From positions 1 through 64,000 of the forward strand of contig CAIJMU010000056.1 of NCBI GenBank assembly GCA_903821875.1: a stretch of 64,000 nucleotides of DNA, read 5' to 3'. The notes beneath the pieces are model-generated. The model searched no databases. It had not been told where the DNA came from and worked only from the letters and a program-made list of their open reading frames with translations. A program made the position numbers and the translations under genes. This DNA is from an uncultured Spirochaetota bacterium (GTDB taxonomy: Bacteria > Spirochaetota > Spirochaetia > Treponematales > Rectinemataceae). This document shows positions 1 to 64,000 of the stretch, piece by piece. Every line of letters starts with the position of its first letter. Position 1 is the first letter of the stretch.

Positions 1-2
1 CC

Positions 3-887
3 GGCTACGACTGCACCGACCTTCTCAACCTCGGTCTCTTCAGACCGATCTTCTCGCCCACGGATTTTATCCAGATCAAGGGACGCGGAACCCGGAAGCA
101 CGACTTCCGCGAACAGCTCTTCGATGACGGTCTCAAAGGCGAGGTCCTGAACCCCCTCAAAACCTCCTACAAGCTCTTCGATTTCTTCGCGAACTGCGAG
201 TACTTCGAGGAAAAGTTCAACTACGATGAAGTGCTCAAGCTCCCGCTTCCGAAGGCAAGGAGCGGCGACGAAGGCGAAGGGAGGGAAAGAGGCGTCGATG
301 GCGGCATCTACGAGTACCGCGGCAACGACCTCATCTCATTGGTCAAGGAGGCAGTGGTCGGCAGCGAGGGCATGAAGATCGACCGGATGTTCTTTGAGCG
401 CTTCGAGGATGCCATCCGCACAAATAGTACGGTCGCTTCGGCCGTCGAAGCGGGGCAGTGGGACCGCGTGATCGACTATGTGAACCGCGAGGTTTTCGAC
501 AAGCCCGATGAATACTACAGCCTCGACAAGCTGCGCAAGGCCGCGGCCGTAGACCGACGCCTGACCCTCCGCGAGATCCTGGAAAAGATCTTCGGCCTCA
601 TCCCTCGCTTCAAGTCGAAGGACGAACTGCTGGAAGAAGAGTTTGCCAAGTTCGTCGCCGACTACAAGCCTGAGGAAGCCGAGGCAATCCCGGCAATCAG
701 GACCTACTTCAAGGCCTACCTCACGAGCGGCCGCGTCCGCGCCATAATCGAGAGCAGGCAGTTCACCGATCTGGCCACCAACCCCGAGTTCTCCACCCGC
801 GACTATAGGGCCGTGCCTGAAAAATACCGCGTCCTCGTTCCGGAATACATCAAGGATTACGTCTCCTTGAACCAGTTTGTGGCATAG
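3..887 (+). CDS. hsdR: Type I restriction endonuclease subunit R, C-terminal part (cut by window start)
   Basis: This is the C-terminal part of the motor/nuclease subunit of a type I restriction system, which translocates DNA using ATP and cuts it. The reading frame is open from base 3 and has no start in the window. Its first residues carry helicase motif V/VI (TDFIQIKGRGTRKHDF, with the conserved QxxGRGTR), as in superfamily 2 HsdR motors. The remaining roughly 240 residues resemble the helical C-terminal domain of EcoEI-type R subunits, which contacts the methylase. A KilA-N gene begins 10 bases downstream and the fused hsdM-hsdS gene follows, so this is one operon. The nuclease domain and Walker A motif would lie upstream, outside the window. 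Confidence 0.85.
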   Translation, partial: GYDCTDLLNLGLFRPIFSPTDFIQIKGRGTRKHDFREQLFDDGLKGEVLNPLKTSYKLFDFFANCEYFEEKFNYDEVLKLPLPKARSGDEGEGRERGVDGGIYEYRGNDLISLVKEAVVGSEGMKIDRMFFERFEDAIRTNSTVASAVEAGQWDRVIDYVNREVFDKPDEYYSLDKLRKAAAVDRRLTLREILEKIFGLIPRFKSKDELLEEEFAKFVADYKPEEAEAIPAIRTYFKAYLTSGRVRAIIESRQFTDLATNPEFSTRDYRAVPEKYRVLVPEYIKDYVSLNQFVA

Positions 888-897
888 GGGGGAAGAT

Positions 898-1716
898 ATG
901 AGCAAGAAGACCGAACACATAGAAGTCAAAGGCGTTTCCGTCGCCGTAACCGCTTACCCGGAAGGGGATTACCTATCCCTGACAGACATGCTGAAGGCAA
1001 AGGACGGAGATTTTTTTATCTCAGACTGGCTACGCAACAGGAATACCGTCGAGTTCCTGGGCATCTGGGAAAGCGTCCACAACCCCGGTTTTAATTATGG
1101 CGAATTCGCCATAATTAGAAGTCAGGCTGGCCTGAACAGCTACAAGCTCAGCGTCAAGGACTGGGTTGACCAAACCAAGGCCATAGGTTTACGAGCCACT
1201 GCGGGAAGATATGGTGGAACCTTTGGCCACAAGGATATAGCCTTCGAATTCGGCATGTGGATCAGCCCTGAATTCAAGATATACCTCATCAAGGAATTCC
1301 AGCGGCTGAAGGATGAAGAAAACAGCCGTCTCCGTCTGGAATGGAATCTCCAGCGCACTTTGGCAAAGATAAATTACCGAATTCACACCGATGCCATCAA
1401 GGAAACCTTGCTTCCGGCCAAGATTACAAAGGCCCAAGCAGCCTTTGTCTATGCCACTGAAGCCGATATGCTCAATGTCGCCTTATTCGGCAAGACTGCG
1501 AAAGAGTGGCGCGATGAGCATCCTGACGCATCTGGAAACATCCGAGATCAGGCCAGCCTGGAGCAACTTGTGGTCCTCAGTAATCTGGAAAGCCTCAATT
1601 CAGTCCTCATCCGCCAGGGCCTAGCCCAAAAGGAACGACTGATCAGTCTGAACGACATTGCGATAACCCAGATGCGGTCCTTGATGGCAAATATTTCCTT
1701 GAAGAGGCTGAAGTAA
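898..1716 (+). CDS. KilA-N domain DNA-binding protein within the type I R-M operon
   Basis: A 272-residue protein whose N-terminal ~120 residues match the KilA-N fold (SLTDMLKA, ISDWLRNRNTVEFLGIWE, then GRYGGTFGHKDIAFEFGMWISPEFKIYLIKEFQ). KilA-N is a DNA-binding module common in phages and large DNA viruses. The rest is helical and has no motif I recognise. I chose the ATG at 898 because GGGGGGAAG lies just before it; an in-frame start at 877 lies inside hsdR. Its stop overlaps the hsdMS start (TAATG), so it is translationally coupled to the methylase. A regulatory or phage-sensing role is possible, but that is inference. Its sequence looks more AT-rich than its neighbours, which suggests separate acquisition. 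Confidence 0.8.
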   Translation: MSKKTEHIEVKGVSVAVTAYPEGDYLSLTDMLKAKDGDFFISDWLRNRNTVEFLGIWESVHNPGFNYGEFAIIRSQAGLNSYKLSVKDWVDQTKAIGLRATAGRYGGTFGHKDIAFEFGMWISPEFKIYLIKEFQRLKDEENSRLRLEWNLQRTLAKINYRIHTDAIKETLLPAKITKAQAAFVYATEADMLNVALFGKTAKEWRDEHPDASGNIRDQASLEQLVVLSNLESLNSVLIRQGLAQKERLISLNDIAITQMRSLMANISLKRLK

Positions 1717-4280
1717 TGCTTGACACCGATACCAAACGCCGCATCGATACTGCCCGGGACATCCTGGTCGGCAAGGTACCCGATCCGAAATCCCAGGTCG
1801 AGCAGATCACCATCGCGCTGATCTACAAGTTCATGGACGACATGGACGCGGAGTCCGAGGAACTCGGGGGCAAGCGGAAGTTCTTTACCGGCGCCTTCGC
1901 GCGCTACGGCTGGGCCCAGCTCATGAACCCACGGATGGGCGGTCATGAGATGCTGGGCCTCTATGGCGAGGGCATTTCCAAGATGCCCGAGAACCCCGGC
2001 ATTCCACCCCTCTTCCGCGACATCTTCAAGAACGCCTACCTACCCTACCGCGATCCCGAGACCCTCAAGGCCTTCCTCAAGATCATCGATGAGTTCAATT
2101 ATGACCACAGCGAGCGCCTCGGCGACGCCTTTGAGTACCTCCTGTCCGTCCTGGGCTCGCAGGGCGATGCCGGACAGTTCCGTACGCCGCGGCACATCAT
2201 CGACTTCATGGTCGAGGTAGTCGCTCCGAAAAAGGGCGAGGTCATCATCGATCCTGCCTGCGGTACCGCTGGCTTTCTCATCTCGGCGTATAAGCATATC
2301 CTCCGCGCCAACACCGACGCCAAGGGCCACGGCACTCTGACGCCCGACGAAAAAGGCCGCCTCGCGCAGAACTTCAGGGGCTACGACATTTCGCCCGACA
2401 TGGTGCGGTTATCGCTGGTGAACCTCTACCTCCACGGCTTCACCGATCCGCATATCTTTGAATACGACACCCTCACCTCCGAAGAACGCTGGAACGAGCA
2501 GGCCGACGTCATCCTGGCCAACCCGCCCTTCATGTCGCCGAAGGGCGGCATCAAGCCGCACAAGCGATTTTCCATCCAGGCCAAGCGTAGCGAGGTCCTG
2601 TTTGTCGACTACATGGCCGAGCACTTGAGCCCGAGGGGGCGGGCTGCTATCATCGTGCCGGAGGGCATCATCTTCCAGAGCCAGACTTCCTACACCCAGC
2701 TTCGGAAGATGCTTGTGGAGAACTCCCTCGTCGCTGTCGTGTCGTTGCCGGCGGGATGTTTCAATCCTTACTCCGGGGTGAAGACGTCCATCCTCATTCT
2801 TGACAAGTCTGTCGCCAAGGCTGCCGATACTATCGCTTTCTTTAAGGTTGAGAACGATGGCTTTGGGCTGGGTGCGCAGAGGAGGGCTTTCGACAAGAAC
2901 GACCTTCCGCAAGTCAAAGCCGAACTCGGGGCTTACCTCAAGGCGCTTCGTAGCCAGCAGCCTATCGACAAGCTCCAGCCGACTTGCGGCCTGATTGTGG
3001 CGAAGGAAAAGATCGCCGCGAACGGGGACTACAACCTCAGTGGGGAACGGTATAGGGAGGGCGGAGCAAAAACGAACATCTTTCCTTTGGTAAGAATCGC
3101 AGATGTCTGCACAGTCAACCCACGCAAAAGCCAATTAGCCCAGTTGAAACAAAACACGCGCGTTTCTTTCGTTCCGATGGCGCACCTCAACGAGCATCGG
3201 ATCACGTTTAAGCCGAGCGATGAGAAGGAACTATCCGAAGTCTCAGCAAGCTATACCTACTTCGAGGACAATGATGTCCTCCTTGCGAAAGTGACACCTT
3301 GCTTCGAAAACGGCAAAGCTGGCATCGCACGCGGCCTTCTCAACGGAATAGGGTTTGGTTCCAGCGAGTTCTATGTCTTGCGGAGCAATGACCAAGTCTT
3401 GCCCGAATGGATATACTTCTGCGTCATGCACTCGATCTTTCGAGATGCGGCCGTCGCTCAAATGACCGGCACAGGAGGATTGCAGCGTGTGCCGCGCGAT
3501 TACGTCGAGAACTTCCAAGTCCCCCTGCCGCCGCTGGAGGTACAGAAGGAGATCGTAGCGGAGATCGAGGGATATCAGAAGGTTATTGATGGGGCCAGGG
3601 CTGTTCTGGACAACTATCGGCCCCATATCCCCATTCATCCTGACTGGCCGATGGTGGAGTTGGGCGAAGCATTAATGTCGGTTGGCAGTGGAGTCACACC
3701 CCGAGGTGGAAAAGAAACATACGTACAGGAAGGCATCCTGTTCATCCGAAGTCAGAACGTGCTCTTCGGAATGTGTGACTTCTCAGACGCCGCGTACATC
3801 ACGCCCGAAACACACGAGGAGATGAACAGGAGTCGTGTCCGCCGGGATGACGTATTCCTCAACATTACCGGAGCGTCGATCGGCAGAAGCGCGGTAATGG
3901 AACTCGACATCGAAGCCAATGTGAATCAGCACGTCGCGATCCTTCGCACGAAGCCGGATCTGTTGCCGTTGTTCTTGTCTACATTTCTGAACTCCGATAC
4001 CGGGCAGCGGCAGATCGACGGGTTTCAAGCCGGGGCATCGCGTGAGGCGTTGAACTACTCGCAGATTCGCCAGATGAAAATCCCCCTGCCGCCCCTCGCC
4101 ACCCAGCAAGACATCGTGGCGGAGATCGAAGCCGAGCAGGCGCTAGTCGCCGCCAACCGCGAACTGATTATCCGCTTCGAGCAAAAGATCCAAGGAATCC
4201 TCGCCCGCATCTGGGGCGTGAGTAACCAGGGAGACAATTGCGGCGAAACGGGAGGGAGAATGGAAGGAGCACCTGAATGA
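1716..4280 (+). CDS. hsdM: Fused type I N6-adenine methyltransferase and specificity subunit (HsdM-HsdS)
   Basis: An 854-residue protein that joins the modification and specificity subunits of a type I system. Residues 1-130 are the HsdM_N helical region. The N6-adenine methylase core carries the AdoMet motif DPACGTAGFL (179-188) and the catalytic NPPF (269-272). After about residue 450 there are two specificity half-domains, each with a target-recognition domain (beginning FPLVRIADV and WPMVELGEA) followed by a conserved helix (LPPLEVQKEIVAEIE and LPPLATQQDIVAEIE). Separate HsdM proteins are usually about 500 residues and HsdS about 400, so this is a full-length fusion. It overlaps the gene upstream by one base and the GHKL gene downstream by four (ATGA). 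Two different recognition domains predict a bipartite asymmetric target site. Confidence 0.93.
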   Translation: MLDTDTKRRIDTARDILVGKVPDPKSQVEQITIALIYKFMDDMDAESEELGGKRKFFTGAFARYGWAQLMNPRMGGHEMLGLYGEGISKMPENPGIPPLFRDIFKNAYLPYRDPETLKAFLKIIDEFNYDHSERLGDAFEYLLSVLGSQGDAGQFRTPRHIIDFMVEVVAPKKGEVIIDPACGTAGFLISAYKHILRANTDAKGHGTLTPDEKGRLAQNFRGYDISPDMVRLSLVNLYLHGFTDPHIFEYDTLTSEERWNEQADVILANPPFMSPKGGIKPHKRFSIQAKRSEVLFVDYMAEHLSPRGRAAIIVPEGIIFQSQTSYTQLRKMLVENSLVAVVSLPAGCFNPYSGVKTSILILDKSVAKAADTIAFFKVENDGFGLGAQRRAFDKNDLPQVKAELGAYLKALRSQQPIDKLQPTCGLIVAKEKIAANGDYNLSGERYREGGAKTNIFPLVRIADVCTVNPRKSQLAQLKQNTRVSFVPMAHLNEHRITFKPSDEKELSEVSASYTYFEDNDVLLAKVTPCFENGKAGIARGLLNGIGFGSSEFYVLRSNDQVLPEWIYFCVMHSIFRDAAVAQMTGTGGLQRVPRDYVENFQVPLPPLEVQKEIVAEIEGYQKVIDGARAVLDNYRPHIPIHPDWPMVELGEALMSVGSGVTPRGGKETYVQEGILFIRSQNVLFGMCDFSDAAYITPETHEEMNRSRVRRDDVFLNITGASIGRSAVMELDIEANVNQHVAILRTKPDLLPLFLSTFLNSDTGQRQIDGFQAGASREALNYSQIRQMKIPLPPLATQQDIVAEIEAEQALVAANRELIIRFEQKIQGILARIWGVSNQGDNCGETGGRMEGAPE

Positions 4281-6280
4281 GCAACGTCAATATCAAGCGG
4301 GCCGTTGAAAACATTCGGGCGAATACGACCGTTTACACTCCTGTCGTCGAGATGATAGTCAATGGAATTCAGGCCATAGATGAAACGGGCCGGAAGGACG
4401 GCAACGTGCTCGTACGTGCGCAACGCAGCACCCAGGCCGAACTTGACGGCAGCCTGCCGGAAGTGATCGGCTTCGATATCGCGGATAACGGCATCGGCTT
4501 CATCGATAGGCACCGCGAGTCATTCGATACGCTGTACACTGACCTCAAAATCACAGAAGGAGGCAAGGGGTTTGGGCGTTTCACCGGCCTCAAATACTTC
4601 GAGGACCTGCACGTCAAGAGCGTCTACCGCGATGGCGACGGCTACAAGCTCCGCAGCTTTTCAATGGGCAAGGAGCATGACATCATCGTGCACGAGCAGG
4701 TCGCGGCGACAGACAGGACCGATATGGGATCGACGGTGACGCTCGCCATGCTCAAAGATGGGCGTGGATTCGACAAGAAGCTCTCGACCATCGCCCGCAA
4801 CCTCGTAGAACGGCTTCTCCCGTACTTCATTACGCAGGAGTATGTCTGCCCGGACATTGTTCTCTGCGAGCAGGATGGTAGCGGCGAGATCCGCCTGAAT
4901 GACTTCGTCAACAATGAGCTGTCCGCCGTAATCCGAGAGATCGGTGTTGAGCGAAAAACGTTTGCCTTGAAGGCCCGAGAGACGAAAGAAGAATTCCTGG
5001 TCCGGGTCTTCAAGCTCTATTCACCGCGCAAACAAAAAAGTCGGATCAGCCTTGTTGCGCATAAGCGAGAAGTCTCGGGTTCCGCGATTCACAAATATAT
5101 CCCTGAGTTCGAGGATGAGTTCTTCGAAAAGGACCGGAATGGGGAGATTGACCACGAGCGCAACTACATCATCAAAGCGTATGTGTTCGGGCCTTATCTG
5201 GACCGTAATGTGTCCTTGGAGCGCGGCGGGTTCGAGTTTCAGATGGAGAATGATCTCGTTCTCGGCATCGGACAGATTCAGATTGAGCAAGACACCGCGC
5301 TGATCGCACGCGAGGCGATGGGCGCGGATATCACATTCCGGCAGCAACGCAAGAAGGAGCGCGTGCAAACTTATGTGGACGAGGAAGCGCCTTGGCACAA
5401 GACGATCCTTGAGAAGATCGACCTGAGCAGCATGCCTTACAACCCGACGAACGAGGAGATCGAGGCACGGCTCCAGAAGGAAAAGTTCGCACATGAAGTC
5501 TCGATACGCAAAGACGTCGCGAAATTGCTGACCGAAGCCAGTTTGGAGAAGGTGAAGGAAAGCGTGACGGAGATCGTTAACCAGGTCTCTGGCACCAGCA
5601 AGAACGACCTGATCCACTACATCGCCCTGCGCCGGACCATCCTAGATCTCTTCGGAAAGAGTCTCGAAGTGGATGGATCTGGGGCCTATTCCTCGGAAGG
5701 CGTCGTTCACGACATCATCTTCCCACGCAAGGGCGACTCGGACGCCACGTCGTTCCACGATCACAATCTCTGGATCGTGGATGAACGCCTGAACTTCACA
5801 ACCTGGGTTTCCTCAGACGTTCCGCTCGACGGCAAGAATGCCGACCGTCCTGACCTTCTTGTCTACAACAAGCGTGTGCTCTTCCGCGGGGACAACGAGG
5901 CGAGCAATCCGATCACCATCTTCGAGTTCAAGAAACCGCAGCGGGACGACTTCGTGAACCCGTCTTCACGCGAGGACCCGGTACAGCAGATCGTGCGCTA
6001 CGTGAACGACATCCGCGACGGTGAATACAAGACCCCCGAAGGCCGCAAGATGTTGGTCGCGGAGAACACGCCGTTCTACGGCTATGTCGTGTGCGACCTA
6101 TCGCCCAAGGTTGAAACCTGGCTGGAACGAGAGAAGAACTTTACCCCCATGCCGGACCGGTTGGGCTGGTTCCATTGGATAGGCAACATCAACCTCTATG
6201 TCGAAGTCATGAGCTGGGACAAGGTGCTCAAGGACGCGAAGATGCGCAATCAGATATTCTTCCAAAAGCTTGGAATATAG
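4277..6280 (+). CDS. GHKL (MutL/Hsp90-like) ATPase with C-terminal PD-(D/E)XK-like nuclease domain
   Basis: A 667-residue protein. The N-terminus has the Bergerat ATP-binding fold: N box with E25 and N29 (VEMIVNGIQAID), G1 box DNGIGF (70-75) and G2 box GGKGFGRF (95-102). A transducer-like middle region and a helical segment around 370-470 follow. Near residues 525-555 a PD...EFKK pattern (RPDLLVYNK, then ITIFEFKKP) matches PD-(D/E)XK endonucleases. Iyer, Abhiman and Aravind (2008) described prokaryotic MutL/MORC-like GHKL ATPases linked to restriction-modification loci and fused to nucleases, and this gene fits that class. The four-base overlap with hsdMS puts it in the same operon. It is probably a defence effector or accessory nuclease; the target is unknown. 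Confidence 0.75.
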   Translation: MSNVNIKRAVENIRANTTVYTPVVEMIVNGIQAIDETGRKDGNVLVRAQRSTQAELDGSLPEVIGFDIADNGIGFIDRHRESFDTLYTDLKITEGGKGFGRFTGLKYFEDLHVKSVYRDGDGYKLRSFSMGKEHDIIVHEQVAATDRTDMGSTVTLAMLKDGRGFDKKLSTIARNLVERLLPYFITQEYVCPDIVLCEQDGSGEIRLNDFVNNELSAVIREIGVERKTFALKARETKEEFLVRVFKLYSPRKQKSRISLVAHKREVSGSAIHKYIPEFEDEFFEKDRNGEIDHERNYIIKAYVFGPYLDRNVSLERGGFEFQMENDLVLGIGQIQIEQDTALIAREAMGADITFRQQRKKERVQTYVDEEAPWHKTILEKIDLSSMPYNPTNEEIEARLQKEKFAHEVSIRKDVAKLLTEASLEKVKESVTEIVNQVSGTSKNDLIHYIALRRTILDLFGKSLEVDGSGAYSSEGVVHDIIFPRKGDSDATSFHDHNLWIVDERLNFTTWVSSDVPLDGKNADRPDLLVYNKRVLFRGDNEASNPITIFEFKKPQRDDFVNPSSREDPVQQIVRYVNDIRDGEYKTPEGRKMLVAENTPFYGYVVCDLSPKVETWLEREKNFTPMPDRLGWFHWIGNINLYVEVMSWDKVLKDAKMRNQIFFQKLGI

Positions 6281-6335
6281 GGGCACACTTATGGATTTGA
6301 ATAACAGCGAGGCCACTCCAGCGGGAGCGTGAGTG

Positions 6336-7064
6336 ATGGACGAACCCACCGACCTCGCCTCCTACCTCCCCCTCTCCTTCAAGAGCGAGAAGGAGCAGGA
6401 ATACATCGCCTTCCTCTGGGACGCCTTTGAGACGAACTACACGCACGGAAAATACCAGTTCGCCTTTCTCGCCTACCACATGCTCACGATGAGCTTCGTC
6501 TATTTCAACATCTGGCAGATCAAACAGACTGAGCAGAAGGACTTCGCGATGGGGCTCATCGGTTTCGGCAAGGACATCGAAAAGAGCCTCCTCGAGGCGA
6601 CATCGCCTTTCGTGTTCAGCACCGTAAACGAACGCAGCATCCTTCGCTTCCTGAAACTCATCGGCTGCGACAACGGCAAGATCGGCACCTATGCCAACCT
6701 CGTTGACGACCGCAACGAATCCGCCCACCCCAACGGCAATATCTTCTACAGCACCGAAGTGGCGCTCGACGTCAAGATCGGAGAGATCCTACGAGTTGTT
6801 GCGGAGATTCAGGACCACTCGAAACCGGTCATCGAGCGATGCTACCGCGAATTTCTGGTTCAGAACCACGACCCCGACGAACGCGAGTATGTCGAGGCCG
6901 CCGACCAGATCCGCGAAGTCCTGATACACGGCAATTATCTGTCGCAGCGGGATATCGAAATCTGCCTCGGATTGGATGTCGAGCAATTTGCCGACAGCAC
7001 GGGCATCGAAGGGATACGAGAGCTTCACGCTTCCCTCTTCGAGCAGTTCAAAGGAGTCTGCTAG
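6336..7064 (+). CDS. Uncharacterised HEPN-like protein after the R-M operon
   Basis: A 242-residue, mostly helical protein starting 56 bases after the GHKL gene. I do not recognise a named family. Residues 126-131 read RNESAH within VDDRNESAHPNGN, which fits the R-x4-H catalytic motif of HEPN ribonucleases (RNxxxH type); aromatic helices before it (around 40-60) fit a HEPN bundle. HEPN proteins in defence islands commonly act as RNases that halt growth on infection. The ATG at 6336 is preferred over the GTG one codon earlier. It has no signal peptide or membrane segment. It is probably cotranscribed with the R-M genes. The family assignment rests on one short motif plus context. Confidence 0.6.
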   Translation: MDEPTDLASYLPLSFKSEKEQEYIAFLWDAFETNYTHGKYQFAFLAYHMLTMSFVYFNIWQIKQTEQKDFAMGLIGFGKDIEKSLLEATSPFVFSTVNERSILRFLKLIGCDNGKIGTYANLVDDRNESAHPNGNIFYSTEVALDVKIGEILRVVAEIQDHSKPVIERCYREFLVQNHDPDEREYVEAADQIREVLIHGNYLSQRDIEICLGLDVEQFADSTGIEGIRELHASLFEQFKGVC

Positions 7065-7134
7065 TTGAACCTCAAGTTCTGCCAGGATGTACTAATTAGT
7101 CGACGAATGGATAGGTTCCCAAGGGAGGTCGCTT

Positions 7135-8217
7135 ATGGCATTCGATCCACGTGAACCCTTTGACGATCTGCCTCCGATTCCACCTGCGGCCGACATCGAG
7201 ACGAAGGCTATCCTGCGCCTCGCGGTCTCGGCTTCCCGCGCTCTCGCGGAACTGAAGGGCTTGGGTGGAATCGTTCCTGATCAAGCTATCCTGATACATT
7301 CCATCCCCCTCCAGGAAGCCAAGGCAAGCTCGGAGATCGAGAACATCGTCACGACGAACGACGCCCTCTACAAAGCCGTGGATAGTGCCTCTGCCCTGAC
7401 CGATCCACCCACAAAGGAAGTCCTCCGCTATCGGAGCGCCCTTTGGCAAGGCTACGAAAGGGTGAAGGTGGCGCCGCTATCGCTCGATTTGATTCGTAGC
7501 CTATGCTCGGCTCTCCGTGACACGCCGGTCGATTTCCGCGCCGAAGGCCAGAATGTGCGCATCGGAAATCGGACAACAGGTAGGATTAGCTATTCACCTC
7601 CCCGTGGTGGTCCTACGCTGCTTGTAAAACTCGAGAACTTGCTGGACTACCTCAATCGCGATACGGGTCACGATCCCTTGGTTAGAATGGCGGTCGGTCA
7701 TTACCAATTCGAAGCAATCCATCCTTTCGACGATGGGAATGGCAGGACGGGGAGGATGCTGAACATCCTCTACCTCGTGGAACGCGGATTGCTCGATATT
7801 CCCGTCCTGTATCTGAGCGGCTTCATAATGAAGGACAAGGCAAAATACTATGGCAGCCTACGGGCCGTGACGGAGGCGGGAGAGTGGGAAGCCTGGCTTG
7901 AGTATATGTTGGAGGGCGTCGAGCAGACCGCCCTGTGGACGCGTGGTCGAATCGTGACGATCAAGGCTCTCCTTGATTCGACGATCGATCGATGTCGCAG
8001 CGACCTTCCGAAGGTCTACAGCAAAGAACTCATCGAACTGATTTTCAGAAAGCCGTATTGCCGGATTGCCGATCTCGTCGATGCCGGTATCGCAAAGCGC
8101 CAGACCGCTTCCGAATATCTCCAGGAACTGGAGCGCGCCGGCATCCTGGCGGGAGAAAAAGCAGGCCGTGAGCAGGTATATCGCAACGTCGCCCTTCTAA
8201 GGGCCTTGGCTGAGTGA
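7135..8217 (+). CDS. fic: Fic family protein (adenylyltransferase) with N-terminal inhibitory helix
   Basis: A 360-residue Fic enzyme, predicted to transfer AMP from ATP to a hydroxyl on a target protein. The catalytic loop HPFDDGNGRTGR (196-207) is intact. Residues 65-70 (SSEIEN) match the (S/T)xxxE(G/N) autoinhibitory motif, here in the N-terminal region, making this a class II, self-restrained Fic protein. The C-terminal ~70 residues resemble a winged helix (PYCRIADLVDAGIAKRQTASEYL), common in this subfamily and usually read as DNA-binding. GGGAGG lies before the ATG. The last codons (GLAE, then stop) and the 85 bases after them recur at 9764-9862, so the gene end was once duplicated. Confidence 0.9.
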   Translation: MAFDPREPFDDLPPIPPAADIETKAILRLAVSASRALAELKGLGGIVPDQAILIHSIPLQEAKASSEIENIVTTNDALYKAVDSASALTDPPTKEVLRYRSALWQGYERVKVAPLSLDLIRSLCSALRDTPVDFRAEGQNVRIGNRTTGRISYSPPRGGPTLLVKLENLLDYLNRDTGHDPLVRMAVGHYQFEAIHPFDDGNGRTGRMLNILYLVERGLLDIPVLYLSGFIMKDKAKYYGSLRAVTEAGEWEAWLEYMLEGVEQTALWTRGRIVTIKALLDSTIDRCRSDLPKVYSKELIELIFRKPYCRIADLVDAGIAKRQTASEYLQELERAGILAGEKAGREQVYRNVALLRALAE

Positions 8218-8301
8218 TGTGTCGATATATTCCATATATTTCGACACATTAGTGCGACCTGTCGATGATTTCGACAGGAACGCGACTCTTCGAGCCCGCC
8301 T
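8202..8301. repeat. Direct repeat copy A: 3' end of fic plus two palindromes
   Basis: About 100 bases that recur at 9764-9862 with roughly 80% identity by eye and one single-base indel. It includes the last fic codons and stop. After them come a dyad TGTCGA...TTCGACA (8219-8245) and a second dyad CCTGTCGA-TGATT-TCGACAGG (8258-8278). The outer base pair of the second dyad changes from C/G here to A/T in copy B, so base pairing or operator symmetry is kept. Confidence 0.8.
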
Positions 8302-8583
8302 CGCCAAAGCCAACGCACTATCTCCCTTTCTATGCATGAATTAGTGGATGAGACAGGGATGAGACTGGGATGTTACAATCCGGATGCAGCGCAGTACTGA
8401 AGATTGGCTTTGTTGTGGAGAGAATGGTGATTTTTGCTTTCCTACCACAGCTTATGGTGGTGGAGCTGCTCATATGGATGAGACTGGGAGGTTACTCGAA
8501 TAGGGAAGAAGTACCCTATGACGAGCTTATGGGGTCTGAACCTCGAGTCGGAGAAAGTCATCTCACCAGGAAACGGAGGTCAT
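8302..8583. other. Non-coding stretch with short repeats
   Basis: No convincing gene between fic and the nucleotidyltransferase. It is AT-richer than its surroundings. The phrase GGATGAGACTGGGA(T/G)GTTAC occurs near 8354-8374 and again near 8473-8493, with a partial copy (GGATGAGACAGG) just before the first. A weak inverted repeat CAGCT...AGCTG lies around 8449-8470. The small open frames here have no family resemblance. Confidence 0.5.
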
Positions 8584-8901
8584 ATGGAAAAGGAAGTGTC
8601 AGGAGTAATCGACGCGCTCCTGAAGTACCACGAGCCCCAGGGGATTCTGCTTTTCGGCTCGTCTGCACGAGGCGACCGGAATGCCTATTCCGACCTTGAT
8701 ATTTGTGTGCTCTACGATAGGCTTCCGGCGCGTTCGCTTGTAGTCCTCCAGGCTCTCTATCGCGCTCTCTACGATGTGGCTGTCGGACCTGTCGATCTCG
8801 TCGTCTATGAGGCGAGTGATTTTTCCCGCAAGGCGGCTCGTTCCAATAGCTTCGAAGCCCGTATTAAAGCGGAAGGGGTGCTTCTTTATGGGGCTGCCTG
8901 A
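8584..8901 (+). CDS. MNT-type nucleotidyltransferase (antitoxin-type, MntA-like)
   Basis: A 105-residue minimal nucleotidyltransferase with the polymerase-beta motif GS-x10-DxD (G25, S26, D37, D39; LLFGSSARGDRNAYSDLDI) and a third acidic position in GPVDLVVYE. GGAGG six bases upstream supports the ATG at 8584 rather than the longer in-frame 8518 start. Its end overlaps the following HEPN gene by 14 bases. In MntA/HepT pairs the MNT protein AMPylates and silences the HEPN toxin. That is family knowledge; here the pairing is inferred from gene order and overlap. Confidence 0.85.
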   Translation: MEKEVSGVIDALLKYHEPQGILLFGSSARGDRNAYSDLDICVLYDRLPARSLVVLQALYRALYDVAVGPVDLVVYEASDFSRKAARSNSFEARIKAEGVLLYGAA

Positions 8902-9301
8902 GTATGCGGAATGGATGCGCTTCTCGGGGAATGACATCGAGTCGGCGGAATTCCTCCTTGGGCAGAGGCTGAGGAAAATCGAAGTCATTTGCTATCTTTC
9001 CGAGCAATGCGCCGAAAAAGCGCTGAAAGCGGTCCTGGCGCGGTTTGACGACGAAATTCCGAGGACCCTAGATCTGAGAGCTTTGCTGGCACTGGCGACA
9101 AAGCATGCTGCCGGTCTCGGTGGCTGTATGGAAAACTCATCACGGCTTCAACCTTTTGCGGTTGCGGTTCGATATCCCTATGAACTACCTGTCGCGGCAG
9201 GTGATGAAGAGGCGGCCATCGCCGATGCGCGTTCGGTTTTGCAGGCGGTTGAGACGCACATGAAGGTGGCTGTGCCGAACCCCAGGGGTCTGTCCTCATA
9301 G
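8888..9301 (+). CDS. HEPN domain protein, partner of the nucleotidyltransferase
   Basis: A 137-residue helical protein of the HEPN family (PF05168 type): AEWMRFSGNDIESAEFLL, YLSEQCAEKALKAVL and RYPYELP are the characteristic segments. The start at 8888 lies inside the end of the nucleotidyltransferase gene, so the two are coupled. The strict R-x4-6-H catalytic motif of HepT toxins is not evident, so it may be the substrate-binding, non-toxic type of HEPN protein rather than an active RNase. The gene pair is a recognised mobile module. Its role in this cell cannot be read from sequence alone. Confidence 0.82.
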   Translation: MGLPEYAEWMRFSGNDIESAEFLLGQRLRKIEVICYLSEQCAEKALKAVLARFDDEIPRTLDLRALLALATKHAAGLGGCMENSSRLQPFAVAVRYPYELPVAAGDEEAAIADARSVLQAVETHMKVAVPNPRGLSS

Positions 9302-9381
9302 TTCGCTCGACTGGAATGCCGCGGAAGCGCATGGCGAGATCCGACGGATCGAGCCCATTCATTGATTCGGGAGGAATGATG

Positions 9382-9720
9382 ATGGAACAGATTCTCACTG
9401 ACCCGACAATCAAATTCCGTACGCGGATACAAAATCGTCGGGTCAGTAAGGTGCTCCCTGAAACCGACTATAGGGTTTTCTGTTATTTCTCCGATGGCCG
9501 GATCAAGCTCTACGATGCCCGGCCTCTTATTGAGGGCGGAGGCGTGTTCTCCCGAATCGCGGAAACAGGAGTGTTCAGGGATACCTGCACCGTGATGAAC
9601 GGCACGCTGGCCTGGGATGTGAATAGCGACCGCGACCCCTACGCTTGCATAGACCTCGACCCGGACACTGTCTACGAAAAGGCTGTTAACGCCCGCAACC
9701 CGCTGTCGCGGTCGGCGTGA
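9382..9720 (+). CDS. DUF2442 domain protein
   Basis: A 112-residue protein with the DUF2442 pattern: VLPETDYRVFCYFSDGRIKLYDARPLIE, then a variable part and GTLAWD...IDLDPDTVYE near the end. DUF2442 proteins are small and often paired with DUF4160 proteins in apparent toxin-antitoxin modules; no DUF4160 gene is present here. Three ATGs are in a row (9376, 9379, 9382); GGGAGGA ends at 9375, so 9382 gives the usual six-base spacing. It lies between the MNT/HEPN pair and repeat copy B, so it belongs to the repeat-flanked cassette. Confidence 0.75.
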   Translation: MEQILTDPTIKFRTRIQNRRVSKVLPETDYRVFCYFSDGRIKLYDARPLIEGGGVFSRIAETGVFRDTCTVMNGTLAWDVNSDRDPYACIDLDPDTVYEKAVNARNPLSRSA

Positions 9721-9763
9721 ATCGCCCTTGGGGTCAGCCCCCCTCCCAATCGAATTGCCGCAC

Positions 9764-9862
9764 GGGCTTGGCTGAGTGACGTGTCGCAATATTCCATGTA
9801 TTTCGACCCATGGTCCCGATATGTCGATGGTTTCGACATGTGCGAATTCTTCGAGTCCGCCT
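9764..9862. repeat. Direct repeat copy B: duplicated fic end and palindromes
   Basis: Second copy of the 8202-8301 element. It starts with the same end-of-fic sequence (GGCTTGGCTGAGTGA), although no fic gene precedes it here. The second dyad is ATGTCGA-TGGTT-TCGACAT, with a paired change relative to copy A; the first dyad is less perfect. A 36-codon open frame from 9838 to 9948 runs off its end but overlaps the next gene and has no clear family. Confidence 0.78.
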
Positions 9863-9929
9863 GGGAGATCGAGGACCAGAACTACGCGATGGCGATAGGG
9901 GTCATTTCGATGGCCAAGGAGGAAATCTC

Positions 9930-10142
9930 ATGCAAGCTTTGCGGATAGTCACCGATGTGGTTGAGGATTCAATAAAGATAGCCAACCTACGGCAGTTCAA
10001 GGGCAGGAGAGTCGAAATCATCATCATGCCTTTTGACGACGAACTGGACGCCATGGGAATGGCCTCGATAGCGGGCCTTGCGCGTGCATGGGGAGACGAT
10101 GAACCCGACTATTCGACTTTAGAAGGCCAGACAGGATTTTGA
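9930..10142 (+). CDS. Small antitoxin-like protein
   Basis: A 70-residue acidic protein with a beta-type start (ALRIVTDVVEDSIKIANLRQFKGRRVEIIIMPF) and a C-terminal tail rich in D/E and aromatic residues (WGDDEPDYSTLEGQTGF). That layout, a small folded head and an acidic tail, is typical of type II antitoxins that precede a PIN-domain toxin. No toxin gene follows. AAGGAGG lies about seven bases before the ATG at 9930. It may be an orphan antitoxin. The family is not certain. Confidence 0.55.
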   Translation: MQALRIVTDVVEDSIKIANLRQFKGRRVEIIIMPFDDELDAMGMASIAGLARAWGDDEPDYSTLEGQTGF

Positions 10143-10205
10143 TTCGGTTGCTCGTCGGTATCCTTCCATGAATACGCAAACGACCGCACGAGGAGGCTTT
10201 TGACG

Positions 10206-10430
10206 ATGGCGAAACCGAAGCGAAAATTGACTCCGAAAGAGAAGGCGGAAAAGGCACGGAGGAAGCTGCTCTACATGACCGTATTCATCAACGGCAAGCA
10301 AAAGCGAGTTCGTCGACCGCCGACCATTGACGGAATGGATGTGGAGGAATTCATCAGAAGAAACGCCGATCCGATCTGGCTCTTTCAGCATGGATACGTC
10401 GAATATCTGGCGGACCCGAGGATTCCATGA
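10206..10430 (+). CDS. Small basic hypothetical protein
   Basis: A 74-residue protein with a very lysine/arginine-rich N-terminus (MAKPKRKLTPKEKAEKARRK) and a C-terminal part containing GMDVEEFIRRNADPIWLFQ. I do not recognise the family. AGGAGG at 10191-10196, nine bases before the ATG, supports translation. It stands between the antitoxin-like gene and the dinD relic and may be a small nucleic-acid-binding protein of the island. Confidence 0.5.
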   Translation: MAKPKRKLTPKEKAEKARRKLLYMTVFINGKQKRVRRPPTIDGMDVEEFIRRNADPIWLFQHGYVEYLADPRIP

Positions 10431-10457
10431 TTCCGCTGCAAGGTCCTGGCGAGCTAG

Positions 10458-11000
10458 TACGGCGATTACCGCAACTTCGAGGCTGTCATCGAGAAGGCGA
10501 GACTGGCCTGCTTCAACTCAGGGCACCGCATCGAGGATCATTTCGGTGACGTCACCGAAATGATCGGGATCGGCAAGGGAGGCCAGCGTCCGTCAAAGAC
10601 CGTTTTCATGTCACGCTACGCCTGTTACCTCGCGATCCAGAACGCCGATCCGAAAAAGGAGATCGTCGCGCAAGGGCAAACCTACTTCGCCGTCCTGACC
10701 CGCAACCAAGAGCTCTCCGACGATTCCATCGAAGACTCACGCCGTCTCCTTCTGCGGGAAGAGATCCGCAAGCACAACGCCAAACTCGCTGACGCAGCCA
10801 AGGATGCAGGGGTCATCCCGCAACTCGACTATGCTATCTTCCAGAACCACGGCTACATGGGTCTCTATGGAGGACTCAAGCAAGAGGACATCCACGAGCG
10901 CAAGGGGCTGAAAAAACCCACCGGGAGGTCGGCACCAAGGTGCGGAGGACCATCGAAGAACTCGGTGGCACTTTGCCCGAGAACCTGCCAAGCGTCGACT
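10458..11000 (+). pseudogene. Broken dinD-like gene (DNA-damage-inducible protein D)
   Basis: Relic of a DinD/BRO-family gene. From 10458 the frame reads YGDYRNFEAVIEKARLACFN, then SRYACYLAIQNADPKKEIVAQ and HGYMGLYGGLKQEDIHERK, all strongly DinD-like. There is an in-frame TAG at 10455-10457 and no N-terminal segment. After ERKGLKK (about 10918) the family's next ~45 residues are missing, and the homology resumes in another frame (10925 on: [20 protein letters not shown]). So the gene has lost its start and suffered a central deletion with a frameshift. The open frame from 10560 to 11219 is partly out of frame and is not a real product. Confidence 0.75.
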
Positions 11001-11382
11001 CCCGGAAGATTTCATGTTCCAGCTGAACGCAGAGGAGCACCAAAACTTGAAGTCACAATTTGTGACTTCAAGTTGGGGCGGCTCCAGACGCGCCTACCCC
11101 TACGCCTTCACCGAGCAAGGCGTTGCCATGCTCTCGAGCGTCCTTCGCAGCCCCCGCGCGGTACAGGTCAACATCGAGATCATGCGGGCTTTTGTCCGGC
11201 AGCGCCGGATACTTCTTGACAATGCCGAGCTTTCCCGCAAAGTCGAAGCCCTAGAAACAAAATATGACGCAAAGTTCCGCGCTGTCTTCGATGCCATCAA
11301 GGCTCTCATGCGCCATCCCGAATCACTCTCTCGTCCAATAGGTTTTCAAGCTGCCGAAGTCAAGAAGGAAAAGGAATTGTGA
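10999..11382 (+). pseudogene. C-terminal fragment of an ORF6N-domain (KilA-N-type) protein
   Basis: The frame from 10999 reads [20 protein letters not shown] and then [33 protein letters not shown], the hallmark end of the ORF6N domain, followed by a coiled-coil tail ([23 protein letters not shown]). The N-terminal ~50 residues of the domain, including its start, are absent, and the fragment abuts the end of the dinD relic in a different frame. An ATG at 11014 could still give a 122-residue protein, but it would lack half of the DNA-binding domain. Confidence 0.7.
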
Positions 11383-11735
11383 TGCCCGTTGCACTCCAAG
11401 GATTAATAATCCTGTCTATCCTGTGCATCCATGCTAATTCTATCTTTGCCAGGCCCGTGGAGTCTGACCCCTTCGAAATAGGGGAAGGCTGGTTTGAGAT
11501 CCTTCTCCCCTCGCTTCAGCTCGTCACAACCGAGCATATCCCTCCGCATATCCGGCCCAAAGCCGAGTACACGCTCAAGCGTCTCAAGCTGGGAAACGGT
11601 GAACGTGTAATTCGGAGGCGCCGCTCCTGGCTTGAGCTGTATCAAGAGGGAATGCTCGAATTAAGCGGGCTCAAGGTTGTTGCACCTCTGATCGCGACGG
11701 CGATAAAGCGAAAAGCGGAAAGCGCAACCTCATAG
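11382..11735 (+). CDS. Hypothetical small protein, uncertain
   Basis: A 117-codon frame whose ATG overlaps the preceding stop (TGATG). The first ~25 residues look like a signal peptide, but they are encoded by a 9-base-period repeat (AATCCTGTC, TATCCTGTG, CATCCATGC at about 11408-11434), so they may be fortuitous. The later part (WFEILLPSLQLVTTEHIPP, LKRLKLGNGERVIRRRRSWLELYQ) matches no family I know. An opposing frame (11403-11645) is equally unproven. Treat this as tentative. Confidence 0.3.
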   Translation: MPVALQGLIILSILCIHANSIFARPVESDPFEIGEGWFEILLPSLQLVTTEHIPPHIRPKAEYTLKRLKLGNGERVIRRRRSWLELYQEGMLELSGLKVVAPLIATAIKRKAESATS

Positions 11736-11764
11736 CGATCGCAGATGGTGATCGAGCCATCTGC

Positions 11765-11786
11765 CCAATCGCCCGCAGGCGATTGG
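11765..11786. terminator. Hairpin between the defence island and the AOR gene
   Basis: Perfect nine-base inverted repeat CCAATCGCC-CGCA-GGCGATTGG. A second weaker hairpin (AGATGG...CCATCT) lies at about 11742-11762. There is no T-run, so it may be a factor-dependent or bidirectional terminator for the convergent genes. Confidence 0.4.
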
Positions 11787-11819
11787 CGCATTGACGCCTT
11801 GCGGCTTCGTCGATCACAA

Positions 11820-13988
11820 TCAGGCCTTCCCTGCAATCCTCGCCTCAACCACCAGAATCACCTCCGGCAGATCCATGCCGATCTTCTTCAGGTGCTCCGG
11901 CGTCGGACAGCCGTCACTGGTCCAGCCCCTCCGCTTGAACACCGCGTCGATCAGCGAGTCGTACTGGGAAAGCCGGTGCTTCCTCGTAATTGCAACCTTC
12001 TCCGCGAGGCTCTTGCCCATCGGGTCTATGCCGATCTTTTCAAGCATCTGCTTGTCGTAGCGCTCGGCGCGGGCCTGGTACTCGTCCTCGAAGACGGGTC
12101 CCATGGCGCGGTAGGGTGGATAGTCCTCGGCACGGTGGCCGTGTCCCTGTCGCACGTTGAAGGAACGCTGGAAGTTGTAGATGCGCTCGGACTGCACGAC
12201 CATCATCTCGGAGTTCATCGGAAGTCCGGTTATAGCGGTGTAGAGATTGCAATAATTGTCCACATGCTCGGGGACCTTGTTGGGTTCCTTGTGCCTGGCG
12301 TTGTCCGCGGGCTCGACATCATTCCAGGGCAGCTTGCAGAGTCCGAGGAGGCCGAGCCAGGTGCGGAACATGGGGAAGTAATGGAGGGCTTCGGCCTTGT
12401 TTTCAAAGGTCGGGATGCGGTTGTTCACCATGTCCATGAAGATGAGCCAGGCCTCGTCGTGCTGCGGACCCTTGTTGGTGAGGTAGTAGCCGCCCTGCTG
12501 CGCAAGGGACTCCTTCGATACGTACTCCGATTGCTCGAGGCCCTTCCCGTGGAGGGCGATGTCCTTCATGACCTGCGCATCGGCTCCGTATTCCTTTGTG
12601 AAGTACTCGGCCAGGAACTTGACACCCTTGCCGGCCAGCACGCCAAAGCGCTTGCCGTCAGCCATGTCATGGAGGATCTGGGCTGCGCCCTGCCAGTTGC
12701 CCCAGGCCAGGTCTATGCCGTCGGTCCGATCCTTGTTCAATACGCCCAATTCCCAGCATTCCATCAGGAAGCTCGTCATGGTGCCGAAGGAGATGGTGTC
12801 GATTCCGTAAGTGTCGCAGTAGAAGTTGAGTTCGAGGATGCCATGGGTATCGTAGACGTAGAGGTTGGAACCGACCCCGGCGGCTGTCTCGTACTCGGGA
12901 CCGTCCACGCAGACCTTCTGGCCCTTGTAGGGTCCGGTCTCCAGTTCGAAGTGGTCCACCGCGTGGGCGCAGGCCATGGTGCAACCGTACCAGCAGCCGT
13001 CGGGGAGGTCCTGGCTGAAAAGCTTTTCCCAGACCCAGCTGGCGATCTCCGGGCCTCGCGGGTCCTGACCATACTTGTGGTTCTTCGTGGGCAGGAGGTC
13101 GTAGTCGTTCATGACCTCCATCAGGTGGGCCGTACCCTGCTTGCGCATCTTGCACTGCTTGTCGTCGTTGACGATGATCTCGCGGTGCAGCTTGAGGCCG
13201 ATGCGCTGGACTGCCGCGGGATCGGCAGCATTGTTGGAATCCTGCTCGACGCCCTGGTAACGCGCGACGATGGCGCGGATCTTCTTGTTCCGGAGCACCG
13301 AGCCAATCCCGCCGCGACCGGCCTGCTTGACGCGGATGCCCTGGCGGCGCTTGTCGTAGAGCGAGAAGTTGAGCACTCCCATGGGTGAGTGGTCGGCACC
13401 ACGGCCTGCGGAGACGACCGATACGAACTGGAGGCCTTTCTCGTCACGGGCAAAGGCATGGGTAAGGGTCTCGGCAAGGAGGTGCGTATCGTAGTCGAGC
13501 TTCAGCGAATCGGGCACCTCGTAGAATGCAAGCTTTCCCTCGATTCCGTCGATAAACACAATTGTTTCTGTATCGGCCTTGCCCTGCAGCTCGAGGGCGT
13601 CGAAGCCCGAAAACTTGAGGTAGGGCCCGAAGTAGCCCCCGACATTGGAGTCGATGGGCACGTCGGTCATGGGCGAAAGGGCACAGACGAGACTCTTGCC
13701 GGAACCTGGGTAATTGGTATTTCCGCAGACAGGACCCATCGCGATGACGATCTCGTTCTCGGGGGAATCCCACCTGGTTGCGGGCGTTGTGCTGTCCCAG
13801 AGGAGGCGGAGCCCGAAGCCCTTCCCTCCCACGAACGTGTCTTTCATCTGCTCGGAGACGGGCTTTTCCCTGAACTTCTTTGTGCCGAGGTCGGCGTGGA
13901 GGGTCCGCATGTTGTAGCCCTTCACCACTGGACGCTTTTCGTAGCTCTGCTCCGACAGGAGCCTGAAATCCTTGATGGTCATGCTCAT
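11820..13988 (-). CDS. aor: Tungsten-type aldehyde:ferredoxin oxidoreductase
   Basis: A 722-residue cytoplasmic enzyme of the AOR family, which oxidises aldehydes to acids, or the reverse, with a tungsten-bis-pterin and one [4Fe-4S] cluster. Family features seen: the N-terminal pterin domain (YNMRTLHADLGT, VGGKGFGLRLLWD, MTDVPIDSNVGGYFGPYLK), cysteines at about 332 (CWYGCTMACAH), the conserved DTYGIDTISFG pterin motif and the late cysteine in GLLGLCKLPWND. It is longer than classic AOR (~605 residues), nearer the bacterial large-subunit types. The ATG at 13988 has AGGAG seven bases upstream and overlaps the ferredoxin stop (ATGA). The substrate is unknown. A related possibility is a BamB-like or other specialised family member. 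Confidence 0.88.
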   Translation of the reverse strand: MSMTIKDFRLLSEQSYEKRPVVKGYNMRTLHADLGTKKFREKPVSEQMKDTFVGGKGFGLRLLWDSTTPATRWDSPENEIVIAMGPVCGNTNYPGSGKSLVCALSPMTDVPIDSNVGGYFGPYLKFSGFDALELQGKADTETIVFIDGIEGKLAFYEVPDSLKLDYDTHLLAETLTHAFARDEKGLQFVSVVSAGRGADHSPMGVLNFSLYDKRRQGIRVKQAGRGGIGSVLRNKKIRAIVARYQGVEQDSNNAADPAAVQRIGLKLHREIIVNDDKQCKMRKQGTAHLMEVMNDYDLLPTKNHKYGQDPRGPEIASWVWEKLFSQDLPDGCWYGCTMACAHAVDHFELETGPYKGQKVCVDGPEYETAAGVGSNLYVYDTHGILELNFYCDTYGIDTISFGTMTSFLMECWELGVLNKDRTDGIDLAWGNWQGAAQILHDMADGKRFGVLAGKGVKFLAEYFTKEYGADAQVMKDIALHGKGLEQSEYVSKESLAQQGGYYLTNKGPQHDEAWLIFMDMVNNRIPTFENKAEALHYFPMFRTWLGLLGLCKLPWNDVEPADNARHKEPNKVPEHVDNYCNLYTAITGLPMNSEMMVVQSERIYNFQRSFNVRQGHGHRAEDYPPYRAMGPVFEDEYQARAERYDKQMLEKIGIDPMGKSLAEKVAITRKHRLSQYDSLIDAVFKRRGWTSDGCPTPEHLKKIGMDLPEVILVVEARIAGKA

Positions 13989-14479
13989 TTCGCAGCTCCT
14001 GAAAGGGCTTCGGACTTGCCGGGCAGGGCCCGAGTCGGCGCTACCCTCGACTCGACATCGAAGGGGAACCTCGATTTCTCGCTGTCAGGCTTGTCCTCTA
14101 TGGAGAGAGCTCCCTTCGGACAACTTTTCACGCAGCTGCCACAGGCGATGCACTTGAAGGGGTTCTTGTCTCCGGGGAAGTAGAACATCGCCTCGATTGG
14201 GCAGACCGCTACACAGGCCAGGCAGCCCACGCAGAGGGACTTGTTCATGATGACGATGCCTGTAGGACCGACGAAGAGGGCCTTTGTCGGGCACTCGGCT
14301 ACGCAGCGGCGGCATTCCTGGTCGCAGGCTGCGAGGTGGAACCTGTTGTTTCCAAGGCCTTCGACCCTTATGCAGGACTTGGCCGGATTGTCTTCCTTGA
14401 AATACTTGACCGAGCAGGTCGCAGTACAATTCATGCAGCCGACACACTTTGCGTCGTCTGTTTTCAGATATTTGATCAT
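13985..14479 (-). CDS. Four-cluster [4Fe-4S] ferredoxin subunit, AOR partner
   Basis: A 164-residue electron-transfer protein with four cysteine-rich motifs: CVGCMNCTATC, CDQECRRCVAEC, CVGCLACVAVC and CIACGSCVKSC. This HycB/DmsB-like layout matches the small subunits that pass electrons from bacterial tungsten AORs (AorA type) to ferredoxin or NAD. It is first in the operon and overlaps the AOR gene by four bases. AGGGGG lies seven bases before the ATG, and a promoter-like pair of hexamers precedes it. No flavin (AorC-like) subunit follows, so ferredoxin is the likely electron carrier. Confidence 0.88.
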   Translation of the reverse strand: MIKYLKTDDAKCVGCMNCTATCSVKYFKEDNPAKSCIRVEGLGNNRFHLAACDQECRRCVAECPTKALFVGPTGIVIMNKSLCVGCLACVAVCPIEAMFYFPGDKNPFKCIACGSCVKSCPKGALSIEDKPDSEKSRFPFDVESRVAPTRALPGKSEALSGAAK

Positions 14480-14505
14480 GCCGAGCCCCCTTTCATAAGC
14501 AAATC

Positions 14506-14535
14506 AGTATACAAGGGCTTTCGGGAAGGGGGCAA
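14506..14535 (-). promoter_or_regulatory. Predicted promoter of the ferredoxin/AOR operon
   Basis: Reading the minus strand: TTGCCC (14535-14530), an 18-base spacer, then TATACT (14511-14506). It lies 27 bases before the ferredoxin ATG, leaving room for the AGGGGG ribosome site. Confidence 0.5.
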
Positions 14536-14579
14536 TAGATAAAAAGGGGACGATGAAGCGACCATTACCCATGCCTACC

Positions 14580-14603
14580 GAGGATTGGTCGCGACTAATC
14601 CTC
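14580..14603 (-). terminator. Near-perfect 24-base palindrome at the end of the purine operon
   Basis: GAGGATT-(G/A)-GTCGCGAC-(T/C)-AATCCTC, spanning the stop codon of the MerR gene. It is symmetric apart from one mismatch pair. There is no T-run right after it. It probably ends the operon transcript, though a protein-binding site is also possible. Confidence 0.45.
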
Positions 14604-15410
14604 GATCATAGGAGTATTGGTCGTGCCATTGGCTTCTGGCAGTAGGGCGATCTCGATCTCGGTAAGGTAGCGCTCCGGATCCCGCTCCACGAACTGGTCG
14701 ATGATGTTGATGGCGATGGCAGAGTCGGGAGCGGCAGGCCGGAGGCCCCTCTCGGCAGCCACATCGCGCAGGCGCCTAAAGCCTTCGCCGATGCGGTCGT
14801 AGGGCCCTCGATGAAAGCCGACCAGAAAGCTTCCGGAGGGCAGCTCGAGGGCGGGTATATCGGGGACAGGCACACTTGGGATGGTCATGTCGGCAGCAGC
14901 GGGCATGAGGGCGCCGAAGTGTTTCGCGTCGCCCTCGTAAAAGACAATAGTTGTGTTGAAATAGAAGTGATCGCTGCGGTAGAGGCTCTCCTCGAGACCG
15001 ATGGAGATGTAGCGGCGGGCAGGCAGGGAACAAAGCTCCACCGCCAGGGGATCGAAATCCGTGCTGCGTTCCTTCACGAAGCGGATCTTGCTGTCGATGG
15101 CGTCCCGTATCCGGAGCAGTTCCTCTCCCCGGCGCGTGAGTTCGTCGGACTGCTCGCGCATGCGCTGAAGGGTGGACTCAGGATCGCGGGAATCGAGGTC
15201 AGCCTTTATCCGGGAGAGGGGATATCCGAGACGCTTCAGGAAGTGGATGGTGGCAAGGCGATAGATCTGGTCGAAACGGTAGATCCGCTGCCCCGTACCT
15301 TCCCGTCTCCGCAGGGGAGTGAAGAGGCCGATGGACTCGTAGTAGTGCAGGGTCTGCACGTTCAGATCGAAGAGTGAGGCAAGCTCGCCGACGCTGAAGG
15401 AATCTTTCAC
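14595..15410 (-). CDS. MerR family regulator with GyrI-like effector domain
   Basis: A 271-residue transcription factor. Residues 5-75 are a MerR winged helix (FSVGELASLFDLNVQTLHYYESIGLF, then RIYRFDQIYRLATIHFLKRLGYPLSRI). A coiled coil for dimerisation follows at about 78-115, and the last ~150 residues resemble a GyrI-like ligand-binding domain (ARRYISIGLEESLYRSD, SGSFLVGFHRGPYDRI). Such proteins twist promoters with over-long spacers when ligand binds. It is the last gene of the purine operon, ten bases after the permease, and the operon promoter has the matching architecture. So feedback control by a purine or its deamination product is a sound inference. Confidence 0.85.
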   Translation of the reverse strand: MKDSFSVGELASLFDLNVQTLHYYESIGLFTPLRRREGTGQRIYRFDQIYRLATIHFLKRLGYPLSRIKADLDSRDPESTLQRMREQSDELTRRGEELLRIRDAIDSKIRFVKERSTDFDPLAVELCSLPARRYISIGLEESLYRSDHFYFNTTIVFYEGDAKHFGALMPAAADMTIPSVPVPDIPALELPSGSFLVGFHRGPYDRIGEGFRRLRDVAAERGLRPAAPDSAIAINIIDQFVERDPERYLTEIEIALLPEANGTTNTPMIED

Positions 15411-15420
15411 GGCTCCTAGG

Positions 15421-16374
15421 CTAGCGCCGTCCGCGATCGAAGGGAATACCCAGGGAGGCCGGATCGCGGGTCTTTCCGATGGAAAAGAGGAGGACGATCA
15501 CCGTCATCAGGTAGGGGAACATTATGAATACCTGGGAGGGAATTCCGCTGTTCCCTGTCTGCATCCTGAACTGGAGGGCGTCAGCCGCGCCGAGGAGGAG
15601 GGCAGCCAACGCAACCCCGAAGGGCTGCCTCCTGCCGAGGATGACGACTACCAGCGCGATGTAGCCCTTGCCCGAGGTGACGTTCTCCATGAAGAAGCCG
15701 AGGGTTCCGAGGGTGATCGATGCGCCGGCCAGGCCGCCGAAACAGCCATTGGCGGCAGCGGCGACATAGCGGGTCCGGATGACGTCCAGGCCAGCCGAGT
15801 CGGCCGCGTGGGGATTTTCCCCGGCAGCGTGGAGGATGACTCCCCACTCGCTGCGCCGGAAGAGCAGCCAGACCAGGCCGGTGGCGACGAAGGCGAAGTA
15901 GACAAAGGGATTCTGCGAGAACAACACCGGCCCGAAGAAGGGGATCGAGGACAGGAGGGGAATCTCGACGGCAGGGAGCACCGGACACTCAGGCAGGCTT
16001 GTCGTCCTCCCGAAGGCCATGAGAAAGAAATAACTGGTTAGACCTGAGGCCAGGAAGTTGAGGGCAAGCCCGGTGATAGTCTGGTCCGCCCTGCGGCCCA
16101 CCCCAAGCAGGGCGTGGAGGAGGCTGGCGAGCATGCCGCCGGCTATGCCCGCCATGATGCCGAGCCAGACGTTCTGCGTGGCCCAGGCGACGATGAAGGC
16201 TGCGAAGGCGCCGGAGAGCATGATGCCCTCGAGCCCGATGTTCAGTATTCCGGCGGTTTCGGAGATCGCCTCACCGAGGCCCGCGATGAGGAGGGGCGCT
16301 GCCATCCGGACCGAGGCAGCCGCGAAGGTAGAGAGTTCGCCCAGGAGGGCTGCGAAACCTTGGGTGTCGCTCAT
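15421..16374 (-). CDS. ABC transporter permease, nucleoside/purine (NupQ-type)
   Basis: A 317-residue inner-membrane protein with about eight hydrophobic segments, of the BPD_transp_2 family (LIAGLGEAISETAGILNIGLEGIMLSGAF is the signature start). This is the shorter permease of BMP-type nucleoside importers such as NupNOPQ of Bacillus. It overlaps the preceding permease by four bases (ATGA). It pairs with the 338-residue permease to make the channel. Confidence 0.87.
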   Translation of the reverse strand: MSDTQGFAALLGELSTFAAASVRMAAPLLIAGLGEAISETAGILNIGLEGIMLSGAFAAFIVAWATQNVWLGIMAGIAGGMLASLLHALLGVGRRADQTITGLALNFLASGLTSYFFLMAFGRTTSLPECPVLPAVEIPLLSSIPFFGPVLFSQNPFVYFAFVATGLVWLLFRRSEWGVILHAAGENPHAADSAGLDVIRTRYVAAAANGCFGGLAGASITLGTLGFFMENVTSGKGYIALVVVILGRRQPFGVALAALLLGAADALQFRMQTGNSGIPSQVFIMFPYLMTVIVLLFSIGKTRDPASLGIPFDRGRR

Positions 16375-17387
16375 CGTGCTACCCTATCCCTGTCCGGCCT
16401 TCGGGCAAGGATGAGAAGCACCAGGACTCCCATGATGATCCAGGAAATGGAGCTGGGTACGCCCGAGGCTCGTTGCATCGACGAGGAACCGACCTGAAGG
16501 GCAGCGATGCCCAAAGAGGCGATGACGATCCCACCTGGATGGTTCCTCCCCAGGAGGGCCGCGATGATGGCCACATAGCCGAAACCCGGAGAGATGCCCT
16601 CGAGGAGGCGATGGTGGATGCCGGTGATCTCGCTGGCACCGGCAAGACCTGCCAGACCCCCGGAAAGGGCCGAGGCCAACAAGAGGTTGGCTGGCACAGA
16701 TATGCCCGCTACGAGGGAGCCCCGTGGATTCAGGCCCACTGCCCGCATCCGGAAGCCGGCGGCGGTCCTGGACATGAGAAACCAGACAGCGAGGGCGGCG
16801 ACGAGGGCGATCACGAGGCCCAGATGGAGACGGGTGGGCTCGAGTATGACGGGCAGATGCATGGCTTCAGGAAGATCGGGGGACATGGGAAGGGGATAGG
16901 AGGGATCCTTCATGACCGAGCGGACGAGGATGCCCACGACATTGATGGCGATATAGTTGAACATGATCGTAGTTATGACTTCCGAGAGTCCGAAGCGGGA
17001 CTTCAGGAAACCCGGCACGGCCGACCACAGGCCCCCTCCGGCAAAGCCGCAGAGGAGGGCCAAGGGCAACAGTACGAGGGCCGGGAGCCCGGGAAAGAGC
17101 AATCCGACCGCGGTCGCCGCCGTGGCTCCGAGGTAGATCTGCCCCTCGGCGCCGATGTTGAAGAAACCGGTGCGGAAGCCGATGGATACCCCGAGTCCAG
17201 CCAGGATGAGGGGCGTCGCGCGGACGAGGACTTCGGAGATGGAGTAGAAGGAACCGAAGGCTCCGCGCAGGAAGCCGGAGGCAGCCTTGCCAGGATCGGC
17301 CCGCACGGCGATGACGAGGGCCGCGGCCACGGCCAGGACGAGGAGGAGGACCAGCGCGGCGAAGCCGAGGGTCCTCAGGAAGCGCAT
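16371..17387 (-). CDS. ABC transporter permease, nucleoside/purine (NupP-type)
   Basis: A 338-residue inner-membrane permease. The first hydrophobic segment is near residues 5-27, followed by about eight more. The family signature is LILAGLGVSIGFRTGFFNIGAEGQIYLG. It is the longer partner of the following permease, as in BMP-type nucleoside importers. It overlaps the ATPase gene by 13 bases. Confidence 0.87.
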   Translation of the reverse strand: MRFLRTLGFAALVLLLVLAVAAALVIAVRADPGKAASGFLRGAFGSFYSISEVLVRATPLILAGLGVSIGFRTGFFNIGAEGQIYLGATAATAVGLLFPGLPALVLLPLALLCGFAGGGLWSAVPGFLKSRFGLSEVITTIMFNYIAINVVGILVRSVMKDPSYPLPMSPDLPEAMHLPVILEPTRLHLGLVIALVAALAVWFLMSRTAAGFRMRAVGLNPRGSLVAGISVPANLLLASALSGGLAGLAGASEITGIHHRLLEGISPGFGYVAIIAALLGRNHPGGIVIASLGIAALQVGSSSMQRASGVPSSISWIIMGVLVLLILARRPDRDRVAR

Positions 17388-18934
17388 GCTTCCTCCGCCA
17401 TTCCCTGCCCGCCCATGAGGAGGCCGATGCGCATCATGTCGAGGCTGCCGTCGTTGTCATAGGCAGGGGAAAGCCTGCCTCGATGAAGGACCGCAAGGCG
17501 GTCGGCCAGACCCAGGAGCTCGTCCATGTCCGAGGATATAAGCAACACTGAGGATCCAGCGGCCCTGCGCTCCAGGAGCCGTTCATGGACGAACTCGGTG
17601 GCTCCGATGTCGAGCCCGCGCGCAGGCTGGAAGGCGACAATGATGGCCGGCCCGGAGGACAGTTCCCTCGCAAGTATGAGCTTTTGCTGGTTCCCGCCGG
17701 AGAGGAGCCTGACCTCCTCGGTAGGCCCGCGCGTCTTGACGTGATAATCCGCGATGGCCCCGCCAGCACCGCGCAGGCAGGCCTTCCGGTCGACCAGGCC
17801 GAAGCGGACGAATCGGGGGTCGTCCAACTTCCCTAGGAGGTAATTTTCCGCCAGGTCGAAACCCAGGACCAGTCCATCGTGGTGCCTGTCGTCGGAAACA
17901 TAGGCCAGGCCGCGCCGTTTCCGCTGCCTGGGTCCCAGGCCCTCGACCGGAAGCCCTCCGAAGAGGAGCTTCCCGGAATCGGGAATCCTGAGCCCGAGGA
18001 GACACTCGGCCAGTTCCTTCTGTCCGTTGCCGTCGACGCCCGCGATACCGAAGATCTCCCCTGGCGCGACGGAGAATGAAACCGACTGAAGACCCTTGCC
18101 GGCTACAGGACGCAGGGAGATGGCCCTGGCCTCGAGACCCGCTCGATCCCCGGCGGCGGAACGGGGAAGTGATGCGGCCGGAGCAGTCCGCCTCGCGGGA
18201 GACTTGAGCTCCCTCCCTATCATCAGGGTCGAAAGCCCTGCGGCAGTCGCCCCCGCAGCTTCGAGCGTCGCGACCCTGGCGCCATCGCGAAGCACGGTGA
18301 TCCGGTCGGCGAAGGCCAGGACCTCGGATATCCTATGCGTTATGAGAATCACGGAGTGGCCCTGGCCCTTGCAGGTGGCCAGGACGCGGAAGAGGCCATC
18401 GGTCTCCCCCGGGGTCAGGACGGCCGTCGGCTCGTCGAGGATGAGGAGCCGCGCATCGCGGTACAGGAGCTTCATGATCTCGACGCGCTGCCGTTCTCCC
18501 ACCGAGAGCGAAGCCACCTTGGCCGCAGGGTCGACGTCGAGGCCGTAGCGCGCCGACAGCTCAAGGATGTCCGTATCGAGCCGCCGGCGGTCAGGAAAGG
18601 GATGACCGCGGGATTTCAAACCAAGTGTGATGTTCTCGGAAACGCTCAGGGTAGGTACCAGCATGAAATGCTGGTGCACCATGCCGATGCCCTGGGCTAT
18701 GGCCTCTTTCGGGCCGTGGCCTCCGAGTACCTCGCCGCGCCAGACGATGCTGCCGGAATCGGCGGCGTAAATACCGTAGAGGATGTTCATGAGCGTAGTC
18801 TTGCCGGCGCCGTTTTCGCCGAGGAGGGCGTGGATCTCGCCCTCCCCGACATCGAAGGAAATGCCGTCATTGGCCGGAACCCCCGCGAAGGACTTCCGGA
18901 TATCCCGCATGGCGAGCATCGCCGGCACGACCAC
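17375..18934 (-). CDS. ABC transporter ATPase, nucleoside/purine (NupO/RbsA-type, two-domain)
   Basis: A 519-residue protein with two fused nucleotide-binding domains. The N-terminal one has Walker A GENGAGKTT, signature LSVGERQRVEI and Walker B LLILDEPTAVL. The C-terminal one has a degenerate Walker A (GVDGNGQKE), signature LLSGGNQQKL and an altered Walker B (IIVAFQPARGLD). This is the usual layout of sugar and BMP-type nucleoside importers. The GTG at 18934 or the ATG at 18919 could be the start; the longer form fits the family's N-terminus. Confidence 0.87.
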   Translation of the reverse strand: MVVPAMLAMRDIRKSFAGVPANDGISFDVGEGEIHALLGENGAGKTTLMNILYGIYAADSGSIVWRGEVLGGHGPKEAIAQGIGMVHQHFMLVPTLSVSENITLGLKSRGHPFPDRRRLDTDILELSARYGLDVDPAAKVASLSVGERQRVEIMKLLYRDARLLILDEPTAVLTPGETDGLFRVLATCKGQGHSVILITHRISEVLAFADRITVLRDGARVATLEAAGATAAGLSTLMIGRELKSPARRTAPAASLPRSAAGDRAGLEARAISLRPVAGKGLQSVSFSVAPGEIFGIAGVDGNGQKELAECLLGLRIPDSGKLLFGGLPVEGLGPRQRKRRGLAYVSDDRHHDGLVLGFDLAENYLLGKLDDPRFVRFGLVDRKACLRGAGGAIADYHVKTRGPTEEVRLLSGGNQQKLILARELSSGPAIIVAFQPARGLDIGATEFVHERLLERRAAGSSVLLISSDMDELLGLADRLAVLHRGRLSPAYDNDGSLDMMRIGLLMGGQGMAEEACAS

Positions 18935-18949
18935 CTGGTGGGTTCCTGT

Positions 18950-19930
18950 CTACTTCGTGGCCGTGGTGACCACGGGAATCTTGAGGCTGCCGGCGGTGAT
19001 CTTCTTCTTGGCGTCGGAGATCATGTCCTTGGCCTTCTTCGCGATCTTGGCATCGAAGTCGTGATAGGCAGCGATGTCGACGACCCCGTCCTTCATGCCG
19101 AGGTTGAAGACTCCTCCCTTGAAGCTGCCGGAACGGACCTTGTCCACTGCGATCATCACGAGGGTGGGCACATTATAGATGGTGCTGCAAACAACAGCGC
19201 CGGGGGAGATGACGCTCTGGTCCCAGGAATCGCCGGTCGTAAGGAGACCGCGCTCTTCTGCTGCCTTGATGACGCCGGTGCCCGCCTGGTTGGCGATGTG
19301 CGAGAGGACGTCGGCGCCCTGGTCGGCCATCGCGAGGGCGGCTTCCTTGCCGAGGTTCACGTCGGTGAAGGAGCCGATGTAGGCGCTTAAGACCTGGATC
19401 TTCGGGTTATAGGCCTTGGCGCCGAGCTTGTAGGCTTCGACAACCTTGATGATGGAGGGCTGCTCGATGCCGCCGACCATGCCGATCTTCCCGCTCTTGG
19501 ACATCGAAGCCGAGAGCATGCCCATGAGGTAGCCGGCTTCCTCGCAGGCGATGACGTAGGAGGCAACGTTGTCGGCCTTCGAATTAGCCTCGATTGCCAT
19601 GAACTTGATCTTGGGGAATTTCTTGGCGACGCGGACAGCCGGATCGCCGTACTGGAAGCCGTGACCGATAATGAGATCATAGCCCTGCGAGGCGTAGTCC
19701 ATGAAGGCAGCTTCGCTGTCTGCCACGCCTACGTTCTCGGAGTAGGCTGTCTGGATGCTGTACTTGGCCTCGGCATCCTTGAGACCCTGGAGGGCCACCG
19801 CGTTCCAGCCCTGGTCGTTGGCCGGTCCGGACAGGATCAGGGCTACCTTGATGTTCTTGGCCTGGCCGACAAGTGGCGCTGCGGCGAGCAGCACAGCAAG
19901 CGCGATAAGCAAGAGCTTCCTCAGTTTCAT
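18950..19930 (-). CDS. BMP-family substrate-binding protein (purine/nucleoside)
   Basis: A 326-residue periplasmic binding protein of the BMP/Med/PnrA-like family: VALILSGPANDQGWNAVALQGL, DLIIGHGFQYGDP and GMVGGIEQPSIIKV are typical. The signal peptide is about residues 1-23 (MKLRKLLLIALAVLLAAAP) with no lipobox cysteine, so it is probably soluble in the periplasm. GGGGAGG seven bases upstream supports the ATG at 19930. Characterised members bind purine nucleosides (PnrA) or other small molecules (Med, basic membrane protein). Linkage to an aminohydrolase makes a purine or modified purine the best guess. Confidence 0.87.
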   Translation of the reverse strand: MKLRKLLLIALAVLLAAAPLVGQAKNIKVALILSGPANDQGWNAVALQGLKDAEAKYSIQTAYSENVGVADSEAAFMDYASQGYDLIIGHGFQYGDPAVRVAKKFPKIKFMAIEANSKADNVASYVIACEEAGYLMGMLSASMSKSGKIGMVGGIEQPSIIKVVEAYKLGAKAYNPKIQVLSAYIGSFTDVNLGKEAALAMADQGADVLSHIANQAGTGVIKAAEERGLLTTGDSWDQSVISPGAVVCSTIYNVPTLVMIAVDKVRSGSFKGGVFNLGMKDGVVDIAAYHDFDAKIAKKAKDMISDAKKKITAGSLKIPVVTTATK

Positions 19931-19999
19931 GACGATACCTCCCCTTTGTCTGTGGGCGACCATCCGGTGCCCGTAAAAAATACCATAGCTGTTCCTGGC

Positions 20000-21412
20000 C
20001 TATCCCTGCCTCGTGTAGGCCGGGCTTTTCGAGCGTATCGCCCGCGTGCAGGCTGCGTCGGCCTCAGCGGCAAGACGCTCCTCGTCCACGCCTGTCAGGC
20101 TACCGTCTGCGTAGATCACCCTGCCGCCCACCATGGTGAGCCAGACCGGCCCTGTCACCCCGGTGCGGGCCAGGAGATTGGCAGGATCGTGGGTGGCTCC
20201 CGCAAGCTCAAGCTTGTCAGTATCCACCATGAAAAGGTCGGCTGCCTTGCCTACCTCGAGGGAACCGATGTCCGGCCTCCCCAGGAGCCTGGCCCCGCCC
20301 ACCGTGGCGATCTTGAGCATTTCATAGGGACTGGGACAACCGCCCCGTGCCTTGGAATGGAAGGACTGCATGAGGTAGGCCATCCGGAGGCTGTCGAGGA
20401 GGTTGGAACTGTCATTGGTGGCAGATCCATCGCAGCCGAGTCCGAGTGTCATGCCAGCCAGGGTCATCGCAGGTATATCGAGGATGGGAAAGCCTCCCAG
20501 CGTCGCTGGCGCAGGACAGTGGGCCAGGCCAGTGCCCGTGGAGGCCATGACCTTATATTCCTCGGGAGTGAGTTCCCAGCCGTGGGCCAGCCAGACATCG
20601 GGTCCGACAAAGCCTATCTCCTCGCACCAGGCCAGACTGCGTTTGCCCCAGCGCGCCACCATGCCGGGATTCTCGCCTTCTCCGAGGTGGGTATGGAGGC
20701 GGACCTTTTTGGAACGGGCAAAGGCCAGGGATTCGACAAAGGTTTCCCGGCGGCAATTGATGGGCTGGCAGGGCGAAACAACGATGCCCGTCATCGCAAA
20801 GGGCTCTCCCTTCCCGTACAGCCCGATCAGGCGATCGCAGTCCGAAAGGAATTCATCGGTACTCTCGAGCATCTCGTCGGGGATGGTGCTGCCCTCGGAG
20901 TTTGGCAGCGTGTTGGCACCCCGACCACCATGATAGCGGATGCCCAGGAGCCGGGCTGCATCCATCTGCCGGTCGACGAGTCCCGGCCCCGCATGGCGGG
21001 GAAAGCAATACTGATGGTCAAAGGCAGTCGTGCAACCGTGCTTGGCCAGGTCAGCGAGGGCAACGAGGGAGGAGTAGTAGATGGAATCGGAATCTATGAG
21101 TTTGAAGATCTCGTAGATCTTTCCTATCCAGTCGAGGACGGAGAGGTTGGGGTAGTCGACCGCGAGGAGGTTCCGGACAAAGGTCTGAAAGAAGTGGTGA
21201 TGGGTGTTGACGAGGCCCGGGTACACGAACTTGCCCCTGGCATCGATGATTGTGGCACCAGAGACCAGGGCTGCCTGGGTCGAGGCGAGCTCCGGACCGA
21301 TGGCGCGGATAGCCTGCCCCTCTACGAGGATGTCTGCATTACGCCACAGTCTGTCATTCGCATCGCAGCTCACGATGGCCCGGGCATTCCGAATCAGCAA
21401 CCTGCTTTCCAT
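20000..21412 (-). CDS. ATZ/TRZ-type amidohydrolase, probable 8-oxoguanine or guanine-type deaminase
   Basis: A 470-residue cytoplasmic metal-dependent aminohydrolase. Metal ligands are visible as NTHHHFFQ (about 71-78), HTHLGE (middle), LAHGWEL and CDGSATND (about 327), the pattern of the ATZ/TRZ subgroup. Close relatives include 8-oxoguanine deaminase and hydroxyatrazine ethylaminohydrolase. It is the first gene of a purine-type ABC import operon, which favours a base deaminase. GGGAGG lies just before the ATG. Substrate specificity cannot be settled from sequence alone. Confidence 0.82.
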   Translation of the reverse strand: MESRLLIRNARAIVSCDANDRLWRNADILVEGQAIRAIGPELASTQAALVSGATIIDARGKFVYPGLVNTHHHFFQTFVRNLLAVDYPNLSVLDWIGKIYEIFKLIDSDSIYYSSLVALADLAKHGCTTAFDHQYCFPRHAGPGLVDRQMDAARLLGIRYHGGRGANTLPNSEGSTIPDEMLESTDEFLSDCDRLIGLYGKGEPFAMTGIVVSPCQPINCRRETFVESLAFARSKKVRLHTHLGEGENPGMVARWGKRSLAWCEEIGFVGPDVWLAHGWELTPEEYKVMASTGTGLAHCPAPATLGGFPILDIPAMTLAGMTLGLGCDGSATNDSSNLLDSLRMAYLMQSFHSKARGGCPSPYEMLKIATVGGARLLGRPDIGSLEVGKAADLFMVDTDKLELAGATHDPANLLARTGVTGPVWLTMVGGRVIYADGSLTGVDEERLAAEADAACTRAIRSKSPAYTRQG

Positions 21413-21439
21413 TGGCCGCGCCTCCCATCGCGCAGGGGG

Positions 21440-21470
21440 ACTCTACATCCTCTAGTTACTAGAGGGGCAA
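21440..21470 (-). promoter_or_regulatory. MerR-type promoter and operator of the purine operon
   Basis: On the minus strand: TTGCCC (21470-21465), a 19-base spacer, then TAGAGT (21445-21440), 27 bases before the aminohydrolase ATG. The spacer holds the 17-base palindrome CCTCTAGTAACTAGAGG (21465-21449; only the central base unpaired). An over-long 19-base spacer with a central dyad is the recognised MerR-family arrangement, and a MerR gene closes the same operon. Confidence 0.65.
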
Positions 21471-21694
21471 GTGAATTTCCAGGAAAATATGCGGAATTCC
21501 TTAAAAAAGGAAGCGGCCGCCTACGAGCACGTAGCCCTGCAAGTGGCTGCGATGCCGGACCGGCGAGTCACATCATGGAGCCAGATAGTTGCGCTTGTCG
21601 GCTCCAGTCATTCCGCCCTACAATCCAGCGCACATCCGCAAACTGCGCAGGGGAAATACCTAGCATCTGGCGAACCTTGAAAGGGGACGCGATC

Positions 21695-22537
21695 ATGAAG
21701 AAAGGTCTATGGTCACTTCCTTTTATCGCAGTGATGGTACTTGTGAGTTGTCAAAGCCCTGTCTACCAGGATCTCCCAACCGTCAGCAGCAATAAGGTCG
21801 GATTCAATGCCAATGGTGGCAGCGGCAACATGCCGGATCTGACAATCACAACAAACGATTCGGCAGTCCTGCCTGCAAACACCTTTGCACGAAGCGGCTA
21901 TGCCTTCGACGGCTGGAATACCTCAGCAGACAGCTCAGGCACAAGCTACGCCGCGGGCGCAACCTTCACCATGGGAGCGGTGGCGGTAACGCTCTATGCC
22001 CAATGGACTGCCCTCTCTAGCTATGACGTCAGCTATGACGGTAACGAAAACTCAGGCGGGACGGTGCCGACCGCCAGCAGCCATCTTTCCGGCGCCTCGG
22101 TGACTGTCCGCGGCAACACGGGTGGCCTGGTCAAGACGGGCTATGCCTTCGCCGGCTGGAATACTTTAGCTGACGGCTCCGGCACGGCTTTCGCCGCAGG
22201 CGCAACCTTCACCATGGGGTCGGCTGCGGTTACCCTCCATGCCCAGTGGACGAGTGCCTCAGGGAACGGTCTTGCAGTCGTCGACCCACCGAAGGCAACA
22301 GTCACCTTGACGGGGCAGTCCTCCTTCCTTGCCCAGAACAGCATCATGAAAGTGAGCGTTTCTGCCTCGGACAGCGTTGATTCCTGCGCCTGGTACCTTG
22401 ATGGCTACCTCGTCCAGCAGGGCGGAGCAAGCTGCACTGTCGGGCCCACACTCTCGATCGGCGCCCATGGCCTTGTGGCCATAGTAGGGAAGGGCAACGC
22501 GCTTTTCTCCGCATCCTGCCTGTTTACGGTCAAGTGA
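21695..22537 (+). CDS. Lipoprotein with two InlB B-type (Flg_new) repeats
   Basis: A 280-residue exported lipoprotein. The lipobox LVSC puts the modified cysteine at residue 19. Two repeats of about 70 residues follow, each ending GYAF(D/A)GWNT...GTSYAAGATFTMG...L(Y/H)AQW, the Listeria-Bacteroides/InlB B-repeat. A C-terminal ~85 residues look like an Ig-type fold (ATVTLTGQSSFLAQ, CAWYLDGYLV). The repeats are thought to mediate surface attachment. AAGGGG upstream and an 11-base gap before the next lipoprotein gene suggest a two-gene operon. Confidence 0.8.
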   Translation: MKKGLWSLPFIAVMVLVSCQSPVYQDLPTVSSNKVGFNANGGSGNMPDLTITTNDSAVLPANTFARSGYAFDGWNTSADSSGTSYAAGATFTMGAVAVTLYAQWTALSSYDVSYDGNENSGGTVPTASSHLSGASVTVRGNTGGLVKTGYAFAGWNTLADGSGTAFAAGATFTMGSAAVTLHAQWTSASGNGLAVVDPPKATVTLTGQSSFLAQNSIMKVSVSASDSVDSCAWYLDGYLVQQGGASCTVGPTLSIGAHGLVAIVGKGNALFSASCLFTVK

Positions 22538-22548
22538 GAAGAGGCGAC

Positions 22549-24903
22549 ATGAAGAAATTACTAATTGTACTTACCGTAGCCCTATTTGTTCTTTTCCTTT
22601 CCGCTTGCAGGAATCCTGTTTCGACGGACGGCGCGCCGACAGGAAGGCTTGGCCTCTCGATTCTTCCCAACGCGGGCAGGTCCATCGTACCGGCGGACAT
22701 GGACATCGCAAGCTATCGAGCCTATGGCAGCGGACCTTCGGGAGCCACGATCCCGACGACAGAGAATTCAACCGGGTCCTTTGCTTTCGAAGGCCTCGCG
22801 GCAGGCTCCTGGTCCATTACCGTAGATGGATTGGATGGCTCAGGTGCGATGCTTGCATCGAAAACAACGACAGTGGAAGTCATCGCTGCCCAGTCCTCGA
22901 GCCTGAGCATCCAGCTGATTCCGATAATCGGTACCGGACAGCTCAGCTTGTCAATCTCATGGCCCAGCACACGCCAGCTGGACTCGATAGTGGGTACCCT
23001 CAGGTCCAGCGACGGAACAGGTACGACGCTGAAGCTGTCAATTACAGGCAATAGCGCGAGCTATTCTGGCAGTCTTGCCTCCGGGTCGTACACGCTCTTC
23101 ATCAATTTCAGCCTGTCCAACAAGATCGTTGCCGTTCCACTTGGGGAATCGCTGCTCGTCTACGCCGGAAAGACATCAAGCGCGACGCTTTCCCTGCCGG
23201 ACAGCCAGTTCAATCTGGCTGCGACAACTACAGCACAGCCTTGCCTTACCGATGGATTCGAGTCCTCCGATTTTTCCGCATACGCCTGGACAAGGTCAGG
23301 AACCGCGGTGCCGACACTCACCGCGGACAGCTCCCATCTCGGCGCACGATCCGCAATGTTCGATACGACAAACGGAAAAAGAAGCTTCACCTCCTCGCTT
23401 TCGATCCTGGTCAAACCCTCCCTTGCTTCCGCGATCTCGTTCTGGCTAAAAACGGATATCGGGGACGATGTGGGGACGGTTTTCCAGTTTTCCATCGACG
23501 GGGCAAAGCAGGGGCAATGGAATGGGCTAGAGGGTTCCTGGACCAGGTATTCCTTCCCGGTCGCGGCCGGCTCCCACACCCTGACGTGGACTGCGGTCAA
23601 GAATTCCGGTTCCTACTACCTGTCAGCCACGAACTCGGTCTACCTGGACGATATCTCCCTCATCCCGGATGTGACGGCCACAGTGCAGCTTGCACCGAGG
23701 GGGACTCTGGACAGTTATGTCGGCATGGAACCCATATCGTTTTCAGCGACAGCCTACAGGACGGATGGATCAAGGAAAACAGGCACTTCCTTCAGCTATG
23801 CCGTCAGCTCCCTCGACGGCGGCTCCGGAACGATAAACTCAGCGGGATCATTCACTCCCACGGAAAGCGGTACCTGCCGTGTCGTGGCAAGCAGCAGCGA
23901 TGGCCTCGTCGCGACAAGCCAGACGATCACCATCCACGCGGCGAATTTCAGAAGCCTTCCCCTGGTCTATGCCGGGAATACCTACAGTGGACAGACAACT
24001 GCCGGGACCGGCGATCCCCTTACCCATGCATATCAGGGAATCTCCATCAGCTCTCCGACAAGGTCGACCTTCGATGCGGATGCGTTCCTCACCCTTGAAG
24101 GTACGATCTCGGTGCCCTCTGTTTACAATTATGCATATGTCGTCGTGAGCAAGGACGGGAACGCGGCCGACACCACGAGCTATTTCCCGAGGTCGGGCTT
24201 TTCGACGAGGATATGGCTGCGCTTCGGCTCTGGAGCCTACACGGTTTCCGTATATAGCCTGACGTCCATGGCGGTGACCTTGAGCGGAGAAGGCGATTTT
24301 TCCAGCTGGAGCTTCGCAAGCCCCGCGGCCTATACCTTCCATGTCAACAATACACGGAACGAGGACGGGATTGCCCTTTACCCCTCGGATGAGATACAGA
24401 GCGACGACTACCGCATAGGCAATATCGCGAAGGACCTCAGCTACGGCCTTACAGGGGATACCGACACAATCAAGGCCATTCACGACTTCGTGGTCACGAC
24501 CCTGTATTACGATACCCTAAGCGCCGATGTTTCTGCTGTAAGGAAAAAGCAAAGCGCCCTGGCAGCCCTCGACAATGGCACGGCTGTCTGCGAGGGCTAC
24601 ACGAGCCTGACGACAGCCCTCCTGCGAAATCTGGGTATCCGCGCAAAGGCTGTAGCCGGGCTTGGGAACGGCGGCGCCCATGCCTGGAACAATGTACTTG
24701 TCAGCGGTTCCTGGCTTTTCCTCGACGCGACCTGGGACGATCCCTCTCTCGTACCGGGAGATAGCCGGATTTCTTATAGCTATTACCTTCTACCCAGCCT
24801 GACCGGAATCGGCGGCGACCATGTTCCACAGGATCAGAGACCGGAGCGGGATCTCGTCACAGCGGTACCCTCATGGCGAGGGCACCCCGATGGCTGGTAT
24901 TGA
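22549..24903 (+). CDS. Large lipoprotein with C-terminal transglutaminase-like domain
   Basis: A 784-residue exported lipoprotein (lipobox LSAC, cysteine about residue 20). The N-terminal third has carboxypeptidase-like/Ig repeats (GSFAFEGLAAGSWSITVDGL). A jelly-roll-like segment follows around 225-375 (GFESSDFSAYAWTRSGT, YYLSATNSVYLDDISL), then an Ig-like domain. The last ~170 residues are a transglutaminase-like fold with an intact triad: Cys681 (TAVCEGYTSL), His711 (GAHAWNNV) and Asp726 (FLDATWDD). Such proteins can be peptidases or crosslinkers. The ATG at 22549 with GAAGAGG upstream is preferred over the overlapping GTG at 22534. Confidence 0.82.
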   Translation: MKKLLIVLTVALFVLFLSACRNPVSTDGAPTGRLGLSILPNAGRSIVPADMDIASYRAYGSGPSGATIPTTENSTGSFAFEGLAAGSWSITVDGLDGSGAMLASKTTTVEVIAAQSSSLSIQLIPIIGTGQLSLSISWPSTRQLDSIVGTLRSSDGTGTTLKLSITGNSASYSGSLASGSYTLFINFSLSNKIVAVPLGESLLVYAGKTSSATLSLPDSQFNLAATTTAQPCLTDGFESSDFSAYAWTRSGTAVPTLTADSSHLGARSAMFDTTNGKRSFTSSLSILVKPSLASAISFWLKTDIGDDVGTVFQFSIDGAKQGQWNGLEGSWTRYSFPVAAGSHTLTWTAVKNSGSYYLSATNSVYLDDISLIPDVTATVQLAPRGTLDSYVGMEPISFSATAYRTDGSRKTGTSFSYAVSSLDGGSGTINSAGSFTPTESGTCRVVASSSDGLVATSQTITIHAANFRSLPLVYAGNTYSGQTTAGTGDPLTHAYQGISISSPTRSTFDADAFLTLEGTISVPSVYNYAYVVVSKDGNAADTTSYFPRSGFSTRIWLRFGSGAYTVSVYSLTSMAVTLSGEGDFSSWSFASPAAYTFHVNNTRNEDGIALYPSDEIQSDDYRIGNIAKDLSYGLTGDTDTIKAIHDFVVTTLYYDTLSADVSAVRKKQSALAALDNGTAVCEGYTSLTTALLRNLGIRAKAVAGLGNGGAHAWNNVLVSGSWLFLDATWDDPSLVPGDSRISYSYYLLPSLTGIGGDHVPQDQRPERDLVTAVPSWRGHPDGWY

Positions 24904-24916
24904 GCGCCCGCCTTCC

Positions 24917-26632
24917 CTAGACCTTGAATTTCCCGATCACCGACTCCACGGCATCGATCGAGTCCTGGGTCCGTTCTGAAAGGTCGGAGACACGGGCGGC
25001 ACCCTTGTTCACCTCGTCGGCGCCACCGGCCATCTCGTCGATGCTGCTGCCGATCAGTTCGGCCGATTCCGACAGACGACGCATCTCGGAGAGGACCTGC
25101 TCGTTGCCGGCAGTCATCTCGCGGGCCCCGGCCTTGACCTCGGAGGTGACCTGGTTCATGTCGCGGAGGGCCTCGAGGATCTGGCGGGAGCCCTCACCCT
25201 GCTCTTCCATGGCCCGCTCGATCTGCTTGACCAGCTCTTCGGTATCGGCAATCGAGGATGCGACGGTGTCAAAGGCGTTCGAGGATTCCTTGGAGGCCTT
25301 GACGACCTCGGTGATGGCGGCGCGCACGCGCTTGAGCTCGTTGCCGATGTTCTTCGACTGGGCAGCCGAGGTTTCGGCAAGGTTGCGGATCTCGTCGGCG
25401 ACGACCGAGAAGCCCTTGCCTGCATCGCCGGCGTGGGCTGCCTCGATGGCGGCATTCATGGCCAGGAGGTTGGTCTTGGAGGCAATGCCTGCAATTGTGG
25501 CATTCGCCTGGAGGAGGTGTTCCGACAGGCTCATGATCTCCTCGACCTTGAGGTTGACGGCGACCTGCTTGTCCTTGCCCGCCGTGGAAGCCCCGGCGAG
25601 GGACTCGAAGCGCCTCGCCATCTTCTCGATGGAAGAGGAGACGGAGGAGATGTTGCCGACCATCTCCTCGATGGAGGCCGAGGACTGGGTAATGCCAGCC
25701 GACTGGGTCTCGATGAGTCGGTCGAGGGACTCGATGTTGCGCGCCACCTCGGTGACCGCCCCGGAAACCTCGGCCACGATGCCTGCCTGGAGGCCTGTCT
25801 GCTTGCGGACGCCCTCGACGTTGGCGAGGATCTCGGAGGCAGCGCTCGCAGATTCGTGGGAAGCCCCCCCCAGCTCTGCGCCGATGCCTGCCAGGTTTGC
25901 CTGGGCGTCCTTGAGGCTCGCCATCATCTCGCGGAGTTTCCCGACAAAGCCATTGAAGCCCTCCACGAGCTTCCCGATCTCGTCCTGCCGTTTGGCGACG
26001 ATGTGACGCGTCAGGTCGGCGTCTCCCTGGGAGAGCAGCTCAAGTTCCTTGCCGAGGTCGTGAATGGGGAGGATGACTACCCTGCCGAGGATCATGACCA
26101 TGGCGAAACCGAGGACAAGGGCCATGAGGAGGGATTCGATTATGGTTGTTAGTAGGCCGGCGATCTGCTCGGCCTGGGCGCTTGAATAGTCGTAGTACAG
26201 GCGGACCTTGCCGAGGGTGACGCCATTGCGAGAGACAGGGCCTTCCTTCGAGAGTACCGTAGCCTTGTCGATGCCCGTATCGATGCCCAGGCCCCAGGCG
26301 GCAGGGTTGCCCTTCTCGTCACGGATCATGCCGACGATCCGATTGCCCTTCCCATCCACGACTTCGATGGCTTTCAGGGCCGGGATGGTGAACTCTGTAA
26401 GGAAGGTCTCCTGGAGCGCTGCCTGGTCGGACTTCTCCACGGAGCCGGCCAGCAAAGAGGAGAGTTGCTCGACCTGGAGCGAGATCGTCTTCTCGATCCC
26501 CCTGCGAAGGTCCGCAGAGCGGGTGATGTTCTGGAAGACCGCAACGATGGTGGCCACCGCCACGATTGTCGCAACCGACAGGATCGCGAACCTGGTGCCA
26601 AGCTTCATTGTGTTTTTGGCTGTTGTTGCCAC
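24917..26632 (-). CDS. mcp: Methyl-accepting chemotaxis protein
   Basis: A chemoreceptor of about 571 residues. A first membrane segment near residues 12-33 (FAILSVATIVAVATIVAVF), a periplasmic sensor of about 150 residues, and a second segment (LLTTIIESLLMALVLGFAMVMI) are followed by a HAMP domain and the signalling bundle. The conserved tip NLLAMNAAIEAAHAGDAGKG and FSVVADEIRNLAE are intact. No CheR-tethering pentapeptide is seen. The GTG at 26632 with AGGGGG upstream is preferred; the ATG at 26608 lacks a ribosome site. The open frame continues to 27229 but that extension is antisense to other genes. The ligand is unknown. Confidence 0.88.
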   Translation of the reverse strand: MATTAKNTMKLGTRFAILSVATIVAVATIVAVFQNITRSADLRRGIEKTISLQVEQLSSLLAGSVEKSDQAALQETFLTEFTIPALKAIEVVDGKGNRIVGMIRDEKGNPAAWGLGIDTGIDKATVLSKEGPVSRNGVTLGKVRLYYDYSSAQAEQIAGLLTTIIESLLMALVLGFAMVMILGRVVILPIHDLGKELELLSQGDADLTRHIVAKRQDEIGKLVEGFNGFVGKLREMMASLKDAQANLAGIGAELGGASHESASAASEILANVEGVRKQTGLQAGIVAEVSGAVTEVARNIESLDRLIETQSAGITQSSASIEEMVGNISSVSSSIEKMARRFESLAGASTAGKDKQVAVNLKVEEIMSLSEHLLQANATIAGIASKTNLLAMNAAIEAAHAGDAGKGFSVVADEIRNLAETSAAQSKNIGNELKRVRAAITEVVKASKESSNAFDTVASSIADTEELVKQIERAMEEQGEGSRQILEALRDMNQVTSEVKAGAREMTAGNEQVLSEMRRLSESAELIGSSIDEMAGGADEVNKGAARVSDLSERTQDSIDAVESVIGKFKV

Positions 26633-26740
26633 ATCGCCCCCTAAGATAGACCTGAAAACAAAGTATACTTTCAGAAGCCCGGCGCGCAACGGCGAATCGT
26701 CGCCCGGAGGCGGGGTATCGCAGCGAAGGAGTACAGCGAG

Positions 26741-26944
26741 GTGACCATCACCGTCAACTTCCAGAGTGAGACCCATGATGTTACAAGCATGAGCCTGACT
26801 GCGCTCATCGAGAGGAAGCACTGGTCCTTTCCCCTCATCATAGCCAGGATCAATGGGAAACTCATCGAACGCGGCGATTACGGATCCGCGATGCTCCACG
26901 ATGGGGACGATGTCGAACTCTACCACCTCGTCAGCGGAGGCTGA
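26741..26944 (+). CDS. thiS: ThiS/MoaD-like sulfur carrier protein
   Basis: A 67-residue ubiquitin-like protein ending in the diagnostic GG (DDVELYHLVSGG), the C-terminus that is thiocarboxylated to donate sulfur. The middle (SLTALIERKH) and end match ThiS (thiazole synthesis) better than MoaD. GTG start with GGAG about ten bases upstream. No thiF, thiG or other thiamine gene is nearby, so it may serve another sulfur-transfer pathway, for example tungstopterin synthesis for the AOR enzyme; that link is inference. Confidence 0.75.
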   Translation: MTITVNFQSETHDVTSMSLTALIERKHWSFPLIIARINGKLIERGDYGSAMLHDGDDVELYHLVSGG

Positions 26945-27005
26945 CAGACACGCGCAGGCCGTATTGCATCTCGCCAAAAGGGCAATCCTCTGGCATACTG
27001 CTGCC

Positions 27006-27440
27006 ATGACAGCAGATAGCTCAGAAGTCCAGTCAAACCTCGACGAACTCTCGACCGCGCTCGCGAGGACCAAGGACGTCGACCTTGTCAGGGAATTCCT
27101 CCAGAGCCTGCTTACACCCTCGGAGGTTGACGAGGTGGCGAAGCGCTGGGCCCTCGTCAAGGACCTGGCAGCGGGCATTCCGCAGCGGGAGATAGCATCG
27201 CGCCACGGCCTGTCGCTCTGCAAGATCACGCGGGGCTCCCGGGAGCTCCAGAAGGAAAACTCCGCCTTCAGGAGGCTCCTCGTCGTGGCGGGCTATCGCT
27301 TGCCGGATCGCATCGTGATGAAGCGGGGCCCGCGGGCAAAGGTCCTTCCCTGCTTTCCCGGCGGCGGGGGGGGCGGGTTCCCAGCCAGCCCCAGCCAGCC
27401 GCCTGTGATCAGGGAAATCCTGTCACTCGGCAGACACTGA
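27006..27440 (+). CDS. trpR: TrpR-family repressor
   Basis: A 144-residue protein with the TrpR helix-turn-helix: LTPSEVDEVAKRWALVKDLA then IPQREIASRHGLSLCKITRG and SREL, aligned with the tryptophan repressor core at about 40-95. The roughly 50-residue C-terminal tail is extra and contains a glycine run coded by a G8 tract (27366-27373) and a proline-rich stretch, not seen in standard TrpR. In E. coli TrpR binds tryptophan and represses trp genes; no trp gene is nearby. Its end overlaps the convergent cyclophilin gene by 18 bases. The small ORF24-type YerC/TrpR-like proteins are an alternative identity. Confidence 0.78.
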   Translation: MTADSSEVQSNLDELSTALARTKDVDLVREFLQSLLTPSEVDEVAKRWALVKDLAAGIPQREIASRHGLSLCKITRGSRELQKENSAFRRLLVVAGYRLPDRIVMKRGPRAKVLPCFPGGGGGGFPASPSQPPVIREILSLGRH

Positions 27441-27926
27441 AGCCCGGGTGAGCACGATGTCTTCCGTGGGAACATCGGCGTGGGGCGTTCGGCGGCCGGT
27501 CTTCACCTTGGCCATGGCATCCACAACCTCCATGCCCTCGACAACCTTCCCGAAAACGCAGTAACCGGGGCCCGAGGGGCCGCCCGCGTCGAGGGACCTG
27601 TTGTCGGCCAGGTTGATGAAGAACTGGCTCGTCGCGCTGTGCGGGTCGTTGGTCCGCGCCATGGAAAGGGAACCGCGGAGGTTTTTCGGGGCCTTGGCGG
27701 CCTCGTTGCGGATCGGATCCCTCGTTTCCTTCTCCTCCATGCCCGGAACCATGCCGCCTCCCTGGACGACAAAGCCGGGGATGACCCGGTGGAAGATGGT
27801 CCCGTCGTAAAATCCGGATTTCACATAGGCGACGAAGTTCTCCACCGTAGCCGGCGCCTCGTCCCCGAAGGTCTCGATCTCGATCGCGCCGAGGCTGGTC
27901 TCGAAACGAACACGTGCTGCTGCCAT
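27423..27926 (-). CDS. Peptidyl-prolyl cis-trans isomerase, cyclophilin type
   Basis: A 167-residue cytoplasmic cyclophilin: FETSLGAIEIETFGDEAPATVENF, FHRVIPGFVVQGG (with the catalytic arginine), SQFFINL and GYCVFGKVVEGMEVVDA are all present. It speeds proline isomerisation during folding. No signal peptide, so it is the PpiB (cytoplasmic) kind. It is divergent from the big lipoprotein gene and overlaps the end of the trpR gene convergently. Confidence 0.93.
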   Translation of the reverse strand: MAAARVRFETSLGAIEIETFGDEAPATVENFVAYVKSGFYDGTIFHRVIPGFVVQGGGMVPGMEEKETRDPIRNEAAKAPKNLRGSLSMARTNDPHSATSQFFINLADNRSLDAGGPSGPGYCVFGKVVEGMEVVDAMAKVKTGRRTPHADVPTEDIVLTRASVSAE

Positions 27927-28045
27927 ATCGACTCCTTTTCGCCCAGAGAATACGCATCGAGGCTCACATGGGCAATACGGCCCGCGCAGCGGGAATAAAA
28001 ACAGGCTATACTCGCAGCCAAGGGTTGCTACCCGGGGAGGTTTCC

Positions 28046-31000
28046 GTGACCACAGTTCGACTGGGCTTCACGACTGTCGCCGCAGCGGTCGCTTTCAGCA
28101 CGCTTTTCGCCCTCAGCTCCTGCAAGAGCGCCCCTCCGCCGAGGACGGATCCGACGGAACCCAGCAGCATCACCGCACTCGCCGGTGGCTTTTCGCCCTC
28201 GGGGACAGCCGACTCCATGACGATTGGCCTCAAGCTGGACTTTGGCAACCGGGATGCCGCGAAATCCTGGAGGGTCGCGATTGTCAACGGCCTAGTCACG
28301 GTCAAGGAGTTCTTCGGCCTCGCCCCCGACCTCCCCGAAAGCATAGCCTGGGACGGAAGGACCGCCGCAATGGCCATCTGGCCCGAGGGCGAATACTCGG
28401 CCTATTTCACCGTCGATTACGGGGATGCATTCAACCCCTCGCCCGTCTCGAAGACAAAGTTCGTCCTGATCTCGGGGCCGCCCCTGGTCAAGCTCGAAGC
28501 CAGCCCCAAGGCCTTCACTCCGGCAGTTTCCGGCATGGCGGAGCCAGTTGCCATCACGCTCAACGCCAGTTCGCATTATGCCTCCATCAAAAGCTGGGTC
28601 ATCGATGTCCTGGACTCACAGGGTGATGTCATCCGGAAATTCTCTGGCGAAGGTGCGGCCGCGAAGCTCAGCTGGGACGGGAGGACAGCCGGCAACTCCT
28701 GGGTCGAACCCTCCAAGCTCTACACGGCCTGGGCGAAGGCGACCGACCTCTACGGTAATGTCGGCGAGGCTTCCCTCGGAATCGTTGTCTACGAGCAGCC
28801 AGACGCGCCGGAAAAGAGCGCCATCAAAGCCCAGTCCTCAGGCTTTTCGCCGACGGGCGAGGCAGGGCGCAGGACCATGAACCTCGCCCTGTCCGTCGGC
28901 AACCGGTCCTCGCTGCGCGCCTGGACGGTAGAGGTCTCTACCGGCGCAGTCGTGCTCAAGCGTGTCGAGGGAAGCGGCTCGAATGTACCCGAGTCTGTCT
29001 CCTGGGACGGGAAATCGGATTCAGGCGCCATCTGGCCCGAGGGCGAGTACCAGGCCTCCCTTTCCATCGACTACGGTTCAGCCTTTAATCCGGCACGGGT
29101 GACAAGCCAGAAATTCAAGCTGATAAGCTCTTCTCCGACAGTCCGGATCGGAGCCACGCCGCAGGCCTTCACTCCCGAGGGAGAGGGAATGCGGGAGGGC
29201 ATGACGCTCGCCCTCGACGCCAAGGCGCCCCTGGCCTCCATCGCAAGCTGGACGGTTACCGTGCAGGACCAGGGGGGTCGCAGGGTGCGGGCCTTCCTGG
29301 GAACGGGACCCTCGGGGCAGATCACTTGGGACGGCAAATCTGATGATGGGAGTTGGCTCGCTCCCGGGCTTTCCTGCCTCGCCCGTGTCGTCGCGGTCGA
29401 TGAATACGGCAACCGAGGCGAAACGTCCCTGCCGATCGAGGTCCGCGACCGGGGCACGGCCCCCGAGGCAAGCCTCGTCGACACTGACACGAGGGGCCTG
29501 TCCCCGGCCATCGTAAAGAACGGAGGCGCGGCAGTCTTCACCCTCAAGGTGGGCAGCAAGGATCGGGCGCGATCCTGGAAGGTTGAAATAGCCGGAGGTT
29601 CGCCGCGGGCCTCGCGGGTCTTCTCGGGTACGGTGGCAACCCTTCCCTCGGAGCTCGCCTGGGACGGCCGCGACGAGTCTGGGGCCATCATGCCCGAGGG
29701 CAGCTACGCAGCCACCCTCACCGTGGACTACGGCCGGACATTCAAGCCTGCGACCACGCGGAGCAAGGACATCGTCCTTGCCGTGACCCCGCCCACTGCG
29801 CGCATTTCCGCGAGCCCCGAGCGCTTTGTGCCCTCGGAGGCGGGCGTCACCGCCCCACTCTCCCTTGTCATGGATGCGCGCCCGGGCTCGGCAAAGATCC
29901 TGGCCTGGACAGTGGACATCCTGGACGCCCAGGGCCGTGTGGCGCGGAGCTTCACGCGGAGCTGGCCGGCCAACCAGGCAGTCTGGGACGGCACCCTCGA
30001 TTCAGGGGCCTTTGTGGAGCCCGCCACCGAATACGGAATCCGCGCCGTGATCGCCGACGAGTACGGAAACTCCACCACGACTACGACAAAGGTTCTGGTG
30101 AGCGAGGTGCCCGCTGCCACGGAGCCCAGCCTCGTGGAACCCCGCTCAGGCGGTTTCTCACCGGTGGCCGAAACCAAGCCCGCGAGCATCGACTTCTTCC
30201 TCGTGGCGGGGAACGCCGAGCTGATGAAATCCTGGAAGCTCGTGGTCTCCCACGCTGAGCGCGGAGCCCAGTGGAGCCAGCACGGCGACGCAGCCTCCTT
30301 CAACCGGAGCATCAGCTGGAACGGCCACACGGAGGCCGGGGCCATTGTGCCCGACGGCTCCTATTTCGCGACCCTCTCGATCGACTACGGCAAGAGCTTC
30401 AAGCCGGCGACCGCCAAGAGCGGCGCCTTCTCGGTGCAGGCAGCCCCTCCCGAAGCCTCGGTAAGCCTCTCGCCCCAGAGTCTGACCCCGCAGGCAGGCA
30501 CCTTCGAACGGCCCGTGACGATAGGACTCAAGGCCAGTTCACGCTTCGGGATCATCGAGAACCGGAGTGTCGCCATCCTGGACGCGAACGGCAACACTGT
30601 CCGCTTTTTCCGGGACTTCCCGGGTCAGTCCATTTCCTGGGACGGGATGACTGCTTCGGGCCAGCCAGCTGAACCCTCGAGCAGCTATACCGTCCTCTTC
30701 GACGTGGTCGACAGCTTTGGGAACCCAGGCAGCGCCCGTGCCTCCCTGCCCGTTGCGGACCTTCCCCCGGTGCCGGGTGCCAACTCCATCCAGCCGACCA
30801 CAGCAGGCTTCTCACCCAACGGGGACGGCGTGGCCGATACGCTGGACCTTGCGCTCACCGTTGCCAACCGAAGCGCGGTCAGCGCATGGAAGGCGACAGT
30901 TACCGACCAGGACAATGTAATACTAAGGTCTTTCTCCGGTACCGGGTCAAACCTTGCCCCCACGGTCACCTGGCTCGGACGATCCGATTCAGGCCTCACT

Positions 31001-32485
31001 GTCCCCGAGGGCAGCTATCTGGCCACCCTCACCGTCGAGTACGGATCCACCTTCAAGACTGCGACGGCCACGAGCCGGCGTTTTGTCCTCAGCCTGACGC
31101 CGCCCGAGGGCAGCCTGGCCGCCGAACCGCGCGCCGTCGTGCCCGATGCCACCGGCCTCGTCGCGCCAGCCCAGATCAGACTCGACGCCAAATCAGGCCT
31201 CGCGAGGCTTGCCTCGTGGAAGATTGCGGTACTGGACAGCAGGGGCACTGGCTTTAGCGCCTGGGAGGGGGCCTGGCCCCCGAATCCAGTGACCTGGACC
31301 GGAGTGGCCGCCGATGGGCGGATCGCCGAACCCGGCGCCTCCTACCTGTTGACAGCCAGCGTCCGTGACGAGTTCGGAGTCTCGACGACGATACGCGACC
31401 ACATCGAGGTCGGAGCCCTCCCTGCCCCCACCGAAGCGAGCACGATAGCTGCCCAGGCAAAGGGCTTTTCCACGATGGCCAGGGGACAATTGAAATTCTC
31501 CCTAGCCTTCGGCAACGCCAACCTCATCCGCTCCTGGGGCATCGCCATCGAACGGGACGACAGGACCGTGCGCCTGGACTTCCCCGGCAAGGCAGGGCCC
31601 CTGCCTGAAAGCTTCAATTGGGATGGTCGTCTCCAGGACGGCACCCCCGCCCCTGACGGCTACTACTCAGCCGTCCTCAGCATCGACTACGGCCGCACCT
31701 ACTCGCGCGCCCGCGTCGACAGCGGGGCCTTCACCCTGGCCTCGGCCCGGCCGGAGATCGCAGTCGCCGTCGACCCGGCCCTCTTCTCGCCGGACGGCGA
31801 CGCCATCGCGGAAACCTGCACCATCACCGTTGACGCGAAATCCCGCTACGCAGCCATCAGCGACTGGAGCGTGGACATCTCCGACCCGGCTGGCAACGCC
31901 TTCAGGTCCTTCAAGGGACAGGGGCCGATCACGCCGATACTGTGGGACGGCCGCGGGGACAAGGGCGACACCGTCGAGTCCGCGGAGGACTACCCGGTGA
32001 CCGTAAGGGTCCGCGACGAGTTCGGGAACGCATCCGAAGCCCGCGCCACCTCGCGCATCGACATCCTCCTCGTACGGGTCGGCGAGGGCTACCGGATCCG
32101 CGTATCAAGCATCGTTTTCAAGGCCTACACCGCCGACTGGACCGATGTGCCACCCGACCGGGCTTCTCGCAACATCGCCACGCTCAACCTTTTGGCCGAC
32201 AAGCTGAAGAAGTTCCCCGGCTACCAGATCCGCATGCAGGGCCATGCGGTCATGATCAATTGGGATGACCCGGCAAAGGGGAAGCTGGAGCAGGAGAAGG
32301 AACTAGTACCCCTGTCCCGCGCCCGGGCCGGATCCATACGCCAGGCCCTCGTCGAGCGGGGCATCGAGGCAGCCAGGATGACGGCCGACGGCGTCGGTGC
32401 CCAGGACCCCATCGTCCCCGACAGCGACCTGGACAACCGCTGGAAGAACCGGCGCGTGGAATTCTTCCTGGAGAAACGGAAGTGA
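28046..32485 (+). CDS. Giant lipoprotein: six FlgD-Ig-like modules and an OmpA C-terminal domain
   Basis: A 1,479-residue exported protein. GTG start at 28046 with GGGGAGG five bases upstream; lipobox LSSC. After the signal it has six repeats of about 215 residues, each an A half ending (A/S)WDGR(T/D)...(P/W)(D/E)G(E/S)Y...T(V/I)DYG followed by a B half ending SWDG...EPS...YGN, resembling FlgD/Ig-like folds (modules begin with GGFSP-type turns). The last ~130 residues are OmpA-like (RMQGHA, SRARAGSIRQALVERGI, NRWKNRRVEFFL), which binds peptidoglycan. The result is an outer-membrane lipoprotein anchored to the cell wall with a long beta-rich stalk. It overlaps the ABC ATPase gene by four bases. 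Confidence 0.85.
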   Translation: MTTVRLGFTTVAAAVAFSTLFALSSCKSAPPPRTDPTEPSSITALAGGFSPSGTADSMTIGLKLDFGNRDAAKSWRVAIVNGLVTVKEFFGLAPDLPESIAWDGRTAAMAIWPEGEYSAYFTVDYGDAFNPSPVSKTKFVLISGPPLVKLEASPKAFTPAVSGMAEPVAITLNASSHYASIKSWVIDVLDSQGDVIRKFSGEGAAAKLSWDGRTAGNSWVEPSKLYTAWAKATDLYGNVGEASLGIVVYEQPDAPEKSAIKAQSSGFSPTGEAGRRTMNLALSVGNRSSLRAWTVEVSTGAVVLKRVEGSGSNVPESVSWDGKSDSGAIWPEGEYQASLSIDYGSAFNPARVTSQKFKLISSSPTVRIGATPQAFTPEGEGMREGMTLALDAKAPLASIASWTVTVQDQGGRRVRAFLGTGPSGQITWDGKSDDGSWLAPGLSCLARVVAVDEYGNRGETSLPIEVRDRGTAPEASLVDTDTRGLSPAIVKNGGAAVFTLKVGSKDRARSWKVEIAGGSPRASRVFSGTVATLPSELAWDGRDESGAIMPEGSYAATLTVDYGRTFKPATTRSKDIVLAVTPPTARISASPERFVPSEAGVTAPLSLVMDARPGSAKILAWTVDILDAQGRVARSFTRSWPANQAVWDGTLDSGAFVEPATEYGIRAVIADEYGNSTTTTTKVLVSEVPAATEPSLVEPRSGGFSPVAETKPASIDFFLVAGNAELMKSWKLVVSHAERGAQWSQHGDAASFNRSISWNGHTEAGAIVPDGSYFATLSIDYGKSFKPATAKSGAFSVQAAPPEASVSLSPQSLTPQAGTFERPVTIGLKASSRFGIIENRSVAILDANGNTVRFFRDFPGQSISWDGMTASGQPAEPSSSYTVLFDVVDSFGNPGSARASLPVADLPPVPGANSIQPTTAGFSPNGDGVADTLDLALTVANRSAVSAWKATVTDQDNVILRSFSGTGSNLAPTVTWLGRSDSGLTVPEGSYLATLTVEYGSTFKTATATSRRFVLSLTPPEGSLAAEPRAVVPDATGLVAPAQIRLDAKSGLARLASWKIAVLDSRGTGFSAWEGAWPPNPVTWTGVAADGRIAEPGASYLLTASVRDEFGVSTTIRDHIEVGALPAPTEASTIAAQAKGFSTMARGQLKFSLAFGNANLIRSWGIAIERDDRTVRLDFPGKAGPLPESFNWDGRLQDGTPAPDGYYSAVLSIDYGRTYSRARVDSGAFTLASARPEIAVAVDPALFSPDGDAIAETCTITVDAKSRYAAISDWSVDISDPAGNAFRSFKGQGPITPILWDGRGDKGDTVESAEDYPVTVRVRDEFGNASEARATSRIDILLVRVGEGYRIRVSSIVFKAYTADWTDVPPDRASRNIATLNLLADKLKKFPGYQIRMQGHAVMINWDDPAKGKLEQEKELVPLSRARAGSIRQALVERGIEAARMTADGVGAQDPIVPDSDLDNRWKNRRVEFFLEKRK

Positions 32486-33423
32486 GCGAAACTGAAGACA
32501 GTACTATCATGATTCGCGCCGGGGGCCTCACGAAGGCCTTCGGAGCCCTCGTCGCCGTCGACGGCGTGGACTTCGAGGTAAGGAAGGGCGAGGCCTTCGG
32601 CCTCCTCGGCCCCAACGGCGCGGGCAAGTCGACGATCATGCGCATGATAGCGAGCGTCTCCAGGCGCAGCGGGGGCACGCTTTCCATCCTGGGCATGGAC
32701 CCCGACGAACGCGGCCCCGACATACGCGGGCACCTCGGAGTCGTGCCCCAGCAGGACAACCTCGACACCGAACTCAGGGTACGCGACAACCTCATCGTCT
32801 ACGGACGCTACTTCGGACTGCCCATGAAGTTCCTGCGCCCCAAGGCCGAGGAGCTCCTTGAGTTCGCGCAGCTGACCGAAAAGGCAGCGGTCAAGGTGGA
32901 CAGCCTCTCCGGCGGCATGAAGCGGCGCCTTACCATCGCGCGCGCCTTGGTCAACGAACCCGACATACTGCTGCTCGACGAGCCCACCACCGGGCTCGAC
33001 CCCCAGGCCCGGCACATCCTCTGGGACCGCCTGTTCCGCCTCAAGGAGGCGGGAGTCACACTCGTCATAACTACACATTACATGGACGAGGCCGAGCAGC
33101 TCTGCGACCGCCTGGTCGTCATGGACAAGGGCAGGATCATGGCAGCTGGAACACCGGCAGCCCTCATCCAGCAGTACTCCAGCCGCGAAGTGGTGGAACT
33201 CCGCTTTGGCTCAGAAAGGAATGCCGAGGTCGCCCTGCAGCTGGCGGGCACAGGCGAACGCATCGAAACCCTGCCCGACCGCATCCTGATCTACACCCAG
33301 ACCGGCGAGGAGGACCTCGCACGCATTGTCGATGGCGGACTCCGCCCCCTGACCTCCCTGGTTCGCCGCTCGAGCCTCGAGGACGTCTTCCTCCGCCTCA
33401 CGGGACGGAGCCTCGTAGAATGA
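32482..33423 (+). CDS. ABC-2 transporter ATPase (NodI/DrrA-type)
   Basis: A 313-residue ATPase with Walker A GPNGAGKST, signature LSGGMKRRL, Walker B LLLDEPTTGLD and the H-loop TTHYMDEAEQL. The C-terminal ~90 residues are the NodI/DrrA tail. These energise export of drugs, polysaccharides or lipo-oligosaccharides. It starts with GTG inside the stop of the giant lipoprotein gene and is followed by two ABC-2 permeases, so the cell wall lipoprotein and the exporter are one transcription unit. Confidence 0.9.
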   Translation: MSETEDSTIMIRAGGLTKAFGALVAVDGVDFEVRKGEAFGLLGPNGAGKSTIMRMIASVSRRSGGTLSILGMDPDERGPDIRGHLGVVPQQDNLDTELRVRDNLIVYGRYFGLPMKFLRPKAEELLEFAQLTEKAAVKVDSLSGGMKRRLTIARALVNEPDILLLDEPTTGLDPQARHILWDRLFRLKEAGVTLVITTHYMDEAEQLCDRLVVMDKGRIMAAGTPAALIQQYSSREVVELRFGSERNAEVALQLAGTGERIETLPDRILIYTQTGEEDLARIVDGGLRPLTSLVRRSSLEDVFLRLTGRSLVE

Positions 33424-33445
33424 GCAGCGGAATGAGCAGGGCTGG

Positions 33446-34297
33446 ATGAGCGTCGAAGTCAGGGCCCACGCGGGAGCCCGCGCCTATTTCGGCGAACGCC
33501 GCAGCGCCCGGAGCATCGCCTTCGGGGCCTGGTACGTCTGCGAGCACCGCCTCCGCACGATGCGGGCCTACCTCATGACCATCGTGATGGGCAGCGTCTT
33601 CAATCCCATGTTCTACCTCTTCTCGCTGGGACTCGGCATCGGCTCCTATATCGACGCCAGCAGCGGAGGCCTCGGGCAGGGCGCCATCAGTTACCTCACC
33701 TTCGTGGGGCCCGCCCTCCTGGCAAGCGCCGCCCTGAATGTCGGCTTCGAAGAATGCGCCTTCCCCGTCCTGGGCGGCTTCAAGTGGACGCGGGAGTTCT
33801 GGGCCATGAACGCTGCCCCCATCAGTGCGCGGCAGGTTGCCAGCGGCGTCCTCATGGCGGCGGGTTTCCGCGTCGTGTTCACGGTGGCCGTCTTCTTCGG
33901 CTTCCTCTCACTCTTCCACGCCCTCCCCTCCCCCTCGGCCTGGATGGCCATGCCGGCTGCCATGCTCTCGGGCCTGGCCTTCGGTTCGGTGATCATGGCC
34001 ATCGCCTCGCGCCTCGAAGAGGACGACGGCTGGTTCGCCATGATCAACCGACTCGTCATAGCTCCCATGTTCCTGTTTTCGGGCACCTTCTTCCCCCTCG
34101 AGCGCCTCCCCCTGGGCCTCCAGTGGATCGGCTGGATCTCGCCGCTGTGGCACGCGACGCAGCTCGGGAGGGTCGCCGCCTACGGGATGGTGGAGCCTGC
34201 CTGGCTCACGGCCTGCCATATCGGCTATCTCGTCATAATGCTGATAATCGGACTCGCTCTCTCCTTCCGGACCTTCGCGCGGAGGTTGTCGAAATGA
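33446..34297 (+). CDS. ABC-2 type transporter permease (NodJ-like)
   Basis: A 283-residue membrane protein with about six hydrophobic segments and the ABC-2 signature FLFSGTFFPLERLPLGLQWI. An N-terminal cytosolic stretch (YFGERRSARSIAFGAWYVCE) precedes the first segment. It is one of two permease halves for the ATPase just upstream and overlaps the next one by four bases (ATGA). The substrate is unknown; NodIJ-like transporters export lipid-linked or hydrophobic molecules. Confidence 0.87.
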   Translation: MSVEVRAHAGARAYFGERRSARSIAFGAWYVCEHRLRTMRAYLMTIVMGSVFNPMFYLFSLGLGIGSYIDASSGGLGQGAISYLTFVGPALLASAALNVGFEECAFPVLGGFKWTREFWAMNAAPISARQVASGVLMAAGFRVVFTVAVFFGFLSLFHALPSPSAWMAMPAAMLSGLAFGSVIMAIASRLEEDDGWFAMINRLVIAPMFLFSGTFFPLERLPLGLQWIGWISPLWHATQLGRVAAYGMVEPAWLTACHIGYLVIMLIIGLALSFRTFARRLSK

Positions 34298-35103
34298 GGG
34301 AGGGCCGCCCCGTGGCCGCCGGCTTGCGGAGTGTCTACGCCGGACGGTCCCATACGGTCGTCCTCCGTGCCATGTACGCCCTCAAGACCTCCGCCTGGTT
34401 CGTGGTGGTCTCGGGCTTCTTCGAGCCGGTCTTTTTCCTCCTGTCCTTCGGCCTCGGGCTCGGAGGCCTCATCGGTGCCATCCAGGGTCCCAAGGGCCTG
34501 GCGGTGAGCTACGCCGCCTTCATAGCACCCGCCCTCCTGGCCACCTCGGCGATGAACGGCGCGATCTACGACTCCACCTGGAACGTCTTCTTCAAGATGC
34601 GCTTCGCCAGACTCTACGAGGCGATGATAGCCACCTCCCTGGGCCCCCTCGACATCGCCCTGGGGGAGATAGCCTACGCCCTCCTCAGGGGCCTCGTGTA
34701 CGCCCTCGCCTTCATGAGCGTGATGTTCGCCTTCGGCCTGGTGCTCTCGCCCTGGGGCCTCCTGGCCATACCGGCTGCACTGCTCATAGCCTTCGGCTTC
34801 GCCTCCTGCGGCATGGCCATCACCTCCTACATGAAGACCTTCCAGCAGATGGACTGGATCAACTTCTTCATGCTGCCCATGTTCATGTTCTCGGCGACCT
34901 TCTATCCCATCACCGTCTACCCCGAAGCCATCCAGCTCCTTGTCAAGATATTCCCGCTCTGGCACGGCATCGAACTGATCCGGGGCCTCACGCTCGGGCA
35001 GTTCGACTCGTCCATCCTCTGGCACGCCCTGTATTTCGCCGTGATGGTCGCGGTGGGGCTCGTAGCGACAACGCGCAGATTGACGGCATTGTTCATGAAG
35101 TAG
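34294..35103 (+). CDS. ABC-2 type transporter permease, second subunit
   Basis: A 269-residue membrane protein paralogous to the previous permease, with about six hydrophobic segments and FMFSATFYPITVYPEAIQLLVKIFPLWH. The ATG at 34294 overlaps the stop before it, so translation is coupled. The longer open frame from 33754 is antisense or out of frame over its first third. With the two upstream genes it makes a heterodimeric NodIJ-like exporter. Confidence 0.87.
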   Translation: MREGRPVAAGLRSVYAGRSHTVVLRAMYALKTSAWFVVVSGFFEPVFFLLSFGLGLGGLIGAIQGPKGLAVSYAAFIAPALLATSAMNGAIYDSTWNVFFKMRFARLYEAMIATSLGPLDIALGEIAYALLRGLVYALAFMSVMFAFGLVLSPWGLLAIPAALLIAFGFASCGMAITSYMKTFQQMDWINFFMLPMFMFSATFYPITVYPEAIQLLVKIFPLWHGIELIRGLTLGQFDSSILWHALYFAVMVAVGLVATTRRLTALFMK

Positions 35104-35118
35104 GGGGCGGGCCCTACA

Positions 35119-35145
35119 GCACTTCGTGCTTACAGCACGAAGTGC
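35119..35145. terminator. Perfect 12-base stem hairpin at the convergent gene ends
   Basis: GCACTTCGTGCT-TAC-AGCACGAAGTGC lies between the converging permease and nnrU genes and includes the last four codons and stop of nnrU. Stem perfect, loop three bases. No T-run on either strand. It most likely ends both transcripts. Confidence 0.6.
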
Positions 35146-35795
35146 GCCACGATGGAAAGGCCGAAGACGATCAGGGCAGCGAAAATGGGCATAATACCGA
35201 ATTCACCAACTACGAACTTGTTTTTACCCCGGACGATCGCAGAGAAGGGGATGAGGCCCGTCTCCTTCAGGAAGGCCTGGACCTCCGCATCCCCGTCCTT
35301 CCTCTTCTTGGCGGTCTCGTGGTACATGCCGATCATCCCGGTCAGGACGAACATGCCGTAGAGCGCCAGGGCGCCCGCCGTGCCGGTGACAAGCACGTGG
35401 GCGAGGCCGAAGCAGACCATGCCCCAGTTCTGGGGATGGGCTGTCACACGAAGGATTCCGCGCGCTATGGGCTTGGCTCCCATGCCCATGTCAGCGCCCA
35501 CCGGGCTGGGGGTGACGCTCCCAAGCACGATGAAGAGGATGGAAAGCAGCATCAGGACGTAGGGGACGGGATTGTCCCAGCCCAGGGGAACCCAGAGTGC
35601 CGGCCCACGGGCGCCAAGCCCAGCATACATCCAGATGGCGCAGCCCAATGTTGCGAGGGCTACCAGCGAGTACAGGCCCATGAAGGGCTTGTCGCCGATA
35701 GCCTTGACGAGGGGCTTCTTGATCCGGTCGCTCGAAAGCCCGAGGTGCGAAAGGACAAAGAGGGCAGCGAACAGGAAAAGCAGATTGAGCGCCAT
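35130..35795 (-). CDS. NnrU family membrane protein
   Basis: A 221-residue membrane protein with about six hydrophobic segments and the family signature RVTAHPQNWGMV in the middle. NnrU was named from nitric-oxide reduction gene clusters and is related to isoprenylcysteine methyltransferase-like folds; its job is not well defined. No denitrification gene is in the window. It lies downstream of the cyclase gene on the same strand with an eight-base gap, so they are probably cotranscribed. Its C-terminal codons form one arm of the terminator hairpin. Confidence 0.85.
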   Translation of the reverse strand: MALNLLFLFAALFVLSHLGLSSDRIKKPLVKAIGDKPFMGLYSLVALATLGCAIWMYAGLGARGPALWVPLGWDNPVPYVLMLLSILFIVLGSVTPSPVGADMGMGAKPIARGILRVTAHPQNWGMVCFGLAHVLVTGTAGALALYGMFVLTGMIGMYHETAKKRKDGDAEVQAFLKETGLIPFSAIVRGKNKFVVGEFGIMPIFAALIVFGLSIVAHFVL

Positions 35796-35803
35796 GGTTC
35801 CTC

Positions 35804-38515
35804 CTATTTAGCTGTAAGGTTGTAGACACCATCCCAGTCAGCCGGGGGCGGCGCCTTGATGTAATTGTCGCAGCGCCCGATGTAGGTTTTCGAGGGGCCG
35901 TCCTCCGCGCTCGCGTCGAGGCAGGCCTGGAAGGTTTCGCGTGCCCCCTTCCAGTCGCGGGAGTCGAAGCGGGCCATCGCCTCCACGAAGCCCTCGAAAA
36001 AGGACTTCTGCGCTTGCGACAGGGCGTTTTTCATGTCGACGAGCTCGAAGATCTGGATCGGCTGGCTCTTTCCAACTACCCGTATGCGGTCGAGTCGCCG
36101 GAAGAAGAAATCCCCTCCCGCCGCGGAGACAGTGTCCTCCGACGCGCAGATCCAGGTGCCGTATTGCTTGTTCACACCCTCGAGCCGTGCCGCGAGGTTG
36201 ACGGCGTCGCCGATGATCGTGTAGTCCATCTTGCGATTCGTGCCCATGTTGCCGACGACCATGTCTCCCGTGTTGATGCCGACGCGCGTCAGCAGCGGTG
36301 TAGGGGCTGTCCCGTCCGTGAGGAACTGCCGGTTCAGCTCCTCCTCTATTTTCTTCATCTTGATAGCGGCCTGGCAGCAGCGATAGGCATGGTCGGGAAG
36401 TTCGATCGGCGCTCCGAAGAAGGCGATGATCGCGTCCCCCTCGTACTTGTCGATGGTTCCCTTCAGGTCCAGTATCACGTCGCTCATGCCGGTCAGGTAG
36501 CGGTTGAGGAGGCGGACCAGGTCTTCAGGCGTCATCTTTTCCGAGACAGTGGAGAAGCCCCGGATGTCGGTGAACATGGCCGTCATACAGCGCTTGGTGC
36601 CTCCGAGCTTGAGCTTGCTCGGATCGGCGACGATGTCCTTGATGACGTCGGCCGACAGGTAGTGGGAGAAGGCGTTGCGGAGGAAGCCCTTTTCACGCTC
36701 TGTCTTGAGGAAATTGACGATCGTCGAACTGAGGAAGGTCAGGAAGGCCGCAAGGATCGGCACGCTCGGGCCCACGAAGCGGCTGCCGAAGACGAATACG
36801 AGAAGGATGCCGAGGGCCAGGATGGCGGTTGTGCCCGAGCCGATCGCGATGGCGACTGCAGGCACCCTGCCCCGGATGACGAGGGCGAGGCCGAAGGAGG
36901 CCGCGATGCCGAGGAGGAGGGGGACCCAGGCCGGAGTGTCGTCGATGAAGGACCGACGGACGATCGTGTTGTAGACGGCAGCATGGGTGCCAACGTTGAC
37001 ATACTCCCCTGCGAAGGGATTGACGCCTATGTCCGTCGTTCCCGTGGCGGTATAGCCTATTATCACGAAGGCGCCCGTGGTCTCCTGCCTGAGCCGGGTC
37101 CTGAGGCTTGAAAGGTCTTCAACGAGCTTCCGCGTGGCCGCAAAATAGGCAGGAGCGTCTTTCTGGATCGTCGTGTACTGTTCCTTGGTGGCCGCATCGA
37201 GCTTGCCATCTGCAAGCAATTGGGATATTTCGGCTTCGATGGCCGCTTCGGGTCTGGTCGCAAGGAAGGCCGAGCAGGCCCCGAGGAGGGCATCGCGCAT
37301 CGCTGCGAGCTGGACCTTGGCATCCCGGGGAGGCGCATCGTCGCCCGTCAGGCAGGCCCTGCGGTATTCCTCTTCCTTTGCCGCGAGCGCCGCGAGGGAC
37401 TCCTCACCCCCGTAGGAGGAGAAGTACCCCCAGCTATCCCTGATCCTCAGATTGTGGGCAAGGTCCGCGAAGAGCTTTTCGTGGACGATGTACTGTCTGA
37501 GAGAGATATGCCTGAAGCTTGAGAGGTACTCCTTGTGCGGCCAGTCGATAAGGACGCGTCCGTCCTCGGCCCTGGGTATCCTGATGTCAGCTACCTGGCC
37601 GGAGGGCAGTCTGGAGCCCTTGAGGAGGAAGTACCCCTTTCCCGCCTCGACCCCGCTCGTGCCGAAGATGTCGAGCAGGGGAGCCAGTACCAGCTGGGAA
37701 TACAATCGACCATCAAATTCGTAAAAAAGGTCGATGCGGCGGCGCACACCGTCGGGATCGATATAGACGTTGGGGAATCCAGCCCCGGCACCCCGCGAGA
37801 GCACCTGGGAGATGGTGGGAAGCAGCCCATCCGCAACGCGGTAGGCTCCACTCCGGGGTTTCGCGAGGGCGCGGCCGGCTTTTTCTGCCGCCGCTGCCAG
37901 GATCTCCGGTTTCTGGTTGGGGACAGGTTCCCTGCGCATGTTGACCGTAAAATAGGCGCTGCCCTGGAACCAGGCCGCCTTCCCGAGGCGGTCGTCGTTG
38001 TCCGCCGCTATTTTCCGTACCCTGGAAAGCAGGTCTTCGCGAAGCGAATCGGAAAGACCCGACAGGTCCTTGACGTAGGACTCCGCCTCACCCAGGGGAA
38101 TCTGCCTCCTGGCAAGGGCAGTGAAGAGCTTGGTGGTGTTATCGGAGAGCATGCCGAAGCCCTCGTTGAAGTAGCCTGGAATGTCGTCCTCGAGGTAGCG
38201 GGCATCAACGCCCCGTGGGCTTGGATCCACATATTCGATATCGAAGCTGATTGCCAGCGCCTGGAGGTCGGCGAGGGCGACCAGGCCATCGGCAACGACA
38301 TCGCGGCTGATCGGCCAGGTGCCGATTTCGGCTATGGCAGCGTCGTCGATATCGGCAAGGAGGACAGCCCGCTCCTCGACCGGGGCGGGACGGGCATGGA
38401 GCATAAGGTCGTAGATCCGCCAATCCATGCTTGCCAGCAATCCGGAAAGCACAGCGATCACGGCGGCTGCCGAAACCACCAGGGGGACGACCAGGGACTT
38501 CATTTTCTCCCGCAT
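35804..38515 (-). CDS. Class III adenylate/guanylate cyclase with CHASE2 sensor domain
   Basis: A 903-residue membrane cyclase. An N-terminal membrane segment (SLVVPLVVSAAAVIAVLSGLL) leads into a ~500-residue extracytoplasmic CHASE2 sensor (DWRIYDLMLHARPAPVEERA, DIDDAAIAEIGTWP). Three more membrane helices (WVPLLLGIAASFGLALVI, GTTAILALGILLVFV, PILAAFLTFLSSTIVNFL) follow, then the catalytic domain with the metal/ATP motif FTDIRGFSTVSEKM and DKYEGDAIIAFFG. A C-terminal helical tail resembles a TPR. I prefer the ATG at 38515 (GGAG seven bases before). Such proteins turn an external signal into cAMP or cGMP. Confidence 0.9.
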   Translation of the reverse strand: MREKMKSLVVPLVVSAAAVIAVLSGLLASMDWRIYDLMLHARPAPVEERAVLLADIDDAAIAEIGTWPISRDVVADGLVALADLQALAISFDIEYVDPSPRGVDARYLEDDIPGYFNEGFGMLSDNTTKLFTALARRQIPLGEAESYVKDLSGLSDSLREDLLSRVRKIAADNDDRLGKAAWFQGSAYFTVNMRREPVPNQKPEILAAAAEKAGRALAKPRSGAYRVADGLLPTISQVLSRGAGAGFPNVYIDPDGVRRRIDLFYEFDGRLYSQLVLAPLLDIFGTSGVEAGKGYFLLKGSRLPSGQVADIRIPRAEDGRVLIDWPHKEYLSSFRHISLRQYIVHEKLFADLAHNLRIRDSWGYFSSYGGEESLAALAAKEEEYRRACLTGDDAPPRDAKVQLAAMRDALLGACSAFLATRPEAAIEAEISQLLADGKLDAATKEQYTTIQKDAPAYFAATRKLVEDLSSLRTRLRQETTGAFVIIGYTATGTTDIGVNPFAGEYVNVGTHAAVYNTIVRRSFIDDTPAWVPLLLGIAASFGLALVIRGRVPAVAIAIGSGTTAILALGILLVFVFGSRFVGPSVPILAAFLTFLSSTIVNFLKTEREKGFLRNAFSHYLSADVIKDIVADPSKLKLGGTKRCMTAMFTDIRGFSTVSEKMTPEDLVRLLNRYLTGMSDVILDLKGTIDKYEGDAIIAFFGAPIELPDHAYRCCQAAIKMKKIEEELNRQFLTDGTAPTPLLTRVGINTGDMVVGNMGTNRKMDYTIIGDAVNLAARLEGVNKQYGTWICASEDTVSAAGGDFFFRRLDRIRVVGKSQPIQIFELVDMKNALSQAQKSFFEGFVEAMARFDSRDWKGARETFQACLDASAEDGPSKTYIGRCDNYIKAPPPADWDGVYNLTAK

Positions 38516-38608
38516 TTCGCGCTCCAATCCTGATTGGCTAGTGTGCTGACGATGGAACGATAATATAGTGTTGAAAGGAAAGCCCGCGAAAAAATGGAGG
38601 ATTCCTCT

Positions 38609-39064
38609 ATGAAATCACGTTTGGCCGCGATTCTTCTGGTCGCCGCCCTCTGTTCGACCGCGCTTTCTGCCCAATCGAACCAGGTGATGGACGAGCTTCT
38701 CAACCAAGAGCAGGCCAGGTGGGCACAGACGGCGTATATGCTCCTCGTCTGCGGAAAGTGGATCGCGGAATCGGAGACCCCTGAGGAAGCGCTCAAGGTG
38801 TCGCAGGACAGGGGCTGGGTATCACGGAGCGCCATGGCAGACGACTCCGTGACACTGGGTGCCTTTTCCCTTCTGGCGATGAAAGCACTGCGCATGGGTG
38901 GCGGTCTTGGCTGGAGCCTCCTCCCTATCCCGTATTATTCGCTCCGCGAGCTCGCCGCGCTCGGGATCGCCAATGTATCGGGTGGTGAGGCTCGAGTTCT
39001 TGCGGGGGAAGAAGTCATCCGGATGATCGGGAAAATAGTCGCGGTCGGGGGAGGACAAAAATGA
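38609..39064 (+). CDS. Small secreted protein, first gene of envelope operon
   Basis: A 151-residue protein with a clear signal peptide (MKSRLAAILLVAALCSTALSA then QSNQ). GGAGG eight bases upstream fixes the ATG at 38609 rather than 38594. The mature part is helical (MDELLNQEQARWAQTAYMLLV, ESETPEEALKVSQDRGW) and has no family I recognise, although the layout recalls short secreted spirochaete proteins. It overlaps the next gene by four bases (ATGA) and opens a five-gene set of exported proteins. Confidence 0.68.
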   Translation: MKSRLAAILLVAALCSTALSAQSNQVMDELLNQEQARWAQTAYMLLVCGKWIAESETPEEALKVSQDRGWVSRSAMADDSVTLGAFSLLAMKALRMGGGLGWSLLPIPYYSLRELAALGIANVSGGEARVLAGEEVIRMIGKIVAVGGGQK

Positions 39065-40419
39065 AGACCGGAATCCCTGCGCCTTTCGGAATCCTACTGC
39101 TTGTCGCCTCCGGACTCTCCGCCCAGAGCTTTGATCTGGGCCTGGACAGTTCGGCTTCCTATTCGCAGACGGCCGTGACCTCGGCCTCCGCCACCCAATC
39201 GCTGAGCCTGGGCCTGATGCTCCCGCTTGGCAGGAATGCCCGCATTGTCTCGCGCACAGCTGCCTCGGCTTCGTATTCAAATACCGCAGGAAGCTCCAGC
39301 CTGAGCTATCCGGGCTCATTGGGCGGCATCGACATCCCGGAATTGAGCATTTCCTTTGCGGGACCCGTGCAGGAGCAAGAGCTCGATTTCCTGAGTTTTG
39401 CCCTGGGCCGACTCCCCTATATCGACTCTACCGCCTATCTCTTCGCATACAGGATCGACGGAATGATTCTGGGCGCAACCTGGCCTCTGGGAACCCTCCG
39501 CACTGTGCTCGGCTACACAGGATTCATGCCTTCCTCAGCGCCGATCGTCCCGAGTACGGCCGATTCCAGCTTCGGCAGCGGCGATTTTGCCCCGCCGCGG
39601 GCTGTCTCTTCCTTCAGCTTCCGGACACCACGGGTTCTTGGGCATGAGGTCTATCTTGCCTTTACAAGCCAGGCAGACATGAGGGAAAAGAGCCAGCTCG
39701 TCCCGGAATACGAGACAGTGTTCGACTCCCAAAGCGGAGGTTCCGCCTCGTCAGGATACCTGTCGACGGGCTTCAGCGGTTCGCCCCTGGCGGGTCTTAC
39801 CTGGTCAGGGTTCGGAATCTACCAGGTCGGCAGACGACTCTCCTATATCGAAGACAGCAGTTCAGCCACAGGCTACAGCTATCGATACTCCCCCCTCCGT
39901 GCCTGGCTTTTCGGGGCTCAGGCACGGTACAGCCTCAATCCCTTGCTGAGCCTGTCATTCCGGGGCCTGGTCGCCTCGGGGGATGCGGATTCATCCAACT
40001 CCAGCGATGGAAATACCGAAGGCGATGCGACCCTCTTCCTGCCCATGACGAGGGGTTCGACGGGTCTCGTTTTTTCGCCTTTGCCTGGCAACCTGACGCA
40101 GCTGGAATTGGGCCTCTCATTCAAGCCCTTTCCTGCCGAGCGTATCGGTCTTTTGTCAGTGCAGCTTGCCTCATCCACCTTCGGTTTTGCCAAGAACGCG
40201 GTCGGACCAGTCTCCGAGGCGGGAATCCTTCCGGCTGCCCAGGCAGGTTTGCTGGGTTTCGAGCAGGACTTTAGCATTTCGGTCAGGCTCCTGAGCGATA
40301 CCACACTGACGACCTCGCTCGGCGCCTTCATGCCCCTGGCTGGTGTGTACGACCAGGGCTACGTCGATGCTTCACCCTACCAATACCTTGTCCGGGTTGG
40401 TCTTTCTATAGCTTTGTAG
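39061..40419 (+). CDS. Outer-membrane beta-barrel protein
   Basis: A 452-residue protein with a signal peptide ending ...LLVASGLSAQ. The mature protein is serine/glycine-rich with alternating hydrophobic-polar stretches (LGLDSSASYSQ, SLSLGLMLPLG, LTTSLGAFMPL) and ends in YLVRVGLSIAL, typical of a barrel's last strand. There is no family-level match I can name. It is second in the operon and probably an outer-membrane porin or scaffold for the lipoprotein encoded two genes on. Confidence 0.65.
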   Translation: MKTGIPAPFGILLLVASGLSAQSFDLGLDSSASYSQTAVTSASATQSLSLGLMLPLGRNARIVSRTAASASYSNTAGSSSLSYPGSLGGIDIPELSISFAGPVQEQELDFLSFALGRLPYIDSTAYLFAYRIDGMILGATWPLGTLRTVLGYTGFMPSSAPIVPSTADSSFGSGDFAPPRAVSSFSFRTPRVLGHEVYLAFTSQADMREKSQLVPEYETVFDSQSGGSASSGYLSTGFSGSPLAGLTWSGFGIYQVGRRLSYIEDSSSATGYSYRYSPLRAWLFGAQARYSLNPLLSLSFRGLVASGDADSSNSSDGNTEGDATLFLPMTRGSTGLVFSPLPGNLTQLELGLSFKPFPAERIGLLSVQLASSTFGFAKNAVGPVSEAGILPAAQAGLLGFEQDFSISVRLLSDTTLTTSLGAFMPLAGVYDQGYVDASPYQYLVRVGLSIAL

Positions 40420-40428
40420 GAGGCTATG

Positions 40429-41490
40429 ATGAAACGCATCCTGACCATGATCGCGTGCATCGGCGTCACTGTTGCACTTTTTGCCCAGTCCCCTGTTCTC
40501 CAGGAGGTCAAGGGCAAGGTCGAGGTCAAGCCCCTGGGCAAGGGTTGGATCCCAGCCAAGAGCGGGATGAAGCTTATCATGCTGGATACCATTTCGACAG
40601 GCTTTGATGGATCGGCTGTCCTTGCGATAGCAGACAACAAGGTAGCTGTCGCTCCGCTGACCCGCCTGACAATCGACAAGGTCATCGCACAGTCAGCCTC
40701 GCTCAAGACGAGCCTCCATCTCCGGGTTGGCTCTGTTTCCGCCGAGGTCAAGTCATCGACGGGCGTTGCCCAGGACTTCTCGGTCACGAGCCCCTATTCG
40801 ACTGCATCCGTCCGAGGAACCGGCTTCGTGTACGACGGCTTGTACCTGGACGTCAAGGAAGGCAGGGTTGCCTTTATCCCCGGCAAGCCGACCCGCGAAA
40901 TCTTGATTCCCTTCAAGGCAAGGGGAAAGAGCGCTGGTCCGGACGCCGGAGCTGGAGGCGATGGGGCGGGAGGAGACTCCACGTCAGGCGAGGGGGGAGC
41001 CTCAGGAGAGGGCGACGACAGGGGAGCCACGCCCCAGCCGGAAGTGGGAGCCGCCGAATTCATGGCAGCTCTCCAGTCAGAGTTCGGAAACGATAGCTTC
41101 AACTACTTGGATAGTTCGGGAGCCAGCGTCGAGCCCTCCGCTATTCTGCCGCCCTCGGGGCAGGATGGCAGGGAAGGCCCGGGGGTTCCATCCCAGGGGC
41201 CCAGGGTCCCGCCTCCATCCGAGGCCCTGTACGTGAGCGCTGGCAAGGCTGTGGTGATCGAATTCGATTATTCCGGTCCTGGCCAGACGCAGGCCCCGGG
41301 AGGCAACAAGCCCAAACCGACGGTTTCAGGCAGTGCCACTGGAGGTTCCAGCTCGGCACCCTTGACCACGATTCCTGTGACCGGCGGTAGTGGATCGGCG
41401 ACGACCGATGGCCTTTTGTCGACTCCGCCTATTGTAGCGCCACCGCCGCCCGCACCGACAAAGGGCAGCATCAAGATAATCTGGAAGTAA
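40429..41490 (+). CDS. FecR-domain protein with Gly/Pro-rich tail
   Basis: A 353-residue exported protein (signal about residues 1-20, ending VALFAQS). Residues 25-160 match FecR: GKVEVKPLGKGWIPAKSGMKL, DGSAVLAIADNKVAVAPLTRL and TSPYSTASVRGTGFVY. FecR domains normally pass signals to sigma factors in iron uptake; here there is no TonB receptor or sigma factor, so it is one of the many envelope FecR proteins of other use. The rest is low-complexity, rich in Gly, Ser and Pro. AGGAGG upstream; of the ATGs at 40426 and 40429 the latter has better spacing. Confidence 0.8.
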   Translation: MKRILTMIACIGVTVALFAQSPVLQEVKGKVEVKPLGKGWIPAKSGMKLIMLDTISTGFDGSAVLAIADNKVAVAPLTRLTIDKVIAQSASLKTSLHLRVGSVSAEVKSSTGVAQDFSVTSPYSTASVRGTGFVYDGLYLDVKEGRVAFIPGKPTREILIPFKARGKSAGPDAGAGGDGAGGDSTSGEGGASGEGDDRGATPQPEVGAAEFMAALQSEFGNDSFNYLDSSGASVEPSAILPPSGQDGREGPGVPSQGPRVPPPSEALYVSAGKAVVIEFDYSGPGQTQAPGGNKPKPTVSGSATGGSSSAPLTTIPVTGGSGSATTDGLLSTPPIVAPPPPAPTKGSIKIIWK

Positions 41491-41503
41491 GGAGAAAACC
41501 GAA

Positions 41504-43087
41504 ATGCAAGCACGAAGCATTGGATATACAGCGGTCCTCCTTTTCGTGGTGCTGGGGGCTTCCTGCTCGCTGCTCGAACCCCGGAAGGGCAGCCTTATCA
41601 TTCCTTTGCCTGCAGAGCTCCTGGGATACCAGGGGGGAATGTCCGCAGCGAATGCCCGCGCCCTTGTATCGGATGATCCGCGGCAGTTCATCCGTGTCTG
41701 GCTTGAGGAGCGTGGCAGCTTCAAGTCCTTGCCGGGAGGCACCAAGACCTATTACGAGACAGCGGCACAAAGCACCATACAAATCGAGGGAATCAGTCCC
41801 GTTCGGGATTGCAGCCTTTTCATAGCCCTGAGCGTCAAGGGCGGGGCCGATTTCAAGGTCGTCAAGTACGCACGGTCCAAAGCGACCTTCAATGTCGCGG
41901 CCGGAGTGACCTCAGTAGTCGAACTGGAAGTCGCTAACAGCAGTTTCAAGGATCTCGAACCCCAGTTGTCCGATCCTGCAGGCGTCTCGGCGCTGGAGCT
42001 CGGCGGCACGACCTATCTCATGGCCAATGGAATCCTGTACTGGTCTGGCGGCCCGGTCGCCGGTCTGCCGATCCTGGACAGCGCCAGCGGCGTTTCCCGG
42101 GGTATCGCCCGGGTCAACGGCCTCGATGCCGGGAAGCTGCTCGCCGACAAGGGAGCCTTCGGCGAACCCTGTGTCTGGATCGACACCGACAAGGGGATCT
42201 GGGCACTGGCTCCTGACGGTTCGGGAATCAGCCAGTTGCCGGTTGTCGACAAGGCTGGGGCGCCGATGCAACTCGGCAATATCCTTGAATCCGGAACTGC
42301 GACGATCAAGTGGACGCCGAGTGGCGGCACTACAACCACCACAATGAACTTGTTGTTTTACCAGGGCCTGGGCACGATCGGCGGGGCATTCAGCAAGGGT
42401 GCTGCGTGGAAATGGTTCGATCTATCCGAATACACAAGCTTCGTTCCAGAAGCCCTCCAGCCCGCGATCGCGGAAGCAAAAAGCAAGCTCATTGCGGATT
42501 ATGTAGTCGATTCCGGCGGGGAGTTTGGATACCTTGTCGTCCCGGCGCTCAATACAGGCGTCCGCATCGGTGGTGACACCATCGATACCATTACTAAAGA
42601 GCTTGATTTCCGCAAGGGAGTCCCCGTGCAGGGAATGCTCGACATCATGCTCAAAGGCGCGATTTCCGTCGCCCCCGATCCTGTTACAGGCAGGACCCCC
42701 ATGATCGTCAGCGTCAGCATTACAGGCAACAGGCTCATGGTCGGGACTGACCGGGGTATCTTCACCAAGGTCGTCGCCCTCGATGGCAGCTTTAGCGGTT
42801 CCCTCGATACCATCAGTCGTACCCTGGTCACAAGCCTTCTGCGGTCGAAGCAATTCAGCCCAGGCGGCCCTGTCTGGACAGGAGTGCTCAGCCGAAACGG
42901 GACTGTCTATGTCCTACGGAATGAAGCTGTGTATTCAGAGTGGAATTTCTATACGGGCATTCCGGATTTCGGCTCCACTGGCACTGTGGCGCCCACAGGC
43001 GACCTTTTCTGGACCGACGAGGGCCTCGTGATTTCGGGTACCAATGGAGCGGTGCGCCTCATCGGGATCAACAGGGACACGCCGTGA
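41504..43087 (+). CDS. Large lipoprotein of envelope operon, uncharacterised
   Basis: A 527-residue lipoprotein with lipobox GASC (cysteine about residue 21). The mature protein looks beta-rich: an N-terminal Ig-like part (QFIRVWLEERGSFKSL) and later repeats of short strands ending in W or D turns (GTVYVLRNEAVYSEWNFYTG, GLVISGTNGAVRLIG), which recall a propeller, but I cannot name a family. It is 13 bases after the FecR gene and precedes a second barrel gene by about 20 bases. Confidence 0.68.
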   Translation: MQARSIGYTAVLLFVVLGASCSLLEPRKGSLIIPLPAELLGYQGGMSAANARALVSDDPRQFIRVWLEERGSFKSLPGGTKTYYETAAQSTIQIEGISPVRDCSLFIALSVKGGADFKVVKYARSKATFNVAAGVTSVVELEVANSSFKDLEPQLSDPAGVSALELGGTTYLMANGILYWSGGPVAGLPILDSASGVSRGIARVNGLDAGKLLADKGAFGEPCVWIDTDKGIWALAPDGSGISQLPVVDKAGAPMQLGNILESGTATIKWTPSGGTTTTTMNLLFYQGLGTIGGAFSKGAAWKWFDLSEYTSFVPEALQPAIAEAKSKLIADYVVDSGGEFGYLVVPALNTGVRIGGDTIDTITKELDFRKGVPVQGMLDIMLKGAISVAPDPVTGRTPMIVSVSITGNRLMVGTDRGIFTKVVALDGSFSGSLDTISRTLVTSLLRSKQFSPGGPVWTGVLSRNGTVYVLRNEAVYSEWNFYTGIPDFGSTGTVAPTGDLFWTDEGLVISGTNGAVRLIGINRDTP

Positions 43088-43106
43088 AAACTGGCAAAGG
43101 AGAAGC

Positions 43107-44279
43107 ATGATGAGAAAGCGCCTGCCACTGGCCCTCCTGCTGGCTTTTCCCTTGTCTGTGGGATTTTGGGCGCAGGAGACTCAGTCCCCTTCCATACTCT
43201 CCGCCCTCAATGCCGATGTCACAACGCTGTTCACCTCGATCGGCAGGGATGTTACCCCTCGCCTTTACCAGATGGCCATGTCCGGCAACGACCTGGTAGG
43301 CGAGGCACGCATCGGAGGCTTTACCAGGGTAACCCTGAGCGTAGCTGGCCTGTCCCTCACAACGATGGATGGCATTGCCCGCGTCCTGGGTTCAAGCGAC
43401 CCCGAGCTTTGGAAGTTTTCCCTCGTATCGCTGCCCAGCGCCATACAGGGAGGCCTTTCCTTCGCCGGGAGCATGGCCGCCGATGGCTTTAGCATGGCGA
43501 CCGGGGCTGCCTTCGGCCTTCCGAACCTGCGTTTCGGCATCGGTCTGCCCCTGCCCTTCGGATTGGAATTCCTTGGCAATGGCTTCTACCTTTCCCGATC
43601 GATTCTCGAGCAGGTCACCCAGACCGCCGGCCTCTCCCTGCCCGTCGACCTCGACGGCCTTGGCGTCGAACTCGAGATGCTGACAGCTGGAGGAATCCTC
43701 CGCAAGACCATTTTCTCAGAAGCCAGGGGGCTCCTCTGGCCCTCGGTATCAATCGGCGCCAGCTATACCTATTCGAAGTTCGATTTTGCGGTGGATAATT
43801 TTTCCCTCGGGGCCCTTGGCATGGATCCCTATCCCGTTTCCGGCCTGGGGACCTTGGAGCTCGACGGGAATCTTGGATTCCATACCGAGGTCCAGAGCTA
43901 TGGAGTGGTCTTCCATGTTTCCAAGACCCTCCTGTGGTTTATGACACCTTTCGCGAAAGCAGGCGCCTACTACCATGTGTCTGATTATCGATCCGCCTTC
44001 AACGTGACAGCGACCATCACGCCGACACCGACCGATCCTCCGGCAGTTCCGGCTCCTGATCCGATTACCCAGTCCCTCGACGCGCCCGTCATCCTCCACG
44101 AGGAAAACATCTCCCTCATCGCGTCGGCTGGCCTCGAGGTCAAGATCCTGCCAGTTACACTGACAGTCTGCGCCTCCCTCGATCTGGATCGCCCCGTCGT
44201 GGAGTTCACTGCGCCTGTGCTCAATGGCTTCAAGGTGAACGGACTCGGGGTAACGGCAGCGCTGAGGATACAGATTTAG
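43107..44279 (+). CDS. Outer-membrane protein, last gene of envelope operon
   Basis: A 390-residue exported protein (signal peptide ending SVGFWAQE). The mature part has amphipathic strand-like runs (SIGASYTYSKFDFAVDNF, GLEVKILPVTLTVCASLDL) and ends in VTAALRIQI, barrel-like. AGGAG lies upstream; ATGs at 43107 and 43110 are both possible. Together with the 39061 barrel protein it brackets the FecR protein and lipoprotein, suggesting a multi-protein envelope assembly. Confidence 0.68.
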   Translation: MMRKRLPLALLLAFPLSVGFWAQETQSPSILSALNADVTTLFTSIGRDVTPRLYQMAMSGNDLVGEARIGGFTRVTLSVAGLSLTTMDGIARVLGSSDPELWKFSLVSLPSAIQGGLSFAGSMAADGFSMATGAAFGLPNLRFGIGLPLPFGLEFLGNGFYLSRSILEQVTQTAGLSLPVDLDGLGVELEMLTAGGILRKTIFSEARGLLWPSVSIGASYTYSKFDFAVDNFSLGALGMDPYPVSGLGTLELDGNLGFHTEVQSYGVVFHVSKTLLWFMTPFAKAGAYYHVSDYRSAFNVTATITPTPTDPPAVPAPDPITQSLDAPVILHEENISLIASAGLEVKILPVTLTVCASLDLDRPVVEFTAPVLNGFKVNGLGVTAALRIQI

Positions 44280-44405
44280 GCAATTTGCTTAGGGTGTCGC
44301 CGGGGGTGGGCTGAGGGTGGCTTTCACCGGCAAGCTCTGCAGGCTCTGTGCCGCGATCGGAAAAGCCGGTAGACTGGCAGGAGCACGCTGCAGGGGGGTA
44401 GGGGT

Positions 44406-46331
44406 ACGACAGATACGGAACGAGCAAACCAGGAACTTCAGCTGGAAGTCATCGAGCGCCGGCGCATCGAGGCAGTCCTGCGGGAGAGTGAAGAAAAGTT
44501 CCGTATACTCCTTGAAGTATCACCGGATCCCATTTTTTCCTTCACGGCTGACGGACAGTATCAATACGTCAATCGGGCCTTTGCCGAGGGGGTGGGTAAG
44601 CCCCTCGATTCCATCATCGGGCACACCCATTGGGATGTCTTCCCCAGGGATGAGGCTGAAAAGCGCTGGAAATTCCTGAGTCGAGCCATCAGCACTGGAA
44701 CCGAGCAGGTAACCGAGGTGCGCGTCCCGCGACCCGATGGGGACACTTACTGGGTAACTACGGCAACCCCCATCAAGGACTCCAGCGGGGCAATCAGCCT
44801 CGTGGTCTGCTCGTCCAAGAACATCACCGCGCGCAAGCGCTCGGAAGAAGCCCTCAAGGAGAGCAACTTCCAGCTTGAGGCCACCTTGGCCCACGCCAGG
44901 GATCTGGCTGTCCAGGCGCAGGAGGCTACCCTCGCGAAAAGCCGCTTCCTCGCCAGCATGAGCCACGAGATCCGCACGCCGCTGAACGCGATTCTCGGAT
45001 TCTCTCAATTGATGGAAAAAGACCTCGATGCCTCTCCCCGGCAGAGGCGTCACCTGGAAACCATCAGGCGGAGCGGCGAACACCTCCTGGCACTGCTCAA
45101 CGATGTTCTGGAACTCTCCAAGGGCGAAGCTGGCCGCCAGGTGCTGGACCCGACCACCTTTGACCTGCAGGCGATGCTCGGCGATCTGACGACCATGTTC
45201 CGCAATACGGCGGACGCAAAGGGCCTGGCCCTCGAAGCCGAGGGCATCGAGCTCCTGCCACGCTTCATCTCTGCCGACGCCCTCAAGCTACGCCAGAGTC
45301 TGATCAACCTTCTCGGAAATGCGGTGAAATTCACCATGACTGGAGGGGTCAAGCTGCGCGTGTGGATCGAAGATGCCGAAGCGACGGAGCAGGAACCTAC
45401 AGGCCAGAAGCGCTTCGTAGCCGTCGTGGAAGATAGCGGTCCCGGAATCAGCGCCGAAGACGAGCTGCGCTTGTTCAGTCCCTTCGTTCAGGCCGAGACT
45501 GGCCGCCGCGTCAGTGGTGGTACCGGCCTGGGCTTGGCACTCAGTCGCCAGTTTGCACGGATGATGGGCGGAGATGTTTCTGTAGCCAGCGAGCCGGGCA
45601 AGGGAGCAGCCTTCCGCCTCGAGGTGCTCGTCGCCCCCGGCGTAGCACCGACGGCAGCGGCACACGAGCGCGAAGTGCTGCGGCTCGAAGAAAGCCAGCC
45701 TCCCTGCCAGGTCCTGGTCGCCGAGGATTCAGAGGCGAGTCGACTCTTTCTCGTCGAAATGCTGGAAATCGCAGGCTTCCAGGTGACCGCAGTCGACGAC
45801 GGCAGCAAGGCGGTCGCAGCCTGTGCCGCGCGGCTACCCGACCTCGTGCTCATCGATTGGCAAATGCCTGGGATGAACGGGGATGAAGCCATCATCCAGC
45901 TCCGTCAGATTCCCAAGGGAGACCAGGTCAAGATCATCATGCTCACCGCCCAGGCGACGGCGGAGATCCGCAGCCGTGCCTTGGCAGCAGGTGCCGACGA
46001 CTTCATGGCAAAGCCCTTCAGGCAGGGTGATCTGTTTGAAAAAATCAGGGTCCTGACCGATGTCCGCTACGTCTACTCGCAGCCGCTGCCAACGCAGGGT
46101 GCCCTTGCCAACCCGCCTGTACTGACCCGGCAGATGCTCGCACATCTGAGCCCGGAGCTCAAGGCAGGGCTTCATGAAGCGGCGATCCGTGCCCGCCAGG
46201 ATCAACTCCTGAAACTTTCATCCCAGGCTGCCCTTGTTGATCCGGAGGCAGGGGAGATTGTAAGATCCTTGGTGGTAGCCTACGACTACGACACGCTGAT
46301 CCGGCTCCTTGATCGACAAGCATCGCCATGA
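44406..46331 (+). CDS. Hybrid sensor histidine kinase (PAS-HisKA-HATPase-REC) with apparent ACG start
   Basis: A 641-residue cytoplasmic hybrid kinase. Order: short coiled coil, PAS (from EKFRILLEVSPDPIFSF, residues ~30-145), HisKA with phospho-His187 (SHEIRTPLNAI), HATPase (NLLGNAVKFT, DSGPGIS, GTGLGLALSRQF) and a receiver with phospho-Asp484 (LVLIDWQMPGMNG). The frame is open from 44373, with a TAG at 44370, and has no ATG, GTG or TTG before 44592, which is inside the PAS domain. Family sequence begins TDTERANQ, so the start is probably ACG at 44406, seven bases after AGGGGGG. It may be a rare start, a point mutation or a base error. It overlaps the next gene by four bases. Confidence 0.82.
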   Translation, partial: TTDTERANQELQLEVIERRRIEAVLRESEEKFRILLEVSPDPIFSFTADGQYQYVNRAFAEGVGKPLDSIIGHTHWDVFPRDEAEKRWKFLSRAISTGTEQVTEVRVPRPDGDTYWVTTATPIKDSSGAISLVVCSSKNITARKRSEEALKESNFQLEATLAHARDLAVQAQEATLAKSRFLASMSHEIRTPLNAILGFSQLMEKDLDASPRQRRHLETIRRSGEHLLALLNDVLELSKGEAGRQVLDPTTFDLQAMLGDLTTMFRNTADAKGLALEAEGIELLPRFISADALKLRQSLINLLGNAVKFTMTGGVKLRVWIEDAEATEQEPTGQKRFVAVVEDSGPGISAEDELRLFSPFVQAETGRRVSGGTGLGLALSRQFARMMGGDVSVASEPGKGAAFRLEVLVAPGVAPTAAAHEREVLRLEESQPPCQVLVAEDSEASRLFLVEMLEIAGFQVTAVDDGSKAVAACAARLPDLVLIDWQMPGMNGDEAIIQLRQIPKGDQVKIIMLTAQATAEIRSRALAAGADDFMAKPFRQGDLFEKIRVLTDVRYVYSQPLPTQGALANPPVLTRQMLAHLSPELKAGLHEAAIRARQDQLLKLSSQAALVDPEAGEIVRSLVVAYDYDTLIRLLDRQASP

Positions 46332-47500
46332 CAGATGATACCCTCCCCCTCCCTTCGCAGCGACTTCCCAGCATTCTCGTCGTGGACGATAGCGTCGCCA
46401 ACCTCGAACTGCTCTCCGGAATGCTTCGTCGCTGGGGTTTCGAGCCTCGTCCCGTGCCTAACGGCAGGCTGGCCATTCAAGCAGCCAGGGCTGAACCGCC
46501 AGACCTCATCCTCCTCGACGTCAGGATGCCGGAGATGGACGGATTCCAGGTCTGCGCACAGCTGAAAGGCGAAGAGACGCTGAAGGACATTCCGGTGATC
46601 TTCATCAGCGGGCTGACCGACACAGCCGACAAGGTGAAGGGCTTTGCGATGGGAGCCGTGGACTACGTGACCAAACCCTTCCAGGCCGAGGAGGTCGAAG
46701 CCCGGGTCCGTACCCACCTGACGCTTCGTTCCCTCCAAAGTGAACTTCGTGACCACAACGAGCGGCTGGAGGGCCTGGTCGCCCAGCGGACAAGGGACCT
46801 GGAAGCGGCCAATCAGAAGCTGGCAGACGCCAGCCATATCAAGGGCGAGTTTCTCGGGATGATCTCGCACGAACTCCGCACGCCTGCGAACGGCCTCCTG
46901 GGCATCGGCGCACTCCTCATCGACCTCTGTCCAGCTTCCGCGGAGCGCACGCTCTACAAGGAGGGGTTCCTGGACTCGAGCGCCCGCCTGCGCGACCTCA
47001 TAGAGAACGCGACGCTGATCATGGAACTTGACACAATTGTGCCCAAACCCGGCCCTGGAGTCCCCTTCGTGCAGGTCCTTTCCGAGATCGGGGACGCCCA
47101 TCCCGGGATCCGCATCCATGTCGATGGCGCAGCCGGGCTGGAATCGCAGCGCCTGCGTGGCGACCGGGCCTTGCTGAAGCGGGCACTGGAGTCGACAGTC
47201 CTTCTTGCCTCATCCTTTATCAGGGGCTTCGGCACCGTTCGGATGACAGCAGTGGCCGAAGCCCGGACGCTCCTGATCCGCGTGAAGCTGGACGCATTGG
47301 AGTTGTCTGCAGCCCAGGCCTTGGACTTCTTCAACATGGAATCCCAGGAGCGGATCAGGTCCTCTGCCGAATCGCTGGGCCTGGCCCCCATCGTCGCCCA
47401 CCGGATCATCACTGCGCTGGGCGGGGAACTGAAACTGATCAGCGAAGGCCAAGGGAATAACGGATACCTGGAAGCCATCCTTCCCCTGGGCTCCGGCTAG
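46328..47500 (+). CDS. Response regulator fused to a degenerate histidine kinase (REC-HisKA)
   Basis: A 390-residue protein. An N-terminal receiver has phospho-Asp64 (LILLDVRMPEMDG) and the conserved K of VTKPF. A coiled coil and a HisKA with H181 (MISHELRTPANGLLG) follow. The C-terminal ATPase region is shortened and lacks the N and G boxes; only a remnant of the ATP lid end remains (ESLGLAPIVAHRIITALGGELKL). So it should accept phosphate but hardly autophosphorylate. Starting inside the stop of the hybrid kinase, it likely serves as its partner in a phosphorelay. No DNA-binding output is present. Confidence 0.8.
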   Translation: MTDDTLPLPSQRLPSILVVDDSVANLELLSGMLRRWGFEPRPVPNGRLAIQAARAEPPDLILLDVRMPEMDGFQVCAQLKGEETLKDIPVIFISGLTDTADKVKGFAMGAVDYVTKPFQAEEVEARVRTHLTLRSLQSELRDHNERLEGLVAQRTRDLEAANQKLADASHIKGEFLGMISHELRTPANGLLGIGALLIDLCPASAERTLYKEGFLDSSARLRDLIENATLIMELDTIVPKPGPGVPFVQVLSEIGDAHPGIRIHVDGAAGLESQRLRGDRALLKRALESTVLLASSFIRGFGTVRMTAVAEARTLLIRVKLDALELSAAQALDFFNMESQERIRSSAESLGLAPIVAHRIITALGGELKLISEGQGNNGYLEAILPLGSG

Positions 47501-47536
47501 CGCCTCCCGCCCGATGGTTTCCGCTTATCCAGGCCC

Positions 47537-48565
47537 TCAATCCATGTCGAAGCGGCAGGACCCACGATCGATGTAGGGCATCCTGGTCTTGAGCACCTGG
47601 ATGGGGCCGCCCGGCTGCTGGAGCCGCGCCTCGAGGAGGCTCCAGGCCATGGAGACCATGAGCCGCTGATCTATCTGCATTGTGTCTATCTTTCGTATGA
47701 AGGGGACACGGTAGTCCAGGACATCGCCTCCGGTGGCGATGAGCGAGACGTCCCGGGGAACCTGCCTGCCCAGGCGGGACAGGGCCTCGAGGACGTAGGC
47801 CGCAAAATAGTCGTCGTGGACGGCGAAGGCCGTGGGTGGCGCGGGCTGCCTGTAGATCTCCCCGATCCTGAAGAGGAGGGAGTCGAAGTCGGGAAGGTTG
47901 ACTGCCACCCGATGGCCATCGGAGTACTCGAGGCCGCTTTCATCCATCGCCTTGCGGAAGCCGAAAAACCGGTCATTGACGAGGGTCGGATAGTTCGGCC
48001 TCGGATAGTCCGCGTAGCCGATCCTCCGGTGCCCGAGATTGACGAGGCGCATGGTCGCCTCGTAGGAGCCCTGTACCTCGTCGGCGAGGACCGAAAAGAA
48101 CCGCGCCTGGTATTCGCTGTTGTTGATGATAATGACGGGGATGCCGACGGCCTCGAGTTCAGCGAAGAGTTCCGGGTCGGCGTAGTGGATGGCAAAGACA
48201 GCCCCGATCCTGGCTCCGGTGATCTCCTTGAACACGGACTTGGGAGTAGCGGTCGGGGGAATGTGGAGGATGATGGGATAGTACCCCATCCTGATGACCT
48301 CCTCCTCGAGCCAGGTCGCGAAGGGCTGGGAAAAGTTCCAGAGGTAGGGAAAGTCCTCCCTCTGGAGGATGCTCACATACTTGAAGCGCCGGGTCAGCGA
48401 GGGGCGGCTGGGGACGATTTTCTTGTACCCGAGCTCAGTAGCCAGATTCCTGACACGCTCGGCCACCGGTGCTGAGATCTTTCCCTTGCCCGCCAGTATC
48501 ATCGATACCGCAGCTACCGAGACTCCCGCAGCCTGGGCAAGGTCCTTCAAGGTTGTGCGATCCAT
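47537..48565 (-). CDS. LacI family transcriptional regulator
   Basis: A 342-residue LacI/GalR repressor: the N-terminal helix-turn-helix (TTLKDLAQAAGVSVAAVSMIL, residues 4-24) with hinge, and a sugar-binding core (AVFAIHYADPELF, VIIINNSEYQARF, PPTAFAVHDDYFAAYVLEAL). It sits beside the first copy of a 118-base regulatory element containing GGTTAA-N9-TTAACC, and that element recurs just before the sugar importer operon. So it probably represses itself and the catabolic operon and responds to the imported compound or its metabolite. No ribosome site precedes the ATG, and the -10 hexamer is nine bases from it, which hints at a leaderless transcript. Confidence 0.87.
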   Translation of the reverse strand: MDRTTLKDLAQAAGVSVAAVSMILAGKGKISAPVAERVRNLATELGYKKIVPSRPSLTRRFKYVSILQREDFPYLWNFSQPFATWLEEEVIRMGYYPIILHIPPTATPKSVFKEITGARIGAVFAIHYADPELFAELEAVGIPVIIINNSEYQARFFSVLADEVQGSYEATMRLVNLGHRRIGYADYPRPNYPTLVNDRFFGFRKAMDESGLEYSDGHRVAVNLPDFDSLLFRIGEIYRQPAPPTAFAVHDDYFAAYVLEALSRLGRQVPRDVSLIATGGDVLDYRVPFIRKIDTMQIDQRLMVSMAWSLLEARLQQPGGPIQVLKTRMPYIDRGSCRFDMD

Positions 48566-48570
48566 GAAAT

Positions 48571-48688
48571 GAATACTATATGCTTTCCAGCACTACGTCC
48601 AAGTTATGGTGGTTAATTCGTGGACTTAACCTGGCAATTTTAGCCTTTTGTTAATCAGGATTCGTGACAGATTTTCTGCTGTGCCTAC
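48571..48688. promoter_or_regulatory. Regulatory region copy 1 with LacI-type dyad
   Basis: 118 bases that recur without gaps 2,299 bases downstream (50870-50987); my hand count gives 89 of 118 identities. The dyad GGTTAA-N9-TTAACC is at 48611-48631. Toward lacI (minus) there is TTGGAC (48602-48597), 16 bases, TATAGT (48580-48575). Toward PIG-L (plus) the -35 is degraded to GTGACA (48664-48669) and the -10 region is poor. Confidence 0.75.
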
Positions 48689-48765
48689 GCAAGCGGCGGT
48701 CGGCTCCTTGTAATGGCCTGCGGCCAGATAGGAGACAATGCTATGGTAGCAATGTGGAGGAAGCC

Positions 48766-49461
48766 ATGAACGCGCGGAAAGCCCTACCCGCAATAGTCAG
48801 CAGCCTCAAGCAGCTTGCCCGGGAATCCGGCTTGACCGCCTTCCTCAAGGCTGCCCTCAGGTGGATGTACTATGTCGCAGTCACCATGCCTGCCAATGCT
48901 GCCTGTCAGGTCAGAGCCGCCGACAAGCTCATGATTGTTGCCCATCCCGATGACGAGACCCTTTTTTTCTCCCGGGAATTGATGGCTTCTTCAGGTTGGC
49001 TGGTGCTCTGCTGCACGAACGGTAGCAGGGCTGGGCGAGCCAGGGGGTTCCGGCGTGCCGGTACGCTCCTCGGTTTCCGCACCCTCATCTGGAACTATGC
49101 CGACGGCAATGAGGTGGAGATGGACGCGGACAGACTCTCCCGGGCGATCAGAGGCATCCTCGAAAAGCAGGAATGGACAGTCGTGGCCACCCACAACCAG
49201 GCGGGGGAGTACGGGCACTTCCAGCATCGGCAACTGCACCGCCTCGTCGCCGGGCTCAGCGCGGGGAAGCAGCTTCTTGTGCCCGCCGACTCTGAGATGC
49301 TGGAGAGCGAGGCGAATAGAGTCTCCCCCGAAGCCCTCGCCCGGAAGCGGGAAGTCATCGCTGCCTGCTACGGCACCGAAGCGGATCGGCTGAGCCGGCT
49401 GGAGCGCTATGTCCAGTACGAAGCGACAGTCAGCGTCGCTTATCCTGCCCTTGGATCCTGA
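48766..49461 (+). CDS. PIG-L/LmbE family deacetylase
   Basis: A 231-residue zinc-dependent N-deacetylase. The zinc motif AHPDDE begins with His60, and a third ligand lies in HNQAGEYGHFQH. Family enzymes remove acetyl groups from N-acetylglucosaminyl lipids, mycothiol precursors and similar compounds. GGAGG five bases upstream supports 48766. An N-terminal ~45 residues are hydrophobic/basic (LKAALRWMYYVAVTM), so it may be weakly membrane-bound. It is convergent with a glycosyltransferase and overlaps it by 22 bases; the two may act on the same glycan, though they are on opposite strands. Confidence 0.83.
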   Translation: MNARKALPAIVSSLKQLARESGLTAFLKAALRWMYYVAVTMPANAACQVRAADKLMIVAHPDDETLFFSRELMASSGWLVLCCTNGSRAGRARGFRRAGTLLGFRTLIWNYADGNEVEMDADRLSRAIRGILEKQEWTVVATHNQAGEYGHFQHRQLHRLVAGLSAGKQLLVPADSEMLESEANRVSPEALARKREVIAACYGTEADRLSRLERYVQYEATVSVAYPALGS

Positions 49462-50675
49462 AGCGCCTTGATCCCGAGCCGGCTTTCCTCAAGGAAGGCC
49501 TCGAGCTTGCCCGCATAGACTTCCAGGCTATAGTCCCGCTCCACCATGGCGCGGGCAGCCTTCGCGATGCCGATGCGAAAATCCGCGTCGTCGACCAGTC
49601 TCAGGATGCAGGAGGCCAGCTGGGCCGAGTCACCGGCCTGGAAGACGAGTGCATTGACCCCGTCCACGAGGCACTCACCCTGTCCACCGGTGATGGTTCC
49701 GATGACGGGGAGCCCGCTGGCCATGGCCTCCAGGAAGGTCAGACCGAAGCCCTCCTTGACGATGGAAGGAAAGACGAAGATATCGTGGTCGCGGTACACG
49801 GCAGGGAGGGCATCGTGGGCTATGCGACCCGCCAGGTCCAGGCGATAGCCGCTCTTGTTGCAGGCGCGGAGCTGCTCAACGTAGTCCTCTGGCCCGCCCC
49901 CCACTATCCGGACCTCGATGCTGGCCGGACCCCGATCGGCAGCCACGAGTTCGGCCGCCTCGAGGAGGGTATGCACCCCCTTCGAGGCCAGCACCTGCCC
50001 CACGTAGAGGACGCGGACAGGCTTTCCCAGTGAACCTGGCTCCGCCTTGCAGGGGAAGTCCGAGAGGGGAATACCTTGGTGGATTACCCTGGACCCGCTT
50101 AGCGGAAGGCCCTCGGCAAGCATGTCTGTCTTGAGGGACTGGCTGATGCAGGAGGAGGCGCCCAGATCGAGGGCCTGGGTCGTATTGCTTCGGAAGAGGC
50201 TATGGTCCAGTAGAAAGCCGAGGAAGGAGCGGAGGCTACCAGGGGGATAGCGCTTGGGAATAAAGAAACTTGCGCTGTCATCGTTGAAAATAAAGGCAAC
50301 AGGATAGCCTGCTCGCTGGGCACAGAGCGCCGGACCTATGCCGAGCCTCCTCTGGCTCCAGACAAATACCAGCTCGGGTTCGAAATCCTTCAGGACTACC
50401 TTGGTAGTCCTCGAGTTCCTGCGATCGGCGATCTTGCTGGGCCAGCGACGAAGGAGGGGTTTTTGAGAGTCCTCCCCGAAGGCACGGTAGAGTTTCAGGC
50501 TGCGGCTTACCGGAACGGACGAATCTCCATCCTTTGAATTCGCAAGTCGAAAATCGGAAGTCAGGACACGGATCTCATGCTGCCGGGCCAGGATATCCAC
50601 AATCTGTTTGCAGAGGAGCTCGGCGCCTCCAAGATAATGAGGAGGGTAGAGGTTGGAAACGATCAATATCCTCAA
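49440..50675 (-). CDS. Glycosyltransferase family 4
   Basis: A 411-residue GT-B fold glycosyltransferase. N-terminal NLYPPHYLGGAELLCKQIVDIL is the typical acceptor-side start, and the C-terminal donor domain has VRVLYVGQVLASKGVHTLLEA and the E-x7-E region EGFGLTFLEAMASGLPVIGT. It should transfer a sugar from an NDP-sugar, probably in surface polysaccharide or glycolipid synthesis. A TTG at 50675 with GGAG seven bases upstream is the best start; the upstream frame extension to 50741 lacks family sequence. No membrane segment. It may be read from the minus-side promoter of regulatory copy 2. Confidence 0.83.
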   Translation of the reverse strand: MRILIVSNLYPPHYLGGAELLCKQIVDILARQHEIRVLTSDFRLANSKDGDSSVPVSRSLKLYRAFGEDSQKPLLRRWPSKIADRRNSRTTKVVLKDFEPELVFVWSQRRLGIGPALCAQRAGYPVAFIFNDDSASFFIPKRYPPGSLRSFLGFLLDHSLFRSNTTQALDLGASSCISQSLKTDMLAEGLPLSGSRVIHQGIPLSDFPCKAEPGSLGKPVRVLYVGQVLASKGVHTLLEAAELVAADRGPASIEVRIVGGGPEDYVEQLRACNKSGYRLDLAGRIAHDALPAVYRDHDIFVFPSIVKEGFGLTFLEAMASGLPVIGTITGGQGECLVDGVNALVFQAGDSAQLASCILRLVDDADFRIGIAKAARAMVERDYSLEVYAGKLEAFLEESRLGIKALQDPRAG

Positions 50676-50869
50676 GACTCCACTCCGTTTAGCCTTATCG
50701 AGTAGTATAGGTCCCCAAGGCACAAGCTCGGACACCACCATACTATAGTCTGGGCTCGGAATGACAAGCTCTCTACCCCCCTAGGGTAGCTATGGCCGAT
50801 GGCGCACAGAGCCCTGATCCGCGGGGCCTTGGCCTCCGGGGTCTTTCCCTGCCAAGGGGTATCCTCAGG

Positions 50870-50987
50870 GAATACTCTAGGCATTCCCGCATTGGATTCA
50901 AGTTAAGTCGGTTAACTATTGGATTTAACCTGCCAAGATTAGCAGTTTGTTAATTAGGTTCCTTGACAGATTTTCTGTGGGGCTTAC
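50870..50987. promoter_or_regulatory. Regulatory region copy 2 with LacI-type dyad and operon promoter
   Basis: Second copy of 48571-48688. GGTTAA-N9-TTAACC lies at 50910-50930. On the plus strand TTGACA (50963-50968), 16 bases, TACTCT (50985-50990) leads to the UroD/ABC operon, with the dyad upstream of -35. On the minus strand TTGAAT...TAGAGT faces the glycosyltransferase gene. The rest of the 50676-51022 gap has a CCTTGGC...GCCAAGG inverted repeat (50827-50857) and a CTACCC...GGGTAG hairpin near 50776. Confidence 0.75.
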
Positions 50988-51022
50988 TCTGTTGTACCAA
51001 GCCACGAATCGTGGAGAACGAG

Positions 51023-52093
51023 ATGACAGCGAGAGAACGTTTCCTGACAGCCATCAATCGCGGAGTTCCCGACCGGGTCCCGATGTTCGATTTTCTCTTC
51101 CAGGAGCCCCTCTTCGAGCGGCTCATCGGACACAAGCCCGGGAGCTACAACGGACCCGATGCCCTCGAACTGGCCAAGAAGCTGCATCAGGATGCAATCT
51201 GGGTTCCCTTGGCAGGGTTCCAGGGCTATTCTCCCGAATGGATCGACGACAAGACCTACAAGGACGAGTGGGGAAGCGTCTTCGTGCGCTCCGAGGTCTC
51301 CTGGCCCATCGACTCCCCGATCCGCTACCCGATCAGCTGCAGGGACGACTTCGAAAAGTATGTCTGTCCCGATCCCCTCCTTCCCGGCCGCGACCTCGAC
51401 CTCCGTCAGACTATCGCCAACAACAGGGATTCCCAGCTCGCCATCACCTGTGGCATCCAGGGTCCCCTTACGACAGCCTGGCTCCTCATGGGCTTCGAGA
51501 ACATCAGCTTCGCCCTCTACGACGATCCCGACCTTCTGGAGTCTGTCTTCGCGATGTCCAACGACTTCTTCAAGAAGGCCGCGAAGATCGCCGTAGATTG
51601 CGGAATCGACGGCATCTGGGTCAGCGAGGATCTCGGAGATTCCCGCTCCGTGCTCTTCAGCAAAGACCTCTATATCAAGCACTTCTACCCCTACTTCAAG
51701 GACCTCGTGGACTATGTCGACTCCCTCGGCGTGCCGGCCCTCCTCCACTCCTGCGGCTGCATCTACGAGTACCTCGACCTCATGGCTGCCACGAAGATCA
51801 AGTCGATCCACCCGGTGCAGCGCACGGCGGGCATGGACCTGAAGCGGGTCAAGGCCGAGTACGGCAACCGTTTTTGCATAATTGGCAACATCGATTCCTC
51901 GCGGACCCTGCCCTACGGGACGGAGGAGGAGGTCAGGTCCGAGGTGCGCGAGGCAATTGCGGTGGCAGCACCCGGGGGCGGCTACATTCTGGCCTCCGAC
52001 CACTCCCTCCATGACGGGATTTCGGTGGAGAACATCACGGCGATGTTCGACGAGGGACTCAAGGCTGGCACCGCTATCTACGCGAGGAGCTGA
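51023..52093 (+). CDS. UroD/MtaA-type methyltransferase-like protein with zinc motif
   Basis: A 356-residue protein of the uroporphyrinogen decarboxylase superfamily (MTARERFLTAINRGVPDRVP is the typical start). It is not a decarboxylase: it carries HSCGCIYEYL at about 243-252, the His-x-Cys zinc site of cobalamin methyltransferases such as MtaA and of O-demethylase MTI proteins. Such enzymes move methyl groups between a substrate or coenzyme and a corrinoid protein. It is first in the LacI-controlled operon, with the ABC importer behind it. Similar genes near sugar importers are common and uncharacterised, so a demethylase role is a guess. Confidence 0.75.
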   Translation: MTARERFLTAINRGVPDRVPMFDFLFQEPLFERLIGHKPGSYNGPDALELAKKLHQDAIWVPLAGFQGYSPEWIDDKTYKDEWGSVFVRSEVSWPIDSPIRYPISCRDDFEKYVCPDPLLPGRDLDLRQTIANNRDSQLAITCGIQGPLTTAWLLMGFENISFALYDDPDLLESVFAMSNDFFKKAAKIAVDCGIDGIWVSEDLGDSRSVLFSKDLYIKHFYPYFKDLVDYVDSLGVPALLHSCGCIYEYLDLMAATKIKSIHPVQRTAGMDLKRVKAEYGNRFCIIGNIDSSRTLPYGTEEEVRSEVREAIAVAAPGGGYILASDHSLHDGISVENITAMFDEGLKAGTAIYARS

Positions 52094-52152
52094 CCATTAT
52101 ATTGTTTCCAACCGCCGCGTCGCGACGGCTTAAGTGCATCCAGGAGGTTTCC

Positions 52153-53136
52153 ATGAAGAAGATTCTCGTAGCATTGATGCTTGCGTCCGTCGTTTTGGCT
52201 ATAGGCCTTGGTGGCTGCGCCAAAACCAAGCCCAAGGTAGCGGGTGTAGTATTCCAGGAGGACCAGTTCATGAAGCTCATGCAGATGGGCTACAAGGACA
52301 CCGCCATCAAGGCTGGCTTCGATTTTTACCCCGGCAATACGAACGGTGACGCGGCCAAGGAAGCCGAGTTCCTCAACACCTATGTGACCCAGAAGTACAA
52401 GGGTGTGGCCATCTCCCCGATCAGCGAAGGCGCCTCGATGAAGGTCATCGCCGACGCAGCCGGCAAGGGCCTCCTTGTGGGCATTTCCAACTTCACGCTG
52501 ACGAACGCGCCCTACATCACCGGCGCCTTCACCTCGGACAACTACGACCTCGGCAAGACCTGTGGCATCGCGGCTGCAGCCTTTATCCAGGAGAAACTGG
52601 GTGGCAACGCCAATGTCGCCATCCTCCAGTTCAAGTCCCTCCTGCCTGAGCAGTCTGGCGCCCGCGTCAACGGCTTTCTCGACCAGCTCAAGTCCCTCCC
52701 CGGAGTCAAGGTCATCGCCGACCAGGATGCCTGGATGCAGGACAAGGCCATCACTGTCGGCGGCGACATCATCACCTCCAAGGGCAATGAGCTCAACCTG
52801 ATCTTCTCCGCCAACGAGGGCGGCACGATCGGCGCGGCAATGGCCGTCAAGAACGCGGGCAAGGCTGGCAAGATCTTTGTGTTCGGCTTCGACGGCAGCG
52901 AGCAGATGGTCCAGCTCCTCAAGGATCCGGCCGACGTACTCCAGGCCGCCATCGCCCAGGACCCCTACGGCATCGGCGTCAAGACCATGGAGAGCCTGGT
53001 CAAGGCGATCAACAAGCAGGACTACAGCGACACCAAGGCCAAGACCACCATCGTCCCCGGCATCCTCCTGGAAAGGAAGAACGTAGCCGGGCTCGACGCC
53101 TTCCTCGCCGACCTCAAGGCGAAATCCGGCAGCTAA
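52153..53136 (+). CDS. Sugar ABC transporter substrate-binding lipoprotein
   Basis: A 327-residue lipoprotein (lipobox LGGC, cysteine about residue 22) of the ribose/galactose-binding (RbsB) family: VAGVVFQEDQFMKLMQMGY, YKGVAISPISEGASM and KIFVFGFDGSEQMVQLL match. AGGAGG five bases upstream fixes 52153. It delivers the sugar or polyol to the ATPase/permease pair downstream. A hairpin after the gene probably lowers read-through into those, so that the binding protein is made in excess. Confidence 0.9.
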   Translation: MKKILVALMLASVVLAIGLGGCAKTKPKVAGVVFQEDQFMKLMQMGYKDTAIKAGFDFYPGNTNGDAAKEAEFLNTYVTQKYKGVAISPISEGASMKVIADAAGKGLLVGISNFTLTNAPYITGAFTSDNYDLGKTCGIAAAAFIQEKLGGNANVAILQFKSLLPEQSGARVNGFLDQLKSLPGVKVIADQDAWMQDKAITVGGDIITSKGNELNLIFSANEGGTIGAAMAVKNAGKAGKIFVFGFDGSEQMVQLLKDPADVLQAAIAQDPYGIGVKTMESLVKAINKQDYSDTKAKTTIVPGILLERKNVAGLDAFLADLKAKSGS

Positions 53137-53167
53137 AGTCCGGATTTTCCAACTCGCATTTTGCTGA

Positions 53168-53210
53168 AGGGGTTCCGCGTGAGCCGATCCGAACGGCCTG
53201 CGGAGCCCCT
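53168..53210 (+). terminator. Hairpin after the binding-protein gene (attenuator)
   Basis: An 11-base stem AGGGGTTCCGC (53168-53178) with GCGGAGCCCCT (53200-53210), one G-U pair, then CTTTC. It lies between the binding-protein gene and the transporter ATPase gene, where many sugar importer operons have a partial terminator or RNA-stabilising hairpin. Confidence 0.55.
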
Positions 53211-53246
53211 CTTTCAAGCTGTCACCCTTCAGGCAAAGAGGCTTTT

Positions 53247-54734
53247 ATGAGCGTCCTGAACGTTCGCACTGTCACGAAGGTCTTTCCCGGAACCACAGCC
53301 CTCGACAGCGTCTCCCTCGGCTTCGAAAGCGGCCGCGTGAACGCCCTCATCGGCAAGAACGGTTCGGGGAAGTCCACCCTCGTCAAGATCATCAACGGGG
53401 TCTACCAGCCCGACGCCGGCAGCCTCGACATAGACGGGGAGAAGCTGGGCTTCACCAATCCAGCCGACGCCTTCGCCAAGGGCATCGCCACCGTCTACCA
53501 GGAGATGAGCCTGATACCGGGCCTCACCGTCGCCGAGAACATCCTGATCGGGCGCTACGAGACCAACGGGCCCTTCGTCGACTGGAAGAAGACCTACGCG
53601 AAGGCCCAGGGGCTTCTCGACGAGATGGGCATCGAGCTTCCGCTTCGGGAACTCGTGGTGAACCTCAATGTCTGGCAGTGCCAGGTCGTCGAGATCGTCA
53701 AGGCCATGAGCTGCAGGCCCAAGGTGATCCTCCTCGACGAGCCGACCTCCGCGCTGGCCCAGCACGAGACCCAGGTGCTCTTCAAGCTCATCCGCGAACT
53801 GAAAAAGAAAGACGTAATTATTATTTATATCACCCACCGGCTCCAGGAGCTGTGGGAGATCGCCGACACGAGCACGGTCCTCCTCGACGGAAAGCTGACC
53901 GGACGCGTCGAGATGTCGGGCGCCCAGCCCCGCGACATCCTCAAGCTCATGTTCGGCGACGTCGAGGTGAAGTCGAGGCCGGCCGACCTCCTCATCTCGC
54001 CTGAGACGATACTCGATGTGCGCAACTTCACACGCTCACCCTGGTTCGAGGACATCTCCTTCAACCTGAAAAAGGGCGAGATCCTCGGCATCGCGGGAAT
54101 GCTCGGATCGGGCAGGACGGAATTGCTGCGCGGCATTTTCGGCGCCGACAGGGCCGATTCCGGCACGGTGGTCCTCGACGGAAAAACCATAGCCTCGCCC
54201 AGCCCTACCCGCATGAACAAGGAAGGCCTCGCCTTTACCCCTGAAGACAGGAAAACCCAGGGTCTTGTGCAGACCCTTTCAATCAAGGCCAACCTCTGCC
54301 ACGCCAGCCTCGACAAGGTAGCGCCCGGAGGCTTTGTCGACCGCAGCCTTGAACGGAGCTTTGCGGAGCGGCAGGTCGCCGCCCTTGACATCAAGACCAC
54401 GGACATCGAGCTGCCCATGACAAGCCTGTCGGGAGGCAACCAGCAGAAAGTTGTCGTCGGGAAGTGGCTGAATGCGAGCCCCAAGGTGATTTTCTTCGAC
54501 GAGCCCTCGCGGGGCATCGACGTCAATGCCAAGCAGCAGATCTTCCAGATCATCTGGGAGCAGTCGCGACGCGGCATCTCCTCCGTGGTCGTCTCCTCCG
54601 AGCTCGAGGAATTGATCGAGGTCTGCCACAGGATCATCATCATGAGACTTGGCCGCTTTGTCGGAGAGGTCCGGCCAGAGGACGTGACCATTGAGCAACT
54701 CTATTCGCTATGCATGGGAGGCGACGAACAATGA
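53247..54734 (+). CDS. Sugar ABC transporter ATPase (RbsA/MglA-type, two-domain)
   Basis: A 495-residue ATPase with two nucleotide-binding halves. First: Walker A GKNGSGKST (37-45) and Walker B ILLDEPTSAL. Its signature region reads LNVWQCQVVEI instead of LSGGQ-like, which is usual for some family members. Second: degenerate Walker A (GMLGSGRTE), signature LSGGNQQKV and Walker B VIFFDEPSRGID. It energises uptake by the permease just downstream (four-base overlap). The codon pattern and context match ribose/galactose-type CUT2 importers. Confidence 0.9.
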   Translation: MSVLNVRTVTKVFPGTTALDSVSLGFESGRVNALIGKNGSGKSTLVKIINGVYQPDAGSLDIDGEKLGFTNPADAFAKGIATVYQEMSLIPGLTVAENILIGRYETNGPFVDWKKTYAKAQGLLDEMGIELPLRELVVNLNVWQCQVVEIVKAMSCRPKVILLDEPTSALAQHETQVLFKLIRELKKKDVIIIYITHRLQELWEIADTSTVLLDGKLTGRVEMSGAQPRDILKLMFGDVEVKSRPADLLISPETILDVRNFTRSPWFEDISFNLKKGEILGIAGMLGSGRTELLRGIFGADRADSGTVVLDGKTIASPSPTRMNKEGLAFTPEDRKTQGLVQTLSIKANLCHASLDKVAPGGFVDRSLERSFAERQVAALDIKTTDIELPMTSLSGGNQQKVVVGKWLNASPKVIFFDEPSRGIDVNAKQQIFQIIWEQSRRGISSVVVSSELEELIEVCHRIIIMRLGRFVGEVRPEDVTIEQLYSLCMGGDEQ

Positions 54735-55738
54735 AAGCGGAAGCGAACAAGAGCTTCAACCTTTCCCGATTCAGCAAGAAATACATGATGGAGATCATCC
54801 TGTTCTTCATCGCCCTGGCGCTCTGCTTCACTGCGCCCGGGTTCTTCACCATCGGGAACATCCTGAACATCTTCCGCAACGTCGCGCTGGCGGGGGTCAT
54901 CTCCTTCGGCATGACGATGACCATCATAGGCGGTGAGATCGACCTGTCAGTCGGCTCTTCCATCGCCCTGTCGGCAGTGCTCACGGCCACGGTCACCGGT
55001 GCCCTGGCCAAGGCGGGAATCATGCCGATGGAGTCGGCCGTCTTTGTCGGGATGGCCTGTGCCCTGGTGGTCGGCCTCCTCATCGGGCTTTTCAACGGCT
55101 TTATCAGGACGAAGTTCAACATTCCTACCTTTATAATTACCCTGGCCATGCTGAACGTGATCTACGGCTCGGCGGCCCTCATCTCCAGGGGCTTTCCCGT
55201 AACGACCCTCCCCGACTGGTACAACTGGATCGGTGCAGGCCGGCTCTTCGGAACCTTCCCCGTGCCGGCACTCTGGCTCCTCATCGTTTTCGCCATCGTC
55301 TTTGTCATCATGAACCTGACACGCTTCGGCCGTGAGGTCTACGCGGTGGGCGGCAACCCCGAATCGGCGCGCCTGTCCGGAATCAACGTCTCCAAGGTGA
55401 AGATCATCATCCTCGTGGCAGTCCAGGTCCTCGCAGCCTTCTCGGGCATCATCCTGTCGGCGCAGGTCATGTCGGGTTCCTCGACCTTCGGACGCGGCTA
55501 CGAGATGGACGTCATCTCTGCGGTCATCATAGGTGGTACGAGTCTCTTCGGGGGAATAGGCAAGGTCTGGGGAACGCTGATGGGGATCGTCTTCCTCGGG
55601 GTCATCAACAACGGCATGACGCTCTTCGGCGTCGGCGACTTCGAGAAGTACATCGTGCGCGGCCTCCTCATCCTTTTTGCCGTGCTCTTCAACACCATAC
55701 AGATCCAGAGCCTCCAGAAGGCCCGGGTCGCCAAGTGA
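54731..55738 (+). CDS. Sugar ABC transporter permease (RbsC-type)
   Basis: A 335-residue inner-membrane permease with about nine hydrophobic segments and the family marks ISFGMTMTIIGGEIDLSVGS and EMDVISAVIIGGTSLFGGIG. Its ATG at 54731 overlaps the ATPase stop. In CUT2 importers one such permease dimerises, so the importer (binding protein, ATPase, permease) is complete. Confidence 0.9.
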   Translation: MKAEANKSFNLSRFSKKYMMEIILFFIALALCFTAPGFFTIGNILNIFRNVALAGVISFGMTMTIIGGEIDLSVGSSIALSAVLTATVTGALAKAGIMPMESAVFVGMACALVVGLLIGLFNGFIRTKFNIPTFIITLAMLNVIYGSAALISRGFPVTTLPDWYNWIGAGRLFGTFPVPALWLLIVFAIVFVIMNLTRFGREVYAVGGNPESARLSGINVSKVKIIILVAVQVLAAFSGIILSAQVMSGSSTFGRGYEMDVISAVIIGGTSLFGGIGKVWGTLMGIVFLGVINNGMTLFGVGDFEKYIVRGLLILFAVLFNTIQIQSLQKARVAK

Positions 55739-55751
55739 GCGGGGAAGCGAC

Positions 55752-56774
55752 ATGAGTGCCATGCCATGCAGGGAGCGGGTGAAGAAAGCCCTCTCCTTCG
55801 ACTATCCCGACAGGCCCCCGATCTCCCACGCGATCCTCCCCTCGGCGCTGATCCGTCATGGCGAGGCACTCCAGAAGATCCTCGCGGAGGTGGAGGAGGA
55901 TTTCGGCTGGGGCCTCCTGCCGGACCTGCCGCTGGCTAAATTCCCTCCCTATTACAAAAAAGGGCGCAACAAGGATGGCTTCGGTGTAGTCTGGGAGAGC
56001 TCGGAGGACGGCGAGTACGGGATCCCCGTCGACAAGCCCCTTTCCGATTGGTCCAATTGGTCGGGTTTTGCCTGGCCGGATTTCGAAGTCAGGCCTCCGG
56101 CTTACCAGCTCTACTCCGGGCACATGATCGGTCCTGATCCGCGGTACTACTCGAGGGGCGGCTGGATCACCTTTTTCGAGACCCTCCAGGAACTTCGTGG
56201 CTTCGAGGATCTCCTGGCGGACATCGCGCTTGGCGAAAAGGCCGCCTTCGAGCTTCGCGACGCGATGATGGCGCATAACCTGCGTCTCATCGACAAGTTC
56301 CTCCTTCTCGACTACGACGGCATCCATTTCGCCGATGACTGGGGCACACAGAACGCTCTGATGATCAGCCCGACGCTCTGGAAGTCCTTTTTCCGGCCCT
56401 GCTACGAGGTCATGTTCGAGCGTGTGCGCGCAGCGGGCGTGGACGTACACTTCCACACCGACGGCTACGTCACCGACATCATCCCCGAGCTCATCGATCT
56501 GGGGGTCTCGGTGATCAACTGCCAGTCGAACTGCATGGGCAACGAGGAGCTGGGCCGCCGCTTCAAGGGCCGCATCTGCTTCCGGACCGACCTCGACCGC
56601 CAGAGGACCATGACCTACGGCAGCCCCGCCGAAGTGCGAAAGCATGTCGATGTGGTCTTCCACGCCCTCGGCTCGGAGCGTGGCGGCATCATCGCCTGCG
56701 GGGAGATCGGCCGCGACACGCCGCTCGACAACATCAAGGCGATGTACGAAGCCTTCATGGAATTCCGTTTCTGA
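55752..56774 (+). CDS. Second UroD-superfamily protein, altered metal site
   Basis: A 340-residue UroD-superfamily protein, 13 bases after the permease gene. It has the barrel core (CRERVKKALSFDYPDRPPI, HTDGYVTDIIPELIDLGVSVIN). At the position where the 51023 protein has His-x-Cys it reads HFHTDG, so the Cys zinc ligand is missing; Asp could replace it. So it may be a decarboxylase- or lyase-like relative, or a methyltransferase of another sort, working on the imported substrate. I cannot name a reaction. Confidence 0.72.
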   Translation: MSAMPCRERVKKALSFDYPDRPPISHAILPSALIRHGEALQKILAEVEEDFGWGLLPDLPLAKFPPYYKKGRNKDGFGVVWESSEDGEYGIPVDKPLSDWSNWSGFAWPDFEVRPPAYQLYSGHMIGPDPRYYSRGGWITFFETLQELRGFEDLLADIALGEKAAFELRDAMMAHNLRLIDKFLLLDYDGIHFADDWGTQNALMISPTLWKSFFRPCYEVMFERVRAAGVDVHFHTDGYVTDIIPELIDLGVSVINCQSNCMGNEELGRRFKGRICFRTDLDRQRTMTYGSPAEVRKHVDVVFHALGSERGGIIACGEIGRDTPLDNIKAMYEAFMEFRF

Positions 56775-56825
56775 GCCGCGCCATGAGGCAAATGGCTATG
56801 GCCTTCCCGACAGGAGAGTGATGGC

Positions 56826-58025
56826 ATGATCCACATGGCAGGCGCTGGCTGCGCCCTTCTCGACTTCATCCACGCGGATGTGGACTTCTCCTCGCCGGCC
56901 TTTTCGGCGCTGCGTTCGAGGCGGCCGGGCGACGGAGGCCTCGAACCCGGCAAGCTCGTCTTCGCCGAGGATTTCGAGCGCTTTGCCGGAGCCGACATCA
57001 CGGTGGCACTGGCAGCGCTTGTGCGGGGTGCCGCCCCGGATGCCTGCAATGTCGGAGGCCCGGGCATCGTGGCCATGATCCACGCCGCGCAGCTCCTTCA
57101 CGCGGGGGGTGGCGCGCGCTTTTCTGTAGACTTCACCGGAGCCAGGGGCGCCGACTCCAACGGCGGGCTCTTGGGCTCGATGGTGGCCCCCTGCGGACTG
57201 GACGGGCTCACCCTCGTGCCCAAGGAAGGCCGCACGGCCTTTACCCTTGTCCTCTCCGATCCCCGGCATGACGGAGGCAGGGGCGAGCGCTGCTTCATCA
57301 ACGAGATAGGCGCCGCAGGGAGGCTCGGGGCGGAAGACCTTCCTGCAAGCCTCTTCGACGCCGACATCGCAGTCTTCGGGGGGACGGGCCTGACTCCGGC
57401 CCTCCACGATGCGCTGGGGCCCCTCCTGTTGCGCTGCCGCTCGGCAGGCACCCTCACAATTGTGAACACCGTCTACGATTTCAGGAACGAGCGCCGCGAC
57501 CCGGTCGGCCGCTGGCCCCTGGGCAGCGACGAGGGAACCTACGCCTCCGTCGACCTCCTGGTCGCCGATCTCGAGGAGGCGCTGCGCTTAAGCGGGGCCT
57601 CCGACGCTTCAGGCGCCCTCGCCTTTTTCGGCAGCCGTGGCGTCGGCGCTGCCGTCGTCACCTCGGGCACCCGGGACATCGCGGTCGCCGCCTTCGGGAA
57701 GGGCCGCTTCGCCCCGATGCCCGAGCGCCGCTATCCTGTTTCGGCCGCCGTGATGGCGGAACTCGCTGCCCATCCAGAGAGGCGGGGCGACACGACGGGC
57801 TGCGGCGACAACTTCGCCGGCGGCCTCGTGGCCTCCGCGGCCATGCAGCTCGAGGCGGGGGCCGGACCCATCGACCTCGGTGAGGCCCTGGCCTGGGCTG
57901 TCGCATCGGGGGGCTTCGCCTGCTTCCACGTCGGCGGGGTCTTCACGGAAGACCGCCCTGGCCACAAGAAATCCCTCATAGAGCCCAGGGTCGCCGCCTG
58001 GCGCAGCCAGGTGGGCCTGTCATGA
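56826..58025 (+). CDS. PfkB family carbohydrate kinase
   Basis: A 399-residue ribokinase/PfkB-type kinase. The anion-hole and catalytic motif is DTTGCGDNFAGGL at about 324-336 (consensus DTxGAGDxF), and the N-terminal glycine-rich part (CNVGGPGIVAM, DSNGGLLGSM) is family-like. It should phosphorylate the imported sugar or polyol with ATP. It sits between the importer genes and a polyol-phosphate dehydrogenase gene and overlaps the latter by four bases, so a pathway of uptake, phosphorylation and oxidation is likely. Confidence 0.85.
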   Translation: MIHMAGAGCALLDFIHADVDFSSPAFSALRSRRPGDGGLEPGKLVFAEDFERFAGADITVALAALVRGAAPDACNVGGPGIVAMIHAAQLLHAGGGARFSVDFTGARGADSNGGLLGSMVAPCGLDGLTLVPKEGRTAFTLVLSDPRHDGGRGERCFINEIGAAGRLGAEDLPASLFDADIAVFGGTGLTPALHDALGPLLLRCRSAGTLTIVNTVYDFRNERRDPVGRWPLGSDEGTYASVDLLVADLEEALRLSGASDASGALAFFGSRGVGAAVVTSGTRDIAVAAFGKGRFAPMPERRYPVSAAVMAELAAHPERRGDTTGCGDNFAGGLVASAAMQLEAGAGPIDLGEALAWAVASGGFACFHVGGVFTEDRPGHKKSLIEPRVAAWRSQVGLS

Positions 58026-59215
58026 GCATCGGCAGCTTCGTCCAGTTCGGCGCAGGGAACATCGGGCGCTCCTTCATCGGACGCCTCTTCTCGGCGGCAG
58101 GCTACGAGACCGTCTTCCTCGACGTCGACGAGAAGCTCATAACACTGATCAATGAGCGCAGATCCTACCGCGTCGTAGTCAAGGCCAACGATGTGGCCGA
58201 CCGGGTCATGGAAGTGGCACCCGTGCGGGCGGTGAACAGCCGAGACCTGGAAGCCGTCACCCGGGAACTAGTACAGGCCGACTATGCTGCCACCTCGGTG
58301 GGGCAGGGCGCCCTGCCCTCGGTGATCCGTTCAATCGCTCCTGCCCTCCTCGCGCGAAGGGCCGCGGGCAGGCTACCCCTCGACATCATCATCGCCGAAA
58401 ACCTCCGCTCGGGCGCGGAATATTTCCGGACGGAGCTGGCGCGCAACCTGGAAGCCGGAACGGAGATCGACACGCTGGCAGGCCTCGTGGAGACCAGCAT
58501 CGGAAAGATGGTCCCCATCATGCCGCGGGAAGCCCTCGCCGCCGACCCACTCCAGCTCTTCGCCGAGCCCTACGATACCCTCATAGTAGATGCAAAGGGC
58601 TTCACGCGAGGCCTGCCGCCCCTGCCCGGGCTCAAGGCAGTCGATGACATCGCCGCCTACGTGGACCGAAAGCTCTTTGTCCACAACCTTGGCCACGCCG
58701 CGGCAGCCTACCTCGGCCATGCCCGCGATCCATCCATGACCTACCTCTGGGAGGCTCTTGAGCTCCCCGGCCTGGCCCAGCTGCTGCGCCGCGCCATGGG
58801 CGAGAGCGCGGCGGCCCTCCACGCAGCCTACCCCGCCTCCCTGCCTGTAGCGGAGCTTGCCGAGCACATCGAGGACCTCCTGTCGCGCTTTGCCAACCGC
58901 GCCTTAGGCGACACCATCCACCGTGTCGGGCGCGACCTGACGAGGAAGCTCTCCCGCGATGACCGCATCGTTGGAGCCTGCCTCCTGGCAGCCCGGCAGG
59001 GCCTTCCCTTCGCGGCTATCGCCGAAGCCCTGCGCGCTGCCCTGCGCTTCAAGGCCCCGGACGAAGCCGGAGCGCTGGCCAAGGCAGACGCCCTCTTCCA
59101 CGCGCGCTACACGCCTGACGACCTCGCCCTCGTGCTCAGGGAAGTTTCGGGCCTCGACCCGGCCAGAGCTGTGGACCGCCAGGTAATCGAGGGCATCACC
59201 GGCCGAGATGCCTGA
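58022..59215 (+). CDS. Mannitol dehydrogenase family enzyme (polyol-phosphate dehydrogenase-like)
   Basis: A 397-residue NAD-dependent dehydrogenase: Rossmann start FGAGNIGRSFIGRLFSAAGY, then a helical C-terminal domain with KLFVHNLGHAAAAYLGH and DLLSRFANRALGDTIHRVGRDL (catalytic Lys/Asn/His region of MtlD). In length and features it is near mannitol-1-phosphate 5-dehydrogenase. It should turn a polyol phosphate into a ketose phosphate. Its stop overlaps the convergent mutarotase-like gene by 20 bases. Confidence 0.85.
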   Translation: MSIGSFVQFGAGNIGRSFIGRLFSAAGYETVFLDVDEKLITLINERRSYRVVVKANDVADRVMEVAPVRAVNSRDLEAVTRELVQADYAATSVGQGALPSVIRSIAPALLARRAAGRLPLDIIIAENLRSGAEYFRTELARNLEAGTEIDTLAGLVETSIGKMVPIMPREALAADPLQLFAEPYDTLIVDAKGFTRGLPPLPGLKAVDDIAAYVDRKLFVHNLGHAAAAYLGHARDPSMTYLWEALELPGLAQLLRRAMGESAAALHAAYPASLPVAELAEHIEDLLSRFANRALGDTIHRVGRDLTRKLSRDDRIVGACLLAARQGLPFAAIAEALRAALRFKAPDEAGALAKADALFHARYTPDDLALVLREVSGLDPARAVDRQVIEGITGRDA

Positions 59216-60440
59216 CGAAGCGCCTGGCCTCGCCGAAGTCCGAGCCGACCTGAAATTGACAACTCGTACGGACTCCGGAAAGGACGATGCGTCCCGGAGC
59301 GGCCTCGACCTTCCTGATTCCCTCGACAGCGAGCCCGGCGCCTATGTCCAACAGGGCAGCTCCGTAGCAGAGAGTCCTCTCCCCGCCGGCGGGGATCTCC
59401 ACAAGGGTCTCCCTTCCCAGGAGTTCACGATGGCCGAGGGAATACGCGAGGCCCTCGGCGTAGGCTCCCGTGATGTTTTCCGTGCCGAGGCAGAAGGTCC
59501 GGTCTGGAGCGCCTTCGGCCATGGCCCAGGGCGTAAAGGGCCTCCCTCCGTACTGCAGCCAGAGGTCGTTGAAACCGAGGGCGATCTCCCCCTCAGGAAG
59601 CCCCTCCATGCCCGGGAAAAAGCAGACATAGGCCAGACCCGTCTCAGGGTTGGCAACGGCGCTCCAGCCCAGGGCGAGTTCCCGGGGAATGGCACCCGTG
59701 ACAAAGTCCGTGTAGCCGATGGGACCGGGCACCTTCGAGAGGTCCACAGTCCCTCCATCGGCGAGGGGCGCGTGAGCCAGGTCCGTGAACTCCGCTCCAA
59801 GGCGGAGCTGGCCGGTAGCTTCGAATTCTGTTCCGTGAGGGGCGGTCAGGAAGCGGTCAGCGGGGAGGCTGATGCGGCAGCCTGCCTGAAGAAAGGGCCC
59901 ACCGATGGTGTTGTGTCTTCCCACATTTATCAGGATGGGCTTCGCACCAGTGTTCCTGATGGTCATCACCGAAAAGTAGGCGTCCTGGCCTGGGAAGACG
60001 AGGTCGTCCTTCACGTACTCGAGGGGCATGCGTGCGTCGGGAGAGACAAGGGTAAAGCGGGCGAAGGCCACGCCATCCTCCACTCCGACACGCTCGAGTT
60101 TCCATTCGGAACTGGCAGCCCATCCGTGGGCAGGCAGTGCCACGCCCTCCACCACGCAGTCGCCGCCAAAGCTCGGGCTGCAGGGAAAGTCTCCCGCCAG
60201 GTGATACAGGAGCCCCGATTTCCAGAAGGCCTTGTGCTCCGCAGGCGACCAGGGGAGGCCCGAGTTCGCCCTCCACTCCGGGATCCAGTGGGCATTGAGC
60301 AAGCCCCGGCCTCGCTTCAGGCCGAATTCGGGCATCATTCCGCCCTGCGCGCAGATGACCGTGCGCACCGAGGCATTTTCGAGGCAGACAGCCTTCCTGC
60401 CCGCGTCGCTGACCGTCCTGGCCATGATTCCTGTATCCAT
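59196..60440 (-). CDS. Mutarotase-like carbohydrate-binding protein
   Basis: A 414-residue protein whose sequence (LLNAHWIPEWRANSGLPW, YFSVMTIRNTGAKPILINVGRHNTIGGPF, YVCFFPGMEGLPEGEIALGFNDLWLQ) suggests the aldose 1-epimerase/galactose mutarotase-like beta-sandwich, as in DUF4432 proteins. I cannot place it in a named family with confidence. It may isomerise or bind the sugar of this locus. GAGGG lies before the ATG at 60440. It is 24 bases after the DUF1638 gene on the same strand, so they are an operon. Confidence 0.6.
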   Translation of the reverse strand: MDTGIMARTVSDAGRKAVCLENASVRTVICAQGGMMPEFGLKRGRGLLNAHWIPEWRANSGLPWSPAEHKAFWKSGLLYHLAGDFPCSPSFGGDCVVEGVALPAHGWAASSEWKLERVGVEDGVAFARFTLVSPDARMPLEYVKDDLVFPGQDAYFSVMTIRNTGAKPILINVGRHNTIGGPFLQAGCRISLPADRFLTAPHGTEFEATGQLRLGAEFTDLAHAPLADGGTVDLSKVPGPIGYTDFVTGAIPRELALGWSAVANPETGLAYVCFFPGMEGLPEGEIALGFNDLWLQYGGRPFTPWAMAEGAPDRTFCLGTENITGAYAEGLAYSLGHRELLGRETLVEIPAGGERTLCYGAALLDIGAGLAVEGIRKVEAAPGRIVLSGVRTSCQFQVGSDFGEARRFVRHLGR

Positions 60441-60464
60441 GAATTTCCCTCTTCCCGAGCCCGT

Positions 60465-61226
60465 TTATGCCCGTGCTTCGAAGACTTTGTCGTGATCCCA
60501 GGTGGGCTCGATGTGGCTGCCCGGAGGCACCACGAGGTACTCGGCCGGGTCCCAGCCCCCGGCGACCAGCCCACTGAGCAATCGGATGTTCCCCTTTATG
60601 AGAATGAACTCCTTGCCTTCCTCGCTGGCACGCGCGCGCATGGTATCGGCGTGCCCGTGGCCGGCAGTTTCCGGCACCTCGATATACCGAAGCTCTGTCT
60701 CCTTCAACTCAGGATGGAGGGTTTCCCAGACATAGGCGGCATTCTCTTCCCCGTACTGTTCGACCAGGGCAGAATACTCCATGCCGATGCCCGAGGATTT
60801 CCCGAGGTCGGAGGCGCGGAAATAGGTCAAACCCCGCTCGATGTAGCCAACCGAACTCCAGGAGGCGGAGAGGTTCTCGCTGAAGCGGGCCAGGAACTCG
60901 GAACGCGAGCCCAAAAGGAGGGTGCAGCAGTCGTGGGCCCGCGCCAGCACGAGGGGACGCGTCCTGGCCTGTATGCCCGACAGGCCGTTCCCGCAGAGGC
61001 CATAGCCCAGGAGGATGGCGTCGTAGGGTTCACCGCCGGGCGCCTTGGCAGTGTCTGCAGCGTCAATCCGGGCCTGCAGGGCCTCGAAGAGCTTTCCCGG
61101 CTGTTCGTGGAGGCCGAGTTCGAGGAACTCCGGATCTACGATGTTGGGGCTTTGCGAGAGGGCAAAGCTGAGTTCGCGCTGGAAGACATTGCAGGAAATG
61201 AGCCGGTATCGGGCCGGTGCTGGCAT
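60465..61226 (-). CDS. DUF1638 domain protein
   Basis: A 253-residue protein with the DUF1638 signature AILLGYGLCGNGLSGI then RAHDCCTLLLGSR, a cysteine-rich stretch that may bind a metal or cluster. In other microbes DUF1638 genes travel with corrinoid methyltransferase genes (for example methylamine-type MttB and RamA-like genes), though the function is not known to me. AGGAG seven bases upstream supports 61226 rather than the upstream frame to 61412. It is divergent from the corrinoid-activation gene. Confidence 0.75.
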   Translation of the reverse strand: MPAPARYRLISCNVFQRELSFALSQSPNIVDPEFLELGLHEQPGKLFEALQARIDAADTAKAPGGEPYDAILLGYGLCGNGLSGIQARTRPLVLARAHDCCTLLLGSRSEFLARFSENLSASWSSVGYIERGLTYFRASDLGKSSGIGMEYSALVEQYGEENAAYVWETLHPELKETELRYIEVPETAGHGHADTMRARASEEGKEFILIKGNIRLLSGLVAGGWDPAEYLVVPPGSHIEPTWDHDKVFEARA

Positions 61227-61375
61227 GGAAAGACTCCTGGATGCATATGTGGACGCTGGAAAATCGCTGCGACCCATTACAATCCTGCCACAAATATGAC
61301 ACTGTCCGGAAGTCGGTCCCGCTGGTCCATCATGGCATTTCGGCGAGCCGAGAAACTGAAGCTGGAGACTAGCAC

Positions 61376-63241
61376 ATGAGCGAGATACTGACCCTCGTAC
61401 ACGAGGGCACACGCACCGAGATTCCCGCCGAAGCGGGGACGAGCCTCCTCGACGCCCTCATCGCGGCCGGGGAGAACCTTGTCAGCGCCACCTGCGCGGG
61501 CAAGGGCCGCTGCGGGAAATGCCGACTTCGCGCCTCAGGCGCCCTGTCCGAGCCAAGCGAACGCGAGCGATCCCTCCTCTCGGCTGCCGAATTGGCGGGG
61601 GGCTGGCGGCTGGCCTGCATGACCCACATCGAGGGTCCAGCCCGCATTGACCGACCAGCTACCACCGTTGCGACCATCCTCGCCGAGGGGCCGGCCATCG
61701 ACTTCACGCCCGATCCCCCCGCGCGCTGGCTGAGGCTCAGGCTGAGCCCCCCCACGCTTGAGGAGCAGGTCTCCGACGAGGAGCGCATGGTGGCCGCCTT
61801 GGCGCTGCTGACCCCCGATGCGAGCGCGAGCCCAGGCAGCGCGGCCCGCGTCTCCATGGCGGCGCTCGCAGGTCTGGCCGGGGCAGCGCGGCACGACAGT
61901 GTGGAAGCCCTCGTGAGGATGATCCCTGGAAGGGGAACGGAGGTCCTGGCCGTCGCGGCCGTTTCCACAGCGGACCAGGCCAGCCGGCGTTCCCTCGGAA
62001 TCGGCGTCGATATCGGCACGACAACAGTAGTCTCCTATCTTATCGACCTGTCCAACGGGGCCATCCTCGGCACCAAATCCGGCCTGAACGACCAGCGCGT
62101 CTTTGGAGCGGATGTAATCGCGCGCATCCAGGCGACCATCGAAAGGGAAACGGGCCTCGAGGAGCAGCGCCTTCGCATCGTCAGCCAGCTTACCATCATG
62201 GCCCATGCCCTCCTCGCGGAGGCCCAGGCGCGAAGCGAGGAACTCGTCTCGATGGCCATAGCCGGCAATACGACGATGCTCCACCTCTTTGCCGGAGTCC
62301 CACCGGCGGCCATCTCGACCGCGCCCTTCCCGCCCGTGTTCACGGGCCTCCACGTCGGCTTGGCGCCGGAGTTCGGACTCGACCTGCCTGAGACAAGCTC
62401 AGTCTTCCTCCTGCCCGGCCTCTCAGGCTACGTGGGTGCCGACATCGTCTCGGGTATCGCCGCCCTCGGCATGGCGGAAGATCCGCGCTGCTCCCTCCTC
62501 CTCGACATCGGCACGAACGGCGAGCTCGCCTTGGGCGACTCCGGTGGCATCCTCAGTTGTACCACCGCTGCAGGTCCCGCCTTTGAAGGCGCAGGCATCT
62601 CGATGGGCATGGGCGGTGTCGTGGGTGCCATCGATTTCGTCTGGATCGAAGGCAGCAGGATAGCCTGCTCGACCATAGGCGACGCGAAGGCCCAGGGGCT
62701 CTGCGGCTCCGGTGTCCTGGACGCCCTCGCCTGCTTTATCGAGCTTGGACTCATTGACGGTTCTGGCCGCATCCTTGATGCGGAAGAGGCAGCAGCCCTC
62801 GGTACTGAGCTCGCCTCGCTTCGCCAGGAAGGTGAAACGGAACCGCGCCTCCTCGTCTGCGAAGGCGTCTGGCTCAGCCAGGGCGATGTTCGGCAACTCC
62901 AGCTCGCGACCGCTGCCATCGGTGCCGGCATCGAAATCCTTATCAAGCGCTCGGGCAAGAGCGTGGGCGAAGTGGAGCGCGTCTTCCTCGCGGGGGGCTT
63001 CGGCAGCTTCATGGATGTGCGGAGCGCAGTGCGCGTGGGGCTTATTCCACGCGGCCTCGAGGACCGTGTTGTCGTAGCCGGCAACAGCTCGGGAGCGGGC
63101 GCCGTTGCTGCCTGCCTTTCCCGCGCACGGCTCGAGGCCTGCGACCAGGCCCGCGCCCGAAGCTCCTACATCGAACTCTCGTCCAGCCCCGAGTTCAATG
63201 ACCTCTTTGTCGAGCATCTCTTCTTTCCGGAGCAGGCATGA
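61376..63241 (+). CDS. Corrinoid activation/regeneration protein (RACE/RamA-type, DUF4445)
   Basis: A 621-residue protein. An N-terminal [2Fe-2S] ferredoxin domain has ATCAGKGRCGKCRLRASG plus a later cysteine in LACM. After a linker comes an ASKHA-type ATPase: GIGVDIGTTTVVSYLID, GNTTMLHLFAG, LLDIGTNGEL and VFLAGGFGSFMD. This is the fold of the activator (AE or RACE) that reduces cobalamin II to cobalamin I at ATP expense in corrinoid methyltransferase systems. It is the strongest evidence for such a system here. Its stop overlaps the next gene by four bases. Confidence 0.88.
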   Translation: MSEILTLVHEGTRTEIPAEAGTSLLDALIAAGENLVSATCAGKGRCGKCRLRASGALSEPSERERSLLSAAELAGGWRLACMTHIEGPARIDRPATTVATILAEGPAIDFTPDPPARWLRLRLSPPTLEEQVSDEERMVAALALLTPDASASPGSAARVSMAALAGLAGAARHDSVEALVRMIPGRGTEVLAVAAVSTADQASRRSLGIGVDIGTTTVVSYLIDLSNGAILGTKSGLNDQRVFGADVIARIQATIERETGLEEQRLRIVSQLTIMAHALLAEAQARSEELVSMAIAGNTTMLHLFAGVPPAAISTAPFPPVFTGLHVGLAPEFGLDLPETSSVFLLPGLSGYVGADIVSGIAALGMAEDPRCSLLLDIGTNGELALGDSGGILSCTTAAGPAFEGAGISMGMGGVVGAIDFVWIEGSRIACSTIGDAKAQGLCGSGVLDALACFIELGLIDGSGRILDAEEAAALGTELASLRQEGETEPRLLVCEGVWLSQGDVRQLQLATAAIGAGIEILIKRSGKSVGEVERVFLAGGFGSFMDVRSAVRVGLIPRGLEDRVVVAGNSSGAGAVAACLSRARLEACDQARARSSYIELSSSPEFNDLFVEHLFFPEQA

Positions 63242-64000
63242 ACGAGTCGGCAGCCCTGGCAGACGACTTCGACCCTGTCGCCGTGCTCGGGAAGCTCGGC
63301 CATTTCTGCAGAAGTGCGGCCGTGGGCGGCTACCTCATAGACGACGAGGCTTCCCTCCTCGGCATTGCCGACAGCGAAGGTTCCCTGCGGGGTCCAGCCG
63401 ATGACATGGACGGTGCCTGCCCGGCCTGCCGCGCCCTCGGCAGCGAGGAGGCCCAGGCTGAATTCCGTGGCCAGCTCTACGGCGCCTACCAGGCCGAACG
63501 CTTCGGCGGAAAGTACATCCACCTCTGCGCCCACTCCCTCCTCCATCTTGTCGCCCCTGTCTTGCGGGACGGTTCCCTGCGAGCTGCCTTTGTCTGCGGC
63601 CCCCTCCTCCTGGTCGAACCTGCCGAGGTCCTCGCCGACCTCCACGCCTCCGGCAAGCTCCCCTCCGAGCGCCTTGAGGAGCTCGAGGCAGCCCTCGAAG
63701 CGCTGCCTCGGGTCACACCGCGTCGCGCGACGAGCCTCGCCGAGCTGTTGACCGACCTCGCATCGGTGTCGGGCGGCGCCTTCCCCGAGCGCCTCGAGGC
63801 TGCCCGCGAGCGCGTCGCCCAGCAGTCCCGCATCTCGGAGTACATCCAGGAACTCAAGGAGGGAGAGAACAGGCTTCCCGAGTATCCCATCGACAAGGAG
63901 CGCGAGCTCATCAACGCGATCTCGCGCTGTGACCGGACCGAATCGCAGCGCCTCCTCAACGAACTGCTGGGTCACATCTTCTTCGCCAGCGGGCAGAATC
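63238..64000 (+). CDS. PocR-domain protein, 5' part (continues beyond window)
   Basis: An ATG at 63238 inside the stop of the activator gene starts a frame that runs off the window end (at least 254 residues). Residues 15-125 match the PocR ligand-binding domain: FCRSAAVGGYLID, CPACRALG, RFGGKYIHLCAHSLLHLVAPV and AAFVCGPLLL. PocR domains sense small molecules such as propanediol or corrinoid-linked compounds, and often precede an AraC helix-turn-helix or kinase. The helical part after 190 (RISEYIQELKEG) may be the linker to such an output. A local regulator of the methyltransferase genes is likely. Confidence 0.75.
   Translation, partial: MNESAALADDFDPVAVLGKLGHFCRSAAVGGYLIDDEASLLGIADSEGSLRGPADDMDGACPACRALGSEEAQAEFRGQLYGAYQAERFGGKYIHLCAHSLLHLVAPVLRDGSLRAAFVCGPLLLVEPAEVLADLHASGKLPSERLEELEAALEALPRVTPRRATSLAELLTDLASVSGGAFPERLEAARERVAQQSRISEYIQELKEGENRLPEYPIDKERELINAISRCDRTESQRLLNELLGHIFFASGQN

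Follow-up and report, generated by a model that had tools for sequence, protein, structure and literature searches.

How does a divergent regulatory region come to stand twice, on either side of two unrelated genes, and which of the neighbouring genes does each copy serve? The question is raised by a locus of an uncultured Spirochaetaceae-type bacterium (genome of 4.68 Mb, here G000), in which a lacI-family gene and a carbohydrate operon point away from each other with a PIG-L family deacetylase gene and a GT4-type glycosyltransferase gene between them. We analysed this locus within a stretch of 64,000 nucleotides (the window), taken from the single 79-kb contig that carries both copies; the features are collected in Table 1. 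PIG-L and GT4 are convergent, and the 3' end of GT4 overlaps PIG-L by 22 bases. To the right of copy 2, the forward strand carries in order the genes for UroD, SBP, ABC ATPase, permease, UroD2, PfkB kinase and a mannitol-dehydrogenase-type protein. The history that we favour, with a probability of roughly two in three for the whole, is that a single ancestral region between lacI and the operon was duplicated, that PIG-L and GT4 were inserted between the copies, and that the old regulatory circuit was retained.

Table 1 Features of the locus, in positions of the window
Feature	Position	Strand	Remarks
lacI-family regulator gene (342 aa)	47537..48565	-	Pfam LacI + Peripla_BP_3; G003 orthologue 66% identical
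Duplicated divergent intergenic region, copy 1	48571..48688	+	89/118 gapless vs copy 2
lacI-facing promoter-like site TTGGAC-16-TATAGT, copy 1	48575..48602	-	Score 7.9, P 0.21 vs shuffles; alone not significant
Dyad GGTTAA-N9-TTAACC, copy 1	48611..48631	.	Exact; one of two genome-wide
PIG-L-facing decayed promoter GTGACA-16-TACGCA, copy 1	48664..48691	+	Score 3.1
PIG-L family deacetylase gene (inserted)	48766..49461	+	PF02585, E 1e-13; AHPDDE motif
GT4-type glycosyltransferase gene (inserted; likely TTG start)	49440..50675	-	PF13692 + PF00534
GT4's own promoter-like site TTGTCA-16-TAGTAT, beyond the repeat	50740..50767	-	Score 9.5, P 0.07 vs shuffles
Duplicated divergent intergenic region, copy 2	50870..50987	+	Homologous to G003 lacI-UroD intergenic region
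GT4-facing promoter-like site TTGAAT-16-TAGAGT, copy 2	50874..50901	-	Score 9.0, P 0.12 for repeat alone
Dyad GGTTAA-N9-TTAACC, copy 2	50910..50930	.	Exact
UroD/ABC operon promoter TTGACA-16-TACTCT, copy 2	50963..50990	+	Score 10.0; spacing and position match G003
UroD/MtaA-like methyltransferase gene, first of the importer operon	51023..52093	+	PF01208; MtaA/CmuA-like below cut-off; G003 orthologue 84%

An initial annotation had described the two copies as a gapless repeat at an offset of 2,299 bases, and realignment bore this out with the same number of identities. In-register dinucleotide shuffles (n = 2,000) gave a mean of 33 and a maximum of 51 identities out of 118, compared to the 89 observed, and the next-best gapless match of copy 1 across the whole window on both strands reached 48 of 118. 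Identity was mostly 15–16 in 20 bases within the repeat and at most 8 in 20 directly beyond both ends; homology ends sharply; on the lacI side it stops 5 bases short of the gene's start, and on the operon side close to the start of transcription. Searching the whole genome with copy 2 by BLAST returned copy 1 (E = 4.6 × 10−17), a 30-bp echo and one 17-base match at chance level. The echo (E = 0.48) lies upstream of a paralogous lacI (L042 5129–5156; G000:C16:13128–13155), where a promoter resembling those of the copies, TTGACAGAT, stands in a divergent region. A dispersed repeat family was rejected, since the whole-genome search held no third copy beyond this echo. The longest exact word common to the copies is 14 bases and covers most of the −35 hexamer and spacer of the forward promoter of copy 1; with so short a word, and with both copies within one contig, an assembly artefact is unlikely. 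Insertion of a transposon or integron with target-site duplication was also rejected, as the repeat measures 118 bp at 75% identity, compared to the usual 2–14 bp, and no transposase, integrase or recombinase gene lies between the copies, where PIG-L and GT4 stand alone. Remnants of the old genes beyond the copies were unsupported, both for a lacI 5' end left of copy 2 (anchored P = 0.04–0.19 in single comparisons and 0.12–0.20 with combined references) and for a UroD 5' end right of copy 1 (P = 0.09–0.61 and 0.51–0.64).

The initial annotation had further proposed that a single ancestral lacI/importer intergenic region was duplicated with the arrival of PIG-L and GT4, and this historical half of its reading is well supported by the layout of a relative, by the homology of copy 2 to that relative and by sequence distances. 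Relatives were searched in 59 genomes (this one and 58 others) and in further samples of the order, class and phylum. Orthologues of high identity were found only in a Spirochaetaceae MAG (JANYKC010000076.1, here G003), and the larger order, class and phylum samples together with a contig scan yielded no close orthologues besides these. In G003, lacI is directly divergent from the UroD/ABC operon, the arrangement that the annotation had suggested looking for, with a single 160-bp intergenic region and no PIG-L or GT4, whereas in the window the divergent arrangement is broken by the pair. Both modules have lacI, UroD, SBP, ABC ATPase, permease, a second UroD and PfkB in a common order, and the position and spacing of the operon promoter are identical. 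Apart from its one intergenic region, the G003 module differs in an extra gene before PfkB, in the genes upstream of lacI and in its dyad spacing. None of 1,000 shuffles aligned with the G003 region as well as copy 2 did; copy 1 alone aligned weakly (P = 0.18 against shuffles and 0.011 against genomic windows). A PIG-L/GT4 pair in place with no duplication, which the annotation had named as evidence against its reading, was found in none of the relatives searched. In paralogous modules of G000, G001 and G030, lacI is likewise directly divergent from the neighbouring gene across one region that carries a TTGACA promoter, the neighbour in G000 being a sugar-binding/ABC operon.

The direction of change was judged from distances and paralogues. 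The copies are 75% identical to each other and each about 55–59% identical to the G003 region, equivalent to Jukes-Cantor distances of 0.30 between copies and 0.59–0.69 from the copies to G003. Because the copies are nearer to each other than to G003, duplication in this lineage is favoured over loss in G003; the same distances could also arise through gene conversion from one copy to the other. The single-copy state is known from one genome, and one outgroup is thin evidence. Were the two-copy state ancestral, recombination between the direct repeats would have removed PIG-L and GT4 from G003 and left the two regions fused into one. Repeats in this orientation promote just such a deletion, and the orthologous operon occurs in only two of the genomes searched. 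We nevertheless consider this history improbable, given not only the distances but also the single-region layout of the paralogous modules and the absence of PIG-L from every relative searched. In addition, the deletion predicts a chimera with copy 1 on the left and copy 2 on the right, which is unseen in G003: at the 29 positions where the copies differ, G003 agrees with copy 2 at 13 and with copy 1 at 8, both scattered.

Somewhat better placed, if still unlikely, is a Campbell-type integration, in which a circle of ~2.3 kb bearing PIG-L, GT4 and the homologous region of a related strain entered by one crossover, such that the copies were different from the start. A single crossover produces direct repeats around the newcomer, with homology ending where the shared region ends, as observed, and it agrees with the lack of both transposase and integrase between the copies. 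Against it, no donor was found and the codon usage of PIG-L and GT4 falls within the range of their neighbours; on present data it is indistinguishable from duplication followed by divergence. At the thresholds used, PIG-L was without a homologue in both the 29 remaining family genomes and a phylum sample of 392 genomes, and the best plasmid match for a PIG-L donor (35%, Paenibacillus) was uninformative. The best homologue of GT4 is a paralogue (34–43%) in an exopolysaccharide-type cluster of this genome, with no other close one in the family. The match to this paralogue (L083 6361–7544; G000:C124:91360–92543) is split over two overlapping frames, which suggests a frameshift or sequencing error. 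Two functions for the pair were rejected: bacillithiol or mycothiol synthesis on scores far below cut-off (BshA 56 vs. 274, MshA 57 vs. 463, MshB 22 vs. 224), and anti-phage defence on the lack of a PADLOC match.

Promoters were scored with an approximate E. coli sigma-70 matrix made for this analysis, under which each site scores only marginally above shuffles; the argument is carried by the comparison of homologous sites, not by absolute scores. The initial annotation had described outward-facing promoter-like hexamers at either side of each copy, and three of these sites are acceptable. The fourth, the forward site of copy 1, is far below its homologues and degraded in both −35 and −10, scoring 3.1 compared to 10.0 at the homologous site of copy 2 and 10.7 in G003 (TTGACG-16-TAAACT). 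These scores indicate that the operon promoter persisted at the operon, where it has a use, and was lost in the copy that turns it towards PIG-L. No other good promoter was found before PIG-L, the best candidate (6.6) lying below the shuffle mean. The idea of one old and one new gene per copy is thus unsupported for copy 1, given the decayed PIG-L-facing promoter, and GT4 has a promoter-like site nearer than that in copy 2. Nothing points convincingly to copy 1 as the promoter of PIG-L; judging from the predicted promoters, the old assignments most likely persist, with lacI served by copy 1 and the importer by copy 2.

A wider sharing of function, with both copies bidirectional, LacI controlling all four transcription units and PIG-L and GT4 part of the sugar regulon, would agree with the exact dyads in both copies and with the score that the GT4-facing promoter of copy 2 still attains. 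It would also agree with the position of the longest identity block, which could reflect remaining constraint on the forward −35 and spacer of copy 1. Both hexamers of that promoter are degraded, though, PIG-L is preceded by no substitute and GT4 has a site of its own, and we regard such sharing as doubtful.

The dyad reported in both copies was confirmed as exact in each. Dyads of GGTTAA and TTAACC at spacings of 7–13 occur nowhere else in the 4.68-Mb genome, nor in three relatives, and G003 has none at these spacings. The dyad, 21 bp long, is an odd palindrome and has no central CG. Most LacI-type operators, in contrast, are even palindromes centred on CG, and 4% are odd (Ravcheev et al. 2014, PMC4052901); since odd ones occur, the form of the dyad does not exclude an operator. 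Its centres lie 56 bp from the lacI ATG and 103 bp from the UroD ATG, which fits local LacI-family divergons, where the operator is usually 30–140 bp upstream of the start codons and local autoregulation is common (PMC4052901). GGTTAA half-sites number three in the G003 region (P = 0.0002), two in the window region (P = 0.003) and two near a related lacI of G004 (P = 0.003), and are not enriched in the regions of most other homologues. This recurrence supports LacI, short of proof, as the protein that binds the dyad, which was probably a LacI site in the ancestor and may be one here, a plausible but unproven assignment.

A different role for the dyad, as the site of another regulator or as an A+T-rich upstream promoter element in a region kept for promoter reasons, is possible, and we hold it to be unlikely without dismissing it. 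Such a role would accord with the odd palindrome lacking a central CG and with a position upstream of the operon −35 instead of over the promoter. It would accord, too, with the LacI linker after the HTH (GYKKIVPSRPSLTRRFK; window 47537–48565), in which the canonical NxxARxL hinge-helix motif is missing; this non-canonical hinge and the odd dyad may, in turn, be connected. The over-represented half-sites beside related lacI genes in G003 and G004 argue for LacI instead, as does the confinement of the dyad to this locus, which a local regulator would predict. If LacI is the binder, it might also occupy both dyads at once and bridge the 2.3 kb, enclosing PIG-L and GT4 in a repressed loop, such that the duplication of the operator silenced or tuned the inserted pair; we give this extension very little credence.

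Under the favoured history, lacI and the UroD/SBP/ABC sugar operon of the ancestor would have diverged from one region of ~120–160 bp with back-to-back promoters and a GGTTAA dyad. In this lineage, the region would have been duplicated in direct orientation, with PIG-L and GT4, convergent and overlapping at their ends, separating the two copies. Each copy would have kept the promoter that faces its old partner, lacI for copy 1 and the operon for copy 2, and both would have kept the dyad, with the copy 1 promoter towards PIG-L decaying. GT4 would be transcribed from its own promoter and perhaps from that of copy 2 too. Autoregulation of lacI and control of the operon would therefore still work, through the kept promoters and dyads, from two separated sites.

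Like local LacI-family divergons (PMC4052901), the locus has a regulator divergent from a sugar ABC operon and a palindrome between genes; unlike them, it has the region in two copies that lie 2.3 kb from each other around two unrelated genes, and its palindrome is odd and without a central CG. With insertions flanked by direct repeats, whether from a single crossover or from duplication, it shares homologous direct repeats around a segment missing from relatives, and differs in having no mobility gene and in repeats that are a promoter region, 25% diverged. Literature searches on duplicated divergent promoters around insertions returned nothing relevant. As a gene insertion with promoter duplication, the locus is well documented but modest, with an interesting history and of an ordinary kind. 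It illustrates how a divergent regulatory region can take in genes and stay intact, as duplication leaves each old gene a complete copy, and the relative shows the likely pre-insertion state. As the four outward promoters diverged from one ancestor, loss of unused promoter function can be traced. Wider consequences would follow only if PIG-L and GT4 prove to be controlled by LacI.

Several further observations concern the old partners. MtaA/CmuA-like UroD proteins encoded at 51023–52093 and 55749–56774 flank the monosaccharide ABC importer with its PfkB kinase and mannitol-1-phosphate-dehydrogenase-like gene, and this set may, speculatively, serve the uptake and demethylation of an O-methylated sugar. 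Homologues of the UroD/MtaA-like methyltransferase number at least 34 in this genome and 34 in G030, some of them near LacI genes; in G000 this is a striking family expansion. Many LacI relatives (loci L002–L008, L072–L078 and L088–L090) likewise have a linker without the NxxARxL motif, and odd palindromes such as TGCTAAAGTTTAGCA (L088) occur in the regions adjoining them. Finally, no Shine-Dalgarno sequence is evident before the lacI gene of the window, and ~10 bases separate the predicted −10 TATAGT from its ATG (window 48565–48580), an arrangement that suggests a transcript with almost no leader; the orthologue in G003, by comparison, has AGGAGG.

Follow-up and report, generated by a model that had tools for sequence, protein, structure and literature searches.

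Why should a sugar importer be encoded between two predicted methyltransferases of the UroD/MtaA type, next to genes for corrinoid methyl transfer? This arrangement lies at the end of a 64,000-nucleotide stretch of DNA (the window) from an uncultured Spirochaetota bacterium of the Rectinemataceae (contig CAIJMU010000056.1, here C56). Methylated sugars are found in plant, algal, and microbial polysaccharides. A sequence-only reading had proposed that a methylated sugar or polyol, of the methyl-inositol or methyl-hexose type, is imported, demethylated with a corrinoid, and then phosphorylated and oxidized. Our analysis supports this interpretation in part: a corrinoid methyl-transfer system does adjoin a sugar import and catabolism operon, but the isomerases of relatives do not favor methyl-inositol.

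A sugar cassette adjoins a corrinoid module

All genes named by the sequence-only reading are present, each with a Pfam match. The importer is indeed flanked by two UroD/MtaA-like proteins. UroD1, a predicted methyltransferase of the URO-D/MtaA fold (51023-52093, plus strand; Pfam URO-D, 103 bits), is followed on the same strand by a sugar-binding protein (52156-53136; Peripla_BP_4), whose best NCBIfam match, D-allose-binding protein, is below cut-off, a sugar ABC ATPase (53247-54734; ABC_tran), and an RbsC-type permease (54710-55738; BPD_transp_2). UroD2, a divergent predicted URO-D methyltransferase (about 55752-56774, plus strand; URO-D, 43.7 bits), stands on the other side. Next on the plus strand come a PfkB-family sugar kinase (56826-58025; Pfam PfkB), for which a PDB search gave no match, and a mannitol-1-phosphate 5-dehydrogenase-like enzyme (58022-59215; Mannitol_dh and Mannitol_dh_C). 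The best PDB match of the latter is 3h2z, and it stays below NCBIfam equivalog cut-offs (229.7 versus 356 bits for its best-scoring model).

The next gene (59196-60440, minus strand) had been left out of the earlier finding. It encodes a 414-aa protein that Pfam leaves unmatched at a threshold as lax as E 5, and it is conserved with the cassette: its counterparts in two relatives, G003 (64% identity) and G001 (61%), adjoin the same genes.

The corrinoid-associated proteins are all recognized by Pfam. They comprise a DUF1638 protein (60465-61412, minus strand), a RACo-type corrinoid reductive activase (61376-63241, plus strand; RACo_C_ter, Raco_middle, and Fer2), and an AraC-type regulator with a PocR sensor (63238-64000 in the window, 63238-64563 as a whole gene on the contig, plus strand; PocR and HTH_18). 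A B12-binding corrinoid protein had been predicted past the end of the window, and it is there, about 0.8 kb beyond (contig positions 64761-65402; B12-binding_2 and B12-binding). Its best PDB match is 1y80 (E 6e-55). On the contig it is about 8 kb from UroD2 and about 13 kb from UroD1, and the next gene encodes an iron-containing alcohol dehydrogenase (65588-66766; Pfam Fe-ADH). The tetrahydrofolate methyltransferase expected alongside it did not appear: PF00809 has no match on C56. The genome has four PF00809 matches, on contigs C2, C35 (MetH), C70, and C88, and holds one or more candidate methylcorrinoid:tetrahydrofolate methyltransferases, as well as MTHFR, away from this contig.

The locus can be compared with the three-component O-demethylases of acetogens (OdmB/VdmB type), which, in the available part of PMC10418091, combine a UroD-superfamily methyltransferase, a corrinoid protein, an ATP-driven activase, and transfer to tetrahydrofolate. 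A UroD-type methyltransferase I gene, a corrinoid protein in the cluster, and a RACo activase are all found here; a methylcorrinoid:tetrahydrofolate methyltransferase in the cluster is not, the candidates being encoded elsewhere. The acetogen enzymes act on phenyl methyl ethers, whereas this locus has sugar import and catabolism genes, with two UroDs flanking the transporter, in a genome with many UroDs and few carriers.

A rare operator is shared by the lacI and UroD1 promoters

LacI control of the importer had been proposed. The repressor gene (47537-48565, minus strand; Pfam LacI and Peripla_BP_3) in fact lies about 2.4 kb from UroD1, with a PIG-L gene and a glycosyltransferase gene in between. 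The perfect operator GGTTAA-N9-TTAACC has exactly two matches in the 4.68 Mb genome, one upstream of lacI (48611-48631) and one upstream of UroD1 (50910-50930). This shared operator supports LacI control of the cassette despite the gap. Furthermore, the repressor is 67% identical to the LacI of G003, which directly adjoins UroD1 in that genome. The operator pattern is absent from the G003 locus with up to 3 mismatches allowed; the half-sites GGTTAA and TTAACC are visible there between lacI and UroD1, at a different spacing. A promoter scan upstream of UroD1 gave one minus-strand match, about equal to shuffled sequence.

UroD1 and UroD2 resemble MtaA in predicted fold

Both proteins pass the Pfam URO-D cut-off, and Foldseek ranks MtaA first for each of the two AlphaFold models (UroD1, pLDDT 92, 4ay8/4ay7; UroD2, pLDDT 87, 4ay8). 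UroD1 also has an H-x-C zinc-site motif in common with the soluble coenzyme M methyltransferases (SCMTs), MtaA included; its predicted ligand positions are H242-C244-H327, while those of UroD2 read H-D-(C or E). Unlike those enzymes, UroD1 has no third Cys, and identity is low for both proteins: 20-21% for UroD1 and 15-16% for UroD2 in structural alignments with MtaA, the SCMT compared. Both are far under the cut-off of the MtaA/CmuA family TIGR01463 (92.2 and 31.1 versus 235.4 bits). We rejected a role as HemE, the uroporphyrinogen decarboxylase: UroD1 scores 22.8 against the hemE equivalog cut-off of 302.95 bits, and hemE is not among the matches of UroD2.

Zinc columns other than His-Cys-Cys occur in 34 of 40 host UroDs, counted after proteins shorter than 280 aa and exact duplicates had been dropped. 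According to excerpts of PMC10418091, Cys ligands are lost in O-methyltransferases of the UroD superfamily. The third position of UroD1 is His, not a carboxylate, and one Cys is kept, so an O-type reading is not clear-cut.

The same excerpts describe type 1 mlp clusters (Kountz and Balskus preprint, PMC10418091), which combine several UroDs with a corrinoid protein and an activase. With two UroDs, a corrinoid protein, RACo, and no tetrahydrofolate methyltransferase on the contig, the locus might serve S- or Se-methyl metabolism in this manner. We consider this extremely unlikely and rejected the assignment on three features. The zinc sites are H-C-H and H-D-(C/E), not His-Cys-Cys; identity to MtaA is about 20%, below the 25% used for Mlps; and two opposite-strand genes (those of the 414-aa and DUF1638 proteins) are interposed between the parts. 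The surrounding genes are also for sugar, not for sulfur or selenium.

In a tree of 150 leaves, from which proteins of at least 560 aa and those with identical last 200 residues had been removed, UroD1 belongs to a clade of 23 leaves (support 0.93) with members in the corrinoid-protein operons of loci L365, L366, and L181. UroD2 belongs to a clade of six leaves (support 0.91) that includes L181 11110, the first gene after a corrinoid protein.

UroDs are linked to sugar genes and to activases

We show that UroDs and sugar genes are neighbors across the host genome. Sugar genes are found beside UroDs in 17 of 29 host loci; among control windows, 2 of 25 contain them (Fisher p 9e-5). For the controls, we took 12.7 kb from the start of each contig from C60 to C102, with C63, C68, and C88 omitted as known UroD contigs (3/43) and 15 of the remaining 40 dropped for being under 9 kb. 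Since a permease search gave 344 matches in seven genomes, part of them listed, linkage was counted on contig DNA with a purpose-made gene caller and profiles, and a sample of labels was checked against Pfam. These profiles labeled 41 host proteins as UROD, some weakly (L082 10154 falls short of the Pfam cut-off). Another relative, G030, has 39 UroD matches, with sugar markers at 14 of 29 UroDs, to be set against control windows from the host only; most of its UroD places were covered, namely 19 regions plus L083 and L145.

UroDs are also tied to corrinoid genes, by fusion, adjacency, and genome-wide co-occurrence. CmuA-type enzymes are methyltransferases fused to a corrinoid protein, and a host protein on C176 likewise carries URO-D, B12-binding_2, and B12-binding in one chain. 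Unlike that type, it adjoins LacI- and RhaM-labeled genes, and the window encodes separate proteins. Among 58 relatives, RACo is present in all nine with at least four UroDs and in 5 of the 49 others (p 2e-7, kinship ignored). Within the family, the counts are 7/7 and 0/23, again with kinship ignored.

These observations bear on whether the parts of this locus are chance neighbors, with the importer, kinase, and dehydrogenase serving an ordinary sugar, the corrinoid module unrelated, and the UroDs not using corrinoid. Most host UroDs are distant from corrinoid proteins: of the 37 UroD matches listed, just 3 have a B12-binding_2 match no more than 5 kb away, and neither window UroD is among these. 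The host has three methyl-transfer corrinoid proteins, compared with 38 UroD-family matches. Likewise, a UroD lies within about 10 kb at just 28 of 78 corrinoid-protein loci, and a sugar marker at 12 of 78. In G003, moreover, the cassette has no corrinoid gene nearby, the module being on another contig, which goes halfway toward one of the refutations named in the sequence-only reading. However, the fusion within a sugar locus, the members of both UroD clades in corrinoid-protein operons, the tracking of UroD number by RACo, and the top Foldseek match of both proteins to MtaA all argue for a functional tie. Chance association is thus unlikely in our view.

Relatives point to an aldose

The congener G001 keeps the order PfkB-MtlD-59196-DUF1638-RACo-PocR-corrinoid protein, together with LyxI, FucI, and a LacI-labeled gene. 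As G001 and the host belong to one genus, this local linkage is not independent. G003, from another genus, keeps the UroD1-ABC-UroD2-kinase-dehydrogenase cassette. A D-lyxose/D-mannose isomerase and an L-fucose isomerase beside the same genes in relatives point to an aldose, which makes methyl-inositol a less likely substrate.

Sugar genes could also serve the glycone of an imported methoxy-aromatic glycoside, with the UroDs stripping its aryl methyls. The known UroD-superfamily O-demethylases use phenyl methyl ethers (PMC10418091, available part), and among PDB entries UroD1 weakly matches CdmB of Acetobacterium; sequence searches of the PDB gave nothing convincing for UroD2. However, the operon offers only an RbsB-type binding protein, sugar isomerases, a kinase, and a dehydrogenase, and no glycosidase or aromatic gene was recognized in it in three genomes. 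We regard this explanation as very unlikely.

A split B12-dependent methionine synthase is about equally improbable. Here the DUF1638-RACo-corrinoid module would pass methyl groups to homocysteine through the UroDs or another protein. DUF1638, RamA-like, pterin, and corrinoid proteins cooperate in methionine synthesis in Phaeobacter inhibens, as described in excerpts of PMC5764234, and a homocysteine methyltransferase gene adjoins a corrinoid protein in G004 (L149). Nevertheless, homologues of that methyltransferase occur in two loci only (L149 and L218) of the set searched, and the genes called in the window and in L004 include none. An ordinary MetH is encoded on host contig C35, and neither the number of UroDs nor their sugar linkage would be explained. 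We therefore rejected methionine synthesis as the main role.

A proposed route for sugar demethylation

With modest confidence, we favor a route in which a methylated sugar, probably belonging to the mannose/fructose series, undergoes corrinoid-dependent O-demethylation by way of a shared carrier. The LacI-regulated importer would take up this sugar, most likely the methyl ether of a hexose from that series. UroD1 and UroD2, as predicted MtaA-fold zinc enzymes, would transfer its methyl group or groups to the corrinoid protein. The genes, the operator, the predicted folds, the linkage, and the co-occurrence are observed here; the methyl transfer, its direction, the substrate, and the sharing of the carrier are inferred. 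RACo, with DUF1638, would restore oxidized corrinoid, and PocR may act as sensor and regulator. A pterin-binding methyltransferase, possibly that on C2 or C88, would pass the methyl group to tetrahydrofolate, followed by oxidation through MTHFR. The demethylated sugar would be isomerized by isomerases such as those of relatives and then phosphorylated by PfkB, and the mannitol-1-phosphate dehydrogenase homologue may link it to fructose 6-phosphate. Across the genome, dozens of sugar-locus UroDs may feed one or a few common carriers.

The literature searched contained no report of a corrinoid route for sugar demethylation. Only one enzymatic route for cleaving methyl ethers of sugars was met there, the aerobic one of marine bacteria, in which a cytochrome P450 demethylates 6-O-methyl-D-galactose (PMC10033563, available part). 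Like it, the proposed route would remove methyl from a sugar ether. In contrast to the oxidative P450 reaction, which yields formaldehyde, the proposed route would need no oxygen and would keep the methyl group as methyl-tetrahydrofolate.

It is possible, with slightly less than an even chance, that this locus represents a general O2-independent, B12-dependent demethylation of methylated carbohydrates. In anaerobes such as these spirochaetes, up to about 40 UroD demethylases, many encoded in separate operons for rhamnose, hexuronate, mannose/lyxose, and other sugars, would then share one or a few carriers and one or two activases, channeling methyl ethers of many sugars into the one-carbon pool. 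If so, a substrate class could be given to the UroD-family proteins of anaerobes, a large set with few assignments so far (38 matches in the host and 39 in G030), and a common carrier and activase named for the sugar-locus UroDs. The question of anaerobic carbon and methyl flow would become testable with few enzymes. The sugar-locus methyltransferases of the host and its relatives point to an undescribed, oxygen-free demethylation of methylated sugars.

UroD1 and UroD2 lie near a corrinoid protein gene

Contig C56 (79,217 bases), of which the window covers the first 64,000, is one of the 193 contigs of the 4.68-Mb host genome. From 51023, its plus strand encodes UroD1 (51023-52093), a sugar binding protein, an ABC ATPase, a permease, UroD2 (55752-56774), a PfkB kinase and a mannitol-1-phosphate-dehydrogenase-like enzyme. 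A minus-strand pair follows, comprising DUF1638 and an unnamed 414-aa protein (59196-60440) that lacks any Pfam match and is kept next to the cassette in both G001, which belongs to the host's genus, and G003, from another genus of the family. Beyond DUF1638, the plus strand encodes a corrinoid reductive activase (RACo), a PocR/AraC regulator, a corrinoid protein (64761-65402) and an iron alcohol dehydrogenase. The corrinoid protein that the sequence-only reading had predicted downstream is present, after the PocR/AraC regulator. The nearest solved relative of this carrier is 1y80 (E 6e-55). MAGs named Spirochaetaceae or Spirochaetales are among the sources of its closest relatives, and the host is accordingly treated as a spirochaete.

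The inverted repeat GGTTAA-N9-TTAACC occurs before lacI (48611-48631) and before UroD1 (50910-50930), with no further match elsewhere in the whole host genome; when the window was shuffled 100 times, matches at one mismatch or fewer averaged 0.02 per shuffle. The exact operator is not conserved in G003, where a lacI orthologue (67%) directly adjoins UroD1.

Farther along the contig, a single ORF (C56:71943-73814; L004 8944-10815) encodes ABC ATPase, PAS and histidine kinase (HisKA and HATPase_c) domains, and is a sensor kinase fused to a transporter-like ATPase. It adjoins a sigma-54-type response regulator, and two sugar ABC operons lie on either side.

The adjacency of cassette and corrinoid module is a trait of one genus. 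We found the order LyxI-PfkB-MtlD-414 aa-DUF1638-RACo-PocR-corrinoid protein-FucI unbroken in G001 as far as the contig end. The G003 cassette comprises LacI, UroD1 (84%), binding protein (86%), ATPase (84%), permease (89%) and UroD2 (79%), and continues with D-lyxose isomerase, PfkB (66%), the dehydrogenase, the 414-aa protein and then L-fucose isomerase, with no corrinoid gene there. Its DUF1638-RACo-PocR-corrinoid protein module is on a different contig; the carrier is 85% identical to that of the window, and pterin methyltransferase, MTHFR and electron-transfer flavoprotein genes are nearby. The linkage to corrinoid genes proposed from sequence alone extends to G001, for the PfkB-MtlD part, and breaks down in G003. 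Support for the functional tie therefore has to come from elsewhere than this local linkage.

Probable role of UroD proteins in corrinoid methyl transfer

UroD1 and UroD2 are very probably corrinoid methyltransferases. A 709-aa host protein carries URO-D, B12-binding_2 and B12-binding domains in one chain. The best Foldseek match of both predicted models (pLDDT 92 for UroD1 and 87 for UroD2) is MtaA 4ay8, although HemE structures are level with it for UroD1 by Z score. In UroD1, the residues aligned with the zinc columns of MtaA are H242, C244 and H327; those of UroD2 are H, D and either C or E, the third depending on a one-residue gap. According to a preprint (PMC10418091), S-enzymes have His-Cys-Cys, and in O-enzymes carboxylates or non-coordinating residues replace the Cys ligands. 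Judged by aligned residues, UroD2 would fit the O-enzyme pattern described there; UroD1 would fit it less plainly, since its third position is His. H-C-C columns occur in 6 of 40 host UroDs.

In a UroD tree of 150 leaves, members at loci L365 and L366, whose genes adjoin that of a corrinoid protein, fall in the UroD1 clade (23 leaves, support 0.93), as does a member at L181. The UroD2 clade (6 leaves, support 0.91) includes L181 11110. At L181, from a MAG named Candidatus Gallacutalibacter stercoravium, a carrier is followed by four UroD-labelled genes, the fourth under the Pfam cut-off.

Other arrangements were also observed. At L365 9791-12664 and L366 830-3582, a corrinoid protein lies between a UroD with H-D-N and a UroD with H-C-C; these triads may each pair a demethylase with a thiol methylase that use a single carrier. 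In two relatives (L383 5325-7030 and L384 4601-6303), a divergent UroD directly adjoins a small corrinoid protein with just 27-28% identity to the window carrier. A longer UroD (~460 aa) recurs near a CobW-type GTPase and DUF1638 at corrinoid-module loci (L142 3031-6348 and L184 3207-5491); that of L142 has a weak thioredoxin-like tail.

Among 58 relatives, RACo is present in 9/9 genomes with at least four UroDs vs 5/49 others (Fisher p 2e-7, kinship of genomes ignored), and inside the family the counts are 7/7 vs 0/23. Of the 18 genomes with one or two listed UroDs, 9 have a UroD no more than 5 kb from a B12-binding_2 (PF02607) match. Across 78 carrier loci, PocR is found in 58, RACo in 31 and UroD in only 28; this last count is a point against the UroD-corrinoid tie.

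URO-D (PF01208) matches number 38 in the host and 39 in G030, from another family. The five host PF02607 matches are one in MetH, one weak, the window carrier, a carrier on contig C88 and the URO-D fusion. In G030, one match falls in a frame of 1233 aa that we interpret as MetH. G030 also has one carrier, 82% identical to that of the window, and the 14 kb inspected there contain no gene for UroD, RACo or PocR.

Candidates for methyl transfer to tetrahydrofolate

No pterin-binding methyltransferase (PF00809) is encoded on C56, so the tetrahydrofolate methyltransferase sought past 64,000 is absent from this contig; candidates lie on contigs C2 and C88. The C2 candidate matches the MeTHF:corrinoid methyltransferase family NF005719 with a score under the cut-off, and MTHFR genes adjoin it. 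On C88, a second corrinoid cluster (L005 7471-12809) holds a pterin methyltransferase, RACo, a UroD with Y-E-V zinc columns, a corrinoid protein, a flavin oxidoreductase, a putative GH4 gene and an FGGY-kinase-like gene.

Sugar genes beside UroDs suggest a carbohydrate substrate

The substrate is probably a methylated carbohydrate. At the 29 host UroD loci fetched, window included, an RbsC-type permease lies within 6 kb in 11/29 vs 1/25 control windows, and any sugar marker in 17/29 vs 2/25; per host UroD protein, the counts are 19/41 and 27/41. Among the neighbours are RhaM, L-rhamnose isomerase and a rhamnulose-aldolase-like protein (L079 and L158), as well as FGGY kinases and D-lyxose isomerase. 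In more distantly related genomes of the phylum, UroDs lie near altronate dehydratase and a mannitol-dehydrogenase-family reductase (L362), a nucleoside hydrolase (L373), or a BNR protein and a DHDPS-family lyase (L370). At Clostridia corrinoid-protein loci, UroDs occur with GH106 and pectate-lyase genes (L185), GH106 (L190 and L212) or GH38 (L196).

A sugar of the mannose/fructose series is a tentative and rather doubtful specification, drawn from the D-lyxose/D-mannose isomerase, PfkB and the mannitol-1-phosphate dehydrogenase homologue; the isomerase scores under the cut-off of its own model and above that of Pfam Lyx_isomer.

Aromatic ethers are known substrates of corrinoid O-demethylation. 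We found no earlier account of corrinoid sugar demethylation in the mostly open-access literature searched. If the reading is right, sugars would be a new class of substrate; the location of demethylase genes within sugar operons would also be new, as would carriers that serve dozens of demethylases.
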